Shown here one piece after another: positions 1 to 46,729 of a stretch of 46,729 nucleotides of DNA (positions are counted from its first letter, which is position 1; each line of letters begins with the position of its first letter). The stretch covers positions 1 through 46,729 of the forward strand of contig CACECP010000008.1 in assembly GCA_902558095.1 (NCBI GenBank). Reading direction: 5' to 3'. The position numbers and the translations under genes are program-made. The notes below the pieces were generated by a model. The model worked only from the letters and a program-made list of their open reading frames with translations, did no database searches and was not told where the DNA came from. Source of the stretch: an uncultured SAR86 cluster bacterium. GTDB taxonomy: Bacteria > Pseudomonadota > Gammaproteobacteria > Magnimaribacterales > D2472.

Positions 1-1
1 T

Positions 2-169
2 GCTAGAGGACTAAGATCAATTATGGAAGAACTTCTTATGGAAACAATGTTTGGTCTTCCAGACAATGATCTTGAAAAAGTTATTATCGATGAAAAAACT
101 GTTACATCGAAAACTGAACCAATTAAGCTATTAAATACAAAAGGTAAAAAAACATCTTCAGGTAATTGA
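2..169 (+). CDS. clpX: ClpX, C-terminal end (5'-truncated)
   Basis: This is the last 55 codons of the ATP-dependent unfoldase subunit of the ClpXP protease; the start lies left of the window. The reading frame opens with ARGLRSIMEELLMETMF, which matches the conserved C-terminal small-domain motif of ClpX (GARGLRSIMEE...). It ends in a lysine-rich tail and stops at TGA 167-169. The partner clpP would be expected further upstream, outside the window. The gene is followed after 30 nt by lon, as in Escherichia coli and many gammaproteobacteria. The stop codon appears to lie inside the -35 element of the lon promoter. Confidence 0.93.
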   Translation, partial: ARGLRSIMEELLMETMFGLPDNDLEKVIIDEKTVTSKTEPIKLLNTKGKKTSSGN

Positions 170-193
170 TATTTAATTACTTATCCTTATATT
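166..193 (+). promoter_or_regulatory. lon promoter, predicted leaderless
   Basis: TTGATA (166-171) and TATATT (188-193) are separated by 16 bp and each matches sigma70 consensus at 5 of 6 positions. The -10 box ends 6 nt before the lon ATG at 200, so the transcript would start at or next to the start codon. No Shine-Dalgarno sequence precedes the ATG. The -35 overlaps the clpX stop codon. The promoter elements are seen in the sequence; leaderless transcription is inferred. Confidence 0.6.
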
Positions 194-199
194 AGTTTA

Positions 200-2596
200 A
201 TGAGTGATATTAAATCTGATTTACCACTAATTCCTTTGAGAGACGTTGTTGTTTTTCCTGGAATAGTTACAACATTATTTGTAGGACGTTCAAAGTCTGT
301 TGAGGCATTAAATGTAGCAATGTCTTCAAATAAAAAACTTGTATTAGTTAGTCAAAAAGATGCATCACTGGAAAATCCCTCAGTTAATGATTTGTATAAT
401 TTTGCGTGCATAAGTAACTTACTTCAATTAATTAAATTGCCTGATGGTACTATGAAAGTTCTAGTTGAAGGCGAGAAGAGGTGCACAATAAGTAAAATTA
501 TTGAAAAAGATTCATTTACATTGGCTAGAGTTACTGAACAGCCAGATGTAACAATAAAAAGTAATGAGTCAAAGACTTTAGTAACATTGATAAAAACCAA
601 ATTTGAAGATTATATTGGTACAACAAAAAGAATACCTCCTGAAATAGTTTCCTCAGTTGATTCTCTTGATGACCTGTCCAGACTTTTAGATACAATCACA
701 GGTCACTTGCCTATAGACACATCAAAAAAGCAGGAAATTTTAGAAACAATTGATCTTAAAATAAGGGCTGAACAAGTATTAACATTCATAGAATCTCAAC
801 TAGATGTAGTAGATGTAGAGAAGAAAGTTAGAGATAGAGTTAAGAAACAGATGGAAAAATCACAAAGAGAATATTATCTAAATGAACAAATTAAAGCAGC
901 ACAAAAAGAGCTTGGAGAAATTGGTGATGAAGGTGATGAACTTGAGAATCTTGAAAAGAAAATTCATGATGTTGGAATGACTAAAGAGGCTCTAAAAAAG
1001 GCTAAAAGTGAACTTGCTAAATTCAAACATATGGCTCCTTCTTCTGCTGAAGCATCAGTCGTTAGAACCTATTTAGATTGCTTAGTTGATGTTCCGTGGA
1101 AAAAGAAATCAAAAATTAAATCAGATATAAAAGCTTCTATGGACATTTTAGAAGAAGACCATTTTGGCTTAGATGAAGTAAAAGAAAGAATTGTTGAATA
1201 CTTGGCAGTACAAAAAAGAGTTAAAAAAATGAAAGCACCGGTTCTTTGTTTAGTTGGTCCACCTGGAGTTGGTAAAACTTCTTTGGGTGAGTCAATAGCG
1301 AGAGCTACTAATAGAAAATTCGCAAGAATGTCTCTGGGTGGAGTAAGAGATGAATCAGAAATTAGAGGACATAGAAGAACTTATATAGGATCTATGCCAG
1401 GTAAAATTATTCAAAAATTAACTAAAGTAGGTGTTAAGAATCCATTATTTTTGTTGGATGAAATTGATAAAATTGGCATGGATCATAGAGGTGACCCTGC
1501 CTCAGCTTTATTAGAAGTATTAGATCCAGAACAAAATAATACATTTAGCGATCACTACCTTGAGGTAGATTATGATTTATCAGAAGTTATGTTTGTTTGC
1601 ACAGCAAATAGTTTAAATATTCCAACTCCGCTTTTAGATAGAATGGAGATAATAAGAATTCCTGGATATATAGAAGACGAGAAAATTAATATTGCTGATA
1701 AGTACTTGTTACCTAAGCAAATGAAACGAAATGGACTTAAAGAAGAGGAAATAAAATTTAACAAGAATGTTATTCTTTCATTAATAAGATATTACACCAG
1801 AGAGGCAGGGGTAAGAGGACTTGAAAGACAGATTGCGAAAATCTTAAGAAAAGTTGTCAAAGAGAGACTAGTTAATAGTAAATCAAAAAATTCATGCACA
1901 ACGATTACTGGAAAGAATCTTGAAAAATATTCAGGTGTTAAAAAGTTCAAATATGGTGTAGCCGAAAAAGATAATGCAATTGGTCAGGTAACAGGCTTAG
2001 CGTGGACTGAAGTAGGCGGAGAGCTATTAACTATTGAAGCTTCACATATAGATGGCAAAGGAAGGGTTATTAAAACCGGTTCTTTAGGAGATGTTATGCA
2101 GGAATCAATTCAAGCAGCTCTAACTGTAGTAAGGTCTCGTGCTGAATCATTAGGAATCAAACCAAATTTTTATGAAAAGTATGATGTTCATATTCATGTA
2201 CCAGAAGGCGCAACACCCAAAGATGGTCCTAGTGCTGGTGGGGCAATGGCAATTTCTTTAATTTCTATTTTTACTGGAATACCTGTAAGAGCTGACACTG
2301 CTATGACTGGAGAAATAACTTTAAGAGGTCAAATTCTGAAAATTGGCGGATTGAAAGAAAAACTTTTAGCTGCCAAAAGGGGCGGTATTAAAAATGTTAT
2401 TATTCCTAAAGAGAATGAGCCTGATCTTCAGGAGATTCCAGATCAAATAACAAAATCATTAAATATTATTCCTGTTGAATGGATTGACGATGTAATTTCA
2501 TCAGCTCTTGTTGAAGAACCAACACCAGTTTCTAAAAAAATTAAAACCCAAAAAAATAAAAATCCATCAAAATCCCAAAATAAACAACCTCACTAA
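200..2596 (+). CDS. lon: Lon protease (AAA+ serine protease)
   Basis: ATP-dependent cytoplasmic protease that degrades misfolded and regulatory proteins. Order of domains: LON substrate-binding domain (about residues 8-200), a charged coiled region (about 205-265), the AAA+ module with Walker A GPPGVGKT near 353-360 and Walker B LFLLDEID with D420/E421, then the proteolytic domain. The catalytic dyad is S678 (in KDGPSAGG) and K721 (in GGLKEKLL), with the same 43-residue spacing as S679/K722 of E. coli Lon. At 798 residues it is slightly longer than the E. coli enzyme (784) because of a lysine/asparagine-rich tail. The start fits the conserved beginning (LPLIPLRDVVVFPG follows after eight residues). 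It lies between clpX and hup, a conserved arrangement. No domain is missing. Confidence 0.97.
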   Translation: MSDIKSDLPLIPLRDVVVFPGIVTTLFVGRSKSVEALNVAMSSNKKLVLVSQKDASLENPSVNDLYNFACISNLLQLIKLPDGTMKVLVEGEKRCTISKIIEKDSFTLARVTEQPDVTIKSNESKTLVTLIKTKFEDYIGTTKRIPPEIVSSVDSLDDLSRLLDTITGHLPIDTSKKQEILETIDLKIRAEQVLTFIESQLDVVDVEKKVRDRVKKQMEKSQREYYLNEQIKAAQKELGEIGDEGDELENLEKKIHDVGMTKEALKKAKSELAKFKHMAPSSAEASVVRTYLDCLVDVPWKKKSKIKSDIKASMDILEEDHFGLDEVKERIVEYLAVQKRVKKMKAPVLCLVGPPGVGKTSLGESIARATNRKFARMSLGGVRDESEIRGHRRTYIGSMPGKIIQKLTKVGVKNPLFLLDEIDKIGMDHRGDPASALLEVLDPEQNNTFSDHYLEVDYDLSEVMFVCTANSLNIPTPLLDRMEIIRIPGYIEDEKINIADKYLLPKQMKRNGLKEEEIKFNKNVILSLIRYYTREAGVRGLERQIAKILRKVVKERLVNSKSKNSCTTITGKNLEKYSGVKKFKYGVAEKDNAIGQVTGLAWTEVGGELLTIEASHIDGKGRVIKTGSLGDVMQESIQAALTVVRSRAESLGIKPNFYEKYDVHIHVPEGATPKDGPSAGGAMAISLISIFTGIPVRADTAMTGEITLRGQILKIGGLKEKLLAAKRGGIKNVIIPKENEPDLQEIPDQITKSLNIIPVEWIDDVISSALVEEPTPVSKKIKTQKNKNPSKSQNKQPH

Positions 2597-2650
2597 AACC
2601 CCTTATTTACTTGACTTTTAACCATAAAAAGCTTTTCATAGGAGGGTATT

Positions 2651-2667
2651 TAATAATTAAATTATTA
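2651..2667. promoter_or_regulatory. 17-nt near-perfect inverted repeat upstream of hup
   Basis: TAATAATTAAATTATTA has 8-nt arms, TAATAATT and AATTATTA, around one central base. It lies 17 nt upstream of the hup start, between two similar purine-rich stretches, GGAGGGTATTTAA (2641-2653) and GAGGAGTATTTAA (2670-2682). It could be an operator or a 5'-UTR hairpin. AT-rich DNA produces such symmetry by chance quite often, so the function is uncertain. A candidate -35 TTGACT lies at 2611-2616; its -10 is not clear. Confidence 0.3.
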
Positions 2668-2684
2668 CAGAGGAGTATTTAAAT

Positions 2685-2963
2685 ATGAATAAATCAGATT
2701 TAGTTGATGTAGTTGCAGGAAAAGCTGATATGTCAAAAGCTGAAGCAGGAAGAGCTGTTGATGCTGTGTTAGATGGTATTTCAGGAGCTCTAGGTAATGG
2801 CGACTCAGTTGCCTTGGTAGGATTCGGAACATTTTCAGTAAGACACAGAGCTGCTAGAGAAGGAAGGAACCCTCAAACTGGTGCTGCTATGCACATTCCA
2901 GCTTCAAAAGTTCCGGGTTTTAAAGCCGGTAAAGGTTTAAAAGATACTGTCAAACACAGTTAA
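2685..2963 (+). CDS. hupB: HU-family DNA-binding protein
   Basis: Small histone-like nucleoid protein that bends and compacts DNA as a dimer. At 92 residues it has the family length (90 in E. coli HU-beta). The start [11 protein letters not shown], the [21 protein letters not shown] beta-arm region and the C-terminal [13 protein letters not shown] are HU hallmarks. The arm proline that intercalates into DNA lies in the RNPQTG segment. A good Shine-Dalgarno (AGGAG, 2672-2676) precedes the ATG, unlike most genes here, and a strong terminator follows, so high expression is likely. Placement between lon and ppiD supports the hupB rather than the hupA paralog; the gene name rests on this synteny. 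Confidence 0.95.
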
Positions 2964-2977
2964 GAGTTTATAACTTT

Positions 2978-3006
2978 AAAAAGGGTGCTTACGCACCCTT
3001 TTTTTT
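2978..3006 (+). terminator. Rho-independent terminator after hup
   Basis: The stem GGGTGC (2983-2988) pairs with GCACCC (2993-2998) around a TTAC loop. It is flanked by A5 on the left and T8 on the right, so the stem can extend with A-T pairs. The T-tract runs into the -10 box of ppiD. Confidence 0.9.
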
Positions 3007-3010
3007 AATC

Positions 3011-3016
3011 TATAAT
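3011..3016 (+). promoter_or_regulatory. -10 box of ppiD, short-leader or leaderless
   Basis: A perfect TATAAT ends 9 nt before the first of two consecutive ATG codons (3026 and 3029), so the RNA leader would be about 0-3 nt. The only -35 position available (about 2989-2994) falls in the loop of the hup terminator and matches consensus poorly. No Shine-Dalgarno sequence is present. Confidence 0.5.
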
Positions 3017-3025
3017 ATCGCCATT

Positions 3026-4900
3026 ATGATGGAATCACTTAGAAATTTTCTTACAGGCCCAAGGCTTATATTTATTGTTTTAATATGCGCACTTCCTTTT
3101 GTGTTTTTAGGTACTGGTTCATTGGCTTCTGGTAGCGGAGGTTCTTTTGGTAAAATAAATGGCGAAGATGTTACAGAAACTGATCTTCAGCTTGCATCAA
3201 ATACTGCTGTCCAAAGATTTAGAAGCCTTTATGGAGAGGAGTTTGATTTTGACATGTTAAGTGAAGGGGTAAGATCAGAATCCATTAAACAAGAGTTAAT
3301 CGTTCAAAAAGTTTTACAATCAGGAGCTCGTTCACTAGGCTTATTTAATGATAATACTGTTAGAGAAGCAAAAAAAGATATTGTTACAACTCCTCAATTT
3401 CAAATAAATGGCGCATACGATGAAAGCGCTTTTCAAGCTCAAGTTAATTCCAGTGGTTATTCAAAAGAAAGTTATATTGATTTAATGGCAAGCTTATTAG
3501 CATCTGAACTATACAGAAATTCTCTTAGTGGCATAAATTTTGCAACAAAAACTGAAGTTTATGAAATCGCTACCTTATTAGAAATGACATCAGATATCAG
3601 TTTTACAAAAATAAGCTACGATGGCCTAAAGGATGAAATTGTCAACACCTCTGAGGAACTCATAGATTATTATGATAAGAACCAAGTTTTATTTTTTTCT
3701 GAAGAAGAAAGACAATTTCAATATTTTGTACTAGATCCTATAGATTATAAAAATAATATTCAAATTCCAGAGGATTATGTAGAAAACTCATACAAGGACT
3801 ATTTATCAAATTTTGATAATAGTGCTCAAACTAGAATTTCACATATCATGATTGATAAAAACAATTATGAATCTAGTAGTCTTGCCATTGATAAAATAAA
3901 AGAAGTTGAAGACCTTTTAGTCAGTGGAAAAAATTTTTCAGATTTAGTAAGTCAATATACTGAAGATATTGTTACAAAAGAAGATGATGGTGACTTAGGT
4001 TATTTTGATAGAGATATTTTTCCTGAGGAGTTTGAAAAAGCTATTGAGAATCTTAATATCGGAGATTTTAGCGAAATTATAGAGTTAGAGGATACTCTTC
4101 ACATCATATCAGTAACTGAAATTAGTAAACCTGAGCCATTAACAGAAGATCAAATTAAAGTTGAGCTAACAGAAGAATTAATTGAAACTGAATCGTTAGC
4201 ATTGATGAATGATGATTTTAATTTTATTGAGGATTTAATTTTAGATGGTAGCTCTATTGAAGAAATAGCAGAAAGTATTAACAAAGTTGTCTCTTTCAGT
4301 GAGCTTTATACAAAGTCAAATTATGATTTTTACATATCTGATTTTATGATTAGTGACTATTTATTTTCTCAAGATTCAGAAACCAATAAACCTTATGTAA
4401 TTGAACTTGACGATAAAGTAGTTGTTGTTTCTATTAGTTTGATATCAGAACCAGAATTACAATCTTTTGAACAAGTAGCAGAAGATGTATCTGATTTTTT
4501 ATCCGAGTCTAAAGCAATTGAAAAATTAGCACTCATGGAGAGTGAATATATGTCTTTGGATGCTCTAGAAGACCAAGAGAAGTTCATAAAAGCATATAAT
4601 TTCATAACTCAAGACTCATATGTTGATTTGAAAAGATATTCTGCTCTTTTACCTCAAGAAGTTCTTAGTGAGATATTTAACAATCAAGCAAATACAATAT
4701 TAAGCATTAATGCAAACAATGGTGATAAGTTTATTGTTGAGATTGATAATTTTAATCAAATGGACGAAGATGAGATAAATTCAATAATTGATGAGTATTC
4801 AGACTTTAGTAAAGAGAGACTATCATCTAAAATGTCAGAAATAATCAATGAAGATGTCTTTGAATCAGCCCGAGTAAATTTAAATAATCTTGTATTTTAG
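3026..4900 (+). CDS. ppiD: PpiD-like SurA/parvulin periplasmic chaperone
   Basis: Inner-membrane-anchored periplasmic folding factor associated with the SecYEG exit. A single N-terminal signal anchor (about residues 13-32, hydrophobic from LIFIVLICALPF) precedes a SurA-type N-terminal domain beginning at GKINGEDVTETDLQ. One parvulin/PpiC domain follows at about residues 268-366 (SHIMID, then DGDLGYFDRDIFPEEFEKAI and an IIELEDTLHII strand). Then comes a long acidic C-terminal region. Length is 624 residues, as in E. coli PpiD (623). It directly follows hup, as in E. coli. The next gene, oppA, starts 12 nt after its stop, so ppiD probably leads an operon with the oligopeptide transporter. Two start ATGs are adjacent; the first is used here. 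Whether isomerase activity is retained cannot be told from sequence. Confidence 0.9.
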   Translation: MMESLRNFLTGPRLIFIVLICALPFVFLGTGSLASGSGGSFGKINGEDVTETDLQLASNTAVQRFRSLYGEEFDFDMLSEGVRSESIKQELIVQKVLQSGARSLGLFNDNTVREAKKDIVTTPQFQINGAYDESAFQAQVNSSGYSKESYIDLMASLLASELYRNSLSGINFATKTEVYEIATLLEMTSDISFTKISYDGLKDEIVNTSEELIDYYDKNQVLFFSEEERQFQYFVLDPIDYKNNIQIPEDYVENSYKDYLSNFDNSAQTRISHIMIDKNNYESSSLAIDKIKEVEDLLVSGKNFSDLVSQYTEDIVTKEDDGDLGYFDRDIFPEEFEKAIENLNIGDFSEIIELEDTLHIISVTEISKPEPLTEDQIKVELTEELIETESLALMNDDFNFIEDLILDGSSIEEIAESINKVVSFSELYTKSNYDFYISDFMISDYLFSQDSETNKPYVIELDDKVVVVSISLISEPELQSFEQVAEDVSDFLSESKAIEKLALMESEYMSLDALEDQEKFIKAYNFITQDSYVDLKRYSALLPQEVLSEIFNNQANTILSINANNGDKFIVEIDNFNQMDEDEINSIIDEYSDFSKERLSSKMSEIINEDVFESARVNLNNLVF

Positions 4901-4912
4901 GAAAAAATAATT

Positions 4913-6526
4913 ATGTCTAAAAAATTTTCTTTAACAACTCTATTAATTCTCACTTTTTTATACAGTTGCTCAAAAAATATATCACCAGTTGATTCAGCAA
5001 TTGAAGATGGTATTTTCCATTTTGGTAATGGTTCTGAACCACAAGGAATTGATCCTCACATTGTTACTGGAGTTCCAGAACATCATATCTTGATTTCTTT
5101 ATGTGAGGGTTTGACTATTGCAAATCCTGATGGTGGACCTAATTTGCCTGGTGTTGCTGAGTCTTGGACAATAAGTGAAGATGGAAAAGAATATATTTTT
5201 AATTTAAATAAAGATGCAAAATGGTCAAATGGTGAGGTCATGACTGCTGATGATTTTGTCTGGTCATGGATGAGAATACTTACTGCAAGCTTAGGTTCAC
5301 AGTACCCAGACATGCTTTATTATCTTGAAGGTGCCGAGGAATATCACACTGGCATAACTGATGATTTTGAAACTGTCGGAATTAAAGCAATAGATGAACA
5401 TACCTTAAAAATAAATTTAAAAAATCCAACTCCTTTTTTTCTTGGTTTATTAAGCCACTATAGTACATGGCCTGTACATAAAGAAACCGTATTAAAACAT
5501 GGAACAATTGATGATAGAAATGGTCAGTGGACTAGACCTGGAAATTTTGTATGTAACGGACCATTTCAACTTAAATCATGGGAACTAAATAACAAAATTG
5601 TTGTTGAAAAAAATCCACATTACTGGGATGCATCCAAAGTGAAGTTAAATGAAATGCATTTTTATCCAGTTTCAAATGTGATGACAGAAGACAGAATGTT
5701 TAGAGCTGGCCAACTGCATCTAACATCGACACTACCTTCACAGAAATGTCCGATTTATATTGAAGAAAATAATCCTGATCTTAGAATTGATCCATATATG
5801 GGACAGTATTTTTATAGACTAAATACAAATAATCCATATTTAAATGATGTTAAAGTAAGGAAGGCTTTAGCTTTTGCAATTGACAGAAAAGCAATTGTTG
5901 AAAAAGTTACAAAATGTGGACAAATACCTGCATATTCATTTACTCCTCCCGGATCAAATGGATATTATCCTGATACAGAAATACCTTTTGATCCTGAGAC
6001 TGCAAAACAATTAATGATTGATGCGGGGTATTCTGATTTAAATCCATTTCCAAAGCTTGAGATTTTGTTTAACACCAATGAAGACCATCGCAAGATAGCA
6101 TTGGCCATTCAACAAATGTGGCAAGAAAACCTTGGAATTACGGTAGAGCTTGTAAACCAAGATTGGAAAGTTTATTTAAGTCGAGAGATGGTCGGTGATT
6201 TTCAAGTTTCAAGAGCGGGCTGGATTGGAGATTATGAAGATCCAAATACATTTTTGGACTTGATGCGACCCAATAGAGGAAATAATAAAACTGGTTGGGA
6301 AGATCCAGAGTTTGATGCAATCGTTCAAAAAGCTAATTCTACAAATAATCAAGAAGAACGTTATAAATTATTAATGGAAGCTGAGAGGATTCTTATTGAT
6401 AATATGCCTATTATTCCACTTTATACATATGTCAGAGCATATCAATTATCTCCAGATGTAAAAGGCTACAAGCCACATATACTTGATCATCATCATCCTA
6501 AATTTATATATTTAGAAAAAGATTAA
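4913..6526 (+). CDS. oppA: Oligopeptide-binding lipoprotein of an ABC importer (SBP_bac_5)
   Basis: Periplasmic solute-binding protein that hands peptides to the OppBC permease. The N-terminus is a lipoprotein signal peptide with lipobox LYSC and modified Cys at residue 19. The mature part shows family-5 binding protein features: GNGSEPQGIDPHIVTG near the start, PNLPGVAESWTISEDGKEYIFNL, the WSNGEVMTADDFVWSW segment, and NPHYWDASKVKLNEMHF. The C-terminal half has VRKALAFAIDRKAI and NMPIIPLYTYV. Length 537 residues is typical. It sits 12 nt after ppiD and 7 nt before oppB. The specific peptide preference is not evident; OppA rather than DppA is chosen from the DDFVWSW region and from OppB similarity. 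Confidence 0.92.
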   Translation: MSKKFSLTTLLILTFLYSCSKNISPVDSAIEDGIFHFGNGSEPQGIDPHIVTGVPEHHILISLCEGLTIANPDGGPNLPGVAESWTISEDGKEYIFNLNKDAKWSNGEVMTADDFVWSWMRILTASLGSQYPDMLYYLEGAEEYHTGITDDFETVGIKAIDEHTLKINLKNPTPFFLGLLSHYSTWPVHKETVLKHGTIDDRNGQWTRPGNFVCNGPFQLKSWELNNKIVVEKNPHYWDASKVKLNEMHFYPVSNVMTEDRMFRAGQLHLTSTLPSQKCPIYIEENNPDLRIDPYMGQYFYRLNTNNPYLNDVKVRKALAFAIDRKAIVEKVTKCGQIPAYSFTPPGSNGYYPDTEIPFDPETAKQLMIDAGYSDLNPFPKLEILFNTNEDHRKIALAIQQMWQENLGITVELVNQDWKVYLSREMVGDFQVSRAGWIGDYEDPNTFLDLMRPNRGNNKTGWEDPEFDAIVQKANSTNNQEERYKLLMEAERILIDNMPIIPLYTYVRAYQLSPDVKGYKPHILDHHHPKFIYLEKD

Positions 6527-6533
6527 TTTGTAA

Positions 6534-7454
6534 ATGCTTTCAATTTTTTTTAAAAGAATTTTAATAGCAATACCCGTTTTGCTTGCAGTTGCAAGTATCA
6601 CTTTTTTTCTTATCAAATTAGCACCTGGAGGACCATTTGATGCGGATAGAGCAGTTTCTCCTCAAGTTTTAAAAAATTTGAATGAAGCATATAACTTAGA
6701 TGCATCAAACTGGGAACAATATGTTGACTATATGTCGGGCTTATTTAGAGGAGATCTTGGTCCTTCTTTTAGATTTCCTGGAAGATCAGTAACTGAGATG
6801 ATTTCAACGGGACTTCCAGTTACATTTGAGCTAGCTTTTTATGCAATATTAATCGCACTCTTATTGGGAGTTTTTTCTGGCGTTCTTGCTGCTTTAAAAA
6901 GAAATACCTTTCTAGATTTTATACCTATGGCAGTAGCAATGATTGGAATCTGTGTGCCAACATTTTTAATGGGTCCATTACTAGTTTTAATTTTTGGTAT
7001 AAATTTAGAGATTCTACCCGTATCTGGTTGGGGGCAATTGCCAGGAGATAAAATATTACCTTCACTTACTCTAGGCTTTGCATATGCAGCTTACATTGCA
7101 AGATTAAGTAGGGGTGGGATGTTAGAAGTGCTCAATCAAGATTTTATAAGAACAGCAAGAGCAAAAGGGCTTACTGAAAAAATGGTTGTTATAAAACACG
7201 CTATGCAAGGCGGCCTAATACCTGTTGTTTCGTTTCTAGGACCTGCAATTGCAGGCCTGCTTGCTGGATCTTTTGTAGTTGAAACAATCTTTCAAATTCC
7301 TGGTCTTGGAAGATTTTATGTTGAAGCAGCATTTAATAGAGATTACACAATGATACTAGGCACCACTATATTCTTTTCAGCAATGATAGTATTTTTTAAT
7401 TTACTATCAGATCTTGCTGCATTATGGCTAAACCCAAGATCAAGAGATGCATAA
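6534..7454 (+). CDS. oppB: Oligopeptide ABC transporter permease OppB
   Basis: One of the two inner-membrane channel subunits of an oligopeptide importer. It has six predicted transmembrane segments, starting FFKRILIAIPVLLAVASITFFLIKLAPG, the canonical OppB beginning. The EAA loop that docks the ATPase is present around FIRTARAKGLTEKMVVIKHAMQGGLIPV. The ETIFQIPGLGRFYVEAAFNRDY segment is typical of OppB. At 306 residues it matches E. coli OppB. The stop TAA (7452-7454) overlaps the ATG of oppC by one base, indicating translational coupling. No ATPase gene (OppD/OppF type) lies next to it. Confidence 0.93.
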   Translation: MLSIFFKRILIAIPVLLAVASITFFLIKLAPGGPFDADRAVSPQVLKNLNEAYNLDASNWEQYVDYMSGLFRGDLGPSFRFPGRSVTEMISTGLPVTFELAFYAILIALLLGVFSGVLAALKRNTFLDFIPMAVAMIGICVPTFLMGPLLVLIFGINLEILPVSGWGQLPGDKILPSLTLGFAYAAYIARLSRGGMLEVLNQDFIRTARAKGLTEKMVVIKHAMQGGLIPVVSFLGPAIAGLLAGSFVVETIFQIPGLGRFYVEAAFNRDYTMILGTTIFFSAMIVFFNLLSDLAALWLNPRSRDA

Positions 7455-8305
7455 TGAAAAATAATTCTCTATGGTCAGATGCTTTATACAGATTAACTAG
7501 AAATAAGGCTGCTATGTTTGGAGGATTTATATTGGTGTTGCTAATTTTAGCAGCTGTATTTGCTCCTTGGCTCGCACCGTACTCTTATTCATATCAAGAT
7601 TTAAACCTTGGTGCTAGCCCACCATCCGCTGAGCATCTTTTGGGCACAGATATATTAGGAAGAGATCTTTTAAGTAGGATTTTGTATGGAGCAAGGATTT
7701 CTTTGTTAGTAGGTTTTGTTGCTACAGGTGTTGCATTGGTTATTGGTGTATCTTGGGGAATTATTGCTGGATATGCAGGGGGAAGAGTTGATTCAATTAT
7801 GATGAGAATAGTAGATATTCTCTATGGCCTGCCTTTCATCATTTTTATCATTCTTCTTATGGTTATATTTGGAAGAAATTTATGGCTTTTGTTTGGTGCA
7901 ATTGGCGCTGTTGAATGGCTAACTATGGCAAGAATTGTTCGAGGTCAAGTAATCGGTCTAAAAAATCAAGAGTTTGTATTAGCTGCAAAAGCTATGGGCG
8001 TTTCAAACATGTCAATGTTTAGGAAACACTTACTACCAAATATTTTGGGTCCAATTGCTGTATATGCAACTCTAACCATTCCACAGGTAATGCTACTCGA
8101 AGGCTTTTTAAGTTTTCTTGGTCTTGGTATTCAACCACCAATGAGCAGTTGGGGAACTTTAATAAAAGATGGGGTTGAATCAATGGAAGAGTATAGTTGG
8201 TTGCTTATATATCCAGGCATAACATTTACAATTACATTATTTGCTTTAAATTTCTTCGGAGATGGACTTAGAGATGCACTAGATCCAAAAACCTCTGATA
8301 ACTAA
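7454..8305 (+). CDS. oppC: Oligopeptide ABC transporter permease OppC
   Basis: Second membrane subunit, predicted to pair with OppB. It begins MKNNSLWSDALYRLTRNKAAMFGG, the usual OppC cytoplasmic N-terminus, followed by a first transmembrane segment and the HLLGTDILGRDLLSRILYGARISL motif. The EAA loop is at EFVLAAKAMGVSNMSMFRKHLLPNILGPI. A longer frame opens 30 nt upstream at 7424 inside oppB, but the ATG at 7454 overlaps the oppB stop (TAATG) and gives the family N-terminus, so I use it (283 residues). The stop TAA (8303-8305) shares bases with the stop of the convergent mltD, leaving no room for a terminator or for oppDF. Confidence 0.93.
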   Translation: MKNNSLWSDALYRLTRNKAAMFGGFILVLLILAAVFAPWLAPYSYSYQDLNLGASPPSAEHLLGTDILGRDLLSRILYGARISLLVGFVATGVALVIGVSWGIIAGYAGGRVDSIMMRIVDILYGLPFIIFIILLMVIFGRNLWLLFGAIGAVEWLTMARIVRGQVIGLKNQEFVLAAKAMGVSNMSMFRKHLLPNILGPIAVYATLTIPQVMLLEGFLSFLGLGIQPPMSSWGTLIKDGVESMEEYSWLLIYPGITFTITLFALNFFGDGLRDALDPKTSDN

Positions 8306-9783
8306 AAAGCTCTAATAGCTATTTTTATTATCTGACCCGGCATAAGAGCATCGTCCTCAAAATCATTAATTTCTTTTATACTTTTAACTGTTACATCAAA
8401 TAATTCTGAAATTTTATACAAGTTATCACCTTGTTTAATGGAATATAGAATAGTTCTTTTCTTTGATTCAATATTTCTATGAATATTTTTATTACCGATT
8501 GTAAGTTGCTGTCCAAGTTGCAAGTATGAGTTTTCATTTATTGAATTCATATTTGCTAGGTCTGATACTCCAAGATTATATTTTTTTGCAATATCCCATA
8601 ATGTATCTCCTTCAGAAACTATATGCATCTCATATGGTATAAAAGTATTTGATTTAGTCTTGCTTAGAGGAATAAGAAGGGTGGAACCAATACTCAATAA
8701 ATCATTATTTAGATAATTTATCTGCTTGATAATTCCAACTTCAGTATCATATTTTGATGCCAGTGCCCACAAATTATCACCAGACTCCACGACATGTGAT
8801 ATCCAATTGATTTGGTTGGTATCATTGAATGGATTATCTTCACTTTCAAATAAGTAATATTTTTCAATTGGTATATAAAAAATACTTTGATCTTTTGGAG
8901 CAGATGCCCATTTTGTATAACCAGCATTAAGTTTGTATAAAAGCTCAGGCTTAATATCTAAAAATTCACTTAACGTTATCACCTCAACTTGACCAGGTAT
9001 GCTTATCTTTTGAACAACAGGATTATTAGGAATATCTGGAAGAGTTAATTCATATTTTTCAAAATTAAAAATTAACTCTTTTAGAGCTATATATTTCGGA
9101 ACATATTCTTTTGTTTGATTTGGTAAATTGAGCGACCAGAAATCTGTTTTTAGTCCACGTCTTTTATTCTGATTTATTTTTCTAGATAACAATGTCGGGC
9201 CGGCATTATATGCAGCCAGTGTCAGATAAACGTCTTGATTAAATCTTTCGTATAGATATTTTAAATAATCCACAGCAGCTTCGGTTGATCTATATGGATC
9301 ATGTCTGTCTTCATTCCACCATGTTTTATTAAGCTCATATAGTCTTCCAGTTTTAGGCATAAATTGCCACATACCAACCGCACCTGATGAGGATATTGAA
9401 AACGGATCATAATTACTCTCTATGTAAGGTATTAATGCTAGCTCAATTGGAAGTTTTTCTTTTTCGAGCTCATCAATAACATAGTAAATAAAATAATATG
9501 AATCATTGAGATATTCCTCAAATTTATCAGCATCTTTTAAATGCATATTCATATAAAATAATATTTGCTCATTAATATAATCTTCTTTGTTTTCTGTATT
9601 GTTATTTAAGATATATTCCCAAATATCTTTATAAGTTATGGTTTTATTTTCAGGCTGTAAGATACTATTTATTGGAATGGATTCCACTATATCTTCTTTA
9701 TTATGATCCTCTACAACTCCCATCTGTTGACAGCCAACTATAAGAATTAAAATAATAAATATTGTTAATAGTTGTCTTTCCAT
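8302..9783 (-). CDS. mltD: Membrane-bound lytic murein transglycosylase D with three LysM domains
   Basis: Outer-membrane lipoprotein that cleaves peptidoglycan glycan strands to 1,6-anhydromuropeptides. The signal peptide ends in lipobox IVGC with Cys18. The SLT domain carries the catalytic Glu122 in ALIPYIESNYDP, followed by SSSGAVGMWQFMPKTGR and the AAYNAGP motif. Three LysM repeats that bind glycan follow in the last 180 residues, each beginning with a (V/I)xxGDxL(W/Y) pattern: VVESGDNLW, IVSEGDTLW and SIKQGDNLY. E. coli MltD has two LysM repeats. Its start overlaps the end of gloB by 19 nt, so the two form a leftward operon. The stop shares four bases with oppC on the other strand. Confidence 0.95.
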   Translation of the reverse strand: MERQLLTIFIILILIVGCQQMGVVEDHNKEDIVESIPINSILQPENKTITYKDIWEYILNNNTENKEDYINEQILFYMNMHLKDADKFEEYLNDSYYFIYYVIDELEKEKLPIELALIPYIESNYDPFSISSSGAVGMWQFMPKTGRLYELNKTWWNEDRHDPYRSTEAAVDYLKYLYERFNQDVYLTLAAYNAGPTLLSRKINQNKRRGLKTDFWSLNLPNQTKEYVPKYIALKELIFNFEKYELTLPDIPNNPVVQKISIPGQVEVITLSEFLDIKPELLYKLNAGYTKWASAPKDQSIFYIPIEKYYLFESEDNPFNDTNQINWISHVVESGDNLWALASKYDTEVGIIKQINYLNNDLLSIGSTLLIPLSKTKSNTFIPYEMHIVSEGDTLWDIAKKYNLGVSDLANMNSINENSYLQLGQQLTIGNKNIHRNIESKKRTILYSIKQGDNLYKISELFDVTVKSIKEINDFEDDALMPGQIIKIAIRAF

Positions 9784-10529
9784 TCTCTCAGCGCGGTAAA
9801 AGTTTCAAAGTCATTATCAGATACATTAAATTTTTCATTAATTTTATTTTTAATTGATACATTATCGCATCTTAAAAATGGATTTATCATAAGTTCTTTG
9901 TCTAATGTGGAGGGAAGAGATGGATTTATAGATGTATTTAAACTATTAACACGATCAAATTCATTTAATAGATCTATATTTTCAGAATCGACTTCGATGG
10001 CAAATTTTAAATTTGACAAAGTATACTCATGACCACAATAAATCTTAGTATTTTTTGGTAAGGATGATAACTTATTCAGACTATTAAACATTTGCTTATG
10101 AGTGCCCTCAAATATTCTCCCACAACCTGCAGAAAAAAGTGTGTCACCGCAAAAGAGAATCGGCATATTTTCGTTAAAAGAATAAAAAGCAATATGATCT
10201 AAAGTATGACCAGGAACTTCTATAACCTCAAATTCTATACCTAAAATAGATATACGATCTGAATCTTTAACACTTTTGTTAATTTCAACAATATTATTTT
10301 TAGGCCCATAAACATCTATTTCAAATCTATCAGTAAGATCTTTTAGACCATTAGTGTGATCATAATGATGATGAGTAACTAATATTCCCTTAAGATCTAT
10401 TTTTTTTTCGTCAATAAGTTTAATTATTTTGGATGATTCACCAGGATCAATTACTATTGACCCTTCATTAGTTGTTACTAACCAAATATAATTGTCTTCA
10501 TATGCTTTTATTGGTTCCACGCTTAACAT
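9765..10529 (-). CDS. gloB: Hydroxyacylglutathione hydrolase (glyoxalase II)
   Basis: Metallo-beta-lactamase-fold enzyme that hydrolyses S-lactoylglutathione to lactate and glutathione, the second step of methylglyoxal detoxification. The binuclear metal motif is H53-x-H55-x-D57-H58 (VTHHHYDHTNGL). Further ligands are in VPGHTLDHIAFY, LFCGDTLFSAGCGRIFEGT and IYCGHEYTLSN. Length 254 residues is normal. A TTG two codons upstream extends the frame, but ATG 10529 gives MLSVEPIKAYEDNYIWLV, aligning with the E. coli start, and it lies 6 nt from a TAGAAT box. It is divergent from rnhA, an adjacency also common in gammaproteobacteria. mltD follows with overlap. Confidence 0.95.
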   Translation of the reverse strand: MLSVEPIKAYEDNYIWLVTTNEGSIVIDPGESSKIIKLIDEKKIDLKGILVTHHHYDHTNGLKDLTDRFEIDVYGPKNNIVEINKSVKDSDRISILGIEFEVIEVPGHTLDHIAFYSFNENMPILFCGDTLFSAGCGRIFEGTHKQMFNSLNKLSSLPKNTKIYCGHEYTLSNLKFAIEVDSENIDLLNEFDRVNSLNTSINPSLPSTLDKELMINPFLRCDNVSIKNKINEKFNVSDNDFETFTALREWKDNY

Positions 10530-10535
10530 ATGCAA

Positions 10536-10543
10536 ATTCTAAT
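10536..10543. promoter_or_regulatory. Overlapping divergent -10 boxes, gloB and rnhA
   Basis: On the minus strand TAGAAT (10541 down to 10536) ends 6 nt before the gloB ATG. On the plus strand TCTAAT (10538-10543) ends 8 nt before the rnhA ATG. The whole space between the two start codons is 22 bp (10530-10551), so each promoter's -35 must lie inside the opposite gene. Neither gene has a Shine-Dalgarno sequence. Both mRNAs are therefore predicted to be leaderless or nearly so. Confidence 0.5.
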
Positions 10544-10551
10544 TTAATTTT

Positions 10552-10983
10552 ATGAAAACAGTAAATATTTATACCGATGGTGCATGCAGAGGAAACCCAG
10601 GAGATGGAGGTTGGGGTGTGCTTATAGAATATGAAAACATAACTAAAGAATATTTTGGTGGTGAAAGAAATACCACAAACAATCAAATGGAATTAAAAGC
10701 TGCTATTGAGGCATTAAAGGTTCTCAATGAACCATGCGAAGTAAATTTAACAACAGATTCAAAGTATGTAATGCAAGGAATAACATCTTGGATTAAAAAC
10801 TGGAAAAAAAATAATTGGAAGAATTCATCAAAAAAAGATGTAAAAAATAAAGATCTTTGGATTGAGCTTGATAATTATGTCTCAAAACATAATGTAAAAT
10901 GGAATTGGGTAAAAGGGCATTCTGGTCATGAAAAAAACGAAATCGCAGACTTATTAGCAAATAAAGGTATAGATAATATTTAA
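10552..10983 (+). CDS. rnhA: Ribonuclease HI
   Basis: Endonuclease that removes the RNA strand of RNA-DNA hybrids. All active-site residues are visible: D9 ([12 protein letters not shown]), E47 (NNQMELKA), D69 (LTTDSKYV) and D133 (EIADLLAN), with H123 in [14 protein letters not shown]. The basic-protrusion segment with [11 protein letters not shown] is present, as in E. coli RNase HI. Length is 143 residues. dnaQ starts 1 nt after the stop, so they are co-transcribed; rnhA-dnaQ linkage is widespread in gammaproteobacteria. Confidence 0.97.
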
Positions 10984-10984
10984 T

Positions 10985-11701
10985 ATGGCTAAAAAATATA
11001 TAGTTCTTGATACAGAAACAACTGGTCTTGAAGTTAAGGCTGGCCATAGAGTTATTGAGATTGGAGCTGTCCTTTTAAATGATAGAAAAAAATCTGAACA
11101 TCATTTTCATACATATTTAAATCCATCAAGACTAATAGACGAAGAAGCTTCAAAGGTTCATGGTATTACGAATGCAGATCTTGAAGATAGTCCTTCTTTT
11201 GATGAGGTAGCTGAAGAATTTATTCAATTTATTGAAGGCTCTACCTTGGTTATTCACAATGCACCTTTTGATATTGGTTTTTTAAACAACGAGTTAAAAA
11301 TGGCATCTACAAAGTATCCAAAAATTGAAGATTTATGTGAAGTTGAAGACTCATTGGCTATAGCGCGAGATAAATATCCTGGTCAAAGGAACTCTCTAGA
11401 TGCTCTTGCTCAAAGATTTGATGTAAAGGGTTATGATAGAACTTTTCATGGTGCCTTACTTGATGCAAATATTTTATCAGATGTTTTTATTCAGCTTACA
11501 GGCGGTCAAAGCAAGTTTGAATTTATAACCAATGGAAACACTTTTAAAGAAGACAAGATCAATCATAATGATTTTGATGAAAATCTTCTTAAAGGACTTA
11601 AACTTATTAACGCATCTAAGAGTGAAATAAATTCTCATGAATCAAAACTGTCTGACATAGAAAATAAACATCAAGTTGAAACTATGTGGAGAAAAATCTA
11701 G
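10985..11701 (+). CDS. dnaQ: DNA polymerase III epsilon subunit (3'-5' proofreading exonuclease)
   Basis: Proofreading subunit of the replicative polymerase. The DEDDh exonuclease motifs are visible: Exo I VLDTETTGL with D9/E11, Exo II VIHNAPFDIGFLNNEL, and Exo III with the catalytic His in RTFHGALLDANILSDVF. A C-terminal tail of about 60 residues follows and would contact the alpha subunit; it is less conserved. Length 238 residues is typical. It has no Shine-Dalgarno sequence and follows rnhA by 1 nt. The gltX start overlaps its stop by one base. Confidence 0.95.
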   Translation: MAKKYIVLDTETTGLEVKAGHRVIEIGAVLLNDRKKSEHHFHTYLNPSRLIDEEASKVHGITNADLEDSPSFDEVAEEFIQFIEGSTLVIHNAPFDIGFLNNELKMASTKYPKIEDLCEVEDSLAIARDKYPGQRNSLDALAQRFDVKGYDRTFHGALLDANILSDVFIQLTGGQSKFEFITNGNTFKEDKINHNDFDENLLKGLKLINASKSEINSHESKLSDIENKHQVETMWRKI

Positions 11702-13095
11702 TGAAAAAAGTTGTAACAAGATTTGCACCCAGCCCAACAGGAACTCTTCATATTGGAGGAGTGAGAACAGCTCTTTTTAATTATGTTTATGCAAAACAAA
11801 ATGATGGCCTTTTTCTTGTAAGGATTGAAGACACAGACAGGGAGCGCTCAACTAAAGAATATGAAAAAAATATACTAGATAATCTTACCTCTATAGGGCT
11901 CATTCCAGATAAAAAACCTATAAATCAATCAGAGAGGAATGAAATATATATAAAAGCAGCAGAAAAGATAATTGAGTCTGGTAACGCATATTGGTGTGAT
12001 TGCTCTCCTAATGAATTAGATCAAATGAGAAAAGAGCAAATAGCAGCTGGCAAAAAGCCTATGTATGATGGAAGGAGTAGATATCTAGGATTAGATCGAA
12101 ATGAAAAAACTGTATTAAGGTTAGCTACTCCTGAAGAAGGAGATATTGTTGTCAAAGATCTAATTAGAGGAGAGATTGCTTTTAAAAATAGTGAGCTAGA
12201 TGATCTTATTTTGTTAAGAAGCGATGGAACTCCTACTTATCACCTTTGTAATGTAGTTGATGATTTTGAACAGGGAGTGACAACAGTCATAAGGGGAGAA
12301 GATCACATAAGTAATACTCCGAGACAAATTCATATACAAAATGCTTTGGGTTATCCTCAGCTAGAATATGCTCATCTTCCATTAGTTTTGGGGACTGATA
12401 AAAAAAGGCTATCAAAAAGACATGCTGCAACCAATCTTGAAGAATATAGATCACAAGGATATTTAGACTCAGCAATAATTAATACACTTGCCAGATTAGG
12501 ATGGTCAAAAGGAGATAATGAAGTTTTTTATCTCAATGATTTGATAAAAGATTTTAATATTAAAGAAGTGCAAAAGGCTGGAGCAATATTTGACTTAACA
12601 AAACTTGAATGGGTAAACTCGCAACATCTCTCTAATCTTTCAATTGATGAATTTAAACAACATATAGAACCTTTTCTTTCAAAAATTGATATTGATATAG
12701 AAAATCATTCAAACGTAAATTTATTAATAAACTCTATGCGTTCATCTGAAAATACATTGGAGGGGATAGCTAAATCTTTAATACCTTATTACAAAGATGA
12801 ATTAGATTATGATAAAAAAGCAATCTCTAAGTTCTGTTCAGATAATTCAACCATTCTTGATGACATTAAAGATTTGCTTTTGAATATAGATAATTGGACA
12901 GAAGATAATTTAGATGATGCATTGAAATCCTATCAAACAGAAAAAAACTTACCTGTTCCAAAAGTCAATCAACCTATTAGGATTGCTTTAACAGGGTCAA
13001 CGAAATCTCCTTCATTAGGATTAACTTTGAGTATTTTTGGCAAAGGACTCTCTATCAAAAGAATTGAAGATTTAATAACTCATTTAAATCAATAA
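11701..13095 (+). CDS. gltX: Glutamyl-tRNA synthetase
   Basis: Charges tRNA-Glu (class I aminoacyl-tRNA synthetase). The beginning MKKVVTRFAPSPTGTLHIGG places the HIGH motif at H17-I-G-G20. The KMSKS-type loop is KKRLSKR near residues 234-239. A cysteine/tyrosine cluster (YWCDCSPNELDQM) follows the first Rossmann half. The C-terminal anticodon-binding domain ends normally with a helical ISIKRIEDLI-type segment; total length is 464 residues. An in-frame ATG at 11686 would add five residues inside dnaQ; I prefer GTG 11701 because it overlaps the dnaQ stop and gives the family N-terminus. Third gene of the rnhA-dnaQ-gltX unit. No clear terminator follows, only AT-rich symmetry near 13100-13125. 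Confidence 0.95.
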   Translation: MKKVVTRFAPSPTGTLHIGGVRTALFNYVYAKQNDGLFLVRIEDTDRERSTKEYEKNILDNLTSIGLIPDKKPINQSERNEIYIKAAEKIIESGNAYWCDCSPNELDQMRKEQIAAGKKPMYDGRSRYLGLDRNEKTVLRLATPEEGDIVVKDLIRGEIAFKNSELDDLILLRSDGTPTYHLCNVVDDFEQGVTTVIRGEDHISNTPRQIHIQNALGYPQLEYAHLPLVLGTDKKRLSKRHAATNLEEYRSQGYLDSAIINTLARLGWSKGDNEVFYLNDLIKDFNIKEVQKAGAIFDLTKLEWVNSQHLSNLSIDEFKQHIEPFLSKIDIDIENHSNVNLLINSMRSSENTLEGIAKSLIPYYKDELDYDKKAISKFCSDNSTILDDIKDLLLNIDNWTEDNLDDALKSYQTEKNLPVPKVNQPIRIALTGSTKSPSLGLTLSIFGKGLSIKRIEDLITHLNQ

Positions 13096-13134
13096 TATCT
13101 ATAAATTTTATAAATATTTTTTTAGATACAAAAT

Positions 13135-13164
13135 TGGACATATTATCTTGGTAATGCCTATAAT
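13135..13164 (+). promoter_or_regulatory. Promoter of TonB-dependent receptor 1
   Basis: TGGACA (13135-13140) and a perfect TATAAT (13159-13164) are 18 bp apart. The expected RNA start is near 13171, leaving a leader of about 30 nt that contains the strong Shine-Dalgarno GGGGGA (13190-13195). Confidence 0.6.
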
Positions 13165-13200
13165 ATCGGATATTTACACATTTCATTATGGGGGATACGT

Positions 13201-16119
13201 ATGAAAATTAGAAATTATTTACTTTCATTCTTACTGTTGCTTCCTTTTGCTGTTATAGCTCAAGAAAGTTCTGAGGAGAATGTTGAAGAGGTTGTGGTAG
13301 TAGGTTCACAAATTAAAGGTGCGTCTATTACGGGAGCTCTTCCTGTTACTGTTATTTCATCAGAGGATATTGATATCTTAGGAGTTGAAGATGGTACAGA
13401 ATTATTAGAAAACATGACTGAACAAGGTCTTAACTACTTTACTGAAGCTGAATCTGATTCTGGTGGTGTTAATTCAGCTAGAGGTGACGTAGGAGCATAC
13501 AACATAAGAAATATGGGTGTTGGTAATACGTTGATACTTCTTAATGGAAGAAGGCTTGTTAATAACGCAGGTTATCAAACTGAACTTCTTGGTGGAGACT
13601 ATGTTCCAACAATGAGTGTTAACTCAAATCTTATACCAACAACCGGTTTAGATCGTGTTGAAGTTCTTAAAGATGGAGCTTCAGCTATTTACGGTGCAGA
13701 CGCAGTTGCAGGTGTAGTAAACAATGTTTTACAAAGTGATTTTGATGGATTCGAGATAGCTCTAAGAAATCAAGGTTATGATAACTTTAGTGCAGTAGAT
13801 GACAGATTAACCCTAAAATGGGGTAAAGATATGAATGGTGGAAAAACCAATGTGTCTGTCATGTATGATTTTTATGACAGAGACGGTATTGCTGCTGCTG
13901 AAGACCCAAGATGGGGTGATTCAGATCATAGAAAATGGATTCCTGCAGACTCACTATGGGCAGGTGATACTTCATTCAGAAATTTATACTCAGGAAAATG
14001 GGCGCAACTAGATATGCGGGGAAGAACTGATTATTCAGATAGTTCTGGTGAAATTCAAATTATCCCAATTGGAGATCCAAGATGCGCAAGATCTGATTCA
14101 AAAGACACAGGTTATGGAACATGTTTAGCAGTTGATACAACCTCAATGGCTAATGGTGAATATTATATTAATCCAGGTCAATTTAGAGATTACAGAGGTG
14201 AACTAGAAAGAAGTAACCTTTTTGTTTTTGTAAATCATGAATTAGATAATGGTTCTGAATTTTTTGCAGAAATTGGTCACTATAGTTCTGACTATATGAG
14301 ACACAAAGAACCAGCTGGTGACTTTAGTACTGCATTACTAAGCATTGGTCCTGATAATTATTGGATGAATCAAATCGGCATGACTGCAGATAATTCTTCA
14401 ACTAATAAGCAAGTAAGAATTGATAACTGGAGACCTGATATTGGCCCGAGAATTATAAATGTAGAAAAAGAAACATATAGATATTTATTTGGTTTCAGAG
14501 GAACTACTGACTCTGGTTGGGACTGGGAAACAGCTGTTTTAACCTCTAAAGCTACTTCAGAAGATTTAACTGAAAATAGATTATCCAATTCTTTATTGCA
14601 AGCTGGTTTAAATGATTCAACACCAAATGCAATTAATATATTTTCTGCAGACGTTAAATCTGCTTTATCCCAAGCGATTATTGATGTTTCAAGAAATGAC
14701 ACTAGTGAATTAAATTCATTTGATTTCAAAATGACAAACCCTGAAGTCTTTAATTTACCAGCTGGTCCAGCAGGAATGTTAGTTGGTTTTGAATATCGTC
14801 AAGAATCATATACTGATGATAGAGACCCAAGACTTGATGGACAGATTCAGTTTACTTCAACTGAAACAGGTTTAGGATTTCCATTTGTTGGTGATGTTCT
14901 TGGTTCAAGTCCAACTGTTGACACTTCTGCAAAACGATCAACAAGTTCAGTTTTTGCAGAAATGATTTTACCAATTTCAAGCAAAATGGAAGCTCAGGTT
15001 GCCATGAGGCACGAAGATCCTGATGATACTAAGTCATCTACAGTCTGGAAGGCTGCATTGGGTTGGGAGTTAAGCGATGATGTGTTACTTAGAGGTTCAA
15101 AATCTACATCATTTAGAGTTCCAAATCTGATTCAAGCAAATCAGTTATACGTAACAAGAAGTGGAAATGTTGATGATGCTGTTGGAGAATATGTAGGTGG
15201 CGATCCTCTTGATGATAGATATCAAATTCAGAGTTTCAGAAGAGGTAATCCAAACTTACTTCCTGAAGAATCTGATAATACTTCATGGGGTATTGTTTGG
15301 ACACCAAGCGCAATCGAAGGTTTAACAATAACATGGGATGACTGGAGAATTGAAAAAGATAACACTATTGTTTTATTCGGAAGAACTAATTCAATGGTTG
15401 CAGACTTAGTAGCAAGAATTAACTATGGTGCTGAAAATTGTGATGGATTTGATAATCCACTGATTGTTAGAGATCCTAATCCAGGATATTCAGCGGCTGA
15501 TCTTGCAAAATTTGCAGCTGCTGGAATTTGTCCTGCTGGTGAAGCTTTAACAATCTTTGATGATTACACTAACGCAGCTACAAGAAATATTGCTGGTCAA
15601 GATATCGGTATTTATTATGACATCGTAACTGAAGTTGGTGATTTCAGTATCTCGCTAAATCATTCTGAGACAACTGAATTTACTCAACAGCCTACTAATG
15701 CATATCAAGCTCTTGTAGATGCTCAAGCATCTGGAGTGATACCATTTGATATCACTTTTGCAGGATTTGGTAATTTAGCAGGCCTTGATGGTAATTATGT
15801 TGAAAAATCTAGTCTTAAAGTTAATTACAGATTAGGTGATCTTGGAGTTCAGTTATCTGGACTTAGAAAAGGTGATTTCTATCAGAGCAGTGAAACTAGA
15901 TCTGATGGAACAAGATATGTAATTCCTAGTATGACAACTTACAATGCTTCAGTATATTACTGGTTTAATGTTGGTGATAACAAAGCAAGAGTTAAGTTAG
16001 CAGTTCAGAACCTAGAAGATGAAAGAGCTCCATTAGCTGACAGATTCTATGGCTTCTTTGCTGATGCTCATCAAGATTACGGTAGAAGATTCTATCTTGA
16101 CGTAAAAGTTAAGTTCTAA
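13201..16119 (+). CDS. TonB-dependent outer-membrane receptor 1
   Basis: Gated beta-barrel for active uptake over the outer membrane. A signal peptide (about 1-20, ending VIA before QES) is followed by a TonB-box-like EEVVVVGS (29-36). The plug domain contains ISSEDIDILG, YNIRNMGVGNTLILLNGRRL and VEVLKDGASAIYGADAVAGVVN. The 22-stranded barrel occupies the rest. The C-terminus ends DVKVKF with the terminal aromatic needed for Bam-dependent insertion. Length 972 residues. It forms a transcription unit of its own: promoter, GGGGGA Shine-Dalgarno 5 nt from ATG, and terminator after the stop. The plug style fits the large marine oligopeptide/oligosaccharide-type TBDTs. Substrate cannot be called; the downstream DASS carrier and GGT are only suggestive. 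Confidence 0.95.
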   Translation: MKIRNYLLSFLLLLPFAVIAQESSEENVEEVVVVGSQIKGASITGALPVTVISSEDIDILGVEDGTELLENMTEQGLNYFTEAESDSGGVNSARGDVGAYNIRNMGVGNTLILLNGRRLVNNAGYQTELLGGDYVPTMSVNSNLIPTTGLDRVEVLKDGASAIYGADAVAGVVNNVLQSDFDGFEIALRNQGYDNFSAVDDRLTLKWGKDMNGGKTNVSVMYDFYDRDGIAAAEDPRWGDSDHRKWIPADSLWAGDTSFRNLYSGKWAQLDMRGRTDYSDSSGEIQIIPIGDPRCARSDSKDTGYGTCLAVDTTSMANGEYYINPGQFRDYRGELERSNLFVFVNHELDNGSEFFAEIGHYSSDYMRHKEPAGDFSTALLSIGPDNYWMNQIGMTADNSSTNKQVRIDNWRPDIGPRIINVEKETYRYLFGFRGTTDSGWDWETAVLTSKATSEDLTENRLSNSLLQAGLNDSTPNAINIFSADVKSALSQAIIDVSRNDTSELNSFDFKMTNPEVFNLPAGPAGMLVGFEYRQESYTDDRDPRLDGQIQFTSTETGLGFPFVGDVLGSSPTVDTSAKRSTSSVFAEMILPISSKMEAQVAMRHEDPDDTKSSTVWKAALGWELSDDVLLRGSKSTSFRVPNLIQANQLYVTRSGNVDDAVGEYVGGDPLDDRYQIQSFRRGNPNLLPEESDNTSWGIVWTPSAIEGLTITWDDWRIEKDNTIVLFGRTNSMVADLVARINYGAENCDGFDNPLIVRDPNPGYSAADLAKFAAAGICPAGEALTIFDDYTNAATRNIAGQDIGIYYDIVTEVGDFSISLNHSETTEFTQQPTNAYQALVDAQASGVIPFDITFAGFGNLAGLDGNYVEKSSLKVNYRLGDLGVQLSGLRKGDFYQSSETRSDGTRYVIPSMTTYNASVYYWFNVGDNKARVKLAVQNLEDERAPLADRFYGFFADAHQDYGRRFYLDVKVKF

Positions 16120-16133
16120 GGAATTTAAAAATT

Positions 16134-16161
16134 AAAAAGGGAGTTTTAACTCCCTTTTTTT
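16134..16161 (+). terminator. Rho-independent terminator after TBDT 1
   Basis: GGGAGT (16139-16144) pairs with ACTCCC (16149-16154) around a TTTA loop, preceded by A5 and followed by T7. The next gene starts only 24 nt further on. Confidence 0.9.
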
Positions 16162-16184
16162 ATGAAAAAATATTAGTATAAGTT

Positions 16185-17687
16185 ATGCCAGCATACAAAA
16201 ATAAGGGTTTTTTTATAGGGTTAATAGCATTTGCTGTAATAGTTATTTGTGGCATTAATGATTTTATACCAGCTAGCTTAAGTGCGTTAGAGGGTGAATC
16301 ATTTGAAACTAGTAAAGGAACAAAGCAAGTTAATAGCCAAGCAGCATGGTTTGTATTTGCTGTGCTTATTTTGATGGCAATATGGTGGGCAACTGAAGCA
16401 TTACCTGTAGCAGTGACCTCTTTATTACCATTAGCTTTATTTCCATTATTAAATGTTGTGGATTTTCAATCCGCAGCCAATCCATACGCTAATAAGAATA
16501 TTTATTTATTTCTTGGAGGCTTTATTTTGGCATTAGGTATTGAAAACTCAGGACTACACAAAAGAATGGCTCTTAGAATGATAATTGCAATAGGATCAAG
16601 TGGAGCAAAATTAATAGGTGGTTTTATGCTTGTTGCAGCAATGGTAAGTATGTTTGTAATGAATACTTCTACTACTTTAATGTTATTACCCATTGGTCTC
16701 GCTGTATGCTCTGTCATTGCTTCAACTATTCCAAATATTAGTGATCAACAAAAAAAATATTTTGATACTGCACTATTAATTGGTATTGCATATGCGGCAA
16801 CTATTGGAGGTATGTCGACAATTATTGGAACAGCGCCAAATTTATTTTTTGTAACATTTATGAATGATACATATGGAATTGAAATTGATTTTTTAAGCTG
16901 GATGAAGATAGGTGTGCCTATAGCATTGGTTATGTTGATATCTGCATGGGTAATACTTACAAAATTTGTTTTCCCAACAAATTTTGTAGCAACATTAGAA
17001 ACAAAATCTAAATTAAATAAAATGCTTGAAGATCTTGGACCTTTAAATAAAGATGAAATTAAAATTTCTATAATTTTTGGTTTTGCTGTCATAGCTTGGA
17101 TGACTAGTCGTTTGGTAAGAGATAACTTTGGAATTGGAATAGAGGATGCAGGAGTGGCAATTATTGTAGCTATATTTTTATTTATAATACCTTCATCAAT
17201 TAATAAAAATATGGATTTAATGCAATGGGATAAGACAACCAGACTACCTTGGGGTCTTCTTATTCTTTTCGGAGGAGGCTTATCTTTAGCTTCTCAAGTT
17301 GATGGAACAGGTTTAGGTATATGGATAGGACAAGGATTGAGCGTATTAAAACTAGTGCATCCAATAATTTTAGTTTTAGCAATAGCAACGATGATAATTT
17401 TTTTAACTGAAATGACAAGCAATGTTGCAACAACAAGTACATTTCTTCCAGTCATAAGTGCCTTAGCTCTTGCAATTGGAGTAATACCTGTTTCTCTCTT
17501 AATTCCAGTTTGTTTAGCAGCAAGTTGCGCATTTATGCTTCCAGTGGCGACTCCTCCAAATGCAATTGTTTATGGTTCTGGAAAATTTACAATTGCTACA
17601 ATGATGAAAGCAGGATTTTTCTTAAATCTTGTTGGAATAATTGTTGTTACTATTTTTTCTTATTACTTAGCCCCATTGGTTTTTTAA
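16185..17687 (+). CDS. DASS/SLC13-family sodium:anion symporter
   Basis: Predicted inner-membrane carrier for di/tricarboxylates, sulfate or similar anions, driven by sodium. About 11-12 hydrophobic segments are visible. Family marks include the duplicated hairpin/clamshell motifs: MNTSTTLMLLPIGLAV in the first half and TSNVATTSTFLPVISALA in the second, plus the C-terminal signature SCAFMLPVATPPNAIVYGSG. An early WWATEALPVAVTSLLPLALFP segment is also typical. Length 500 residues. Its ATG follows a TBDT terminator; a weak TATTAG (16171-16176) ends 8 nt before it. The ggt gene begins at the very next base after its stop, so they are co-expressed. Substrate is not determinable. Confidence 0.9.
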   Translation: MPAYKNKGFFIGLIAFAVIVICGINDFIPASLSALEGESFETSKGTKQVNSQAAWFVFAVLILMAIWWATEALPVAVTSLLPLALFPLLNVVDFQSAANPYANKNIYLFLGGFILALGIENSGLHKRMALRMIIAIGSSGAKLIGGFMLVAAMVSMFVMNTSTTLMLLPIGLAVCSVIASTIPNISDQQKKYFDTALLIGIAYAATIGGMSTIIGTAPNLFFVTFMNDTYGIEIDFLSWMKIGVPIALVMLISAWVILTKFVFPTNFVATLETKSKLNKMLEDLGPLNKDEIKISIIFGFAVIAWMTSRLVRDNFGIGIEDAGVAIIVAIFLFIIPSSINKNMDLMQWDKTTRLPWGLLILFGGGLSLASQVDGTGLGIWIGQGLSVLKLVHPIILVLAIATMIIFLTEMTSNVATTSTFLPVISALALAIGVIPVSLLIPVCLAASCAFMLPVATPPNAIVYGSGKFTIATMMKAGFFLNLVGIIVVTIFSYYLAPLVF

Positions 17688-19418
17688 ATGAAGTATCTTA
17701 GCCTAATAATTTTTCTTTCTCTTAACACTTTTGCTCAACAAAGTTATATAGATTATTTATCACCATATCACCCTGTTGTAGGCAAATCAGGAATGGTTGT
17801 ATCTCAAAATAATCTGTCCTCAGACATAGGAATTGAAATTTTAAATAAAGGAGGAAATGCTGTCGACGCTGCTGTAGCAGTTGGATTTTCATTGGCCATT
17901 ACTTTGCCTAGAGCTGGTAATCTAGGAGGCGGTGGTTTTATGCTTGTTTATTTAAAAGAAAAAGATGAAATTTTCTATATTGATTACAGAAGCAAATCTC
18001 CATTAAATTCAACAATTGATAATATCTTTGATTTAAATGGTAAAACTATTAAACCAAAAGATTTTACAAATGATATGTTTGATAAAACAAGATACGGATA
18101 TAAAGCACCTGCAATTCCTGGAACCGTTGCTGGCTTATTAGAAGCACATGAGAATTTTGGTAAATTGCCATTAGAAGAAGTTCTGGCACCTGCAATAAGA
18201 CAAGCAAGAAATGGTATAAAAGTTTCTTATGATCTTGAGAAGGCAATCGAAGATACACATCAGCTAAAAAAAGATCCAGAATCATTAAAAATTTATTTTA
18301 AAGATGGAGCTGCTATTAAGGAGGGTTCAATCTTTAAAAGACCTGATTTAGATAAAACATTTCAGCTTATTGCAACCGAAGGCAAGAAAGGCTTTTATGA
18401 AGGTATTATTGCAAAAAAAATGGTAGAGGCAATGAATGCTAATGGAGGGCTATTTACGATAGAGGATTTTAAAAACTATGAAGTTGAAATTAGCGAACCA
18501 ATTGTTGCCTCCTACAGGGGAAATTTAGTTTTTACTGCCGGACCTCCATCGGGAGGAGGTATTACCCTTTTAACAGCATTAAATGTATTAAGTTTTTATG
18601 ATCTTAATAAATATAATAGTGATTCTGCTATAACATATCACTTGACCTCTGAAGCATTAAGAAGAGGCCATAATAATAGATCTCATTTTGTTGGAGATCC
18701 AGATTATTTTGATGTGCCCGTAACACAATTATTGTCTAAAGAAAGAACTATGGAGCTAGCAAAAAGTATTGATATTAAAAAAGCTAGTAAATCAACTGTA
18801 GTAAAACCTTTAGAACTTATAAAAGAAAGTCGCGATACAACTCATTTTTCGATCATTGATAAAGATGGTAATGCTGTTTCCAACACATACACGCTTGGCT
18901 ATTCATTTGGTTCAGGAGTGACAATTCCTGACACAGGTATTTTAATGAATAACCAAATGAATAACTTTGCATATAGATATGGAGATAAAAATATTCGAGG
19001 ACGTTCTGCAAGCACAGGAAATAGATTTGAGCCTGGAAAAAGTCCAATGAGCACAATGGCGCCAACAATGGTTTTTAATGAGGAGGGTGATCTTATGCTT
19101 GTAACAGGCTCACCAGGTGGGTCCTTAATACCAGCAGCAATATTAAGAGTTATAACAGGTGTTGTTGACTTTAATTTAGATATTGGTCAAGCAACTATGT
19201 TACCTAGAGTTCATAAAGATTGGCCTACTACAGGTATTTTGTATGAGAGAACATTAAATTCTGATGTTGTAAGAATTATCAACAAAACAATTGGCCACAA
19301 AATGACACCTGAACACACAATGGGAAGTACTCAAAGTATTCATATAATTGATGGAATTAATTACGGCTTTGCTGATCTTAGAAGGCCAAATGCATCTGTT
19401 TCAATTCAACCTAATTAA
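17688..19418 (+). CDS. ggt: Gamma-glutamyltranspeptidase (secreted, self-processing)
   Basis: Periplasmic N-terminal-nucleophile hydrolase that cleaves gamma-glutamyl bonds of glutathione and related conjugates. Signal peptide MKYLSLIIFLSLNTFA is cleaved before QQ. Family segments are VVSQNNLSSDIGIEIL, GGNAVDAAVAVGFSL and GNLGGGGFMLVY. The autocleavage and nucleophile residue is T384 in ESRDTTHFSIIDKDGNAVS, so a large chain of about 365 and a small chain of about 190 residues are expected. LMNNQMNNFAYR and MSTMAPTMVFNEEGDLMLVTGSPGG follow as in other GGTs. Length 576 residues. It is directly abutted to the DASS carrier upstream, and its last 8 bases overlap the end of the convergent AbgB-like gene. 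Confidence 0.94.
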   Translation: MKYLSLIIFLSLNTFAQQSYIDYLSPYHPVVGKSGMVVSQNNLSSDIGIEILNKGGNAVDAAVAVGFSLAITLPRAGNLGGGGFMLVYLKEKDEIFYIDYRSKSPLNSTIDNIFDLNGKTIKPKDFTNDMFDKTRYGYKAPAIPGTVAGLLEAHENFGKLPLEEVLAPAIRQARNGIKVSYDLEKAIEDTHQLKKDPESLKIYFKDGAAIKEGSIFKRPDLDKTFQLIATEGKKGFYEGIIAKKMVEAMNANGGLFTIEDFKNYEVEISEPIVASYRGNLVFTAGPPSGGGITLLTALNVLSFYDLNKYNSDSAITYHLTSEALRRGHNNRSHFVGDPDYFDVPVTQLLSKERTMELAKSIDIKKASKSTVVKPLELIKESRDTTHFSIIDKDGNAVSNTYTLGYSFGSGVTIPDTGILMNNQMNNFAYRYGDKNIRGRSASTGNRFEPGKSPMSTMAPTMVFNEEGDLMLVTGSPGGSLIPAAILRVITGVVDFNLDIGQATMLPRVHKDWPTTGILYERTLNSDVVRIINKTIGHKMTPEHTMGSTQSIHIIDGINYGFADLRRPNASVSIQPN

Positions 19419-20856
19419 CTTTTCTGTATTCTAGAGGTGGCTTTCTGTCTCCTAATAAAGGTTTATATTCAAAATTATTCCCAACACGCTCATTAAGTTC
19501 TGCTTTTGCTTCATCAATAATTGAAGGGTTTGAGTATATTTCTATAGCACTTTTTGCTAATGTTTTTGCAGCTAGCTCAGCTCCTTTAAGTCCTATTGAA
19601 GTTCCTCCTGAAGCAACTGCTTGCCAAGAGTGTGATGCAGTTCCTGGCACCCATGTTGCTGCTCTAAATCCAGCTGTTGGAACATTCCAACTTACATCAC
19701 CAACATCTGTTGATCCGTATCCATGGGATGTTTTAAAAGGTCTTACGGTTTCTTGAGATCCTATTTGATTATCTGGTTCAAAAAAAGTTTCATACATTAC
19801 AGAGGCATATTCATTTTCTTGAGCATTATATTTAACACCACCCAGTGATTCTAAATTCTTATGTACAATTTTTTGAAGCGTATCGTTGGGTAATAATGAA
19901 AAATTTCCATGCATCACCTCATATGACATTTTAGTATCTGTACCTAAGGCAGCGCCGTTTGCAGTATTAACTACTCTTAAAAATAAATCCTCAACAACAG
20001 ACATTTCTGGATGTCTTACGTAGTAATATACCTCAGCAAGATCTGGAACAACATTTGGGGCAAGTCCACCTTTTGTGATTACATAATGTATTCTAGATTC
20101 TTGTGGAATATGTTCTCTCATCATATTTACCATGTGATTCATTGCCTCAACTCCATCAAGTGCTGATCTACCTTGTTCAGGAGATCCGGCAGCATGGGCT
20201 GAAATTCCGCTAAATGTAAATTTGGCTGATTTATTAGAATTAGATGTTCTTGAATTTGCACTGTTGCTGTCATCAGGATGCCAGTGAAGAACTATATCAA
20301 CATCATTAAACAAACCTTCTCTAACCATATATACCTTTCCTGATCCGCCTTCTTCTGCAGGAGTGCCATAAAATCTAATAGTTCCTTGGATATTATTTTT
20401 TACAATCCATTCTTTAATTACCACAGCTGCCCAAGCTGATGCAGCGCCAAACAAGTGATGTCCACAAGCATGTCCAGCACCATTAGAATTATTAGCAACT
20501 TCTTTAAATGGCGAGGTTGTTTGAGCTAATCCAGGAAGTGCATCAAATTCTCCGAGAATTCCTATTACAGGACCTCCATTATTAAATTCTGCTATGAATG
20601 CAGAAGGTATCCCTGCTAAACCTCTTTTTATTGTGAAACCTTCATCCTCTAAAGAAGAGGCAAGTAATGATGAACTATTTTTCTCTAGATAACCTAATTC
20701 TGCATAATCCCATATTTGAAGTGCAACATTTTCAAATTTGGCTTTATGTTTATCGATACTGATTAAAATATCATCACTATGAACATTACTAGCTAATAGA
20801 ATTAAAACTAATAGACTAATTGATTTTCTTTGAAATAAACCTTTCTTTTTACCCAT
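19411..20856 (-). CDS. Secreted M20D amidohydrolase, AbgB-like
   Basis: Binuclear metallo-amidohydrolase of the M20D group, closest by motif to AbgB (p-aminobenzoyl-glutamate hydrolase) and aminoacyl conjugate hydrolases. The N-terminus is basic with a hydrophobic core (SISLLVLILLASNVHS), a signal peptide, so it should act in the periplasm, whereas E. coli AbgB is cytoplasmic. Metal ligands are visible in GHACGHH (C131, H133, H134) and TPAEEGG (E168/E169), VLHWHPDD, and the late His in GTASHSWQAVASGG. The dimerisation (lid) domain begins near SAKFTFSGISAHAAGSPEQGRSALD. Length 481. Its 5' end overlaps the thiolase-like gene by 49 nt; it is last in a four-gene leftward unit. Nearby GGT suggests a shared theme of glutamyl or aminoacyl conjugates. 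Confidence 0.88.
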   Translation of the reverse strand: MGKKKGLFQRKSISLLVLILLASNVHSDDILISIDKHKAKFENVALQIWDYAELGYLEKNSSSLLASSLEDEGFTIKRGLAGIPSAFIAEFNNGGPVIGILGEFDALPGLAQTTSPFKEVANNSNGAGHACGHHLFGAASAWAAVVIKEWIVKNNIQGTIRFYGTPAEEGGSGKVYMVREGLFNDVDIVLHWHPDDSNSANSRTSNSNKSAKFTFSGISAHAAGSPEQGRSALDGVEAMNHMVNMMREHIPQESRIHYVITKGGLAPNVVPDLAEVYYYVRHPEMSVVEDLFLRVVNTANGAALGTDTKMSYEVMHGNFSLLPNDTLQKIVHKNLESLGGVKYNAQENEYASVMYETFFEPDNQIGSQETVRPFKTSHGYGSTDVGDVSWNVPTAGFRAATWVPGTASHSWQAVASGGTSIGLKGAELAAKTLAKSAIEIYSNPSIIDEAKAELNERVGNNFEYKPLLGDRKPPLEYRKVN

Positions 20857-22256
20857 TCTTCACTCTCCATTGATTTAATAATAGATTCATCGGATGAAGT
20901 AATCAATTTTCTTTTTCCATCATCACAATCTAAATAAATTACAGCTTTTTTATGATAAGTACTTTTTAAAGTTGTATAACCAATTATAGTTCCAGCACCA
21001 TCAGACAAAGATGATATTTTTACTGGAGCTTCTTCCTTGCTTGCTTCACTTGTAAAATCCTTAAAAGAAAATTCAATATCTGGATTTTTTGACCATAGTG
21101 CGTATGATTGTTTTGTCATCATTCCTGAAACACCAGTAACTATTCCAATTTTAGAATTATCATTTCTAATTTTTAAAATCATTTTTATTGTTGAGTGAAG
21201 AACATAGCTATTAAGTGGTCCGCCTGCAAATGGCATGCCTCCAGTAATTGTTGCTTCTTTAGATAAATCTACATTAAGTGACTTTGAGAACATATGAACA
21301 GCTACTGGAAAACAGCTATAAAGATCATATAAATTCGGTTTAATATTATTGGATGCGCATATGTCTAAAATAAATTCAGCAGCAAGTTTCATTCCCTTAG
21401 GGTCAGTTATATTAGGTCTTTGTATAGGCGCAATCATATGGTTACTTTCAGATGAGGCAAGCGGGTAAACTCTTTTAGTTTTAGGTATATTTAATTTATC
21501 TGCTAATTCTTCTGAACAAATTATCATTGAGCATGATTGATTTACATTCCAACTTGTACAGTGATATTTATTATAGGGAAATGCCTGAAGAGGATTTTTT
21601 TTACTTTGATTTAGAATTTCATCAGGTGTCAGAGGTTCCTCAATCCAACCATCATCATTAAGAGATCCTATTCGAGAAAATTCTGAATATAGATTTGCAA
21701 TATCTTTATGGTATTCATTAAAATTTTTATTTGTCGAGGCGCGTAGGGCACTTTCTATGATTGCATAATAACCAACAGCCATTAACCCAAGCTCTTCTTC
21801 TTCAACTTTATGCTGAAGCTCGTCATTTGCTTTAATATAATGATCCGGATTGACTTTGAGCTCAGTTTCATTAAAAGTTTTATTTTCTATATGAGCTCTA
21901 AGCATCTTATATCTAGCTTCACCACCTAGAATTAAACCTGCTCTTATTTCACCATTAATTATTTTGTTACAAGTTGAATTAATTAAGTTCTGCTGAAGCA
22001 CTCCAACTTTAGTGACACTAGTTTTTACATTATTTATATCATTTTTTTCTGCAACCCATTTACCTGGATCTCTGTAGCGCCAAAATCCTTTTGGTATCTG
22101 AATCTCATCTATGTAATTTTTGATTTCATGATTAGTTGTATCATCAAGAGATTTTTTAAAAGCAAGATCCATTAGAACTAATGCTTCATCTAATTCATCA
22201 AAATTACCTTTTTGTTGAACTGTTCCAACCCCAACGATAACAGGTATATTCCTCAT
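20808..22256 (-). CDS. Thiolase-like acyl-CoA C-acetyltransferase family protein
   Basis: Member of the SCP2-like thiolase group annotated as acetyl-CoA acetyltransferase, with a C-terminal extension. Recognisable segments are IPVIVGVGTVQQKG at the start, AGLILGGEARYKMLRA, AIESALRAS, FPYNKYHCTSWNVNQSCSMIICS, DLYSCFPVAVHMF and GGMPFAGGPLNSYVLH. The place where biosynthetic thiolases carry the acyl-accepting Cys reads GGEARYK, without a cysteine, so condensing or thiolytic activity is doubtful. Length 482 residues from ATG 22256. An upstream in-frame start at 22295 would overlap the preceding gene and add a non-homologous leader. The 22256 start lies 4 nt after the methyltransferase stop. Cytoplasmic; acyl-CoA or lipid metabolism is inferred from fabI in the same unit. 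Confidence 0.8.
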   Translation of the reverse strand: MRNIPVIVGVGTVQQKGNFDELDEALVLMDLAFKKSLDDTTNHEIKNYIDEIQIPKGFWRYRDPGKWVAEKNDINNVKTSVTKVGVLQQNLINSTCNKIINGEIRAGLILGGEARYKMLRAHIENKTFNETELKVNPDHYIKANDELQHKVEEEELGLMAVGYYAIIESALRASTNKNFNEYHKDIANLYSEFSRIGSLNDDGWIEEPLTPDEILNQSKKNPLQAFPYNKYHCTSWNVNQSCSMIICSEELADKLNIPKTKRVYPLASSESNHMIAPIQRPNITDPKGMKLAAEFILDICASNNIKPNLYDLYSCFPVAVHMFSKSLNVDLSKEATITGGMPFAGGPLNSYVLHSTIKMILKIRNDNSKIGIVTGVSGMMTKQSYALWSKNPDIEFSFKDFTSEASKEEAPVKISSLSDGAGTIIGYTTLKSTYHKKAVIYLDCDDGKRKLITSSDESIIKSMESEEWVKRKVYFKENQLVY

Positions 22257-22260
22257 CGAT

Positions 22261-22884
22261 TTATATGGATGCAGATCCCCAATAGTTATAGCCAACTATT
22301 TTTGGAGTACTAGGCAGATACATTTGATTTAAATTATGTACCTTAAATCCGGAATTGGAAATTATTGAAGGAATATCTCTATTTATATTACAACCACCAA
22401 ATAATTTACCCCAAATTGGATTTATTCTATTTTGCCATTTAGATACCTTTATATCTGGAGCTATACCGTGTTCACAAAATAAAATATTAGCATCAGGTCT
22501 CATCACTCTTTTTATTTCTTTAAGAGCATCCATGGGATTTGGTATGGAACACAATGTGTATGTAATCACAACCGTATCAATAGAATTTGATTTCAATTTT
22601 ATTTCTTCAGCTCCTTCAAATAAAAAATCAATATTAATACTCATTTCTTCAGCTTTCTTAATTGCTTTTTTGCAAAGTTGAGTGGATGGATCAAGTCCAT
22701 AGATTTTGTTAATTTTAGAAAGATTATAAAAAGGAATATTCAATCCTGAGCCAATACCAATTTCTAATACAGTACCACTTGCATTAGGAACCACTTTTTC
22801 TCTTTGGTAGTTAATAGGTTTAGTTGAGCAACAAGTATCTAGTAATTTTGGCAGTACATATTTTTCGTAGGTGTTCTTTATCAT
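22261..22884 (-). CDS. Class I SAM-dependent methyltransferase, METTL7-like
   Basis: Predicted methyltransferase of the Methyltransf_11 group. SAM-binding motif I is VLEIGIGSG (39-47), motif II YGLDPSTQLCKKA, the acidic/hydrophobic post-motif is DTVVITYTLCSIPNPMDALKEIKRVMRP, and LFCEHGIAP follows. The C-terminal stretch with WQNRINPIWGKLFGGCNINRDI resembles METTL7/TMT1-type thiol or lipid methyltransferases, which share the NPxWxxxxGGCxxxR pattern. Length 207 residues. The ATG overlaps the fabI stop by one base and the stop is 4 nt from the thiolase-like start. The substrate is unknown. Membrane association is possible, since METTL7 proteins bind membranes, but no clear transmembrane segment is seen here. 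Confidence 0.8.
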   Translation of the reverse strand: MIKNTYEKYVLPKLLDTCCSTKPINYQREKVVPNASGTVLEIGIGSGLNIPFYNLSKINKIYGLDPSTQLCKKAIKKAEEMSINIDFLFEGAEEIKLKSNSIDTVVITYTLCSIPNPMDALKEIKRVMRPDANILFCEHGIAPDIKVSKWQNRINPIWGKLFGGCNINRDIPSIISNSGFKVHNLNQMYLPSTPKIVGYNYWGSASI

Positions 22885-23669
22885 TACTCGTATGCATCAA
22901 TAGGCATTGCTGCAATATTAAAGCCTGCATCAACATACGTTATTTCTCCAGTAACTCCACTTGCGTAATCAGAGCATAAAAATGCTGCTACATTTCCAAC
23001 TTCATCAGTTGTTACGGTTCTTCCAAGTGGTGCTATCTTAGAATGTTCACTTAACATTTTCCTAAAGTTTTTTACACCCGATGCAGCTAATGTTTTAATT
23101 GGTCCTGCAGATATAGCATTAACTCTAATGTTATCTCTACCCATTGATGCTGCAAGAAATCTAGTATTGGCCTCCAAACTTGCCTTAGCAAGACCCATCA
23201 CATTGTAATTTGGTACAGTTTTATTAGATCCTAAGTATGTAAGAGTTAAAAGGGCAGAACCTTCATTTAACATAGGCTTTGCTGCTTTTGCCATAGCAGT
23301 AAAACTATAAGAACTAATATCATGGGCAATTTGAAAACCTTCTCTTGTAGTGACATCAACAAAATTTCCTTCAAGCTGTTCTGCAGGCGCAAAACCAATT
23401 GAATGAACAAAACCATCAAAATCAGGCCAATATTTATTTAATTCATTGAATGAAGTCGCTATAGACGTATCACATGAAACATCACACTCTATTAGAATTT
23501 TTGAATTCATCTTTTCAGCAATAGGCTCTAAATTTTTTAAAAGCCTTTCATTTTGGTATGTGAAGGCTAATTCTGCACCTTCCCGATGCATTGCAGAGGC
23601 AATTCCAGCAGCAATTGAGTACTTATTTGCAAGTCCAGATATTAGTATTTTTTTATTTTTTAATAACAT
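22884..23669 (-). CDS. fabI: Enoyl-[acyl-carrier-protein] reductase, FabI type
   Basis: NADH-dependent reductase of the last step in each fatty acid elongation cycle. The SDR nucleotide motif is the FabI variant [15 protein letters not shown]. The FabI active site is present: Y145, Y155 and K162 (TYLGSN, then YNVMGLAK), matching Y146/Y156/K163 of E. coli. [23 protein letters not shown] and [17 protein letters not shown] are family-specific segments. Length 261 residues. First gene of a leftward unit fabI / methyltransferase / thiolase-like / amidohydrolase. It is divergent from TBDT 2 across a 236-nt region. A weak TAAATA box lies about 7 nt before its ATG and a TATAAA further upstream. Confidence 0.96.
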
Positions 23670-23792
23670 TATTAAATATTTATGTAAATTTATAATATTG
23701 TAAGAGAAAAATAATTAAATCACTAAAATAAATTTTATTTTTATATTAGATTATAAATAATATAAACGATGGTTATGATTAATTATAAATAA

Positions 23793-23905
23793 TTGAAAAA
23801 AATGTAGATTTCTTATAAAAACTCTGAAACAATAGGTCCCATAACGTGATATGCACGGCTAATTTCGTGCTTTCATAAATATTAATCGAACTACAGGGGA
23901 ATTGT
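23793..23905 (+). promoter_or_regulatory. Promoter and structured leader of TBDT 2
   Basis: TTGAAA (23793-23798) and TATAAA (23814-23819) give a promoter with a short 15-bp spacer. The leader of about 80 nt contains CGTG (23845-23848), GCACG (23853-23857) and CGTGC (23866-23870). GCACG can pair either with the CGTG on its left or with the CGTGC on its right (8-nt loop), so two exclusive hairpins are possible. The Shine-Dalgarno AGGGGA (23895-23900) follows. The rest of the fabI-TBDT 2 gap (23670-23792) is AT-rich and shows nothing clear. Regulation by the hairpins is speculative. Confidence 0.35.
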
Positions 23906-26719
23906 ATGTTTAATAAAGAGAATTATTTATTTGCAGTCCTTGCGCTTTCTTTCGGCTTATTCAATGCTGATATAGTTGCTCAAGATGAATCTGCAGATAA
24001 TGTAGAAGAGGTTGTTATAACCGGTTCTAGAATCAAAAGAGATTCATTAAATAGCGCCGCACAAGTTACAACAATCACCAGTGAGGATATTGCTGCGTCT
24101 TCTGGTCTTATGACTGCTGACGTGCTAAGAGACTCAATTTATAACTCTTTTGGATCATTTAGCCCAACAGCTGGTAGTAGCGCTATGGGTAACGCAACAA
24201 TCAGTGTTAGAGGTTTAGGATCTTCTAGAACATTAGTCCTCATGGATGGAAGAAGAATGCCTGGTTCACCACATCTTGGTGGATCTGGAGCTGTAAATAT
24301 CAATATGATACCAACTGTTGCAGTTGAACGAATTGAAATTCTAGCTGATGGTGCTTCATCTGTTTATGGGTCTGATGCTATTGCTGGTGTTGTAAACGTT
24401 ATAACTAAAAAAGGTTTCGACGGAGTGGAATTTAATTTCAGACGTGGTGACAGAGATCGTGATGATGGCGAAGAAAACTCAGTTTCTTTCATATACGGTG
24501 CTACTAATGATAAAGGTTATGTAACTATTATGGTTGAGCATGATGAAAGAGATGAAATCTATCTTAAAGATAGATGGTATACAAAAGCCACAGCTGAAGA
24601 CAGAAATGGTGACGGCGTAATTGATCTATATAGTGAAACTTATGGTTTAAGCTGGTACTCAAGAAACTTAGCTGACCCAGTCACTGGTGATATTATGGCT
24701 ACTCCAACTTGTCCTGGTTCTGTTGATAATCCAACAGACGGATGGTGGGGACCAAACTTTGGTGGTGCTGCTTTTGGTCAAGGAGCTACTTCCACACCTT
24801 CAAATGGTGGTGCTGCAAGAGGTATTTGCGGATACGCTTGGGCTGACATCATGGTACAAAATGCTGCAACATTTAGAGACAGCATTACAACAAATTTTGA
24901 ATACGAAGTTAATGATCAAATCAGCTTATATTCAAGAATCAATTACTTAAGAAACGAGTCAACAGGTAGATATGCTCCTCCTGCTGCTAGATACCCAAGT
25001 ATCGCAGTTGGTGATCCAGCTAACCCTTATGACGTTCCAGTAACTGGTTATTGGAGATGGACTGAAATCGGTAACCGTGGTATGCACCAGGTTGATACAG
25101 GTCACGATGCAGTATTCGAATTAACATATCAAGTTAATGACGACGTAGAAGTTGTGTATGGTACACAAATTAATAAATTCTACGGTGTTGACATAGGTAG
25201 ATATTACTTAAGTTATGCAGGTTTAGATTCAAATAATCTAAACGGTGAGCCATTTGGTTCTGCTGCTGGTGCTGCTGCTATGAGTGCTACAACTCTAGTT
25301 GAGTACACAAACCATTATGAAAAGAATGATGTAGTTGTGCAGATCGATAATATTATGGATCTTCCTGGTGGATCAGTTTCTGCTTTATTCGGTATTGAAA
25401 ACTTCACTAACGAATACTCAGCTGAATATGATAAGCATTCTGAAAATGGTCTAGTTGGTGGTTCAGCTGGTAACTCAGGTGCAGGCTACAGAGAAGTTGA
25501 CTCAGTATTTGGTGAGGTCTTACTTCCAGTAATGGATAACCTAGAAATTACAGCATCATTCAGATCTGATGATTACTCAGATGTTGGTGAAAGTGATTCA
25601 TTTAAACTAGGTGCTTTATGGGTTCCTGTTCCAGGTACAATTGTTAAATTGAATACTGGTGAAGGATTCAGAGCTCCTACAATGGATAACTTATATGGTG
25701 CTACTACATTTAGTGCTAACACTGTTTATGACTACAAAGCTTGTGCTGCTGCAGGGACATCTGCTGCAGACTGTGCTTCTAAGCAGGTATCTACATTAAT
25801 TAAAGCTAATCCAAATCTAGGCGCTGAATCTTCTGAAGGATTCACAATGAGCGTTGAACAAGACATGGGTATGCTAGTTGATGCTTTAGATGGTCTAAAT
25901 GTTAGATTTGACTATTATGAAATTACAGTAACAGACGCAATCGCAAGTATTTCTACACAAGACGTAATGTGGAATGACTTTGTAGGCGGAACTGCTCTTT
26001 CAAATAACGTAACATTCTTTAATGCTGATGGTATTTCCGGTGACGGTACTGCTGCTGGCGCACCTGTAGGTACAGGTAACGTTGGTGATGCATGTCCTAC
26101 TGGAGCTACTTATGTAAGAAGAGAAGGTAATGACCCTTCAATCTATGTTATTAGATCATGTGCTAACGGTCGTGTAGACTATGTTGGTGCTGGATTTACT
26201 AACGTTGGTGAAATTGAAGTGGTTGGTTATGACTTATTCGTAAATTACACAAGAGACGTTGGTCCTGGTGTGATGAATGTTTCTGTAGATTACACAGAAA
26301 TGGATGAGTACAACACTGATGCCTTCACAGGTAGTTCTCAAAAGACTAACAATGTTGGTTTTGAAGGAACTCCTTCTGAAAGAAGTAATATTAGCCTTTC
26401 ATATGCATGGGATAAATATAGCGTTGCTTTAACACAAAGAAACATTGGCGACTTCAGATTAAGCCAAGAACCTGAAAAGGACTCTGCTGGTAATCCAACT
26501 GGTGGTATTGTTAAAGCTGGTGGCACACAAGATGAGTACAGTGCACTTGACCTTCAAATCAAAGCTGATTTAGGTAAATATGGTACTGTTACTTACGGTA
26601 TGCTTAATGCTGAGGATGAAGATCCATTACCTAATGCTAATGGAGACAGAGATGCTTATCTAGGTCTTTATAGTAACCAAGGGTTAATAACTTATCTAAA
26701 ATGGAATGTTGCATTCTAA
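23906..26719 (+). CDS. TonB-dependent outer-membrane receptor 2
   Basis: Outer-membrane active-transport barrel. The signal peptide ends near NADIVA (about 25), and the TonB-box-like EEVVITGSR is at 34-42. The plug has VTTITSEDIAASSGLMTADVLRD, ISVRGLGSSRTLVLMDGRRM and VERIEILADGASSVYGSDAIAGVVNVIT. The barrel shows GEGFRAPTMDNLYGAT and ends in LKWNVAF with a terminal Phe. Length 937 residues. Its codon choice leans to GCT, GGT and GAC more than nearby housekeeping genes, consistent with strong expression. It has a Shine-Dalgarno AGGGGA 5 nt before the ATG and its own terminator. The substrate cannot be inferred. A secreted TonB-C-domain protein follows 74 nt downstream. Confidence 0.95.
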   Translation: MFNKENYLFAVLALSFGLFNADIVAQDESADNVEEVVITGSRIKRDSLNSAAQVTTITSEDIAASSGLMTADVLRDSIYNSFGSFSPTAGSSAMGNATISVRGLGSSRTLVLMDGRRMPGSPHLGGSGAVNINMIPTVAVERIEILADGASSVYGSDAIAGVVNVITKKGFDGVEFNFRRGDRDRDDGEENSVSFIYGATNDKGYVTIMVEHDERDEIYLKDRWYTKATAEDRNGDGVIDLYSETYGLSWYSRNLADPVTGDIMATPTCPGSVDNPTDGWWGPNFGGAAFGQGATSTPSNGGAARGICGYAWADIMVQNAATFRDSITTNFEYEVNDQISLYSRINYLRNESTGRYAPPAARYPSIAVGDPANPYDVPVTGYWRWTEIGNRGMHQVDTGHDAVFELTYQVNDDVEVVYGTQINKFYGVDIGRYYLSYAGLDSNNLNGEPFGSAAGAAAMSATTLVEYTNHYEKNDVVVQIDNIMDLPGGSVSALFGIENFTNEYSAEYDKHSENGLVGGSAGNSGAGYREVDSVFGEVLLPVMDNLEITASFRSDDYSDVGESDSFKLGALWVPVPGTIVKLNTGEGFRAPTMDNLYGATTFSANTVYDYKACAAAGTSAADCASKQVSTLIKANPNLGAESSEGFTMSVEQDMGMLVDALDGLNVRFDYYEITVTDAIASISTQDVMWNDFVGGTALSNNVTFFNADGISGDGTAAGAPVGTGNVGDACPTGATYVRREGNDPSIYVIRSCANGRVDYVGAGFTNVGEIEVVGYDLFVNYTRDVGPGVMNVSVDYTEMDEYNTDAFTGSSQKTNNVGFEGTPSERSNISLSYAWDKYSVALTQRNIGDFRLSQEPEKDSAGNPTGGIVKAGGTQDEYSALDLQIKADLGKYGTVTYGMLNAEDEDPLPNANGDRDAYLGLYSNQGLITYLKWNVAF

Positions 26720-26738
26720 TTAGACGTTGATTAATATT

Positions 26739-26766
26739 AAAAGGCCGGTTTTACCGGCCTTTTTTT
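26739..26766 (+). terminator. Rho-independent terminator after TBDT 2
   Basis: GGCCGGT (26743-26749) pairs perfectly with ACCGGCC (26753-26759) around a TTT loop, flanked by A4 and T7. It is the most GC-rich hairpin in the window. Confidence 0.93.
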
Positions 26767-26782
26767 ATGAAGTTCATTTAAG

Positions 26783-26788
26783 TACAAT
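26783..26788 (+). promoter_or_regulatory. -10 box of the TonB-C protein gene, predicted leaderless
   Basis: TACAAT ends 5 nt before the ATG at 26794, with no Shine-Dalgarno. The -35 region would fall in the T-tract of the preceding terminator and has no good match. A leaderless mRNA is inferred. Confidence 0.45.
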
Positions 26789-26793
26789 ACCTT

Positions 26794-27336
26794 ATGCGAT
26801 TAATAACTAGTTTCTTATTCCTGGCACTCTTCTGTAATTTGATATATTCAGATGTTTCTAATAACTGTTCTACAAAGATGGTTCAAGTTATGAAGCCATT
26901 ACATCCAAATACTGGCTATCAAGGATTTGCAGTTGTCCAATTTAATATTGATAAAGATGGTAACCCAAAAAAAATTAGGGCAATAAGCTCTGAATGTGCA
27001 ACTGGAAGAGATAAAAAAGGGAAAATTGTGCTAAAGAAGTGTCCATTTTTTAAATCAAATGCTGTAAGTGCTGCTAAGTATATAAAATATGAACCACCGG
27101 TTGATGGAAGTGGTAATTCATGCGAAGTAAAGAATAAGACATTTGAGTATAAGTTTTCTTTATATAATGTTCAGCTTGAGTATGATGATTTTTTTATAAG
27201 AGAGGATTTCAAAAGCGACAGATTCACTTCTGATGAAGGTGATGTAAGAATGTTTTCACCTAGAGGACTCAATCAAATACAAGATCCTCCAGATTTAACG
27301 CAAAAGGCTTCTGCAACATCAAATGTCAAACCTTAA
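26794..27336 (+). CDS. Secreted protein with a TonB C-terminal-like domain
   Basis: Predicted periplasmic protein of 180 residues. Signal peptide of about 19 residues (MRLITSFLFLALFCNLIYS) precedes a domain resembling TonB_C: PLHPNTGYQGFAVVQFNIDKDGNPKKIRAI, then a basic segment and VSAAKYIKYEPP, which parallels the AxxAxxxWxFxP core of TonB. Four cysteines in the mature part (C25, C68, C83, C110) suggest two disulfides. It lacks the proline-rich linker of true TonB, and the N-terminal hydrophobic stretch looks cleavable, so it probably cannot couple to ExbB/ExbD. The last 55 residues are charged and of unknown fold. It sits between TBDT 2 and a hydrolase gene. A role in gating or binding the neighbouring receptor is inference only. 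Confidence 0.7.
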   Translation: MRLITSFLFLALFCNLIYSDVSNNCSTKMVQVMKPLHPNTGYQGFAVVQFNIDKDGNPKKIRAISSECATGRDKKGKIVLKKCPFFKSNAVSAAKYIKYEPPVDGSGNSCEVKNKTFEYKFSLYNVQLEYDDFFIREDFKSDRFTSDEGDVRMFSPRGLNQIQDPPDLTQKASATSNVKP

Positions 27337-27456
27337 ATTATTAAAAATCAGTCTTATAAGAAACTTATTTACTTATTTTTCTAAGATTTCAATATTTTTT
27401 TTGAATATATATATTAAATCTCAAGTAAAGAAATCCTAGTAGCAAAACAAAACTTT

Positions 27457-28422
27457 ATGAAATTATTATTTATACTTTTATTGTTAAGCTCTAATCTTGT
27501 TCATGCTGAATATAAAAATTCAAATGGTAAAGCATTAGAAAAGCCATTTAAGGACCTTATTAAATGGATGAGTTCCGATGTAAAACCTATTTTATCTGAA
27601 ATAGAAGTTTCTGATGACTGGAAAAATATCAATTTAAACCAGGATAATGATTATATTATCTGGATTGGTCATTCAACCTTTCTTATTAAGAAATCAGGTA
27701 TAGTCATCCTTACTGATCCAGTATTTTCAGATAGAGCGTCACCGTTTAAGAATATCGGACCTGAAAGATTAATACCTCCAGCTATACCTTTAAACCAATT
27801 ACCACAAATTGATTTTATAACTGTTAGCCATAACCATTATGATCATCTTGATATTGATTCACTTAAGAAAATTTCAGAACTAAATCCTGATGCAGTTTTT
27901 CTTGTCCCAGAGGGTGATCTCAGACTTCTTAAGAGAAAAAGGATTGATAATGCACACGAATTTAATTGGTGGGAAACATTTAGTACAGACGGACTTACAT
28001 TTACGTTTACTCCAGTTCAGCATTGGTCTAAAAGAGGGCTTTTTGATAGGAATAAAAGCCTATGGGGTGGTTGGTATATGAATTTTAATGACTATGGAAT
28101 GTATCATGCTGGTGATACTGGTTATTCAAATGACTTTATTGATACAAGGCTTAAATTAGGCGCTCCTAAATATGCATTTATACCAATAGGAGCTTATAAC
28201 CCTGAATGGTTTATGGCTGAAAGTCATGTTAATCCTGAAGATGCCATTCAAGTCATGTTAGACCTGGAAGCTGAAAAAGCTTTTGGCATGCATTGGGGTA
28301 CTTTTGCGTTGACGGATGAGGATACTCTTGAGCCTCCAGCAAGACTGAAAGAAGCTCTCAAGTCTTTTAATTCACCAGATTTTATATCTTTGATACCTGG
28401 TAAAGTAATTGAAATACAATAA
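27457..28422 (+). CDS. Exported metallo-beta-lactamase-fold hydrolase, NAPE-PLD-like
   Basis: Zinc hydrolase related to N-acylphosphatidylethanolamine phospholipase D and UlaG-type lactonases. Signal peptide MKLLFILLLLSSNLVHA is cleaved before EYK. Metal motif H125-N-H-Y-D-H130 (SHNHYDHLD), preceded by IGHSTFLI and DPVFSDRASPFKNIGPERLIPPAIP, a layout specific to the NAPE-PLD branch. Further ligands are in PVQHWSKRG, HAGDTGYS and the late MHWGTF. Length 321 residues. The CNMT-like methyltransferase begins 3 nt after its stop, so the two are co-translated. Likely acts on phospholipid head groups or lactones in the periplasm; the substrate is not proven. The 120 nt upstream (27337-27456) are AT-rich with no convincing promoter. 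Confidence 0.83.
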   Translation: MKLLFILLLLSSNLVHAEYKNSNGKALEKPFKDLIKWMSSDVKPILSEIEVSDDWKNINLNQDNDYIIWIGHSTFLIKKSGIVILTDPVFSDRASPFKNIGPERLIPPAIPLNQLPQIDFITVSHNHYDHLDIDSLKKISELNPDAVFLVPEGDLRLLKRKRIDNAHEFNWWETFSTDGLTFTFTPVQHWSKRGLFDRNKSLWGGWYMNFNDYGMYHAGDTGYSNDFIDTRLKLGAPKYAFIPIGAYNPEWFMAESHVNPEDAIQVMLDLEAEKAFGMHWGTFALTDEDTLEPPARLKEALKSFNSPDFISLIPGKVIEIQ

Positions 28423-28425
28423 TAT

Positions 28426-29442
28426 ATGTCTAGATTTTTTTTATCATTAGCAGAATCTGGTTTCATTCCTGATGCCTTAATCAAAATTGCTGTGAGATTT
28501 ATCACCAATAGGCGCATAAATGAGTCAAGCAATCATGATAACAAGGATAAAATTATCAGTGCGCTTTCTGAGGGTATAGTTGCTGAAAAAACATATGATG
28601 CTAACGAGCAGCATTATGAAGTTCCTCCAGAATTTTTTAACCAAGTTCTAGGTGTCAACCTAAAATATTCTTGTTCACTTTTTGAGAACATAAATTCTTT
28701 AGATGAAGCAGAAAAATCTATGCTTGAGCTTTATATAGAAAGAGCTGATATTAAAAACGGTCATGAGATTCTTGATCTAGGTTGTGGGTGGGGTAGTTTT
28801 TCTCTGTATGTAGCTGAAAACTATCCAGATACAAAAATTACGTCAGTTAGTAATTCAACAGACCAAATTACATATATCAATAATGAAGCACAAAAAAGAG
28901 GTTTATCAAACGTTAATGCTTATAAAATGGATGTTAATAACCTTGAATTAGATACTCAATTTGATCGAATTGTTTCAATAGAAATGTTTGAACATCTTAG
29001 GAACTATAAATTAATTTTAAATTCTCTTAATAATTTACTAAAACCTGATGGAAGATTATTCATTCATATTTTTTGCCATAAAAAGCTAACTTACTTTTAT
29101 GAAATGAAAAATAATTTTGATTGGATGACAAAGTATTTTTTTCAAGGTGGCATAATGCCCAGTAAAGATATTTTTGAGTACTTTAACAATGACTTAGAAA
29201 TTATCAATCAATGGGATATCAATGGAAATCATTATTCAAAAACTTGTGAAGCTTGGCTAAATAACCATTATAAAAATAAGAAAAAAATATTAGATATATT
29301 TCAGAACCACTATGATAAGCCTAAAATTTGGTTCAATAGATGGAGAATCTTCTTTTTATCTTGTGAAGCTTTCTTTGCATTAAATAATGGCAAAGAATAT
29401 TTTGTTTCTCATTATTTATTAAAGAAAAAGCAAATAAGTTAA
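28426..29442 (+). CDS. SAM-dependent methyltransferase of the CFA-synthase/coclaurine N-methyltransferase group
   Basis: Class I methyltransferase of the Mycolic/CFA synthase fold. SAM motif I is ILDLGCGWGSFSL (near residues 115-127), followed by TSVSNSTDQITYI and the catalytic-area EMFEH (186-190) with HLRNY. The segment IHIFCHKKLTYFYE, then DWMTKYFFQGGIMPS, matches plant (S)-coclaurine N-methyltransferases (WITRYFFTGGTMPS) more closely than cyclopropane synthases. N-methylation of an amine is therefore more likely than lipid cyclopropanation. Length 338 residues, cytoplasmic. It is 3 nt after the NAPE-PLD-like hydrolase; methylation of an ethanolamine head group is a plausible but unproven joint role. 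tRNA-Ala follows after 104 nt. Confidence 0.82.
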   Translation: MSRFFLSLAESGFIPDALIKIAVRFITNRRINESSNHDNKDKIISALSEGIVAEKTYDANEQHYEVPPEFFNQVLGVNLKYSCSLFENINSLDEAEKSMLELYIERADIKNGHEILDLGCGWGSFSLYVAENYPDTKITSVSNSTDQITYINNEAQKRGLSNVNAYKMDVNNLELDTQFDRIVSIEMFEHLRNYKLILNSLNNLLKPDGRLFIHIFCHKKLTYFYEMKNNFDWMTKYFFQGGIMPSKDIFEYFNNDLEIINQWDINGNHYSKTCEAWLNNHYKNKKKILDIFQNHYDKPKIWFNRWRIFFLSCEAFFALNNGKEYFVSHYLLKKKQIS

Positions 29443-29546
29443 CAGAAAAATATGATCAAAAATATATTGCAGTTCCATGTGATTTGAGTAATTCGAAATC
29501 CCATTCTTCATCTTCAGAATACATCATGTACAATATCGAGTCTTAC

Positions 29547-29622
<76 letters not shown>

Positions 29623-29625
29623 ATT

Positions 29626-29736
29626 TTAATCAATTATTTCAAAATACTTAAAGACCCACCACAAGCTAAAGTAAACAAGCGCAGCTAATAAAAAGCCAAT
29701 AATAATTGTAGAAAACTTAGTTATTAATTTTTTCAT
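29626..29736 (-). CDS. 36-residue single-span membrane protein (unrecognised)
   Basis: Small frame with ATG at 29736-29734 and TAA at 29628-29626. The product starts MKKLITKFSTIIIGF, followed by LLAALVYFSLWWVF and ending KYFEIID. It is thus a basic N-terminus, one hydrophobic span of about 20 residues and a short charged tail, with the N-terminus likely inside. The start lies 9 nt after the stop of the monooxygenase gene on the same strand. Its stop is 3 nt from the end of the convergent tRNA-Ala, fitting the tight packing seen at every convergent junction here. No Shine-Dalgarno is seen, but most genes here lack one. I do not recognise the protein; a role with the monooxygenase is inferred from position alone. 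Confidence 0.55.
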   Translation of the reverse strand: MKKLITKFSTIIIGFLLAALVYFSLWWVFKYFEIID

Positions 29737-29745
29737 TTTGATAAT

Positions 29746-31194
29746 TTATTTTCTCTGACCATAGAACTTTAAATTTGAATCTTTTATAGAAAACAATCTT
29801 ACCGCAAAAATATCTTTTAAATAGTTTTGATAATTCTTCCATGGTGCTTTTTTACCTTGCTTTGGCATTAAATGAAGACCTCTTTGGAAATATCCAGATG
29901 TAAAGTCAATTAATTTATCATCGCCATGAGCAGTTTTATCATCAATAGGCATACAACAGGTAACTCCTTTTTTGTCCATTAATTTAATAAGCCTACAAAC
30001 ATATTCACAAGTAAGATCTGCTCTTAATGTCCATGAAGCATTTACGTAGCCAAAAGAAATTGCAAAATTAGGAACCTCACTCAACATCATTCCCTTATAT
30101 GTTAGTCTCTCATGTGGATCTAATTTAATACCATCAAGAGTCACATTAATATCATTTAATGCATTCAATTTGATTCCAGTAGCTGTAATTATAAGATCAG
30201 CTTTAATCTTTTCTCCAGAGTTCAATAAAATGCCATCTGACTGAAATTCGTCTATTGTATCTGTAACAATTGAAGCTTTTTTATCACCGATTGCTTTAAA
30301 TAAGTCACTATCTGGTACTAAGCATATTCTTTGATCCCATGGCTTATACGATGGAGTAAAGTGCTTATCTATATCATAATCTGGACCCAATTCGTCTTTT
30401 ATTAGGTCTAAAATTCTATTTTTAGTTCTTTCAGGATATTTCCTTGCCAAAGAAAATGTAAAACTTTGCCATAAAATATTTTTCCATCTAATTAAAAAAT
30501 ATGTAATTTTTGTTGGAAGAAACTTCCTTAAGAATTTATTTATTTTATCTTCACTTGGTCCTGATACAACATAAGTTGGAGATCTTTGAATCATAGTTAC
30601 ATGCTTTGCTTTTTCTGAGATTGCTGGAACAATTGTTATTGCAGTTGCACCACTTCCTATAACAGCAATATTCTTATCAATATAATCAACATCATTGTTC
30701 CAAAACTGAGGATGGATAATTTGTCCTAGAAATTTATCCTGGTTTTTGAAATAGGGCATATGAGGTTTTGTATAACTATAGTATCCCCCGCATAGAAATA
30801 AGAAATTACATGTCATATGTTTTAATTTATTATTTTCATGAATTTCTAACTCCCATACAGATTTATTAGAATTCCAGTTAGAAGATTTAACTTTATGATT
30901 TAGTAAGATATCTTTCCTAAGATTATTTTCATCTATGGTTTCATTAATATATTCAAGAATAGAAGGACCGTCTGCAATTGACTTATCGTGTATCCAAGGC
31001 TTAAATCTATATCCCAGAGTATGCATATCAGAATCAGATCTAATACCAGGATATTTAAATAAATCCCATGTCCCGCCTATGTTATTTCTACCCTCAAGAA
31101 TCGTAAATGACTTATTAGGACATGTTTTTTTTAGATTATAGCCAGCAGCTATTCCAGAAATACCTGCACCGACTATAACAACATCTTTATGCAT
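29746..31194 (-). CDS. Flavin-containing monooxygenase, type I Baeyer-Villiger family (EthA-like)
   Basis: NADPH- and FAD-dependent monooxygenase that inserts oxygen next to ketones or oxidises S/N atoms. The FAD Rossmann motif is VVIVGAGISGIAAG (5-18) and GGTWDLFKYPGIRSDSD follows, typical of BVMOs. The BVMO fingerprint FxGxxxHxxxW is FLGQIIHPQFW (155-165). The NADPH Rossmann motif GSGATA lies near 180-185. ITATGIKLN and FGYVNASWTLRADL are further family marks, the latter shared with EthA. Length 482 residues, cytoplasmic. It starts 4 nt after the stop of the secreted lyase gene, so they share an mRNA, followed by a tiny membrane protein. Substrate unknown. Confidence 0.9.
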   Translation of the reverse strand: MHKDVVIVGAGISGIAAGYNLKKTCPNKSFTILEGRNNIGGTWDLFKYPGIRSDSDMHTLGYRFKPWIHDKSIADGPSILEYINETIDENNLRKDILLNHKVKSSNWNSNKSVWELEIHENNKLKHMTCNFLFLCGGYYSYTKPHMPYFKNQDKFLGQIIHPQFWNNDVDYIDKNIAVIGSGATAITIVPAISEKAKHVTMIQRSPTYVVSGPSEDKINKFLRKFLPTKITYFLIRWKNILWQSFTFSLARKYPERTKNRILDLIKDELGPDYDIDKHFTPSYKPWDQRICLVPDSDLFKAIGDKKASIVTDTIDEFQSDGILLNSGEKIKADLIITATGIKLNALNDINVTLDGIKLDPHERLTYKGMMLSEVPNFAISFGYVNASWTLRADLTCEYVCRLIKLMDKKGVTCCMPIDDKTAHGDDKLIDFTSGYFQRGLHLMPKQGKKAPWKNYQNYLKDIFAVRLFSIKDSNLKFYGQRK

Positions 31195-31198
31195 AAGA

Positions 31199-32572
31199 CT
31201 ATTTTGTTTGTTTCCTTTTAGACTCTATTTCATTAATGATTAATTGTGCTTGATCCACCGCCAGACCAATATAGGTTTCAGGATTTAGGATATTTGATAA
31301 GGCCTCTTTCGTAATATTTTCTTGAATAGTTTTATTAGCCAAAGCAGCTTCCTCTAATGAAATATTATTTTCAAGTGCGTATTTTGCAACGTCATGCATC
31401 AAATCATTTGCTGTATCTTTTCCAATCTTATTTGCAAGATAAAATGTTAGCCTTTGAGAAAGTATTAAACCATTTGTAATGTCTAAATTTTCTCTCATTT
31501 TATATTTATTAACTTTGAGCTCTTTAAGGAGCGGCTTAGCCCTATCAATCATCTTTTCTGATTCGATTGAAATTAATCTGAGTTCGTCATCACTCTTTTG
31601 TCCATCTCTCTCAAAGCTATTTACCATATCATCAAGGACTATCTCAGATAGTCTTGGTATAACTCTAGAATATTCTATTAAATCACCTGGTCCTCGAGGA
31701 TTTTTCTTTTGTGGCATAGTACTACTGCCAACAGATCTAGATCCGAGATATTCTTCAGTTTCTCCAATTTCGGTCATTTGAAGTAATGTTAATTCGTTTC
31801 CTATTCTTCCAAATGACTTAGATACAATCGCTAATGTTAGGGCGTACTCTGCAAAAACATCTCTAATTCCATGCCAGTCATCTTTAGATGGCTCATCCAA
31901 GCCGAGTTTCTGCATCATTAATGACTCTGTCTCTATAGCCATATCACCCAGGCCCAAATAAGAACCAACAGCACCTTTTAAAATACCTGATTTATTAATC
32001 TTTGATTGAACATGCTGTAAGCGTTCAATATTTCTTCTATTTTCAGCTAACCAGGTGCTAGTTTTTTTTCCAAAAGTTATAGGAAGAGCATGTTGGCCCA
32101 AAGTCCTGCCTGGCATATAAGTATTTAAGTTATCTTTTGTAAGTGTTAATAAGTAATCTTCAATTTCTAACAAATCATCAATTAAAAGATCGATAGAATC
32201 TTTTATTTGAAGAACTAGAACTGTATCCCATATATCTACAGTAGTAGCACCATAGTGTAGATACTCTGCAGCTTCGGCATCAATAGAACGTTTCCAAACA
32301 TTCAATCTTGCAACCAAAGTGTGTCTTACTAGTTTATGCTCTTCATCTATGTCCTTTTGAGAAAGATATTTGATATTAGCTTTTGATGAAATTTCTTTTG
32401 CAGCCCATAAAGGAATTATCTCGAGCTCAGACTGCGCCTCTGCAAGAGCAACTTCAACATCCATGAATAATTGATTTTTATAATTAGGTTTAAAAATATC
32501 AGAGACAGTATCTTCTGAAAAAACAAATAAACTTGATGAAACAATGCAAAATGAAAGTAGAAATTTTTTCAT
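31199..32572 (-). CDS. Fumarase/aspartase-superfamily lyase with a signal peptide
   Basis: Homotetrameric beta-elimination lyase fold related to adenylosuccinate lyase and carboxymuconate cycloisomerase. The three conserved regions are HYGATTVDIWDT (107-118), GRTLGQHALPITFG (155-168, His161) and the signature GSSTMPQKKNP (282-292). The N-terminus MKKFLLSFCIVSSSLFVFS has a basic start, hydrophobic core and an acceptable VFS cleavage site before ED, so export to the periplasm is predicted. That is unusual because this superfamily is generally cytoplasmic. Length 457 residues. It is not a purB for purine synthesis if exported. It heads a unit with the BVMO-like monooxygenase 4 nt downstream. A perfect TATAAT lies 6 nt before its ATG. 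Confidence 0.85.
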   Translation of the reverse strand: MKKFLLSFCIVSSSLFVFSEDTVSDIFKPNYKNQLFMDVEVALAEAQSELEIIPLWAAKEISSKANIKYLSQKDIDEEHKLVRHTLVARLNVWKRSIDAEAAEYLHYGATTVDIWDTVLVLQIKDSIDLLIDDLLEIEDYLLTLTKDNLNTYMPGRTLGQHALPITFGKKTSTWLAENRRNIERLQHVQSKINKSGILKGAVGSYLGLGDMAIETESLMMQKLGLDEPSKDDWHGIRDVFAEYALTLAIVSKSFGRIGNELTLLQMTEIGETEEYLGSRSVGSSTMPQKKNPRGPGDLIEYSRVIPRLSEIVLDDMVNSFERDGQKSDDELRLISIESEKMIDRAKPLLKELKVNKYKMRENLDITNGLILSQRLTFYLANKIGKDTANDLMHDVAKYALENNISLEEAALANKTIQENITKEALSNILNPETYIGLAVDQAQLIINEIESKRKQTK

Positions 32573-32578
32573 GAGAAT

Positions 32579-32584
32579 ATTATA
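32579..32584 (-). promoter_or_regulatory. -10 box of the lyase operon, predicted leaderless
   Basis: On the minus strand a perfect TATAAT (32584 down to 32579) ends exactly 6 nt before the lyase ATG at 32572. No Shine-Dalgarno fits in the space. The -35 region has no strong match. The same 52-bp gap serves the divergent PhzF-like gene, where only a weak TTTAAA (32614-32619) is seen 5 nt before its ATG. Confidence 0.5.
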
Positions 32585-32624
32585 TGGGTTATGATTCGTT
32601 AAGATAAGTAATTTTTAAAGACTA

Positions 32625-33401
32625 ATGAAACTTGATGTGTATTTTGTAGACGCCTTTACAAGCGAAATCTTCTCAGGAAACCCAGCTGCAGTTATCTTTT
32701 CTGATATAGATGATGAAGTATTGATGCAAAAAATAGCTGCTGAAAATAATTTGTCAGAAACAGCCTTTGTTGATTTATCTAATAATAATATTAGATGGTT
32801 TTCTCCAGCCTGTGAGGTAAATTTATGTGGACATGCTACATTGGCCTCAGCGTTCGTATATTTTAATTACTTTGATACAACCAAAGAAAGTATTGCGTTT
32901 AGCTCTGCTAGCGGTGAGTTAAAGGTATATAGAAAAGATGATTATTTAGAACTTGATTTCCCTAAAGACACATTTAAGCAAGTTGATATGATTGAAATGG
33001 TTGAAAGTGCTACTGGTGCAAAACCTTTAGAAACTTACTTAGGTGATATTAATTTATTTGCTGTATACGAGAATGAAGAAATTATTTCAAATATTAATCC
33101 AGATTATAGTGCTGTTTCAAAGCTTGATGGTCAGGGGTTAATAATATCCTCTTCAAGCAATCAGTATGATTTTGTTTCAAGGTATTTTTGTCCAAAATTT
33201 GGTATCAACGAGGATCCTGTTACAGGCTCAGCACATACAACCTTGATTCCATATTGGTCAGGAAAGCTTTCCAAGGATTCTTTAACAGCAAAACAAGTTT
33301 CTACGAGAGGCGGAGAGCTTTTTTGTCATAATATAAAGAATAGGGTACTTATCGGAGGTAAGGCAGTTCTTTATATGAAAGGTTTGATTGAAATTAGTTA
33401 G
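32625..33401 (+). CDS. PhzF-family epimerase/isomerase
   Basis: Two-domain diaminopimelate-epimerase-like fold of the PhzF/YddE family, members of which catalyse isomerisations. The catalytic Glu is E45 in NNLSETAFVD, the same position as in PhzF. Other marks are VDAFTSEIFSGNPAAVI at the start, RWFSPACEVNLCGHATLASAFV and GINEDPVTGSAHTTLIPYW in the second half. Length 258 residues, on the short side of the family. There is no phenazine gene nearby, so a phenazine role is unlikely; most family members have no known substrate. It stands alone between divergent and convergent neighbours. Its TAG stop shares four bases (TTAG) with the end of the reductase gene. Confidence 0.9.
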   Translation: MKLDVYFVDAFTSEIFSGNPAAVIFSDIDDEVLMQKIAAENNLSETAFVDLSNNNIRWFSPACEVNLCGHATLASAFVYFNYFDTTKESIAFSSASGELKVYRKDDYLELDFPKDTFKQVDMIEMVESATGAKPLETYLGDINLFAVYENEEIISNINPDYSAVSKLDGQGLIISSSSNQYDFVSRYFCPKFGINEDPVTGSAHTTLIPYWSGKLSKDSLTAKQVSTRGGELFCHNIKNRVLIGGKAVLYMKGLIEIS

Positions 33402-34411
33402 ATTTCAATAATTTGTTTACCAAAATTCTTACCCGTTAACACATCTCTCAAGGCTTGAGGTGCATTTTCAAAACCCTGTGTAATAGTTTCTTTGTATTTA
33501 ATTTTATCTTCTAAAACCAATTGTAATATTTCTTGTGTTGCCTGTTGCCATTCATTTGCCCATTCAGTAACAACAAAAAATCTATGCTTAGGCTTATCAT
33601 CAAGCGCTCCTAGTACTTGAAAAGGGGTCTCAACTTTTAACATATCAGGTGCATTATATTGAGAAATAAAACCACAAATTGGAACTCTTGAGCCAGTATT
33701 TAATAAAGGGGCAACAGCTCGTGTAACTGGACCCCCAACGTTTTCAAAATAAATATCAATACCATTTGGACATGCATTTTTTAAATCTTCATTTAGGTTA
33801 CCTGCTTTGTAATCAATACATTCATCTAAACCAAGTTCATCTTTTACAAAACTACATTTTTCTGGTCCACCAGCAATTCCTATTACTGTGCAACCGTAAA
33901 TTTTTCCTAATTGCCCAACAACAGCCCCAACTGCACCAGATGCTGCAGATACAACCAAAGTTTCACCAGACTTAGGTTTACCTACTCTATTGAGACCAAA
34001 ATATGCTGTTCGACCTGGCATACCTAACGTTCCTAGAAAAGAAGAAAGCCCAATATTAGATTCGGGAACTTTTAATAAAGCTACGTCTGTATCTTTTGTC
34101 TTAATATAAGTTTGCCATCCCTTATGCGCACATACTTTATCGCCAACATTAAATAAGTCTGAATTACTTTCTACAACTATACCGGCAGTTTCACCAGTCA
34201 TAGGCTCTCCGATTTTTGCAGGGGCAGCATAAGATTTTGAGTCATTCATTCTGCCTCTCATATATGGATCAATTGATAAAAATTTAGCCTCAATTAAAAT
34301 TTCATTCTTTCCAAGAGATGTAATTTTTTCTTCGTGTAATTTCCAACATTCATCTCCAGGCATTCCAGTTGGTCTTTTATCTAATAATAATTGTTTATTT
34401 AAATAATCCAT
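33398..34411 (-). CDS. NADP-dependent medium-chain oxidoreductase (CurA/PTGR type)
   Basis: Zinc-independent MDR enzyme that reduces carbon-carbon double bonds of enones, like CurA/YncB and prostaglandin reductases. Features: SIDPYMRGRMNDSKSYAAPAKIGEPM near the N-terminus, the Rossmann motif VVSAASGAVGAVVGQLGK, a GGPEKCSFVKDELGLDECIDYK segment and DIYFENVGGPVTRAV. The C-terminal FENAPQALRDVLTGKNFGKQIIEI is typical. Length 337 residues. The start MDYLNKQLLLDKRPTGMP lies 16 nt after tdk, so the two form a leftward unit. Likely detoxifies reactive aldehydes or enones in the cytoplasm. Confidence 0.92.
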   Translation of the reverse strand: MDYLNKQLLLDKRPTGMPGDECWKLHEEKITSLGKNEILIEAKFLSIDPYMRGRMNDSKSYAAPAKIGEPMTGETAGIVVESNSDLFNVGDKVCAHKGWQTYIKTKDTDVALLKVPESNIGLSSFLGTLGMPGRTAYFGLNRVGKPKSGETLVVSAASGAVGAVVGQLGKIYGCTVIGIAGGPEKCSFVKDELGLDECIDYKAGNLNEDLKNACPNGIDIYFENVGGPVTRAVAPLLNTGSRVPICGFISQYNAPDMLKVETPFQVLGALDDKPKHRFFVVTEWANEWQQATQEILQLVLEDKIKYKETITQGFENAPQALRDVLTGKNFGKQIIEI

Positions 34412-34427
34412 TTTTTCATCTACCTCA

Positions 34428-35009
34428 TTAAATTAATTTTGTTAATTCTCTAAAGTGTTTTCTACAAAGTGTCTTGTATACCTCATTCCCACCAATAAGT
34501 ATTTTTTCACCTTCTAAAATTACTTTGCCATTTTCATCTATCCTTACTACCATTGTTGCTTTTTTATCACATTCACTACAAATAGTTTTAAGCTCTTTGA
34601 GATTATCTGCAATAGCTAAGAGTTCTTGACTACCTTCAAATAACATTCCTTGAAAATCAGTTCTAATCCCGTAACACATTACAGGAATATTTAAATCATC
34701 TGCAATCTTTCCAATGCTGTGAACTTGATGCTTTGATAGAAACTGTGCTTCATCAATAAAAATGCAACTAATCTCTTCAAAATTTGTGTTTTTAACTTCT
34801 TTATAAAAGTCATAATCTTTATTAACAATAACCGCATCTGCTTCTAACCCAATTCTTGATATTATTTTACCTTTTGATTTATTACCTATTTCATGAGGAA
34901 TAAACAACATAGTTTTTAAATTACTCTCAAGATAGTTATGATTTGATTGCAATAGGGCAGTTGATTTACCTGCATTCATTGTTGAATAAAAGAAGTGAAG
35001 TTTTGCCAT
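34428..35009 (-). CDS. tdk: Thymidine kinase (type II)
   Basis: Salvage enzyme phosphorylating thymidine to dTMP. P-loop STMNAGKST lies at residues 9-17, Walker B IFIDEAQFL at 84-91 with catalytic E87, and the lasso/zinc region has C144-x2-C147 (ICSECDKK) and C182-x2-H185 (LCRKHF). The KTICSECDKKATMVVR segment precedes the thymidine-binding lasso. Length 193 residues, as expected for the bacterial type II enzyme. The ATG is 6 nt from a perfect TATAAT and has no Shine-Dalgarno. Divergent from the Smr-like gene over 21 bp; followed by the MDR reductase. Confidence 0.95.
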   Translation of the reverse strand: MAKLHFFYSTMNAGKSTALLQSNHNYLESNLKTMLFIPHEIGNKSKGKIISRIGLEADAVIVNKDYDFYKEVKNTNFEEISCIFIDEAQFLSKHQVHSIGKIADDLNIPVMCYGIRTDFQGMLFEGSQELLAIADNLKELKTICSECDKKATMVVRIDENGKVILEGEKILIGGNEVYKTLCRKHFRELTKLI

Positions 35010-35015
35010 ATAATG

Positions 35016-35025
35016 ATTATATAAC
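35016..35025. promoter_or_regulatory. Overlapping divergent -10 boxes, tdk and Smr-like gene
   Basis: On the minus strand TATAAT (35021 down to 35016) ends 6 nt before the tdk ATG. On the plus strand TATAAC (35020-35025) ends 5 nt before the ATG at 35031. The start codons are only 21 bp apart (35010-35030). There is no space for a Shine-Dalgarno on either side. This repeats the gloB/rnhA design at another locus. Confidence 0.5.
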
Positions 35026-35030
35026 TATAA

Positions 35031-35279
35031 ATGTTAACTGTATTCATGAATGTAACAGAAGAAAATGGAATAACTCATCTTGATCTTCATGGCTTAAGAC
35101 ATGCTGATGTTGCTGATGAAGTAATAGACTTTGTGTTTCAATACCAAAAGAAAATTCCATTAATGATAATATGTGGAAATTCAAATCGGATGATTGAGCT
35201 TGTTGAAGAATCACTCAATGATAATTCAATAATGTTCTCAATGCCAAGATTTGGTATTATTAGAATCGAAAAAATTTAA
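35031..35279 (+). CDS. Stand-alone small Smr-domain-like protein
   Basis: 82-residue protein resembling the Smr domain of MutS2/YdaL proteins, which are nucleases or nucleic-acid binders. The DLHG motif (18-21, in [20 protein letters not shown]) is intact. The second Smr motif, usually HGxG, reads ICGNSNRM (47-54), so the histidine is replaced by cysteine and the second glycine position by Ser-Asn. Catalysis is therefore doubtful. The start may be ATG 35031 (fits the TATAAC promoter) or ATG 35046, which would give 77 residues. gcdH begins 5 nt after the stop, so they are co-transcribed. Role unknown; possibly RNA binding or ribosome related, which is inference from the domain. Confidence 0.7.
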
Positions 35280-35284
35280 AAACT

Positions 35285-36442
35285 ATGAAAATTCAAGATA
35301 TTTTATTATTTGATGAACAATTATCAGATGAAGAATTAATTATTCAAAAATCTGCTAGAGATTATTGTCAAAAAGAACTTCTACCTAGAATCACAGATGC
35401 AAATAGAAATGAAATATTTGATAAGGGCATCTATAAAGAAATGGCCCAAATGGGATTTTTAGGAGCTCCTATAAAAGGATATGGTTGCGCAGGTACAAAT
35501 TATGTATCCTATGGCTTGATTGCTCGAGAAATCGAAAGAGTAGATTCAAGTTACAGATCTGCTTATAGCGTCCAAACATCTTTAGCTATGCATGCTATTT
35601 ATCATTTTGGTTCAGATGAACAGAAGGATTTTTATTTACCAAAGATGGCAAAAGGAGAGCTAATAGGATGTTTTGGTCTTACAGAATCTGATGCAGGTTC
35701 AGACCCAGCTTCAATGAAAACAAATGCTAAAGAAAAAGATGGCGGATATATATTAAATGGATCAAAGACTTGGATTACTAATTCTCCGATCGCTGATGTT
35801 TTAGTTATTTGGGCAAAAGATGAGCAGGGCGTTCTTAGAGGATTTATAGTTGATAGAGATTCTAAAGGATTAACTACTCCAGAAATTGAAGGTAAGTTTG
35901 CTTTAAGAGCATCTATAACAGGTCAGATTTTCCTTGAAGATGTTTTTGTGAGTAAAGATAAAATACTTCCTGAAGTTCAAAGTTTTAGAGGTCCATTTTC
36001 TTGCCTTAACATGGCCAGATATGGAATTGCATGGGGTGCAATGGGCGCAGCTGAGTTCTGCTGGAATGCTGCACTTGAGTACTCGCTTGAAAGAGAGCAA
36101 TTTGGTAAGCCACTTGCATCAAAGCAGCTTGTTCAAAAAAAATTAGCTGATATGCAAACTGAGATTACATTAGGTCTTCAATCGGTATTAAGATTAGGCA
36201 GACTCATTGATGAAGACAAAATGAAACCAGAGATGATTTCATTGCTTAAAAGAAATAATTGTCAGAAAGCATTAGATATTGCTAGATCATCTAGAGATAT
36301 CCATGGTGGCAATGGTATAAGCGATGAATATCATGTAATCAGGCATTGTATGAATCTAGAAGCAGTGAATACTTACGAAGGTACGTATGATATTCACGGC
36401 TTAATTCTTGGTAAAAGTCAGACTTCTTTCGAGGCTTTTTAA
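35285..36442 (+). CDS. gcdH: Glutaryl-CoA dehydrogenase-like acyl-CoA dehydrogenase
   Basis: FAD enzyme of the acyl-CoA dehydrogenase family, predicted to oxidise and decarboxylate glutaryl-CoA to crotonyl-CoA in lysine/tryptophan breakdown. Signature segments: [34 protein letters not shown] (the GCDH form), [23 protein letters not shown] and [16 protein letters not shown]. The catalytic base is E365 in [16 protein letters not shown], the position and context of GCDH. The [14 protein letters not shown] segment supplies the arginine that binds the glutaryl carboxylate in known GCDHs. Length 385 residues. Other acyl-CoA dehydrogenases differ in these motifs, so the substrate call is fairly firm. 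Its stop overlaps the end of the S9 peptidase gene (TTAA). Confidence 0.9.
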
Positions 36443-38523
36443 TTTTTTAGATGTTTATCTAAAAACTCTTCTACTTTTCCAAACATGTTTAGTGTCGATT
36501 GTTCACCACCAAAGCCATGACCTTCGTATGGTTCAACATACCACTCATATTCTTTTCCAAGACTTTCTAATTTATCAGCCAATTTTCTAGCATGAACTAA
36601 TCTAACATTATTGTCTTGAGCGCCATGTATTATCAGAACTGGTGATTTTATGTTTTTAGCTTGCCTTAAAGGAGAAGTCTCAATTATGTATTCCATATCA
36701 TTTGGGTCATCTGGATCGCCCCATTCAAGTCTAAGTTCATCATAAAAACCACCAAATCTTCTTGAATTTCTATTTGAATCTTCTTGAAGTAGTTCTAAAT
36801 CAACTACACCTACAAAGTTTATACCAGCGGCATAGAGGTCTGGGGTAAATGCAAGACCAGCCATAGTAGCGTAACCGCCATAACTTCCTCCAAAGATTGC
36901 AATACGATCTGGATCAGCAACACCTTGTTCAATAAGATAATTCACACCATCAGTTATATCATCTTGCATTGTTTTCCCAAATTGTTTATTTGCTGAGATG
37001 TAATGATATGCACCATAACCAGTGGAACCTCTAAAATTTGGTTGAAATACAGCATACCCTCTGCTTGATAAAAATTGCACATAAGTATCATATGACATGT
37101 AATCTCTTGCGTTAGGACCTCCATGAGGATGAACAACCATTGGTAGATTTTTTCCATCTGAATTATAGGGAACAGTTAAATAACCATGAATTTCAAGGCC
37201 ATCTCGCGCTGTATATTGAATTGGTACCTTTTTTGAAAGTTTTGATCTATCTATCCATGGAGATCTATCCCACATAAAGGTTAGAATGACATTTTCTTTA
37301 TCAAAATAGTAATATTCACCAGGCTCGGTTGAACTTGATACTGAATAAATCACTTTATTTCTGTCTTTACTCCAAGTAATAGGTCTTACAACTACATCAT
37401 CCCCATAGACACCTGTAAAATGTTGGAGAATCATTTCATATGATTCAGCAAGCTCTTCATTAAAGATTAATCTTTTTGGTTTTTCTGCATAGTAACTTAC
37501 ATATATTAGTTCATTGGTTTTTTCGTCAATTGCAGCTCCGCCGTCTGCAGTTCTGCAACCACCTACCGGTCCTGCAACGTCATAGGTAGGGTCTTCATAA
37601 AGCAGCTCAAAACTCCTTACTTCAGGGTCATAAATAAATAATTTACTTTTATCATTTTCTTCATTCCACGTTTTATATTTAGAAACATCTTGACCAGCTA
37701 CCAACCATTTGCCTTCATAACCGCTGAGCGGAAAGAATGTAGGTGTCTGACACTTATTTGTAAAATGTATTTCCCATTCATCATTTTCAGGTAAGTATCT
37801 CCATATTCTCCAGGTGTCACCAAAATTTGATACTGCAGCTAGTGGAGTTCCATCAGCTTTTTCAACAACATTTGCTAACCATTCTTCCTTTTCAATGTCC
37901 GGCCCAGAAGCAACAAGTCTCTTGGCTCCAGTTTTTACATTTAATCTGTAATAATCATCAACCGAACCTCTTCTTTCGTTAATTTTTACCATGATCCAAT
38001 CAGGTTCATCAGGAAGAAGGCTAGTGATTTTTGGGCTCACAAGCATCCCTTGAGCGGTCTTAAATTCATACAAAGTTCTAGATTTTCTTTTTTTTCTATC
38101 TCTATCTATATTCATAGACATTAATCGATAAGCTGATAAAGATTTACCGGATGAGTTTGTTGGTTCTGTTGTAAAAATAATTCTATCATTTGCTATCCAT
38201 TTAACACTTGATACACTGCTATTTCCTTTTCCACTTGTTAACTCAATAAAATCTTTTTTACTACTTTCCAAATCTTGAACTACTAACATTCCACCTCTAA
38301 AGTCGTCTTCAACATATTTTTGAAGATCAGGCTCGATATCACACTTATCTTCTTTAGGTTGAGTTAAAATTGAAAGATACCTGCCATCAGGCGATAGTTG
38401 CATGCTATGGCTATTACCATAACAAGCAAAGAATTCTGCAGGGATTAGATCTTCTGACGAAATATTATTTGCATATAGAACAAAAATTAATGAAATAAAG
38501 CTATTAACGAGTTTTTTAATCAT
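36439..38523 (-). CDS. Secreted S9 prolyl-oligopeptidase-family serine peptidase
   Basis: Exported peptidase with signal peptide [23 protein letters not shown]. An N-terminal beta-propeller region (about 30-430) with [11 protein letters not shown]-type blades precedes the alpha/beta-hydrolase domain, which begins near [18 protein letters not shown]. The catalytic triad is visible: S547 in [10 protein letters not shown]637 in HGAQDNNVR and H669 in [20 protein letters not shown] forms the oxyanion side. Length 694 residues, typical of the acylaminoacyl-peptidase/DPP-like S9 group. AAAGG lies 7-8 nt before the ATG as a modest Shine-Dalgarno. Monocistronic; divergent from TBDT 3 over 174 bp, so the two could be co-regulated for peptide use. 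Confidence 0.92.
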
Positions 38524-38610
38524 AATTTACCTTTAATTGTTGAAATATTTGAATTTTTTGTATTATTACATAACTAAATCTTTTGAGAAATTAATTTCTA
38601 ATAATTTGTA

Positions 38611-38696
38611 TATAATAAAAGTATTAAAAAAAACTATGTTTTTTGCTTAAAATATAGTATTTTAAAGGATTAATTTATCATATTAAGGGGATATTT
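38611..38696 (+). promoter_or_regulatory. Promoter -10 and leader of TBDT 3
   Basis: TATAAT (38611-38616) implies RNA starting near 38623. The leader of about 75 nt contains an A/T hairpin, AAAAAAC (38628-38634) with GTTTTTT (38638-38644), close to the 5' end, and the Shine-Dalgarno AAGGGGA 6 nt before the ATG. No good -35 was found at the usual distance. The remaining part toward the peptidase gene is AT-rich without further signals. Confidence 0.35.
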
Positions 38697-38697
38697 T

Positions 38698-41600
38698 ATG
38701 ATTACAGATACTAAAAAATTATTTTTACTATCTTTATTAACAATTTCTTTTGCTGCGATTGCTGATAATCCTGGAGATGTTGTTGTTGATGAAGATACAG
38801 AAACAGTGGCTGAAGAAGCTGTTGAATCTGCTCCAGCTCCTGCTGAAAGCAGTTCTTCAGGTGACGAAGCACCATCGGAGTCAGAAGATGGAGTTGTTAC
38901 TTTAGAAAAAGTAACTGTTACTGGTTCAAGAATTAAAAGAAGTGCAGTTGAAGGAGCTACTCCTTTAATTGTTATAACAAAACAAGATATGAAGGATAAT
39001 GGTTATAGAAACCTTACTGAAGCCCTTCAAAGTCTCCCAATTGCTAACGCGGCTACTCAAAACGAGTCTCTTGTAAATACATTTACTCCAAATGCTAATG
39101 AGCTTGATTTAAGAAGATTTGGACCAGGTAGGGTTCTTGTTTTAGTTAATGGAAGAAGAATGGCTGATTATCCATTCCCATATAATAATTCATCTAACTT
39201 TGTTAATACTGGAACTATCCCAGCTGGACTTATAGATAGAGTAGAAATTGCTACTTCAGGTTCATCAGCTATTTATGGTTCAGATGCAGTGACAGGTGTT
39301 GTTAATATCATCACCACAACTGGTAAAGAGTATAGTGAAGTCGATGCATTTGTTGGTCAAACAGAACACGGTGAAGACAATATTATTGATCTTACATTTA
39401 CATCTGGAGGTTTTTCTGGAAATCACAGCTGGACTGTAGGTGCAAATATGTATCACATTGATCCAATGTACTATAAAGATAGATCAGACTTTAACAGTTG
39501 GGATGATAACCCGATATGGTCTGACCCAAGCGATCCCCAATATAGATCTGATGCTGTATTCGCTAATTATTTAATGTCTTTACAAAGTATTTCTGGATAC
39601 GACACAACACCAAGAGGTTATGGTGAGTATGGTTATGATGCTTTTGCTGCAAACGGATATTCTTGTGAAGACATTTATCCAGTAGGTTTCAAATGGGATA
39701 AAGGTGACTATGGTTACACTTCACCTCCTTATTCATATCCAGGATCATATTGTGTTCAAGACTATAGTGATGACATGGAAACAATGGTTAACGAAAGAGA
39801 TGAGTACACAGTAATGGGTACTTATAACTATAATTTTGATAACGGCGTAACCTTAAGCGCTAGAGCATTCTACTATGAATCAGAATCATTTATTAATAGT
39901 TTCTCAAGATGGTTTAGAATGTCTGATGTATGGACATCAACACCACATACTACTAGGCAAGATTCTGGTTTTGGTGGCTTAATTGGTGAAAATAACTTCG
40001 GTAGATACAGATACACAAGAACTCTTGGCGGGATGATGGGTCCAAATTCAAGAAGAGAGTCCAACTACACTGAGGATGTTACTGATGTGTTTATAGGACT
40101 TAATGGTGTTTATGATAACGGTTTTGATTGGCAAGCTGGAATCAGTACTACTGAATACAATTCTCTTTATGAATCCTCTCCTTTAACTACTGCTGTATAC
40201 GATTGGATTACAGGTGCTGATAGAGGAGATACAACTGATATTTCCGGATTCTATAAGTGGAGAGGTGATTTATACTACAACGCTGCTTATGCCTTTGGAT
40301 CTGCAGCTTATTTATCATATGCTAATGCTTATTATTCTTATATGGATACTCCAGCAGCTCAAAACCATCCTTGTGGTGTAGGAACTATTGTTGATCCACT
40401 AACTGGCGCTACTTATGACGCTTGTTTAGCATGGGATAGAGCATTTTCTCCAATTCCTGATAGTGCAGTTGGTGCATTTAATGCTCCAGAAGTAACTGGC
40501 GCTGAAACATCATCTACAATGATAGATTATCAAGTTTCAGGTGAACTAGACTATCAATTAGCTGGTGGTCCAATTGCTTTTGCTGCTGTTTTTGAATATC
40601 ACGAGCAAGATTATTTACTAAAACCAGACCAAAGAAGAGTTGACTCTGATAATGAGGTACCTGGTGCTGTAATATTTATTAATGGTTCAGCTAGACAAGG
40701 TGGCGGCGACAGAGACAGAACATCTGTTGGTCTTGAGGTTTTATTGCCAGTTCATCCAAAATTGGAAGTTACTGCAGCACTAAGGTCTGATGAGTATGAT
40801 GATGATTCAAGTGCTGTTGGTAGAAGGCAATCAGCAATGATTAACTTTGCATATAGACCAAATGATGACTTCTTACTTAGAGGCGGAGCAGGAGAAAGCT
40901 TTAGAGCTCCTGACATGCATTATGTATATGCTGGAAGTAGTTCATACTTCACATCTGTAACAGACTACTATCAATGTTATGCAACTGGTGTTCCTTCATA
41001 CCAAGCATGTGACAACAGTTCTACTATTAAAGGTAGATTCCAAGGTAATACAAAACTTGAAGAAGAATCTGGTGAAAACTATTACTTAGGTTTTGTTTGG
41101 GATGTAACAGAAGGTTTATCTTTCACAATGGATGCTTTCCATGTGAAACTCGAAGGGGCTGTAACTAACTTGAGTGTTCAAGCTATAGCTAATAGAGAAG
41201 GTTTTTGTACATTTGGTCAAGACTTTGCTTCTTGGTTGAATGACTCTAACTTTGCGGGTGTGAATTGTACTGAAACACTTGCATCAATTAAGAGACAAAC
41301 TCCTGGTGATTTAGATACAGATGGTATTGGTAATTATGATGAAATTACAACTTATAATACAAACCAATCATTTGAAGAATTCCAAGGTATTGATACAACA
41401 CTTAGATATAACTTCTCAACTGAATCAGCAGGTGATTTTGGATTTACTTTATATAATTCAAACATCATTTCAAGAAAAAGAAAAGAAGATGCAAATTCTG
41501 ATACTCTAGAGTTATTAGACTACTATTTGTATGAACCAAGGTCACAGCAAACAGCTACGACTACTTGGAGATATGATGATTGGAGAGTCTCATTATTCAT

Positions 41601-41835
41601 GGATAGAACTGGTCATACAGAACAGTACTATGGTGAAAAAGGCGATCCTTTCATAACAGCTAATTTATCTGTAGGTTATAACTACTCAGCAGATTTATCT
41701 TTAAGAGCTACAGTTGCTAATATTGAAGATAAGATGCCAGAAAAGGATAGTGCTTACGGATTCCCATTCTTTAACAGAAGCTACTATAGTATTTTTGGTA
41801 GAGCTGTATATCTGAGCGCATCATATAGATTTTAA
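38698..41835 (+). CDS. TonB-dependent outer-membrane receptor 3, with acidic N-terminal extension
   Basis: Largest receptor of the window, 1045 residues. Signal peptide of about 22 residues (ending FAAIA) is followed by a low-complexity acidic stretch (about 23-68) rich in Glu, Asp, Ala, Pro and Ser, then the TonB-box/plug start EKVTVTGSR (70-78). Plug marks: LRRFGPGRVLVLVNGRRM and VEIATSGSSAIYGSDAVTGVVNIIT. The barrel contains GAGESFRAPDMHYVYAG and closes with LSASYRF, a terminal Phe. Many Tyr/Asp/Gly-rich loops face outside. Strong Shine-Dalgarno, own terminator. It immediately precedes the operon that energises TonB, so the two may be physiologically linked. The acidic extension is not an STN signalling domain. 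Substrate unknown. Confidence 0.95.
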   Translation: MITDTKKLFLLSLLTISFAAIADNPGDVVVDEDTETVAEEAVESAPAPAESSSSGDEAPSESEDGVVTLEKVTVTGSRIKRSAVEGATPLIVITKQDMKDNGYRNLTEALQSLPIANAATQNESLVNTFTPNANELDLRRFGPGRVLVLVNGRRMADYPFPYNNSSNFVNTGTIPAGLIDRVEIATSGSSAIYGSDAVTGVVNIITTTGKEYSEVDAFVGQTEHGEDNIIDLTFTSGGFSGNHSWTVGANMYHIDPMYYKDRSDFNSWDDNPIWSDPSDPQYRSDAVFANYLMSLQSISGYDTTPRGYGEYGYDAFAANGYSCEDIYPVGFKWDKGDYGYTSPPYSYPGSYCVQDYSDDMETMVNERDEYTVMGTYNYNFDNGVTLSARAFYYESESFINSFSRWFRMSDVWTSTPHTTRQDSGFGGLIGENNFGRYRYTRTLGGMMGPNSRRESNYTEDVTDVFIGLNGVYDNGFDWQAGISTTEYNSLYESSPLTTAVYDWITGADRGDTTDISGFYKWRGDLYYNAAYAFGSAAYLSYANAYYSYMDTPAAQNHPCGVGTIVDPLTGATYDACLAWDRAFSPIPDSAVGAFNAPEVTGAETSSTMIDYQVSGELDYQLAGGPIAFAAVFEYHEQDYLLKPDQRRVDSDNEVPGAVIFINGSARQGGGDRDRTSVGLEVLLPVHPKLEVTAALRSDEYDDDSSAVGRRQSAMINFAYRPNDDFLLRGGAGESFRAPDMHYVYAGSSSYFTSVTDYYQCYATGVPSYQACDNSSTIKGRFQGNTKLEEESGENYYLGFVWDVTEGLSFTMDAFHVKLEGAVTNLSVQAIANREGFCTFGQDFASWLNDSNFAGVNCTETLASIKRQTPGDLDTDGIGNYDEITTYNTNQSFEEFQGIDTTLRYNFSTESAGDFGFTLYNSNIISRKRKEDANSDTLELLDYYLYEPRSQQTATTTWRYDDWRVSLFMDRTGHTEQYYGEKGDPFITANLSVGYNYSADLSLRATVANIEDKMPEKDSAYGFPFFNRSYYSIFGRAVYLSASYRF

Positions 41836-41861
41836 TATCTATATAAAAACTATATAATAAC

Positions 41862-41888
41862 GGGGCCTTCTAGTAAGGCCCTATTTAT
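41862..41888 (+). terminator. Hairpin terminator after TBDT 3
   Basis: GGGCCTT (41863-41869) pairs with AAGGCCC (41875-41881) around loop CTAGT. The following TATTTATTATT is T-rich but not a pure T-tract, so some read-through into the TonB operon is possible. Confidence 0.7.
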
Positions 41889-41891
41889 TAT
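41886..41891 (+). promoter_or_regulatory. Candidate -10 box of the TonB operon, predicted leaderless
   Basis: TATTAT ends 5 nt before the ATG at 41897 and overlaps the T-rich tail of the preceding hairpin. No Shine-Dalgarno sequence is seen before the ATG. In such AT-rich DNA a single hexamer is weak evidence. Confidence 0.3.
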
Positions 41892-41896
41892 TAACT

Positions 41897-42688
41897 ATGA
41901 AAAAATCAAACATATTATTACTATTATTTTTTGCAATATATTCTTTCTCACAAGAAGCTATTGAAAATCAAACCATTGTTCCTGAAAATCCTGAATCACT
42001 TGTAGAAGATTCAATTGATCTTCAATCAAATACAATTAAAAATCTTCAAAAAACCCAAGCTCAGATTGATAAGCTTGATGAAGAATCAAAAAAGCTTACA
42101 AATGAATACAAGGACACTGTTGTAGAGTATGAAATACTTAACAAATATGATAACCAACTAGAAAAAATTACAATCAGTCAAGCTGAAGAAATTGCAAACA
42201 TTACCAAACAAATAGATGATCTTGATGAAACAAATAAATATGTATTACCTTTACTTGAAAGGATGGTAAATACTCTAAGAGATCTAATTGAAATAGATGT
42301 TCCTTTTTTAATGGATGAAAGACTAGCGAGACTTAATGAATTAGAAGATATTTTATTTAAGGCTAATTTTTCAACAGCTGAAAAATTTAGAAAAATATAT
42401 GAGGCATACCAAATTGAAAATGAGTACGGCAGAACGATAGAAGCATATTCTGGCTCTATTGAAATAAACAATGTAAATTTAGCAGCACAGTTTTTTCGGC
42501 TTGGTCGTCTAAACCTTTATTACATGACTCCAGATGGTGATGAAACAGGATATTGGAGTAAAGATACTAATGATTGGGTTCATTTAGGTGGCAAGTATTC
42601 TGATGATATTGATGCGGCTCTTAAAATTGCTTACAAGCAAGCGCCACCAGACTTTATTAATTTACCTGTTCAAGGAGTAGAAAAATGA
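41897..42688 (+). CDS. DUF3450-type periplasmic coiled-coil protein of the TonB system
   Basis: 263-residue exported protein (signal peptide MKKSNILLLLFFAIYSFS). A long coiled coil spans about residues 45-110 (repeated Lys/Glu/Leu heptads such as LQKTQAQIDKLDEESKKL). A conserved block follows: PLLERMVNTLRDLIEIDVPFLMDERLARL and YQIENEYGRTIEAYSG, then FRLGRLNLYYMTPDG. This matches the DUF3450 proteins that precede TtpC-ExbB-ExbD-TonB-TPR clusters in Vibrio and other gammaproteobacteria. Probably a periplasmic helper of the energy-transducing complex. Its last four bases overlap the next gene (ATGA), and it carries the AGGAG Shine-Dalgarno for it. Confidence 0.85.
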   Translation: MKKSNILLLLFFAIYSFSQEAIENQTIVPENPESLVEDSIDLQSNTIKNLQKTQAQIDKLDEESKKLTNEYKDTVVEYEILNKYDNQLEKITISQAEEIANITKQIDDLDETNKYVLPLLERMVNTLRDLIEIDVPFLMDERLARLNELEDILFKANFSTAEKFRKIYEAYQIENEYGRTIEAYSGSIEINNVNLAAQFFRLGRLNLYYMTPDGDETGYWSKDTNDWVHLGGKYSDDIDAALKIAYKQAPPDFINLPVQGVEK

Positions 42689-44016
42689 AGAAATTTTATC
42701 TACTAGTATCAATTTTATTTATTTCGCTATATATACCTGCTCAAGAGGAAGCTGAAGAGGTTGATCCAAATATTGAAAGAGTTGAAAAAATTCAAGATTT
42801 AATAAATAGAGTGGAGCAAAATAGGGCAGAGCTTTCTTCAATGGATAATGTAAGAGTTAATGAATTTATAAGAAAAGTAGCTGATAGAAAATTTTTATTA
42901 TCTAAAGCAAAAAAACAACTTGCTGATGAAGAAACAAGAAATAAAAATCTTGAAGATTTATTCGAATCAAATGAAATTAAACTTTCAGAACTTGAGACAG
43001 AATTAAATATTAAATTAGGAGTTCTAGGGGAACTTTTTGGTGTTGCCAGACAAATGGCTGGTGAGCTTCAAGCAGACTCTGAACTAGCTTATAACTTTAC
43101 TGAACACCCTAACAGAACCGATCTATTAAACGAAATTGGAAAAATCAAAGTACACGATCTTAAAAATTTAGAAGATCTATGGATACTTCATCTTAATGAA
43201 ATTTCTTCTTCTGGTGAAATTAAAGAAATCACTGCAAATGTTGTTAATTCTGATGGCGATATAGAAGAAACTAATCTTGTAAGATACGGTCCATTTAATA
43301 TGGTAAAAAATAGATCATTTGTAAAAACTGACGTACCTAACAACGCATTTACCGTTTTACAAAAACAACCTGATAGATCTTTAAGAAAAAAGTTCAGGTC
43401 GCACTATAGATCTGATGAATATTCTGTAGCACCAATAGATCCAACAAGAGGATTTTTGTTATCTTTATACCTTGATAAACCATCTACATTTGAAAGAATT
43501 GCGCAAGGTAAATTGATAGGATTTATTATTGTTTTAATAGGAACAGCTGGATTATTTTTTGCTGCATACAGATATTACACCTTGTATGCATATTCAAAAA
43601 CAATTCGTTCAAAAGATGGTAATGATATTTTTAATAAAATTGATACCATTTCCAATAATTCTAAAGACGTTGAGTCATTTGAAAGAGAATGTGATGAGGT
43701 TCTTTTAACTGTTAATGGTAACTTGAGTTGGGGTGTTAATTGGATTAAGTTTTTGGCAGCCGTTGCTCCACTATTAGGACTTTTAGGTACAGTTATAGGT
43801 ATGATTGAAACTTTCCAAGCTATTACTGTATTTGGAACAGGTGATCCTAAACAAATGGCTGGAGGAATATCTCAAGCTTTGGTAACAACAATGCTTGGAC
43901 TTATTTTTGCTGCACCACTCCTAGCTATGTATACACTTCTTTCAGAAAAGGTATCAGAAATTCTTCAGGAAATTGAAGAGTTCGTTGCAGTTACAATTGT
44001 TAAAAAGGTTAATTAA
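42685..44016 (+). CDS. TtpC-like MotA/TolQ/ExbB-family protein with periplasmic extension
   Basis: 443-residue inner-membrane protein. A signal peptide (MKKFYLLVSILFISLYIPA) and a periplasmic coiled-coil domain (about 30-110) precede a mixed region and a transmembrane segment near 274-296 (IGFIIVLIGTAGLFFAAYRYYTL). The ExbB/TolQ proton-channel domain occupies about 350-440, with APLLGLLGTVIGMIETFQAI and LVTTMLGLIFAAPLLAMYTLL. This architecture is that of TtpC, the fourth, essential component of the Vibrio TonB2 system. A strong Shine-Dalgarno AGGAG precedes the ATG; the start overlaps the previous gene (ATGA) and the stop overlaps the next (TAATG), so it is translationally coupled. Confidence 0.9.
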   Translation: MKKFYLLVSILFISLYIPAQEEAEEVDPNIERVEKIQDLINRVEQNRAELSSMDNVRVNEFIRKVADRKFLLSKAKKQLADEETRNKNLEDLFESNEIKLSELETELNIKLGVLGELFGVARQMAGELQADSELAYNFTEHPNRTDLLNEIGKIKVHDLKNLEDLWILHLNEISSSGEIKEITANVVNSDGDIEETNLVRYGPFNMVKNRSFVKTDVPNNAFTVLQKQPDRSLRKKFRSHYRSDEYSVAPIDPTRGFLLSLYLDKPSTFERIAQGKLIGFIIVLIGTAGLFFAAYRYYTLYAYSKTIRSKDGNDIFNKIDTISNNSKDVESFERECDEVLLTVNGNLSWGVNWIKFLAAVAPLLGLLGTVIGMIETFQAITVFGTGDPKQMAGGISQALVTTMLGLIFAAPLLAMYTLLSEKVSEILQEIEEFVAVTIVKKVN

Positions 44017-44528
44017 TGATTGGTCTAACAGATCTATTTGATAGGGGTGGACCAGTTCTCTACATTCTTTTTTTAGTAACTTTATTTATCTGGTTTATTA
44101 TATTTTCTAAGTATTTAGCTACAACATACAACAATAAGAATTGGATCAGTCGGAATTTTGACAATTTCTCAGATGGCGTATTAATTAATAAAAATAATGT
44201 ACATTTGTTTGAAGAATCTTTTTTAATTCATATCAAAAGAGTCGCAACACAAAAATTAAAAATGCTTGATGGATTGATAGGTTTATGTCCAATGCTTGGA
44301 TTGTTAGGAACTGTTTATGGAATGATAGAGGTTTTTGAGGTTCTTGCTGTCTTAGGCACTGGGAATCCTAGAGCAATGTCTACTGGTGTTGCAAAGGCTA
44401 CTATCCCAACAATGGCTGGTATGACTATTGCACTAAGTGGATTATTTTTTAAATTTGATTTAGCAAATAGAGTTGAAAAATATCAAGAAGAGGCTCGCAT
44501 TTATCTAAAAGAAAAATTGGCAATATGA
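44016..44528 (+). CDS. exbB: ExbB-like proton channel subunit
   Basis: 170-residue inner-membrane protein of the MotA/TolQ/ExbB family, without the periplasmic extension of its upstream neighbour. It has three hydrophobic segments: VLYILFLVTLFIWFIIFSKY, LIGLCPMLGLLGTVYGMIEVFEVL and ATIPTMAGMTIALSGLFFKF. The motif GLLGTVYGMIEVF is the family core. It forms the pentameric channel that uses the proton gradient together with ExbD. Two ExbB-family proteins in one operon is the TonB2 layout (TtpC plus ExbB2). Start overlaps the preceding stop by one base and the stop overlaps the exbD start (ATGA). Confidence 0.93.
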   Translation: MIGLTDLFDRGGPVLYILFLVTLFIWFIIFSKYLATTYNNKNWISRNFDNFSDGVLINKNNVHLFEESFLIHIKRVATQKLKMLDGLIGLCPMLGLLGTVYGMIEVFEVLAVLGTGNPRAMSTGVAKATIPTMAGMTIALSGLFFKFDLANRVEKYQEEARIYLKEKLAI

Positions 44529-44935
44529 GAAGATATAACAAAAGAAGACAAGCTCAAGAAGAAGCAGGCTTAGATTTAACGCCTATGATGGATATTGTCT
44601 TTATCATGCTCATATTCTTTATTGTTACCACATCATTTGTAAAGGAAACTGGAGTAGATGTTAATAGGCCAAATGCTGAAACTGCTGAGAGAGATGAAAA
44701 AGGCAATATATTAGTCGCAATAACAGAAAATGATGAGATTTGGATAGACAAAAGAAGGGTTGATTTAAAAGCTGTTAGAGCAAATATCGAAAGATTAAAA
44801 ATTGAATATCCAGAAGGATCTGTAATTATTCAAGCTGACCAAAGATCAAGATCTGGACTATTGGTTGAAGCAATGGATCAAATAAGGTTAGCTGGTGTGA
44901 CCAATATTTCTATTGCTGCTAAAAATGATAATTAA
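44525..44935 (+). CDS. exbD: ExbD-like biopolymer transport protein
   Basis: 136-residue single-span protein that works with ExbB to energise TonB. A basic cytoplasmic start (MRRYNKRRQAQEEAGLDLTP) leads into the membrane helix MMDIVFIMLIFFIVTTSF, which carries the essential Asp, D23, equivalent to D25 of E. coli ExbD. The periplasmic domain follows, with IWIDKRRVDL and SVIIQADQRSRSGLLVEAMDQIRLAGVTNISIA, the typical ExbD/TolR fold. Start overlaps exbB by four bases and the tonB start lies within its last codons. Confidence 0.95.
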   Translation: MRRYNKRRQAQEEAGLDLTPMMDIVFIMLIFFIVTTSFVKETGVDVNRPNAETAERDEKGNILVAITENDEIWIDKRRVDLKAVRANIERLKIEYPEGSVIIQADQRSRSGLLVEAMDQIRLAGVTNISIAAKNDN

Positions 44936-45557
44936 GAAATATAATCAATATCTTCCTCATTTACTTTCAATAGTTGCCGCTTTTTGTATTTTTTTATTAA
45001 TGCAATATTTAATATCCACAGATATTTTTAACAAAAAGAAAGATGATGATATCAGTTATCTAGAGTTTATTAGAATCAATTCAGATGATTCATTATTAGA
45101 AAGAGATAGAAAGATTCCTGACAGGCCAAAACCAGAAAAACGTCCACCACCACCACCTGATATTGATTTAAAACAAGAAACAAAATTAGTTAGACCAAAT
45201 CTAGACATTGAATTACCAAACTTCTCTGTTCCTGTTGATTTTAGCGGGGCTTTTCTTGGGAATATGAATGATTTGCAAGGTACTTCATCTGCATTAATAC
45301 CAATGGTAAAAGTTCAACCTCAATGCCCAATACAAGCAATACAGGGTGGTATTGATGGTACTGTGCAAATTTACCTAGTAGTTGGTCCTAATGGTAGGGT
45401 AAAATTAGCTAGAATTGTTAGAGCAACCAATGGCACACTTTTTAACAAAGAAGCTACTAAAGCTATTAGAAGATGGCAGTTTAAGCCAAAGGTGGTCAAT
45501 GGAATACCGGTTGAACAGGCTGGTGAATTAACTGTGGAATTTATCTGTAATGCGTAA
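44925..45557 (+). CDS. tonB: TonB energy-transducing protein
   Basis: Spans the periplasm and pulls open TonB-dependent receptors. From ATG 44925 it has 210 residues: membrane helix at about 12-30 (HLLSIVAAFCIFLLMQYLI), a short proline-rich linker at 65-78 (PDRPKPEKRPPPPP), and the C-terminal TonB domain (about 125-206: IDGTVQIYLVVGPNGRVKLARIV, then ATKAIRRWQFKP and TVEFIC). The short linker resembles TonB2-type rather than E. coli TonB. A TTG codon at 44913 could extend it by four residues, but ATG 44925 is preferred; it overlaps the exbD stop by 11 nt. The next gene starts inside its end. It is the only full TonB in the window, so it probably serves all three receptors. Confidence 0.93.
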   Translation: MIIKKYNQYLPHLLSIVAAFCIFLLMQYLISTDIFNKKKDDDISYLEFIRINSDDSLLERDRKIPDRPKPEKRPPPPPDIDLKQETKLVRPNLDIELPNFSVPVDFSGAFLGNMNDLQGTSSALIPMVKVQPQCPIQAIQGGIDGTVQIYLVVGPNGRVKLARIVRATNGTLFNKEATKAIRRWQFKPKVVNGIPVEQAGELTVEFICNA

Positions 45558-46729
45558 ATTATTATTTATAACTTTATTGTCTACATCTTTTTTTATTTCA
45601 TCTGAAGAAACTATTAGTAGATGGATGTCAGATTATTTTAAAAGAATACATGATCATATTGGTAATGAAAATTACGAAAAAGCTCAGTATGAACTTGAGA
45701 TGGGTAATAATAATTATTTTAGAAATGGTAGGACTTATGAGGCAGCTCTTTTGTATCAACTTTACGGACAATTCTATGCAGTTCAAAGCCAATATACAGA
45801 AGCAGTACCATGGTTTGAAAAAGCTTTAGCAACTGAAAAAATGCCAAGAATTGGTGCCCAGGAAGTAAGATTCCAGCTTGCACAAACATATTTCATGATT
45901 GGCAAATATGAAAACGTTATTGCTTTATTAGATGAATTTATTAGAGTAGGAGAAAGATATAAATATCCTGTCTCTGCCAGAGTTAATCTTCTTATGTCAT
46001 ATTCACATGGAAGGTTAGAGCAATACGAACCATCATATTTTCATATTAAACAAGCCAATAATAAATCTGACAAACCTCAATTAGATTGGATTGAATATGC
46101 TTTTAGCCTAGCAATGAAGCTTGAGAAGCTAGATGATGCCGAAGATCTTGGGACAAGATTGCTATTTTTAGAACCAAACAAGAAAAAATATTGGAATCAA
46201 GTTAGCGCTTTATATTTTGCAAAAGAATTTGAAGTTGACTCATTATCAGCCTTAGAATTGGCATATGAAAATGATACCTTAAACAAGGAATCAGATTATT
46301 TATTATTAGCTAAATACTACTTATATCAAAAGTCACCACTTAAAAGTGTGCTTGTTATAAATGATGGTATAAAGAAAAAATTAATAAAAGAGAACGAAGA
46401 AAATCTTAAACTTCTATCAAGCTCGTATTTTTATGCTAGAGATCTTGAGAATGGAATAAAAATTTTAGTAAAAGCTGAAAAAATATCAGATGACCCTGAG
46501 CTTTCTTTTAGACTTGGTACTTACGCTTTTGACAGTGAAAACTATGAATTAGCTATCTCATCTTTTAAGATTGCAAAAGATAGAGGTTGGAATGATATAC
46601 CTGGCAGAATTGAATTAATTACTGGAATTTCTTATTTTGAACTTGATAAAGTTGAAGAAGCTAGATCAAATTTACTTCTTGCAACAAACTTTGAAGATAC
46701 TAAAGATACCGCAGAGGGCTGGCTTTCCT
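45550..46729 (+). CDS. TPR-repeat periplasmic protein of the TonB operon (3'-truncated)
   Basis: Starts at ATG 45550, overlapping the tonB stop by 8 nt, and runs open to the window end (393 codons seen). The N-terminus MRKLLFITLLSTSFFISSEE looks like a signal peptide. Degenerate tetratricopeptide repeats follow, e.g. YEAALLYQLYGQFYAVQSQYTEAVPWFEKAL, VRFQLAQTYFMIGKYENVIALLDEFI, FRLGTYAFDSENYELAISSFKIAKDRG and IELITGISYFELDKVEEARSNLLLA. TPR proteins in this position are known from Vibrio TonB2 loci. Probably a periplasmic scaffold linking the complex to receptors or the cell wall; the exact role is not established from this sequence. Confidence 0.88.
   Translation, partial: MRKLLFITLLSTSFFISSEETISRWMSDYFKRIHDHIGNENYEKAQYELEMGNNNYFRNGRTYEAALLYQLYGQFYAVQSQYTEAVPWFEKALATEKMPRIGAQEVRFQLAQTYFMIGKYENVIALLDEFIRVGERYKYPVSARVNLLMSYSHGRLEQYEPSYFHIKQANNKSDKPQLDWIEYAFSLAMKLEKLDDAEDLGTRLLFLEPNKKKYWNQVSALYFAKEFEVDSLSALELAYENDTLNKESDYLLLAKYYLYQKSPLKSVLVINDGIKKKLIKENEENLKLLSSSYFYARDLENGIKILVKAEKISDDPELSFRLGTYAFDSENYELAISSFKIAKDRGWNDIPGRIELITGISYFELDKVEEARSNLLLATNFEDTKDTAEGWLS

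Follow-up and report, generated by a model that had tools for sequence, protein, structure and literature searches.

How can two divergent genes each be given a promoter when only 22 bp separate their start codons? The question is raised by the genes gloB and rnhA, which diverge around positions 10530-10551 of a 46,729-nt stretch of DNA from an uncultured SAR86 cluster bacterium (contig CACECP010000008.1 of assembly GCA_902558095.1; hereafter the window), whose host genome amounts to 1.09 Mb in 24 contigs and is 80.3% complete. On the minus strand lie gloB (hydroxyacylglutathione hydrolase, 9765-10529, ATG at 10529-10527; TIGR03413, 318.7 bits against a cut-off of 200.8) and, after it and overlapping its end, an open reading frame for an mltD-like gene (8302-9783; NF008050, 258.2 bits, under the equivalog cut-off of 508); on the plus strand lie rnhA (ribonuclease HI, 10552-10983, ATG at 10552; NF001236, 224.7 bits against a cut-off of 160) and, after it, dnaQ (DNA polymerase III epsilon, 10985-11701; NF004316, 278.2 bits against a cut-off of 196). 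The mltD-like gene is presumed to be co-transcribed with gloB, and dnaQ with rnhA. An earlier note on this DNA had named gloB and rnhA, as the profile matches bear out, and had read the gap between them as one bidirectional promoter for two leaderless mRNAs. Elsewhere in the genome, a 38-nt stretch (G000:C1:49132-49169) resembles window positions 10632-10669, within rnhA, at 87%, a similarity probably due to chance between AT-rich sequences.

Both -10 boxes proposed by the earlier note are present in the 22-bp gap, TAGAAT on the minus strand (10541-10536) and TCTAAT on the plus strand (10538-10543), and they do overlap by four base pairs (10538-10541). Boxes of this kind in a single AT-rich sequence are not beyond chance, because a scan for the sigma-70 consensus over 10300-10800 found 2 promoter-like sites where shuffles give 3.4 (sd 1.8); what raises the gap and its boxes above chance is their conservation among relatives. 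Loci with gloB and rnhA were sought in 60 related genomes (some match in 60 of 60, not all true gloB), in named genomes and through an rnhA search over 203 genomes of the order, which found the gene in 159. We kept 62 loci with RnhA identity of at least 65%, an aligned RnhA start, enough upstream sequence and a distinct 320-nt string, leaving out L108 and L115 (identity), L092 (upstream sequence too short) and duplicates. Removal of four Pelagibacteraceae rows (L126, L127, L128 and L132) gave the 58 loci of family f1, which include near-copies and about half of which come from named genomes without an anonymous family label.

Gap length is conserved in f1: among the 54 loci with a measurable gloB start it is 22 bp in 40, 23 bp in 8, 16 bp in 3, 21 bp in 2 and 20 bp in 1, a count that includes L088, which has a gloB remnant only, and two frameshifted loci whose lengths were set by eye from the sequences (L028, 22 bp; L052, 21 bp). 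In these two loci gloB is split near codon 68 (L028, genome G017) and near codon 99 (L052, genome G013), by sequencing error or early gene decay. The expectation that relatives would keep a gap of 20-23 bp with both boxes was thus borne out in part, with 22 bp in 40 of 54 loci and the gloB box kept, but with 16 bp in 3 of 54 and the rnhA box TCTAAT not kept. Gaps in other families measure 17-20 bp (f4) and, between alignment ends, about 43-48 bp (f3) and about 50-73 bp (f2); divergent gap lengths in the sampled stretches have no sharp peak at 17 or 22.

The leftward box belongs to gloB. A TANNNT hexamer lies exactly 6 nt before the gloB start in 50 of the 52 f1 loci with an aligned gloB start, these being 51 loci plus the remnant L088 (TAGAAT in 34, TAAAAT in 15 and TAAACT in 1), as the earlier note had it for the window; the exceptions are L023 (TAGATT at 5 nt) and L026. 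TAGAAT or TAAAAT stands at 6 nt from gloB in 49 of the 52 while the gap ranges from 16 to 23 bp, and since this spacing stays constant in 16- or 23-bp gaps, the box is tied to gloB. Columns 10536, 10538, 10540 and 10541 of the box agree in 40 of 40 rows, which include L052 (1 nt out of register on the gloB side) and L088; with these two removed, the same columns and 10546 are invariant in 38 of 38. The consensus scan names the same box as one of its only two sites, in the form TTTACT-18-TAGAAT, and the -35-like hexamer TTTACT (10560-10565, minus strand), with its 18-bp spacer, falls in rnhA codons 3-5, its columns agreeing in 39-40 of 40 rows. We call this promoter PgloB. Its upstream contacts had been placed within the coding region of rnhA, and the synonymous sites there are indeed frozen: rnhA codons 2-7 (10555-10572) correspond to -26 to -43 of PgloB, and none of the gene's 124 windows scores lower than codons 2-8, where the observed-to-expected ratio of synonymous entropy averages 0.23; codon 8 alone is free. 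Judged by the -10 spacing and by the signature at -12 discussed below, the gloB mRNA likely starts at the A of its ATG (10529, minus strand) and would be leaderless.

For rnhA, the comparison leads out of the gap and into gloB. A TATAAT (10487-10492, plus strand) in gloB codons 13-15, 60 bp upstream of rnhA, is present in 58 of 58 f1 loci, including five without gloB, and we propose it as the -10 box of the main rnhA promoter, P1. Measured against the sigma-70 consensus, this -10 box is full and the -35 position, TTCATT at a 17-bp spacer (10464-10469, plus strand; 52 of 58 loci), is weak with 3 of 6 bases, and P1 is absent from the sites found by the scan. TATAAT overlaps codons of the GloB motif NYIW and occurs at the same gloB codons in 16 of 17 f3 rows, 4 of 13 f2 rows (the motif being present in 9 of 13) and 3 of 13 f4 rows. 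Since it is partly dictated by the GloB protein, its presence in 58 of 58 loci is weak evidence alone, and the argument is carried by the surrounding block and its survival. This block of 39 bp (10455-10493; CTTCATTAGTTNNNANTAACCAAATATAATT on the plus strand) spans gloB codons 13-25, or -7 to -45 of P1, and most of its synonymous sites are frozen: it holds the lowest seven-codon window of synonymous entropy among the 120 codons examined, with a ratio of 0.14, and keeps the rare codon GGG in 37 of 38 rows, codon 18 being the exception to the freezing. The upstream half, CATTAGTT, is found in 51 of the 58 rows of f1 and is absent from every row of f2-f4 in which the NYIW motif was found, these being the rows tested; the f3 rows carry TATAAT without it. 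A frozen stretch from -7 to -45 is approximately the zone of polymerase contact. P1 would point rightward, because the frozen block lies upstream of the plus-strand -10 box and most synonymous sites vary freely in the zone that a minus-strand promoter would need (10494-10529). From the position of TATAAT, the rnhA-dnaQ RNA is predicted to start near 10500 (about 10498-10501, plus strand), with about 52 nt of leader. The rnhA 5' end expected from the comparative data hence lies far inside the coding sequence of gloB, an outcome that the earlier note had set against its own reading.

Three other roles for this region were considered and rejected. The P1 block as a widespread operator was set aside for its few copies in the window's genome, at 80.3% completeness: AACCAAATATAATT occurs there at 2 exact places and 8 with one mismatch (1 for the backward control), the only other exact copy being at G000:C3:28831-28844, and the upstream pattern CTTCATTAGTTNNNANTAACC is matched exactly at this locus alone and, with 2 mismatches, at one further place. 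A short upstream open reading frame in the rnhA leader (10502-10555; ATG at 10502, 17 codons, with a TGA that overlaps the rnhA ATG) has this form in 14 of 58 f1 loci. RNA structure in the rnhA leader was dropped as well, the leader being less folded than shuffled sequences.

Loci that have lost gloB separate the block from the protein. Five f1 loci (L075, L078, L088, L096 and L100) lack gloB here, and mltD becomes the divergent gene. On a tree of 57 of the 58 f1 loci (L016 has no DnaQ in its stretch) and three outsiders, with a long-branch warning for the outsiders and L101-L107, the fewest changes give three losses, and the well-supported (starred) branches force three. The five loci keep 28-33 of 34 strongly conserved columns in the P1 block, whereas gloB codons 26-43 retain 5-9 of 18 and codons 1-12 retain 5-13 of 18. 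Their identity to the consensus is 0.72-0.92 in the block, 0.34-0.42 in codons 26-43 and 0.28-0.64 in codons 1-12, with L088 itself among the 40 rows that build the consensus; in 12 gloB-containing loci, picked by us for comparison, the same three values are 0.67-0.97, 0.53-0.74 and 0.64-0.86. Because the P1 block outlives gloB, it is held by something other than the GloB protein, and both the synonymous ratio of down to 0.14 and the retention through three gloB losses mark selection on the DNA beyond protein coding. The PgloB block is nearly whole in three of the five (L075, L078 and L088), and its constraint is therefore not for gloB alone.

Given the observed conservation, synonymous constraint, survival and gene identity, we consider it probable that the locus carries two crossed promoters that face each other, PgloB, leaderless, for gloB-mltD and P1, inside gloB, mainly for rnhA-dnaQ. 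In this arrangement we infer the start sites, the activity of the promoters, the direction of P1, the operons and the competition between polymerases. PgloB would fire left from 10529 with its upstream contacts in the first seven rnhA codons, and P1 would fire right from about 10500 with its TATAAT and upstream contacts in gloB codons 13-25, on the opposite strand, its leader of some 52 nt crossing PgloB. The two start sites would face each other about 29 bp apart; as the promoters cross and face, each polymerase would read through the promoter of the other, and the gloB and rnhA RNAs would be complementary at their 5' ends over about 30 nt. Polymerases starting from PgloB and P1 would compete, and with footprints of the usual size the two open complexes would not fit together, so exclusion is likely. 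Mutual exclusion of polymerases, as put forward in the earlier note, is thus plausible, though through another geometry; its claim that both mRNAs are leaderless probably holds for gloB, with its box at 6 nt, and sits poorly with an rnhA box that 14 of 58 loci have lost or shifted.

An alternative interpretation is that the gap is after all a single 22-bp bidirectional promoter, in another register than the one first proposed. The rnhA box of the original proposal, TCTAAT at 8 nt from the rnhA ATG, is not kept: 25 of 40 rows carry its last T, at 10543 (24 of 38 without L052 and L088), and T[AC]NNNT stands there in 27 of 58 loci. Re-registered, the promoter would combine TAGAAT (minus) with TAATTT (10540-10545, plus strand), each 6 nt from its ATG, both mRNAs being leaderless and mutually exclusive. 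This pair is exactly symmetric about 10540.5 and has only the palindromic TA in common, its start sites would lie 23 bp apart, a spacing among those commonly reported in passages of PMC12825309, and columns 10544-10547 are nearly invariant. A TANNNT about 12 bp upstream of the start, the sign of leaderless genes, is found in 50 of 52 loci for gloB and 44 of 58 for rnhA. We nevertheless regard this promoter as unlikely, because in the other 14 loci (ACAACT in 6, ATATTT in 6, TATGAC in 1 and ATATTC in 1) the rnhA box is lost or shifted while the P1 block persists, because TAATTT has only 3 of 6 consensus bases and because the near-invariant columns of the right half, including the constant bases of TAATTT, are also the PgloB spacer positions -15 to -18; passages of PMC10268837 and PMC12825309 place a stimulating T or AT-rich stretch at -18. 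Alongside P1, a weak second start of a leaderless rnhA mRNA from TAATTT is possible.

The constraint around the rnhA start admits a further reading, in which the rnhA mRNA has a leader, the gap and rnhA codons 2-7 are kept because ribosomes land there, and the gloB box is partly coincidental. The conserved stretch from 10536 to 10572 fits the footprint of a 30S subunit around the rnhA ATG, the rnhA leader is less structured than its shuffles (199 of 200 shuffled copies fold as well or better), and the block is retained in the gloB-less L075, L078 and L088; the codon constraint could in that case be a translation-start effect special to rnhA. We hold this to be improbable as well, since codons 2-8 of dnaQ (ratio 0.81) and of gloB (0.80) give no start-of-gene effect and since the box stays 6 nt from gloB while its distance to rnhA shifts with the gap. 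Least probable of all, and quite unlikely, is that the frozen stretch of gloB codons 13-25 is no promoter but serves gloB, or mltD after the loss of gloB, as a signal at the RNA or codon level, for although TATAAT overlaps NYIW and recurs at these codons in f3 and mltD is the divergent gene in the gloB-less loci, the block outlives any gloB frame, its upstream half is missing from every f2-f4 row tested and the frozen sites are not on the side where a minus promoter would need them.

A TANNNT that begins about 12 bp upstream of the start is read as leaderless by Zheng et al. (2011; PMC3160421), and the gammaproteobacterial cases in passages of that survey are mostly Xanthomonadales and Legionellales. 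In 1.45 Mb sampled, TANNNT begins at -12 of the ATG in 46 of 269 divergent first genes of f1, whereas positions average 18.5 (sd 5.8), the genes and starts having been called by a simple script of our own instead of a standard caller. With one gene per protein cluster and the window's pair taken out, the count is 29 of 209 against 13.6 (P = 1e-4; this and the following P values are uncorrected for the number of positions, -12 having been named beforehand by the literature), the highest other position reaching 25. The excess recurs in f1 codirectional genes behind a gap of at least 40 bp (15 of 160 against 7.6, P = 0.01) and in f4 divergent genes (14 of 90 against 5.3, P = 7e-4). Operon-internal genes have an excess at -12 too, in f1 (20 of 411 against 11.3, P = 0.011, with another position at 22) and in f4 (9 of 178 against 4.3, P = 0.03), and the contrast with first genes is therefore only one of degree. 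A mean position weight matrix score per offset is less clear than the TANNNT count, -12 ranking second in f1 divergent, first in f1 codirectional and third in f1 operon genes, and second and fourth in the two f4 first-gene classes. In signature and distance, the SAR86 sample and gloB are like the genes of Zheng et al. (PMC3160421) and the -10 elements next to open reading frames in Deinococcus-Thermus (PMC12340547), as described in passages of both papers; the survey groups named there are Xanthomonadales and Legionellales, unlike SAR86, which its passages do not name. If the proposed reading of the locus is true, it also speaks for leaderless mRNAs in this abundant group of marine gammaproteobacteria.

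Whether promoters are crossed more generally in SAR86 can be judged from antisense -10 boxes early in divergent genes. Counted with one gene per cluster and the window's gloB excluded, an antisense TANAAT falls within coding nucleotides 15-60 in 16 of 46 f1 divergent genes with a gap of 5-45 bp, as against 13 of 136 with a gap above 90 bp (P = 2.5e-4) and 64 of 479 operon genes (P = 4.5e-4); the sense control gives 3 of 46, and gaps of 46-90 bp give 19 of 69. In f4 the counts run in the same direction (7 of 38 against 3 of 42 and 17 of 210) and are not significant. We caution that antisense TANAAT reads ATTNTA in sense, and hydrophobic N-termini (Ile-Leu) could raise the count; the excess in short-gap genes is suggestive of generality. 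On this footing we put forward, tentatively and with more doubt than confidence, that SAR86 routinely crosses the promoters of divergent genes less than about 45 bp apart for compaction, placing one or both within the opening 20 codons of the gene opposite, often with leaderless mRNAs, that such operons would exclude each other through face-to-face polymerases and complementary 5' ends, and that gloB/rnhA would be the conserved type case. If true, the crossed arrangement at gloB/rnhA suggests a way in which streamlined marine genomes, with hardly any DNA between genes, could hold their transcription units apart, and it warns that a promoter search confined to the gap may be looking in the wrong place. 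The locus would also be a case, argued from comparison of sequences, of a promoter selected inside the coding sequence of a divergent neighbour, with frozen synonymous sites and three losses of the host gene survived.

Parts of this arrangement have precedents. In Escherichia coli, dnaQ and rnhA have overlapping divergent promoters; the genes are the same and the promoters overlap as at the SAR86 locus, but there rnhA and dnaQ diverge, whereas in SAR86 they run the same way and diverge from gloB. Bacterial bidirectional promoters were reportedly described by Warman, Grainger and colleagues in 2021. The earlier note had considered so compact a promoter with mutually exclusive leaderless transcription not described, which is too strong, since overlapping -10 elements, starts 18, 10 or 23 bp apart and mutually exclusive polymerases are in print in passages of PMC10268837 and PMC12825309. 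The gloB/rnhA locus of the window's family differs from those promoters in that its better-conserved rnhA promoter lies inside gloB, outside the shared gap, and in that gloB (and, in f4, rnhA, with a leader of 0-3 nt) would be leaderless, a word that occurs 0 times in PMC10268837 and PMC12825309. Excludons, or overlapping 5' UTR antisense RNAs of divergent genes, as treated in passages of PMC4179725, are alike in having divergent genes whose RNAs overlap in antisense at the 5' side; unlike them, the overlap predicted for gloB/rnhA is about 30 nt from the proposed starts, with no long antisense RNA over a gene. Among the matches listed for leaderless and bidirectional promoters, for SAR86 leaderless mRNAs or start sites, for gloB, rnhA and dnaQ promoters and for embedded divergent promoters in the literature searched, no title or abstract dealt with this arrangement. 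Overlapping mutually exclusive promoters, leaderless TA-led genes and excludons are thus already known, and what is new is the proposed embedded arrangement marked by selection.

The idea of a shared promoter fits family f4 better than the window. By eye in the alignment, all 13 f4 rows have one TATAAT whose distance from gloB is fixed, with the rnhA ATG 6, 8 or 9 nt away in 3, 9 and 1 of them; in f2 and f3 the gaps are wider, with TAAAAT-like gloB boxes at varying distances. In L041-L051 (f4 members) and L268-L272, this single TATAAT, common to gloB and rnhA, looks like a bidirectional promoter of the 18-bp kind whose two mRNAs would have little or no leader. Passages on the promoters of Warman, Grainger and colleagues (PMC10268837, PMC12825309) give forms with divergent starts about 18 or 23 bp apart, and f4 is shaped like the 18-bp form. 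Three other divergent gaps of 20 bp, at L185 17269-17290, L236 6288-6309 and L265 16561-16582, have a central ATTATAAT and a TATAAT 6 nt from both ATGs, and are candidate bidirectional promoters for two leaderless mRNAs.
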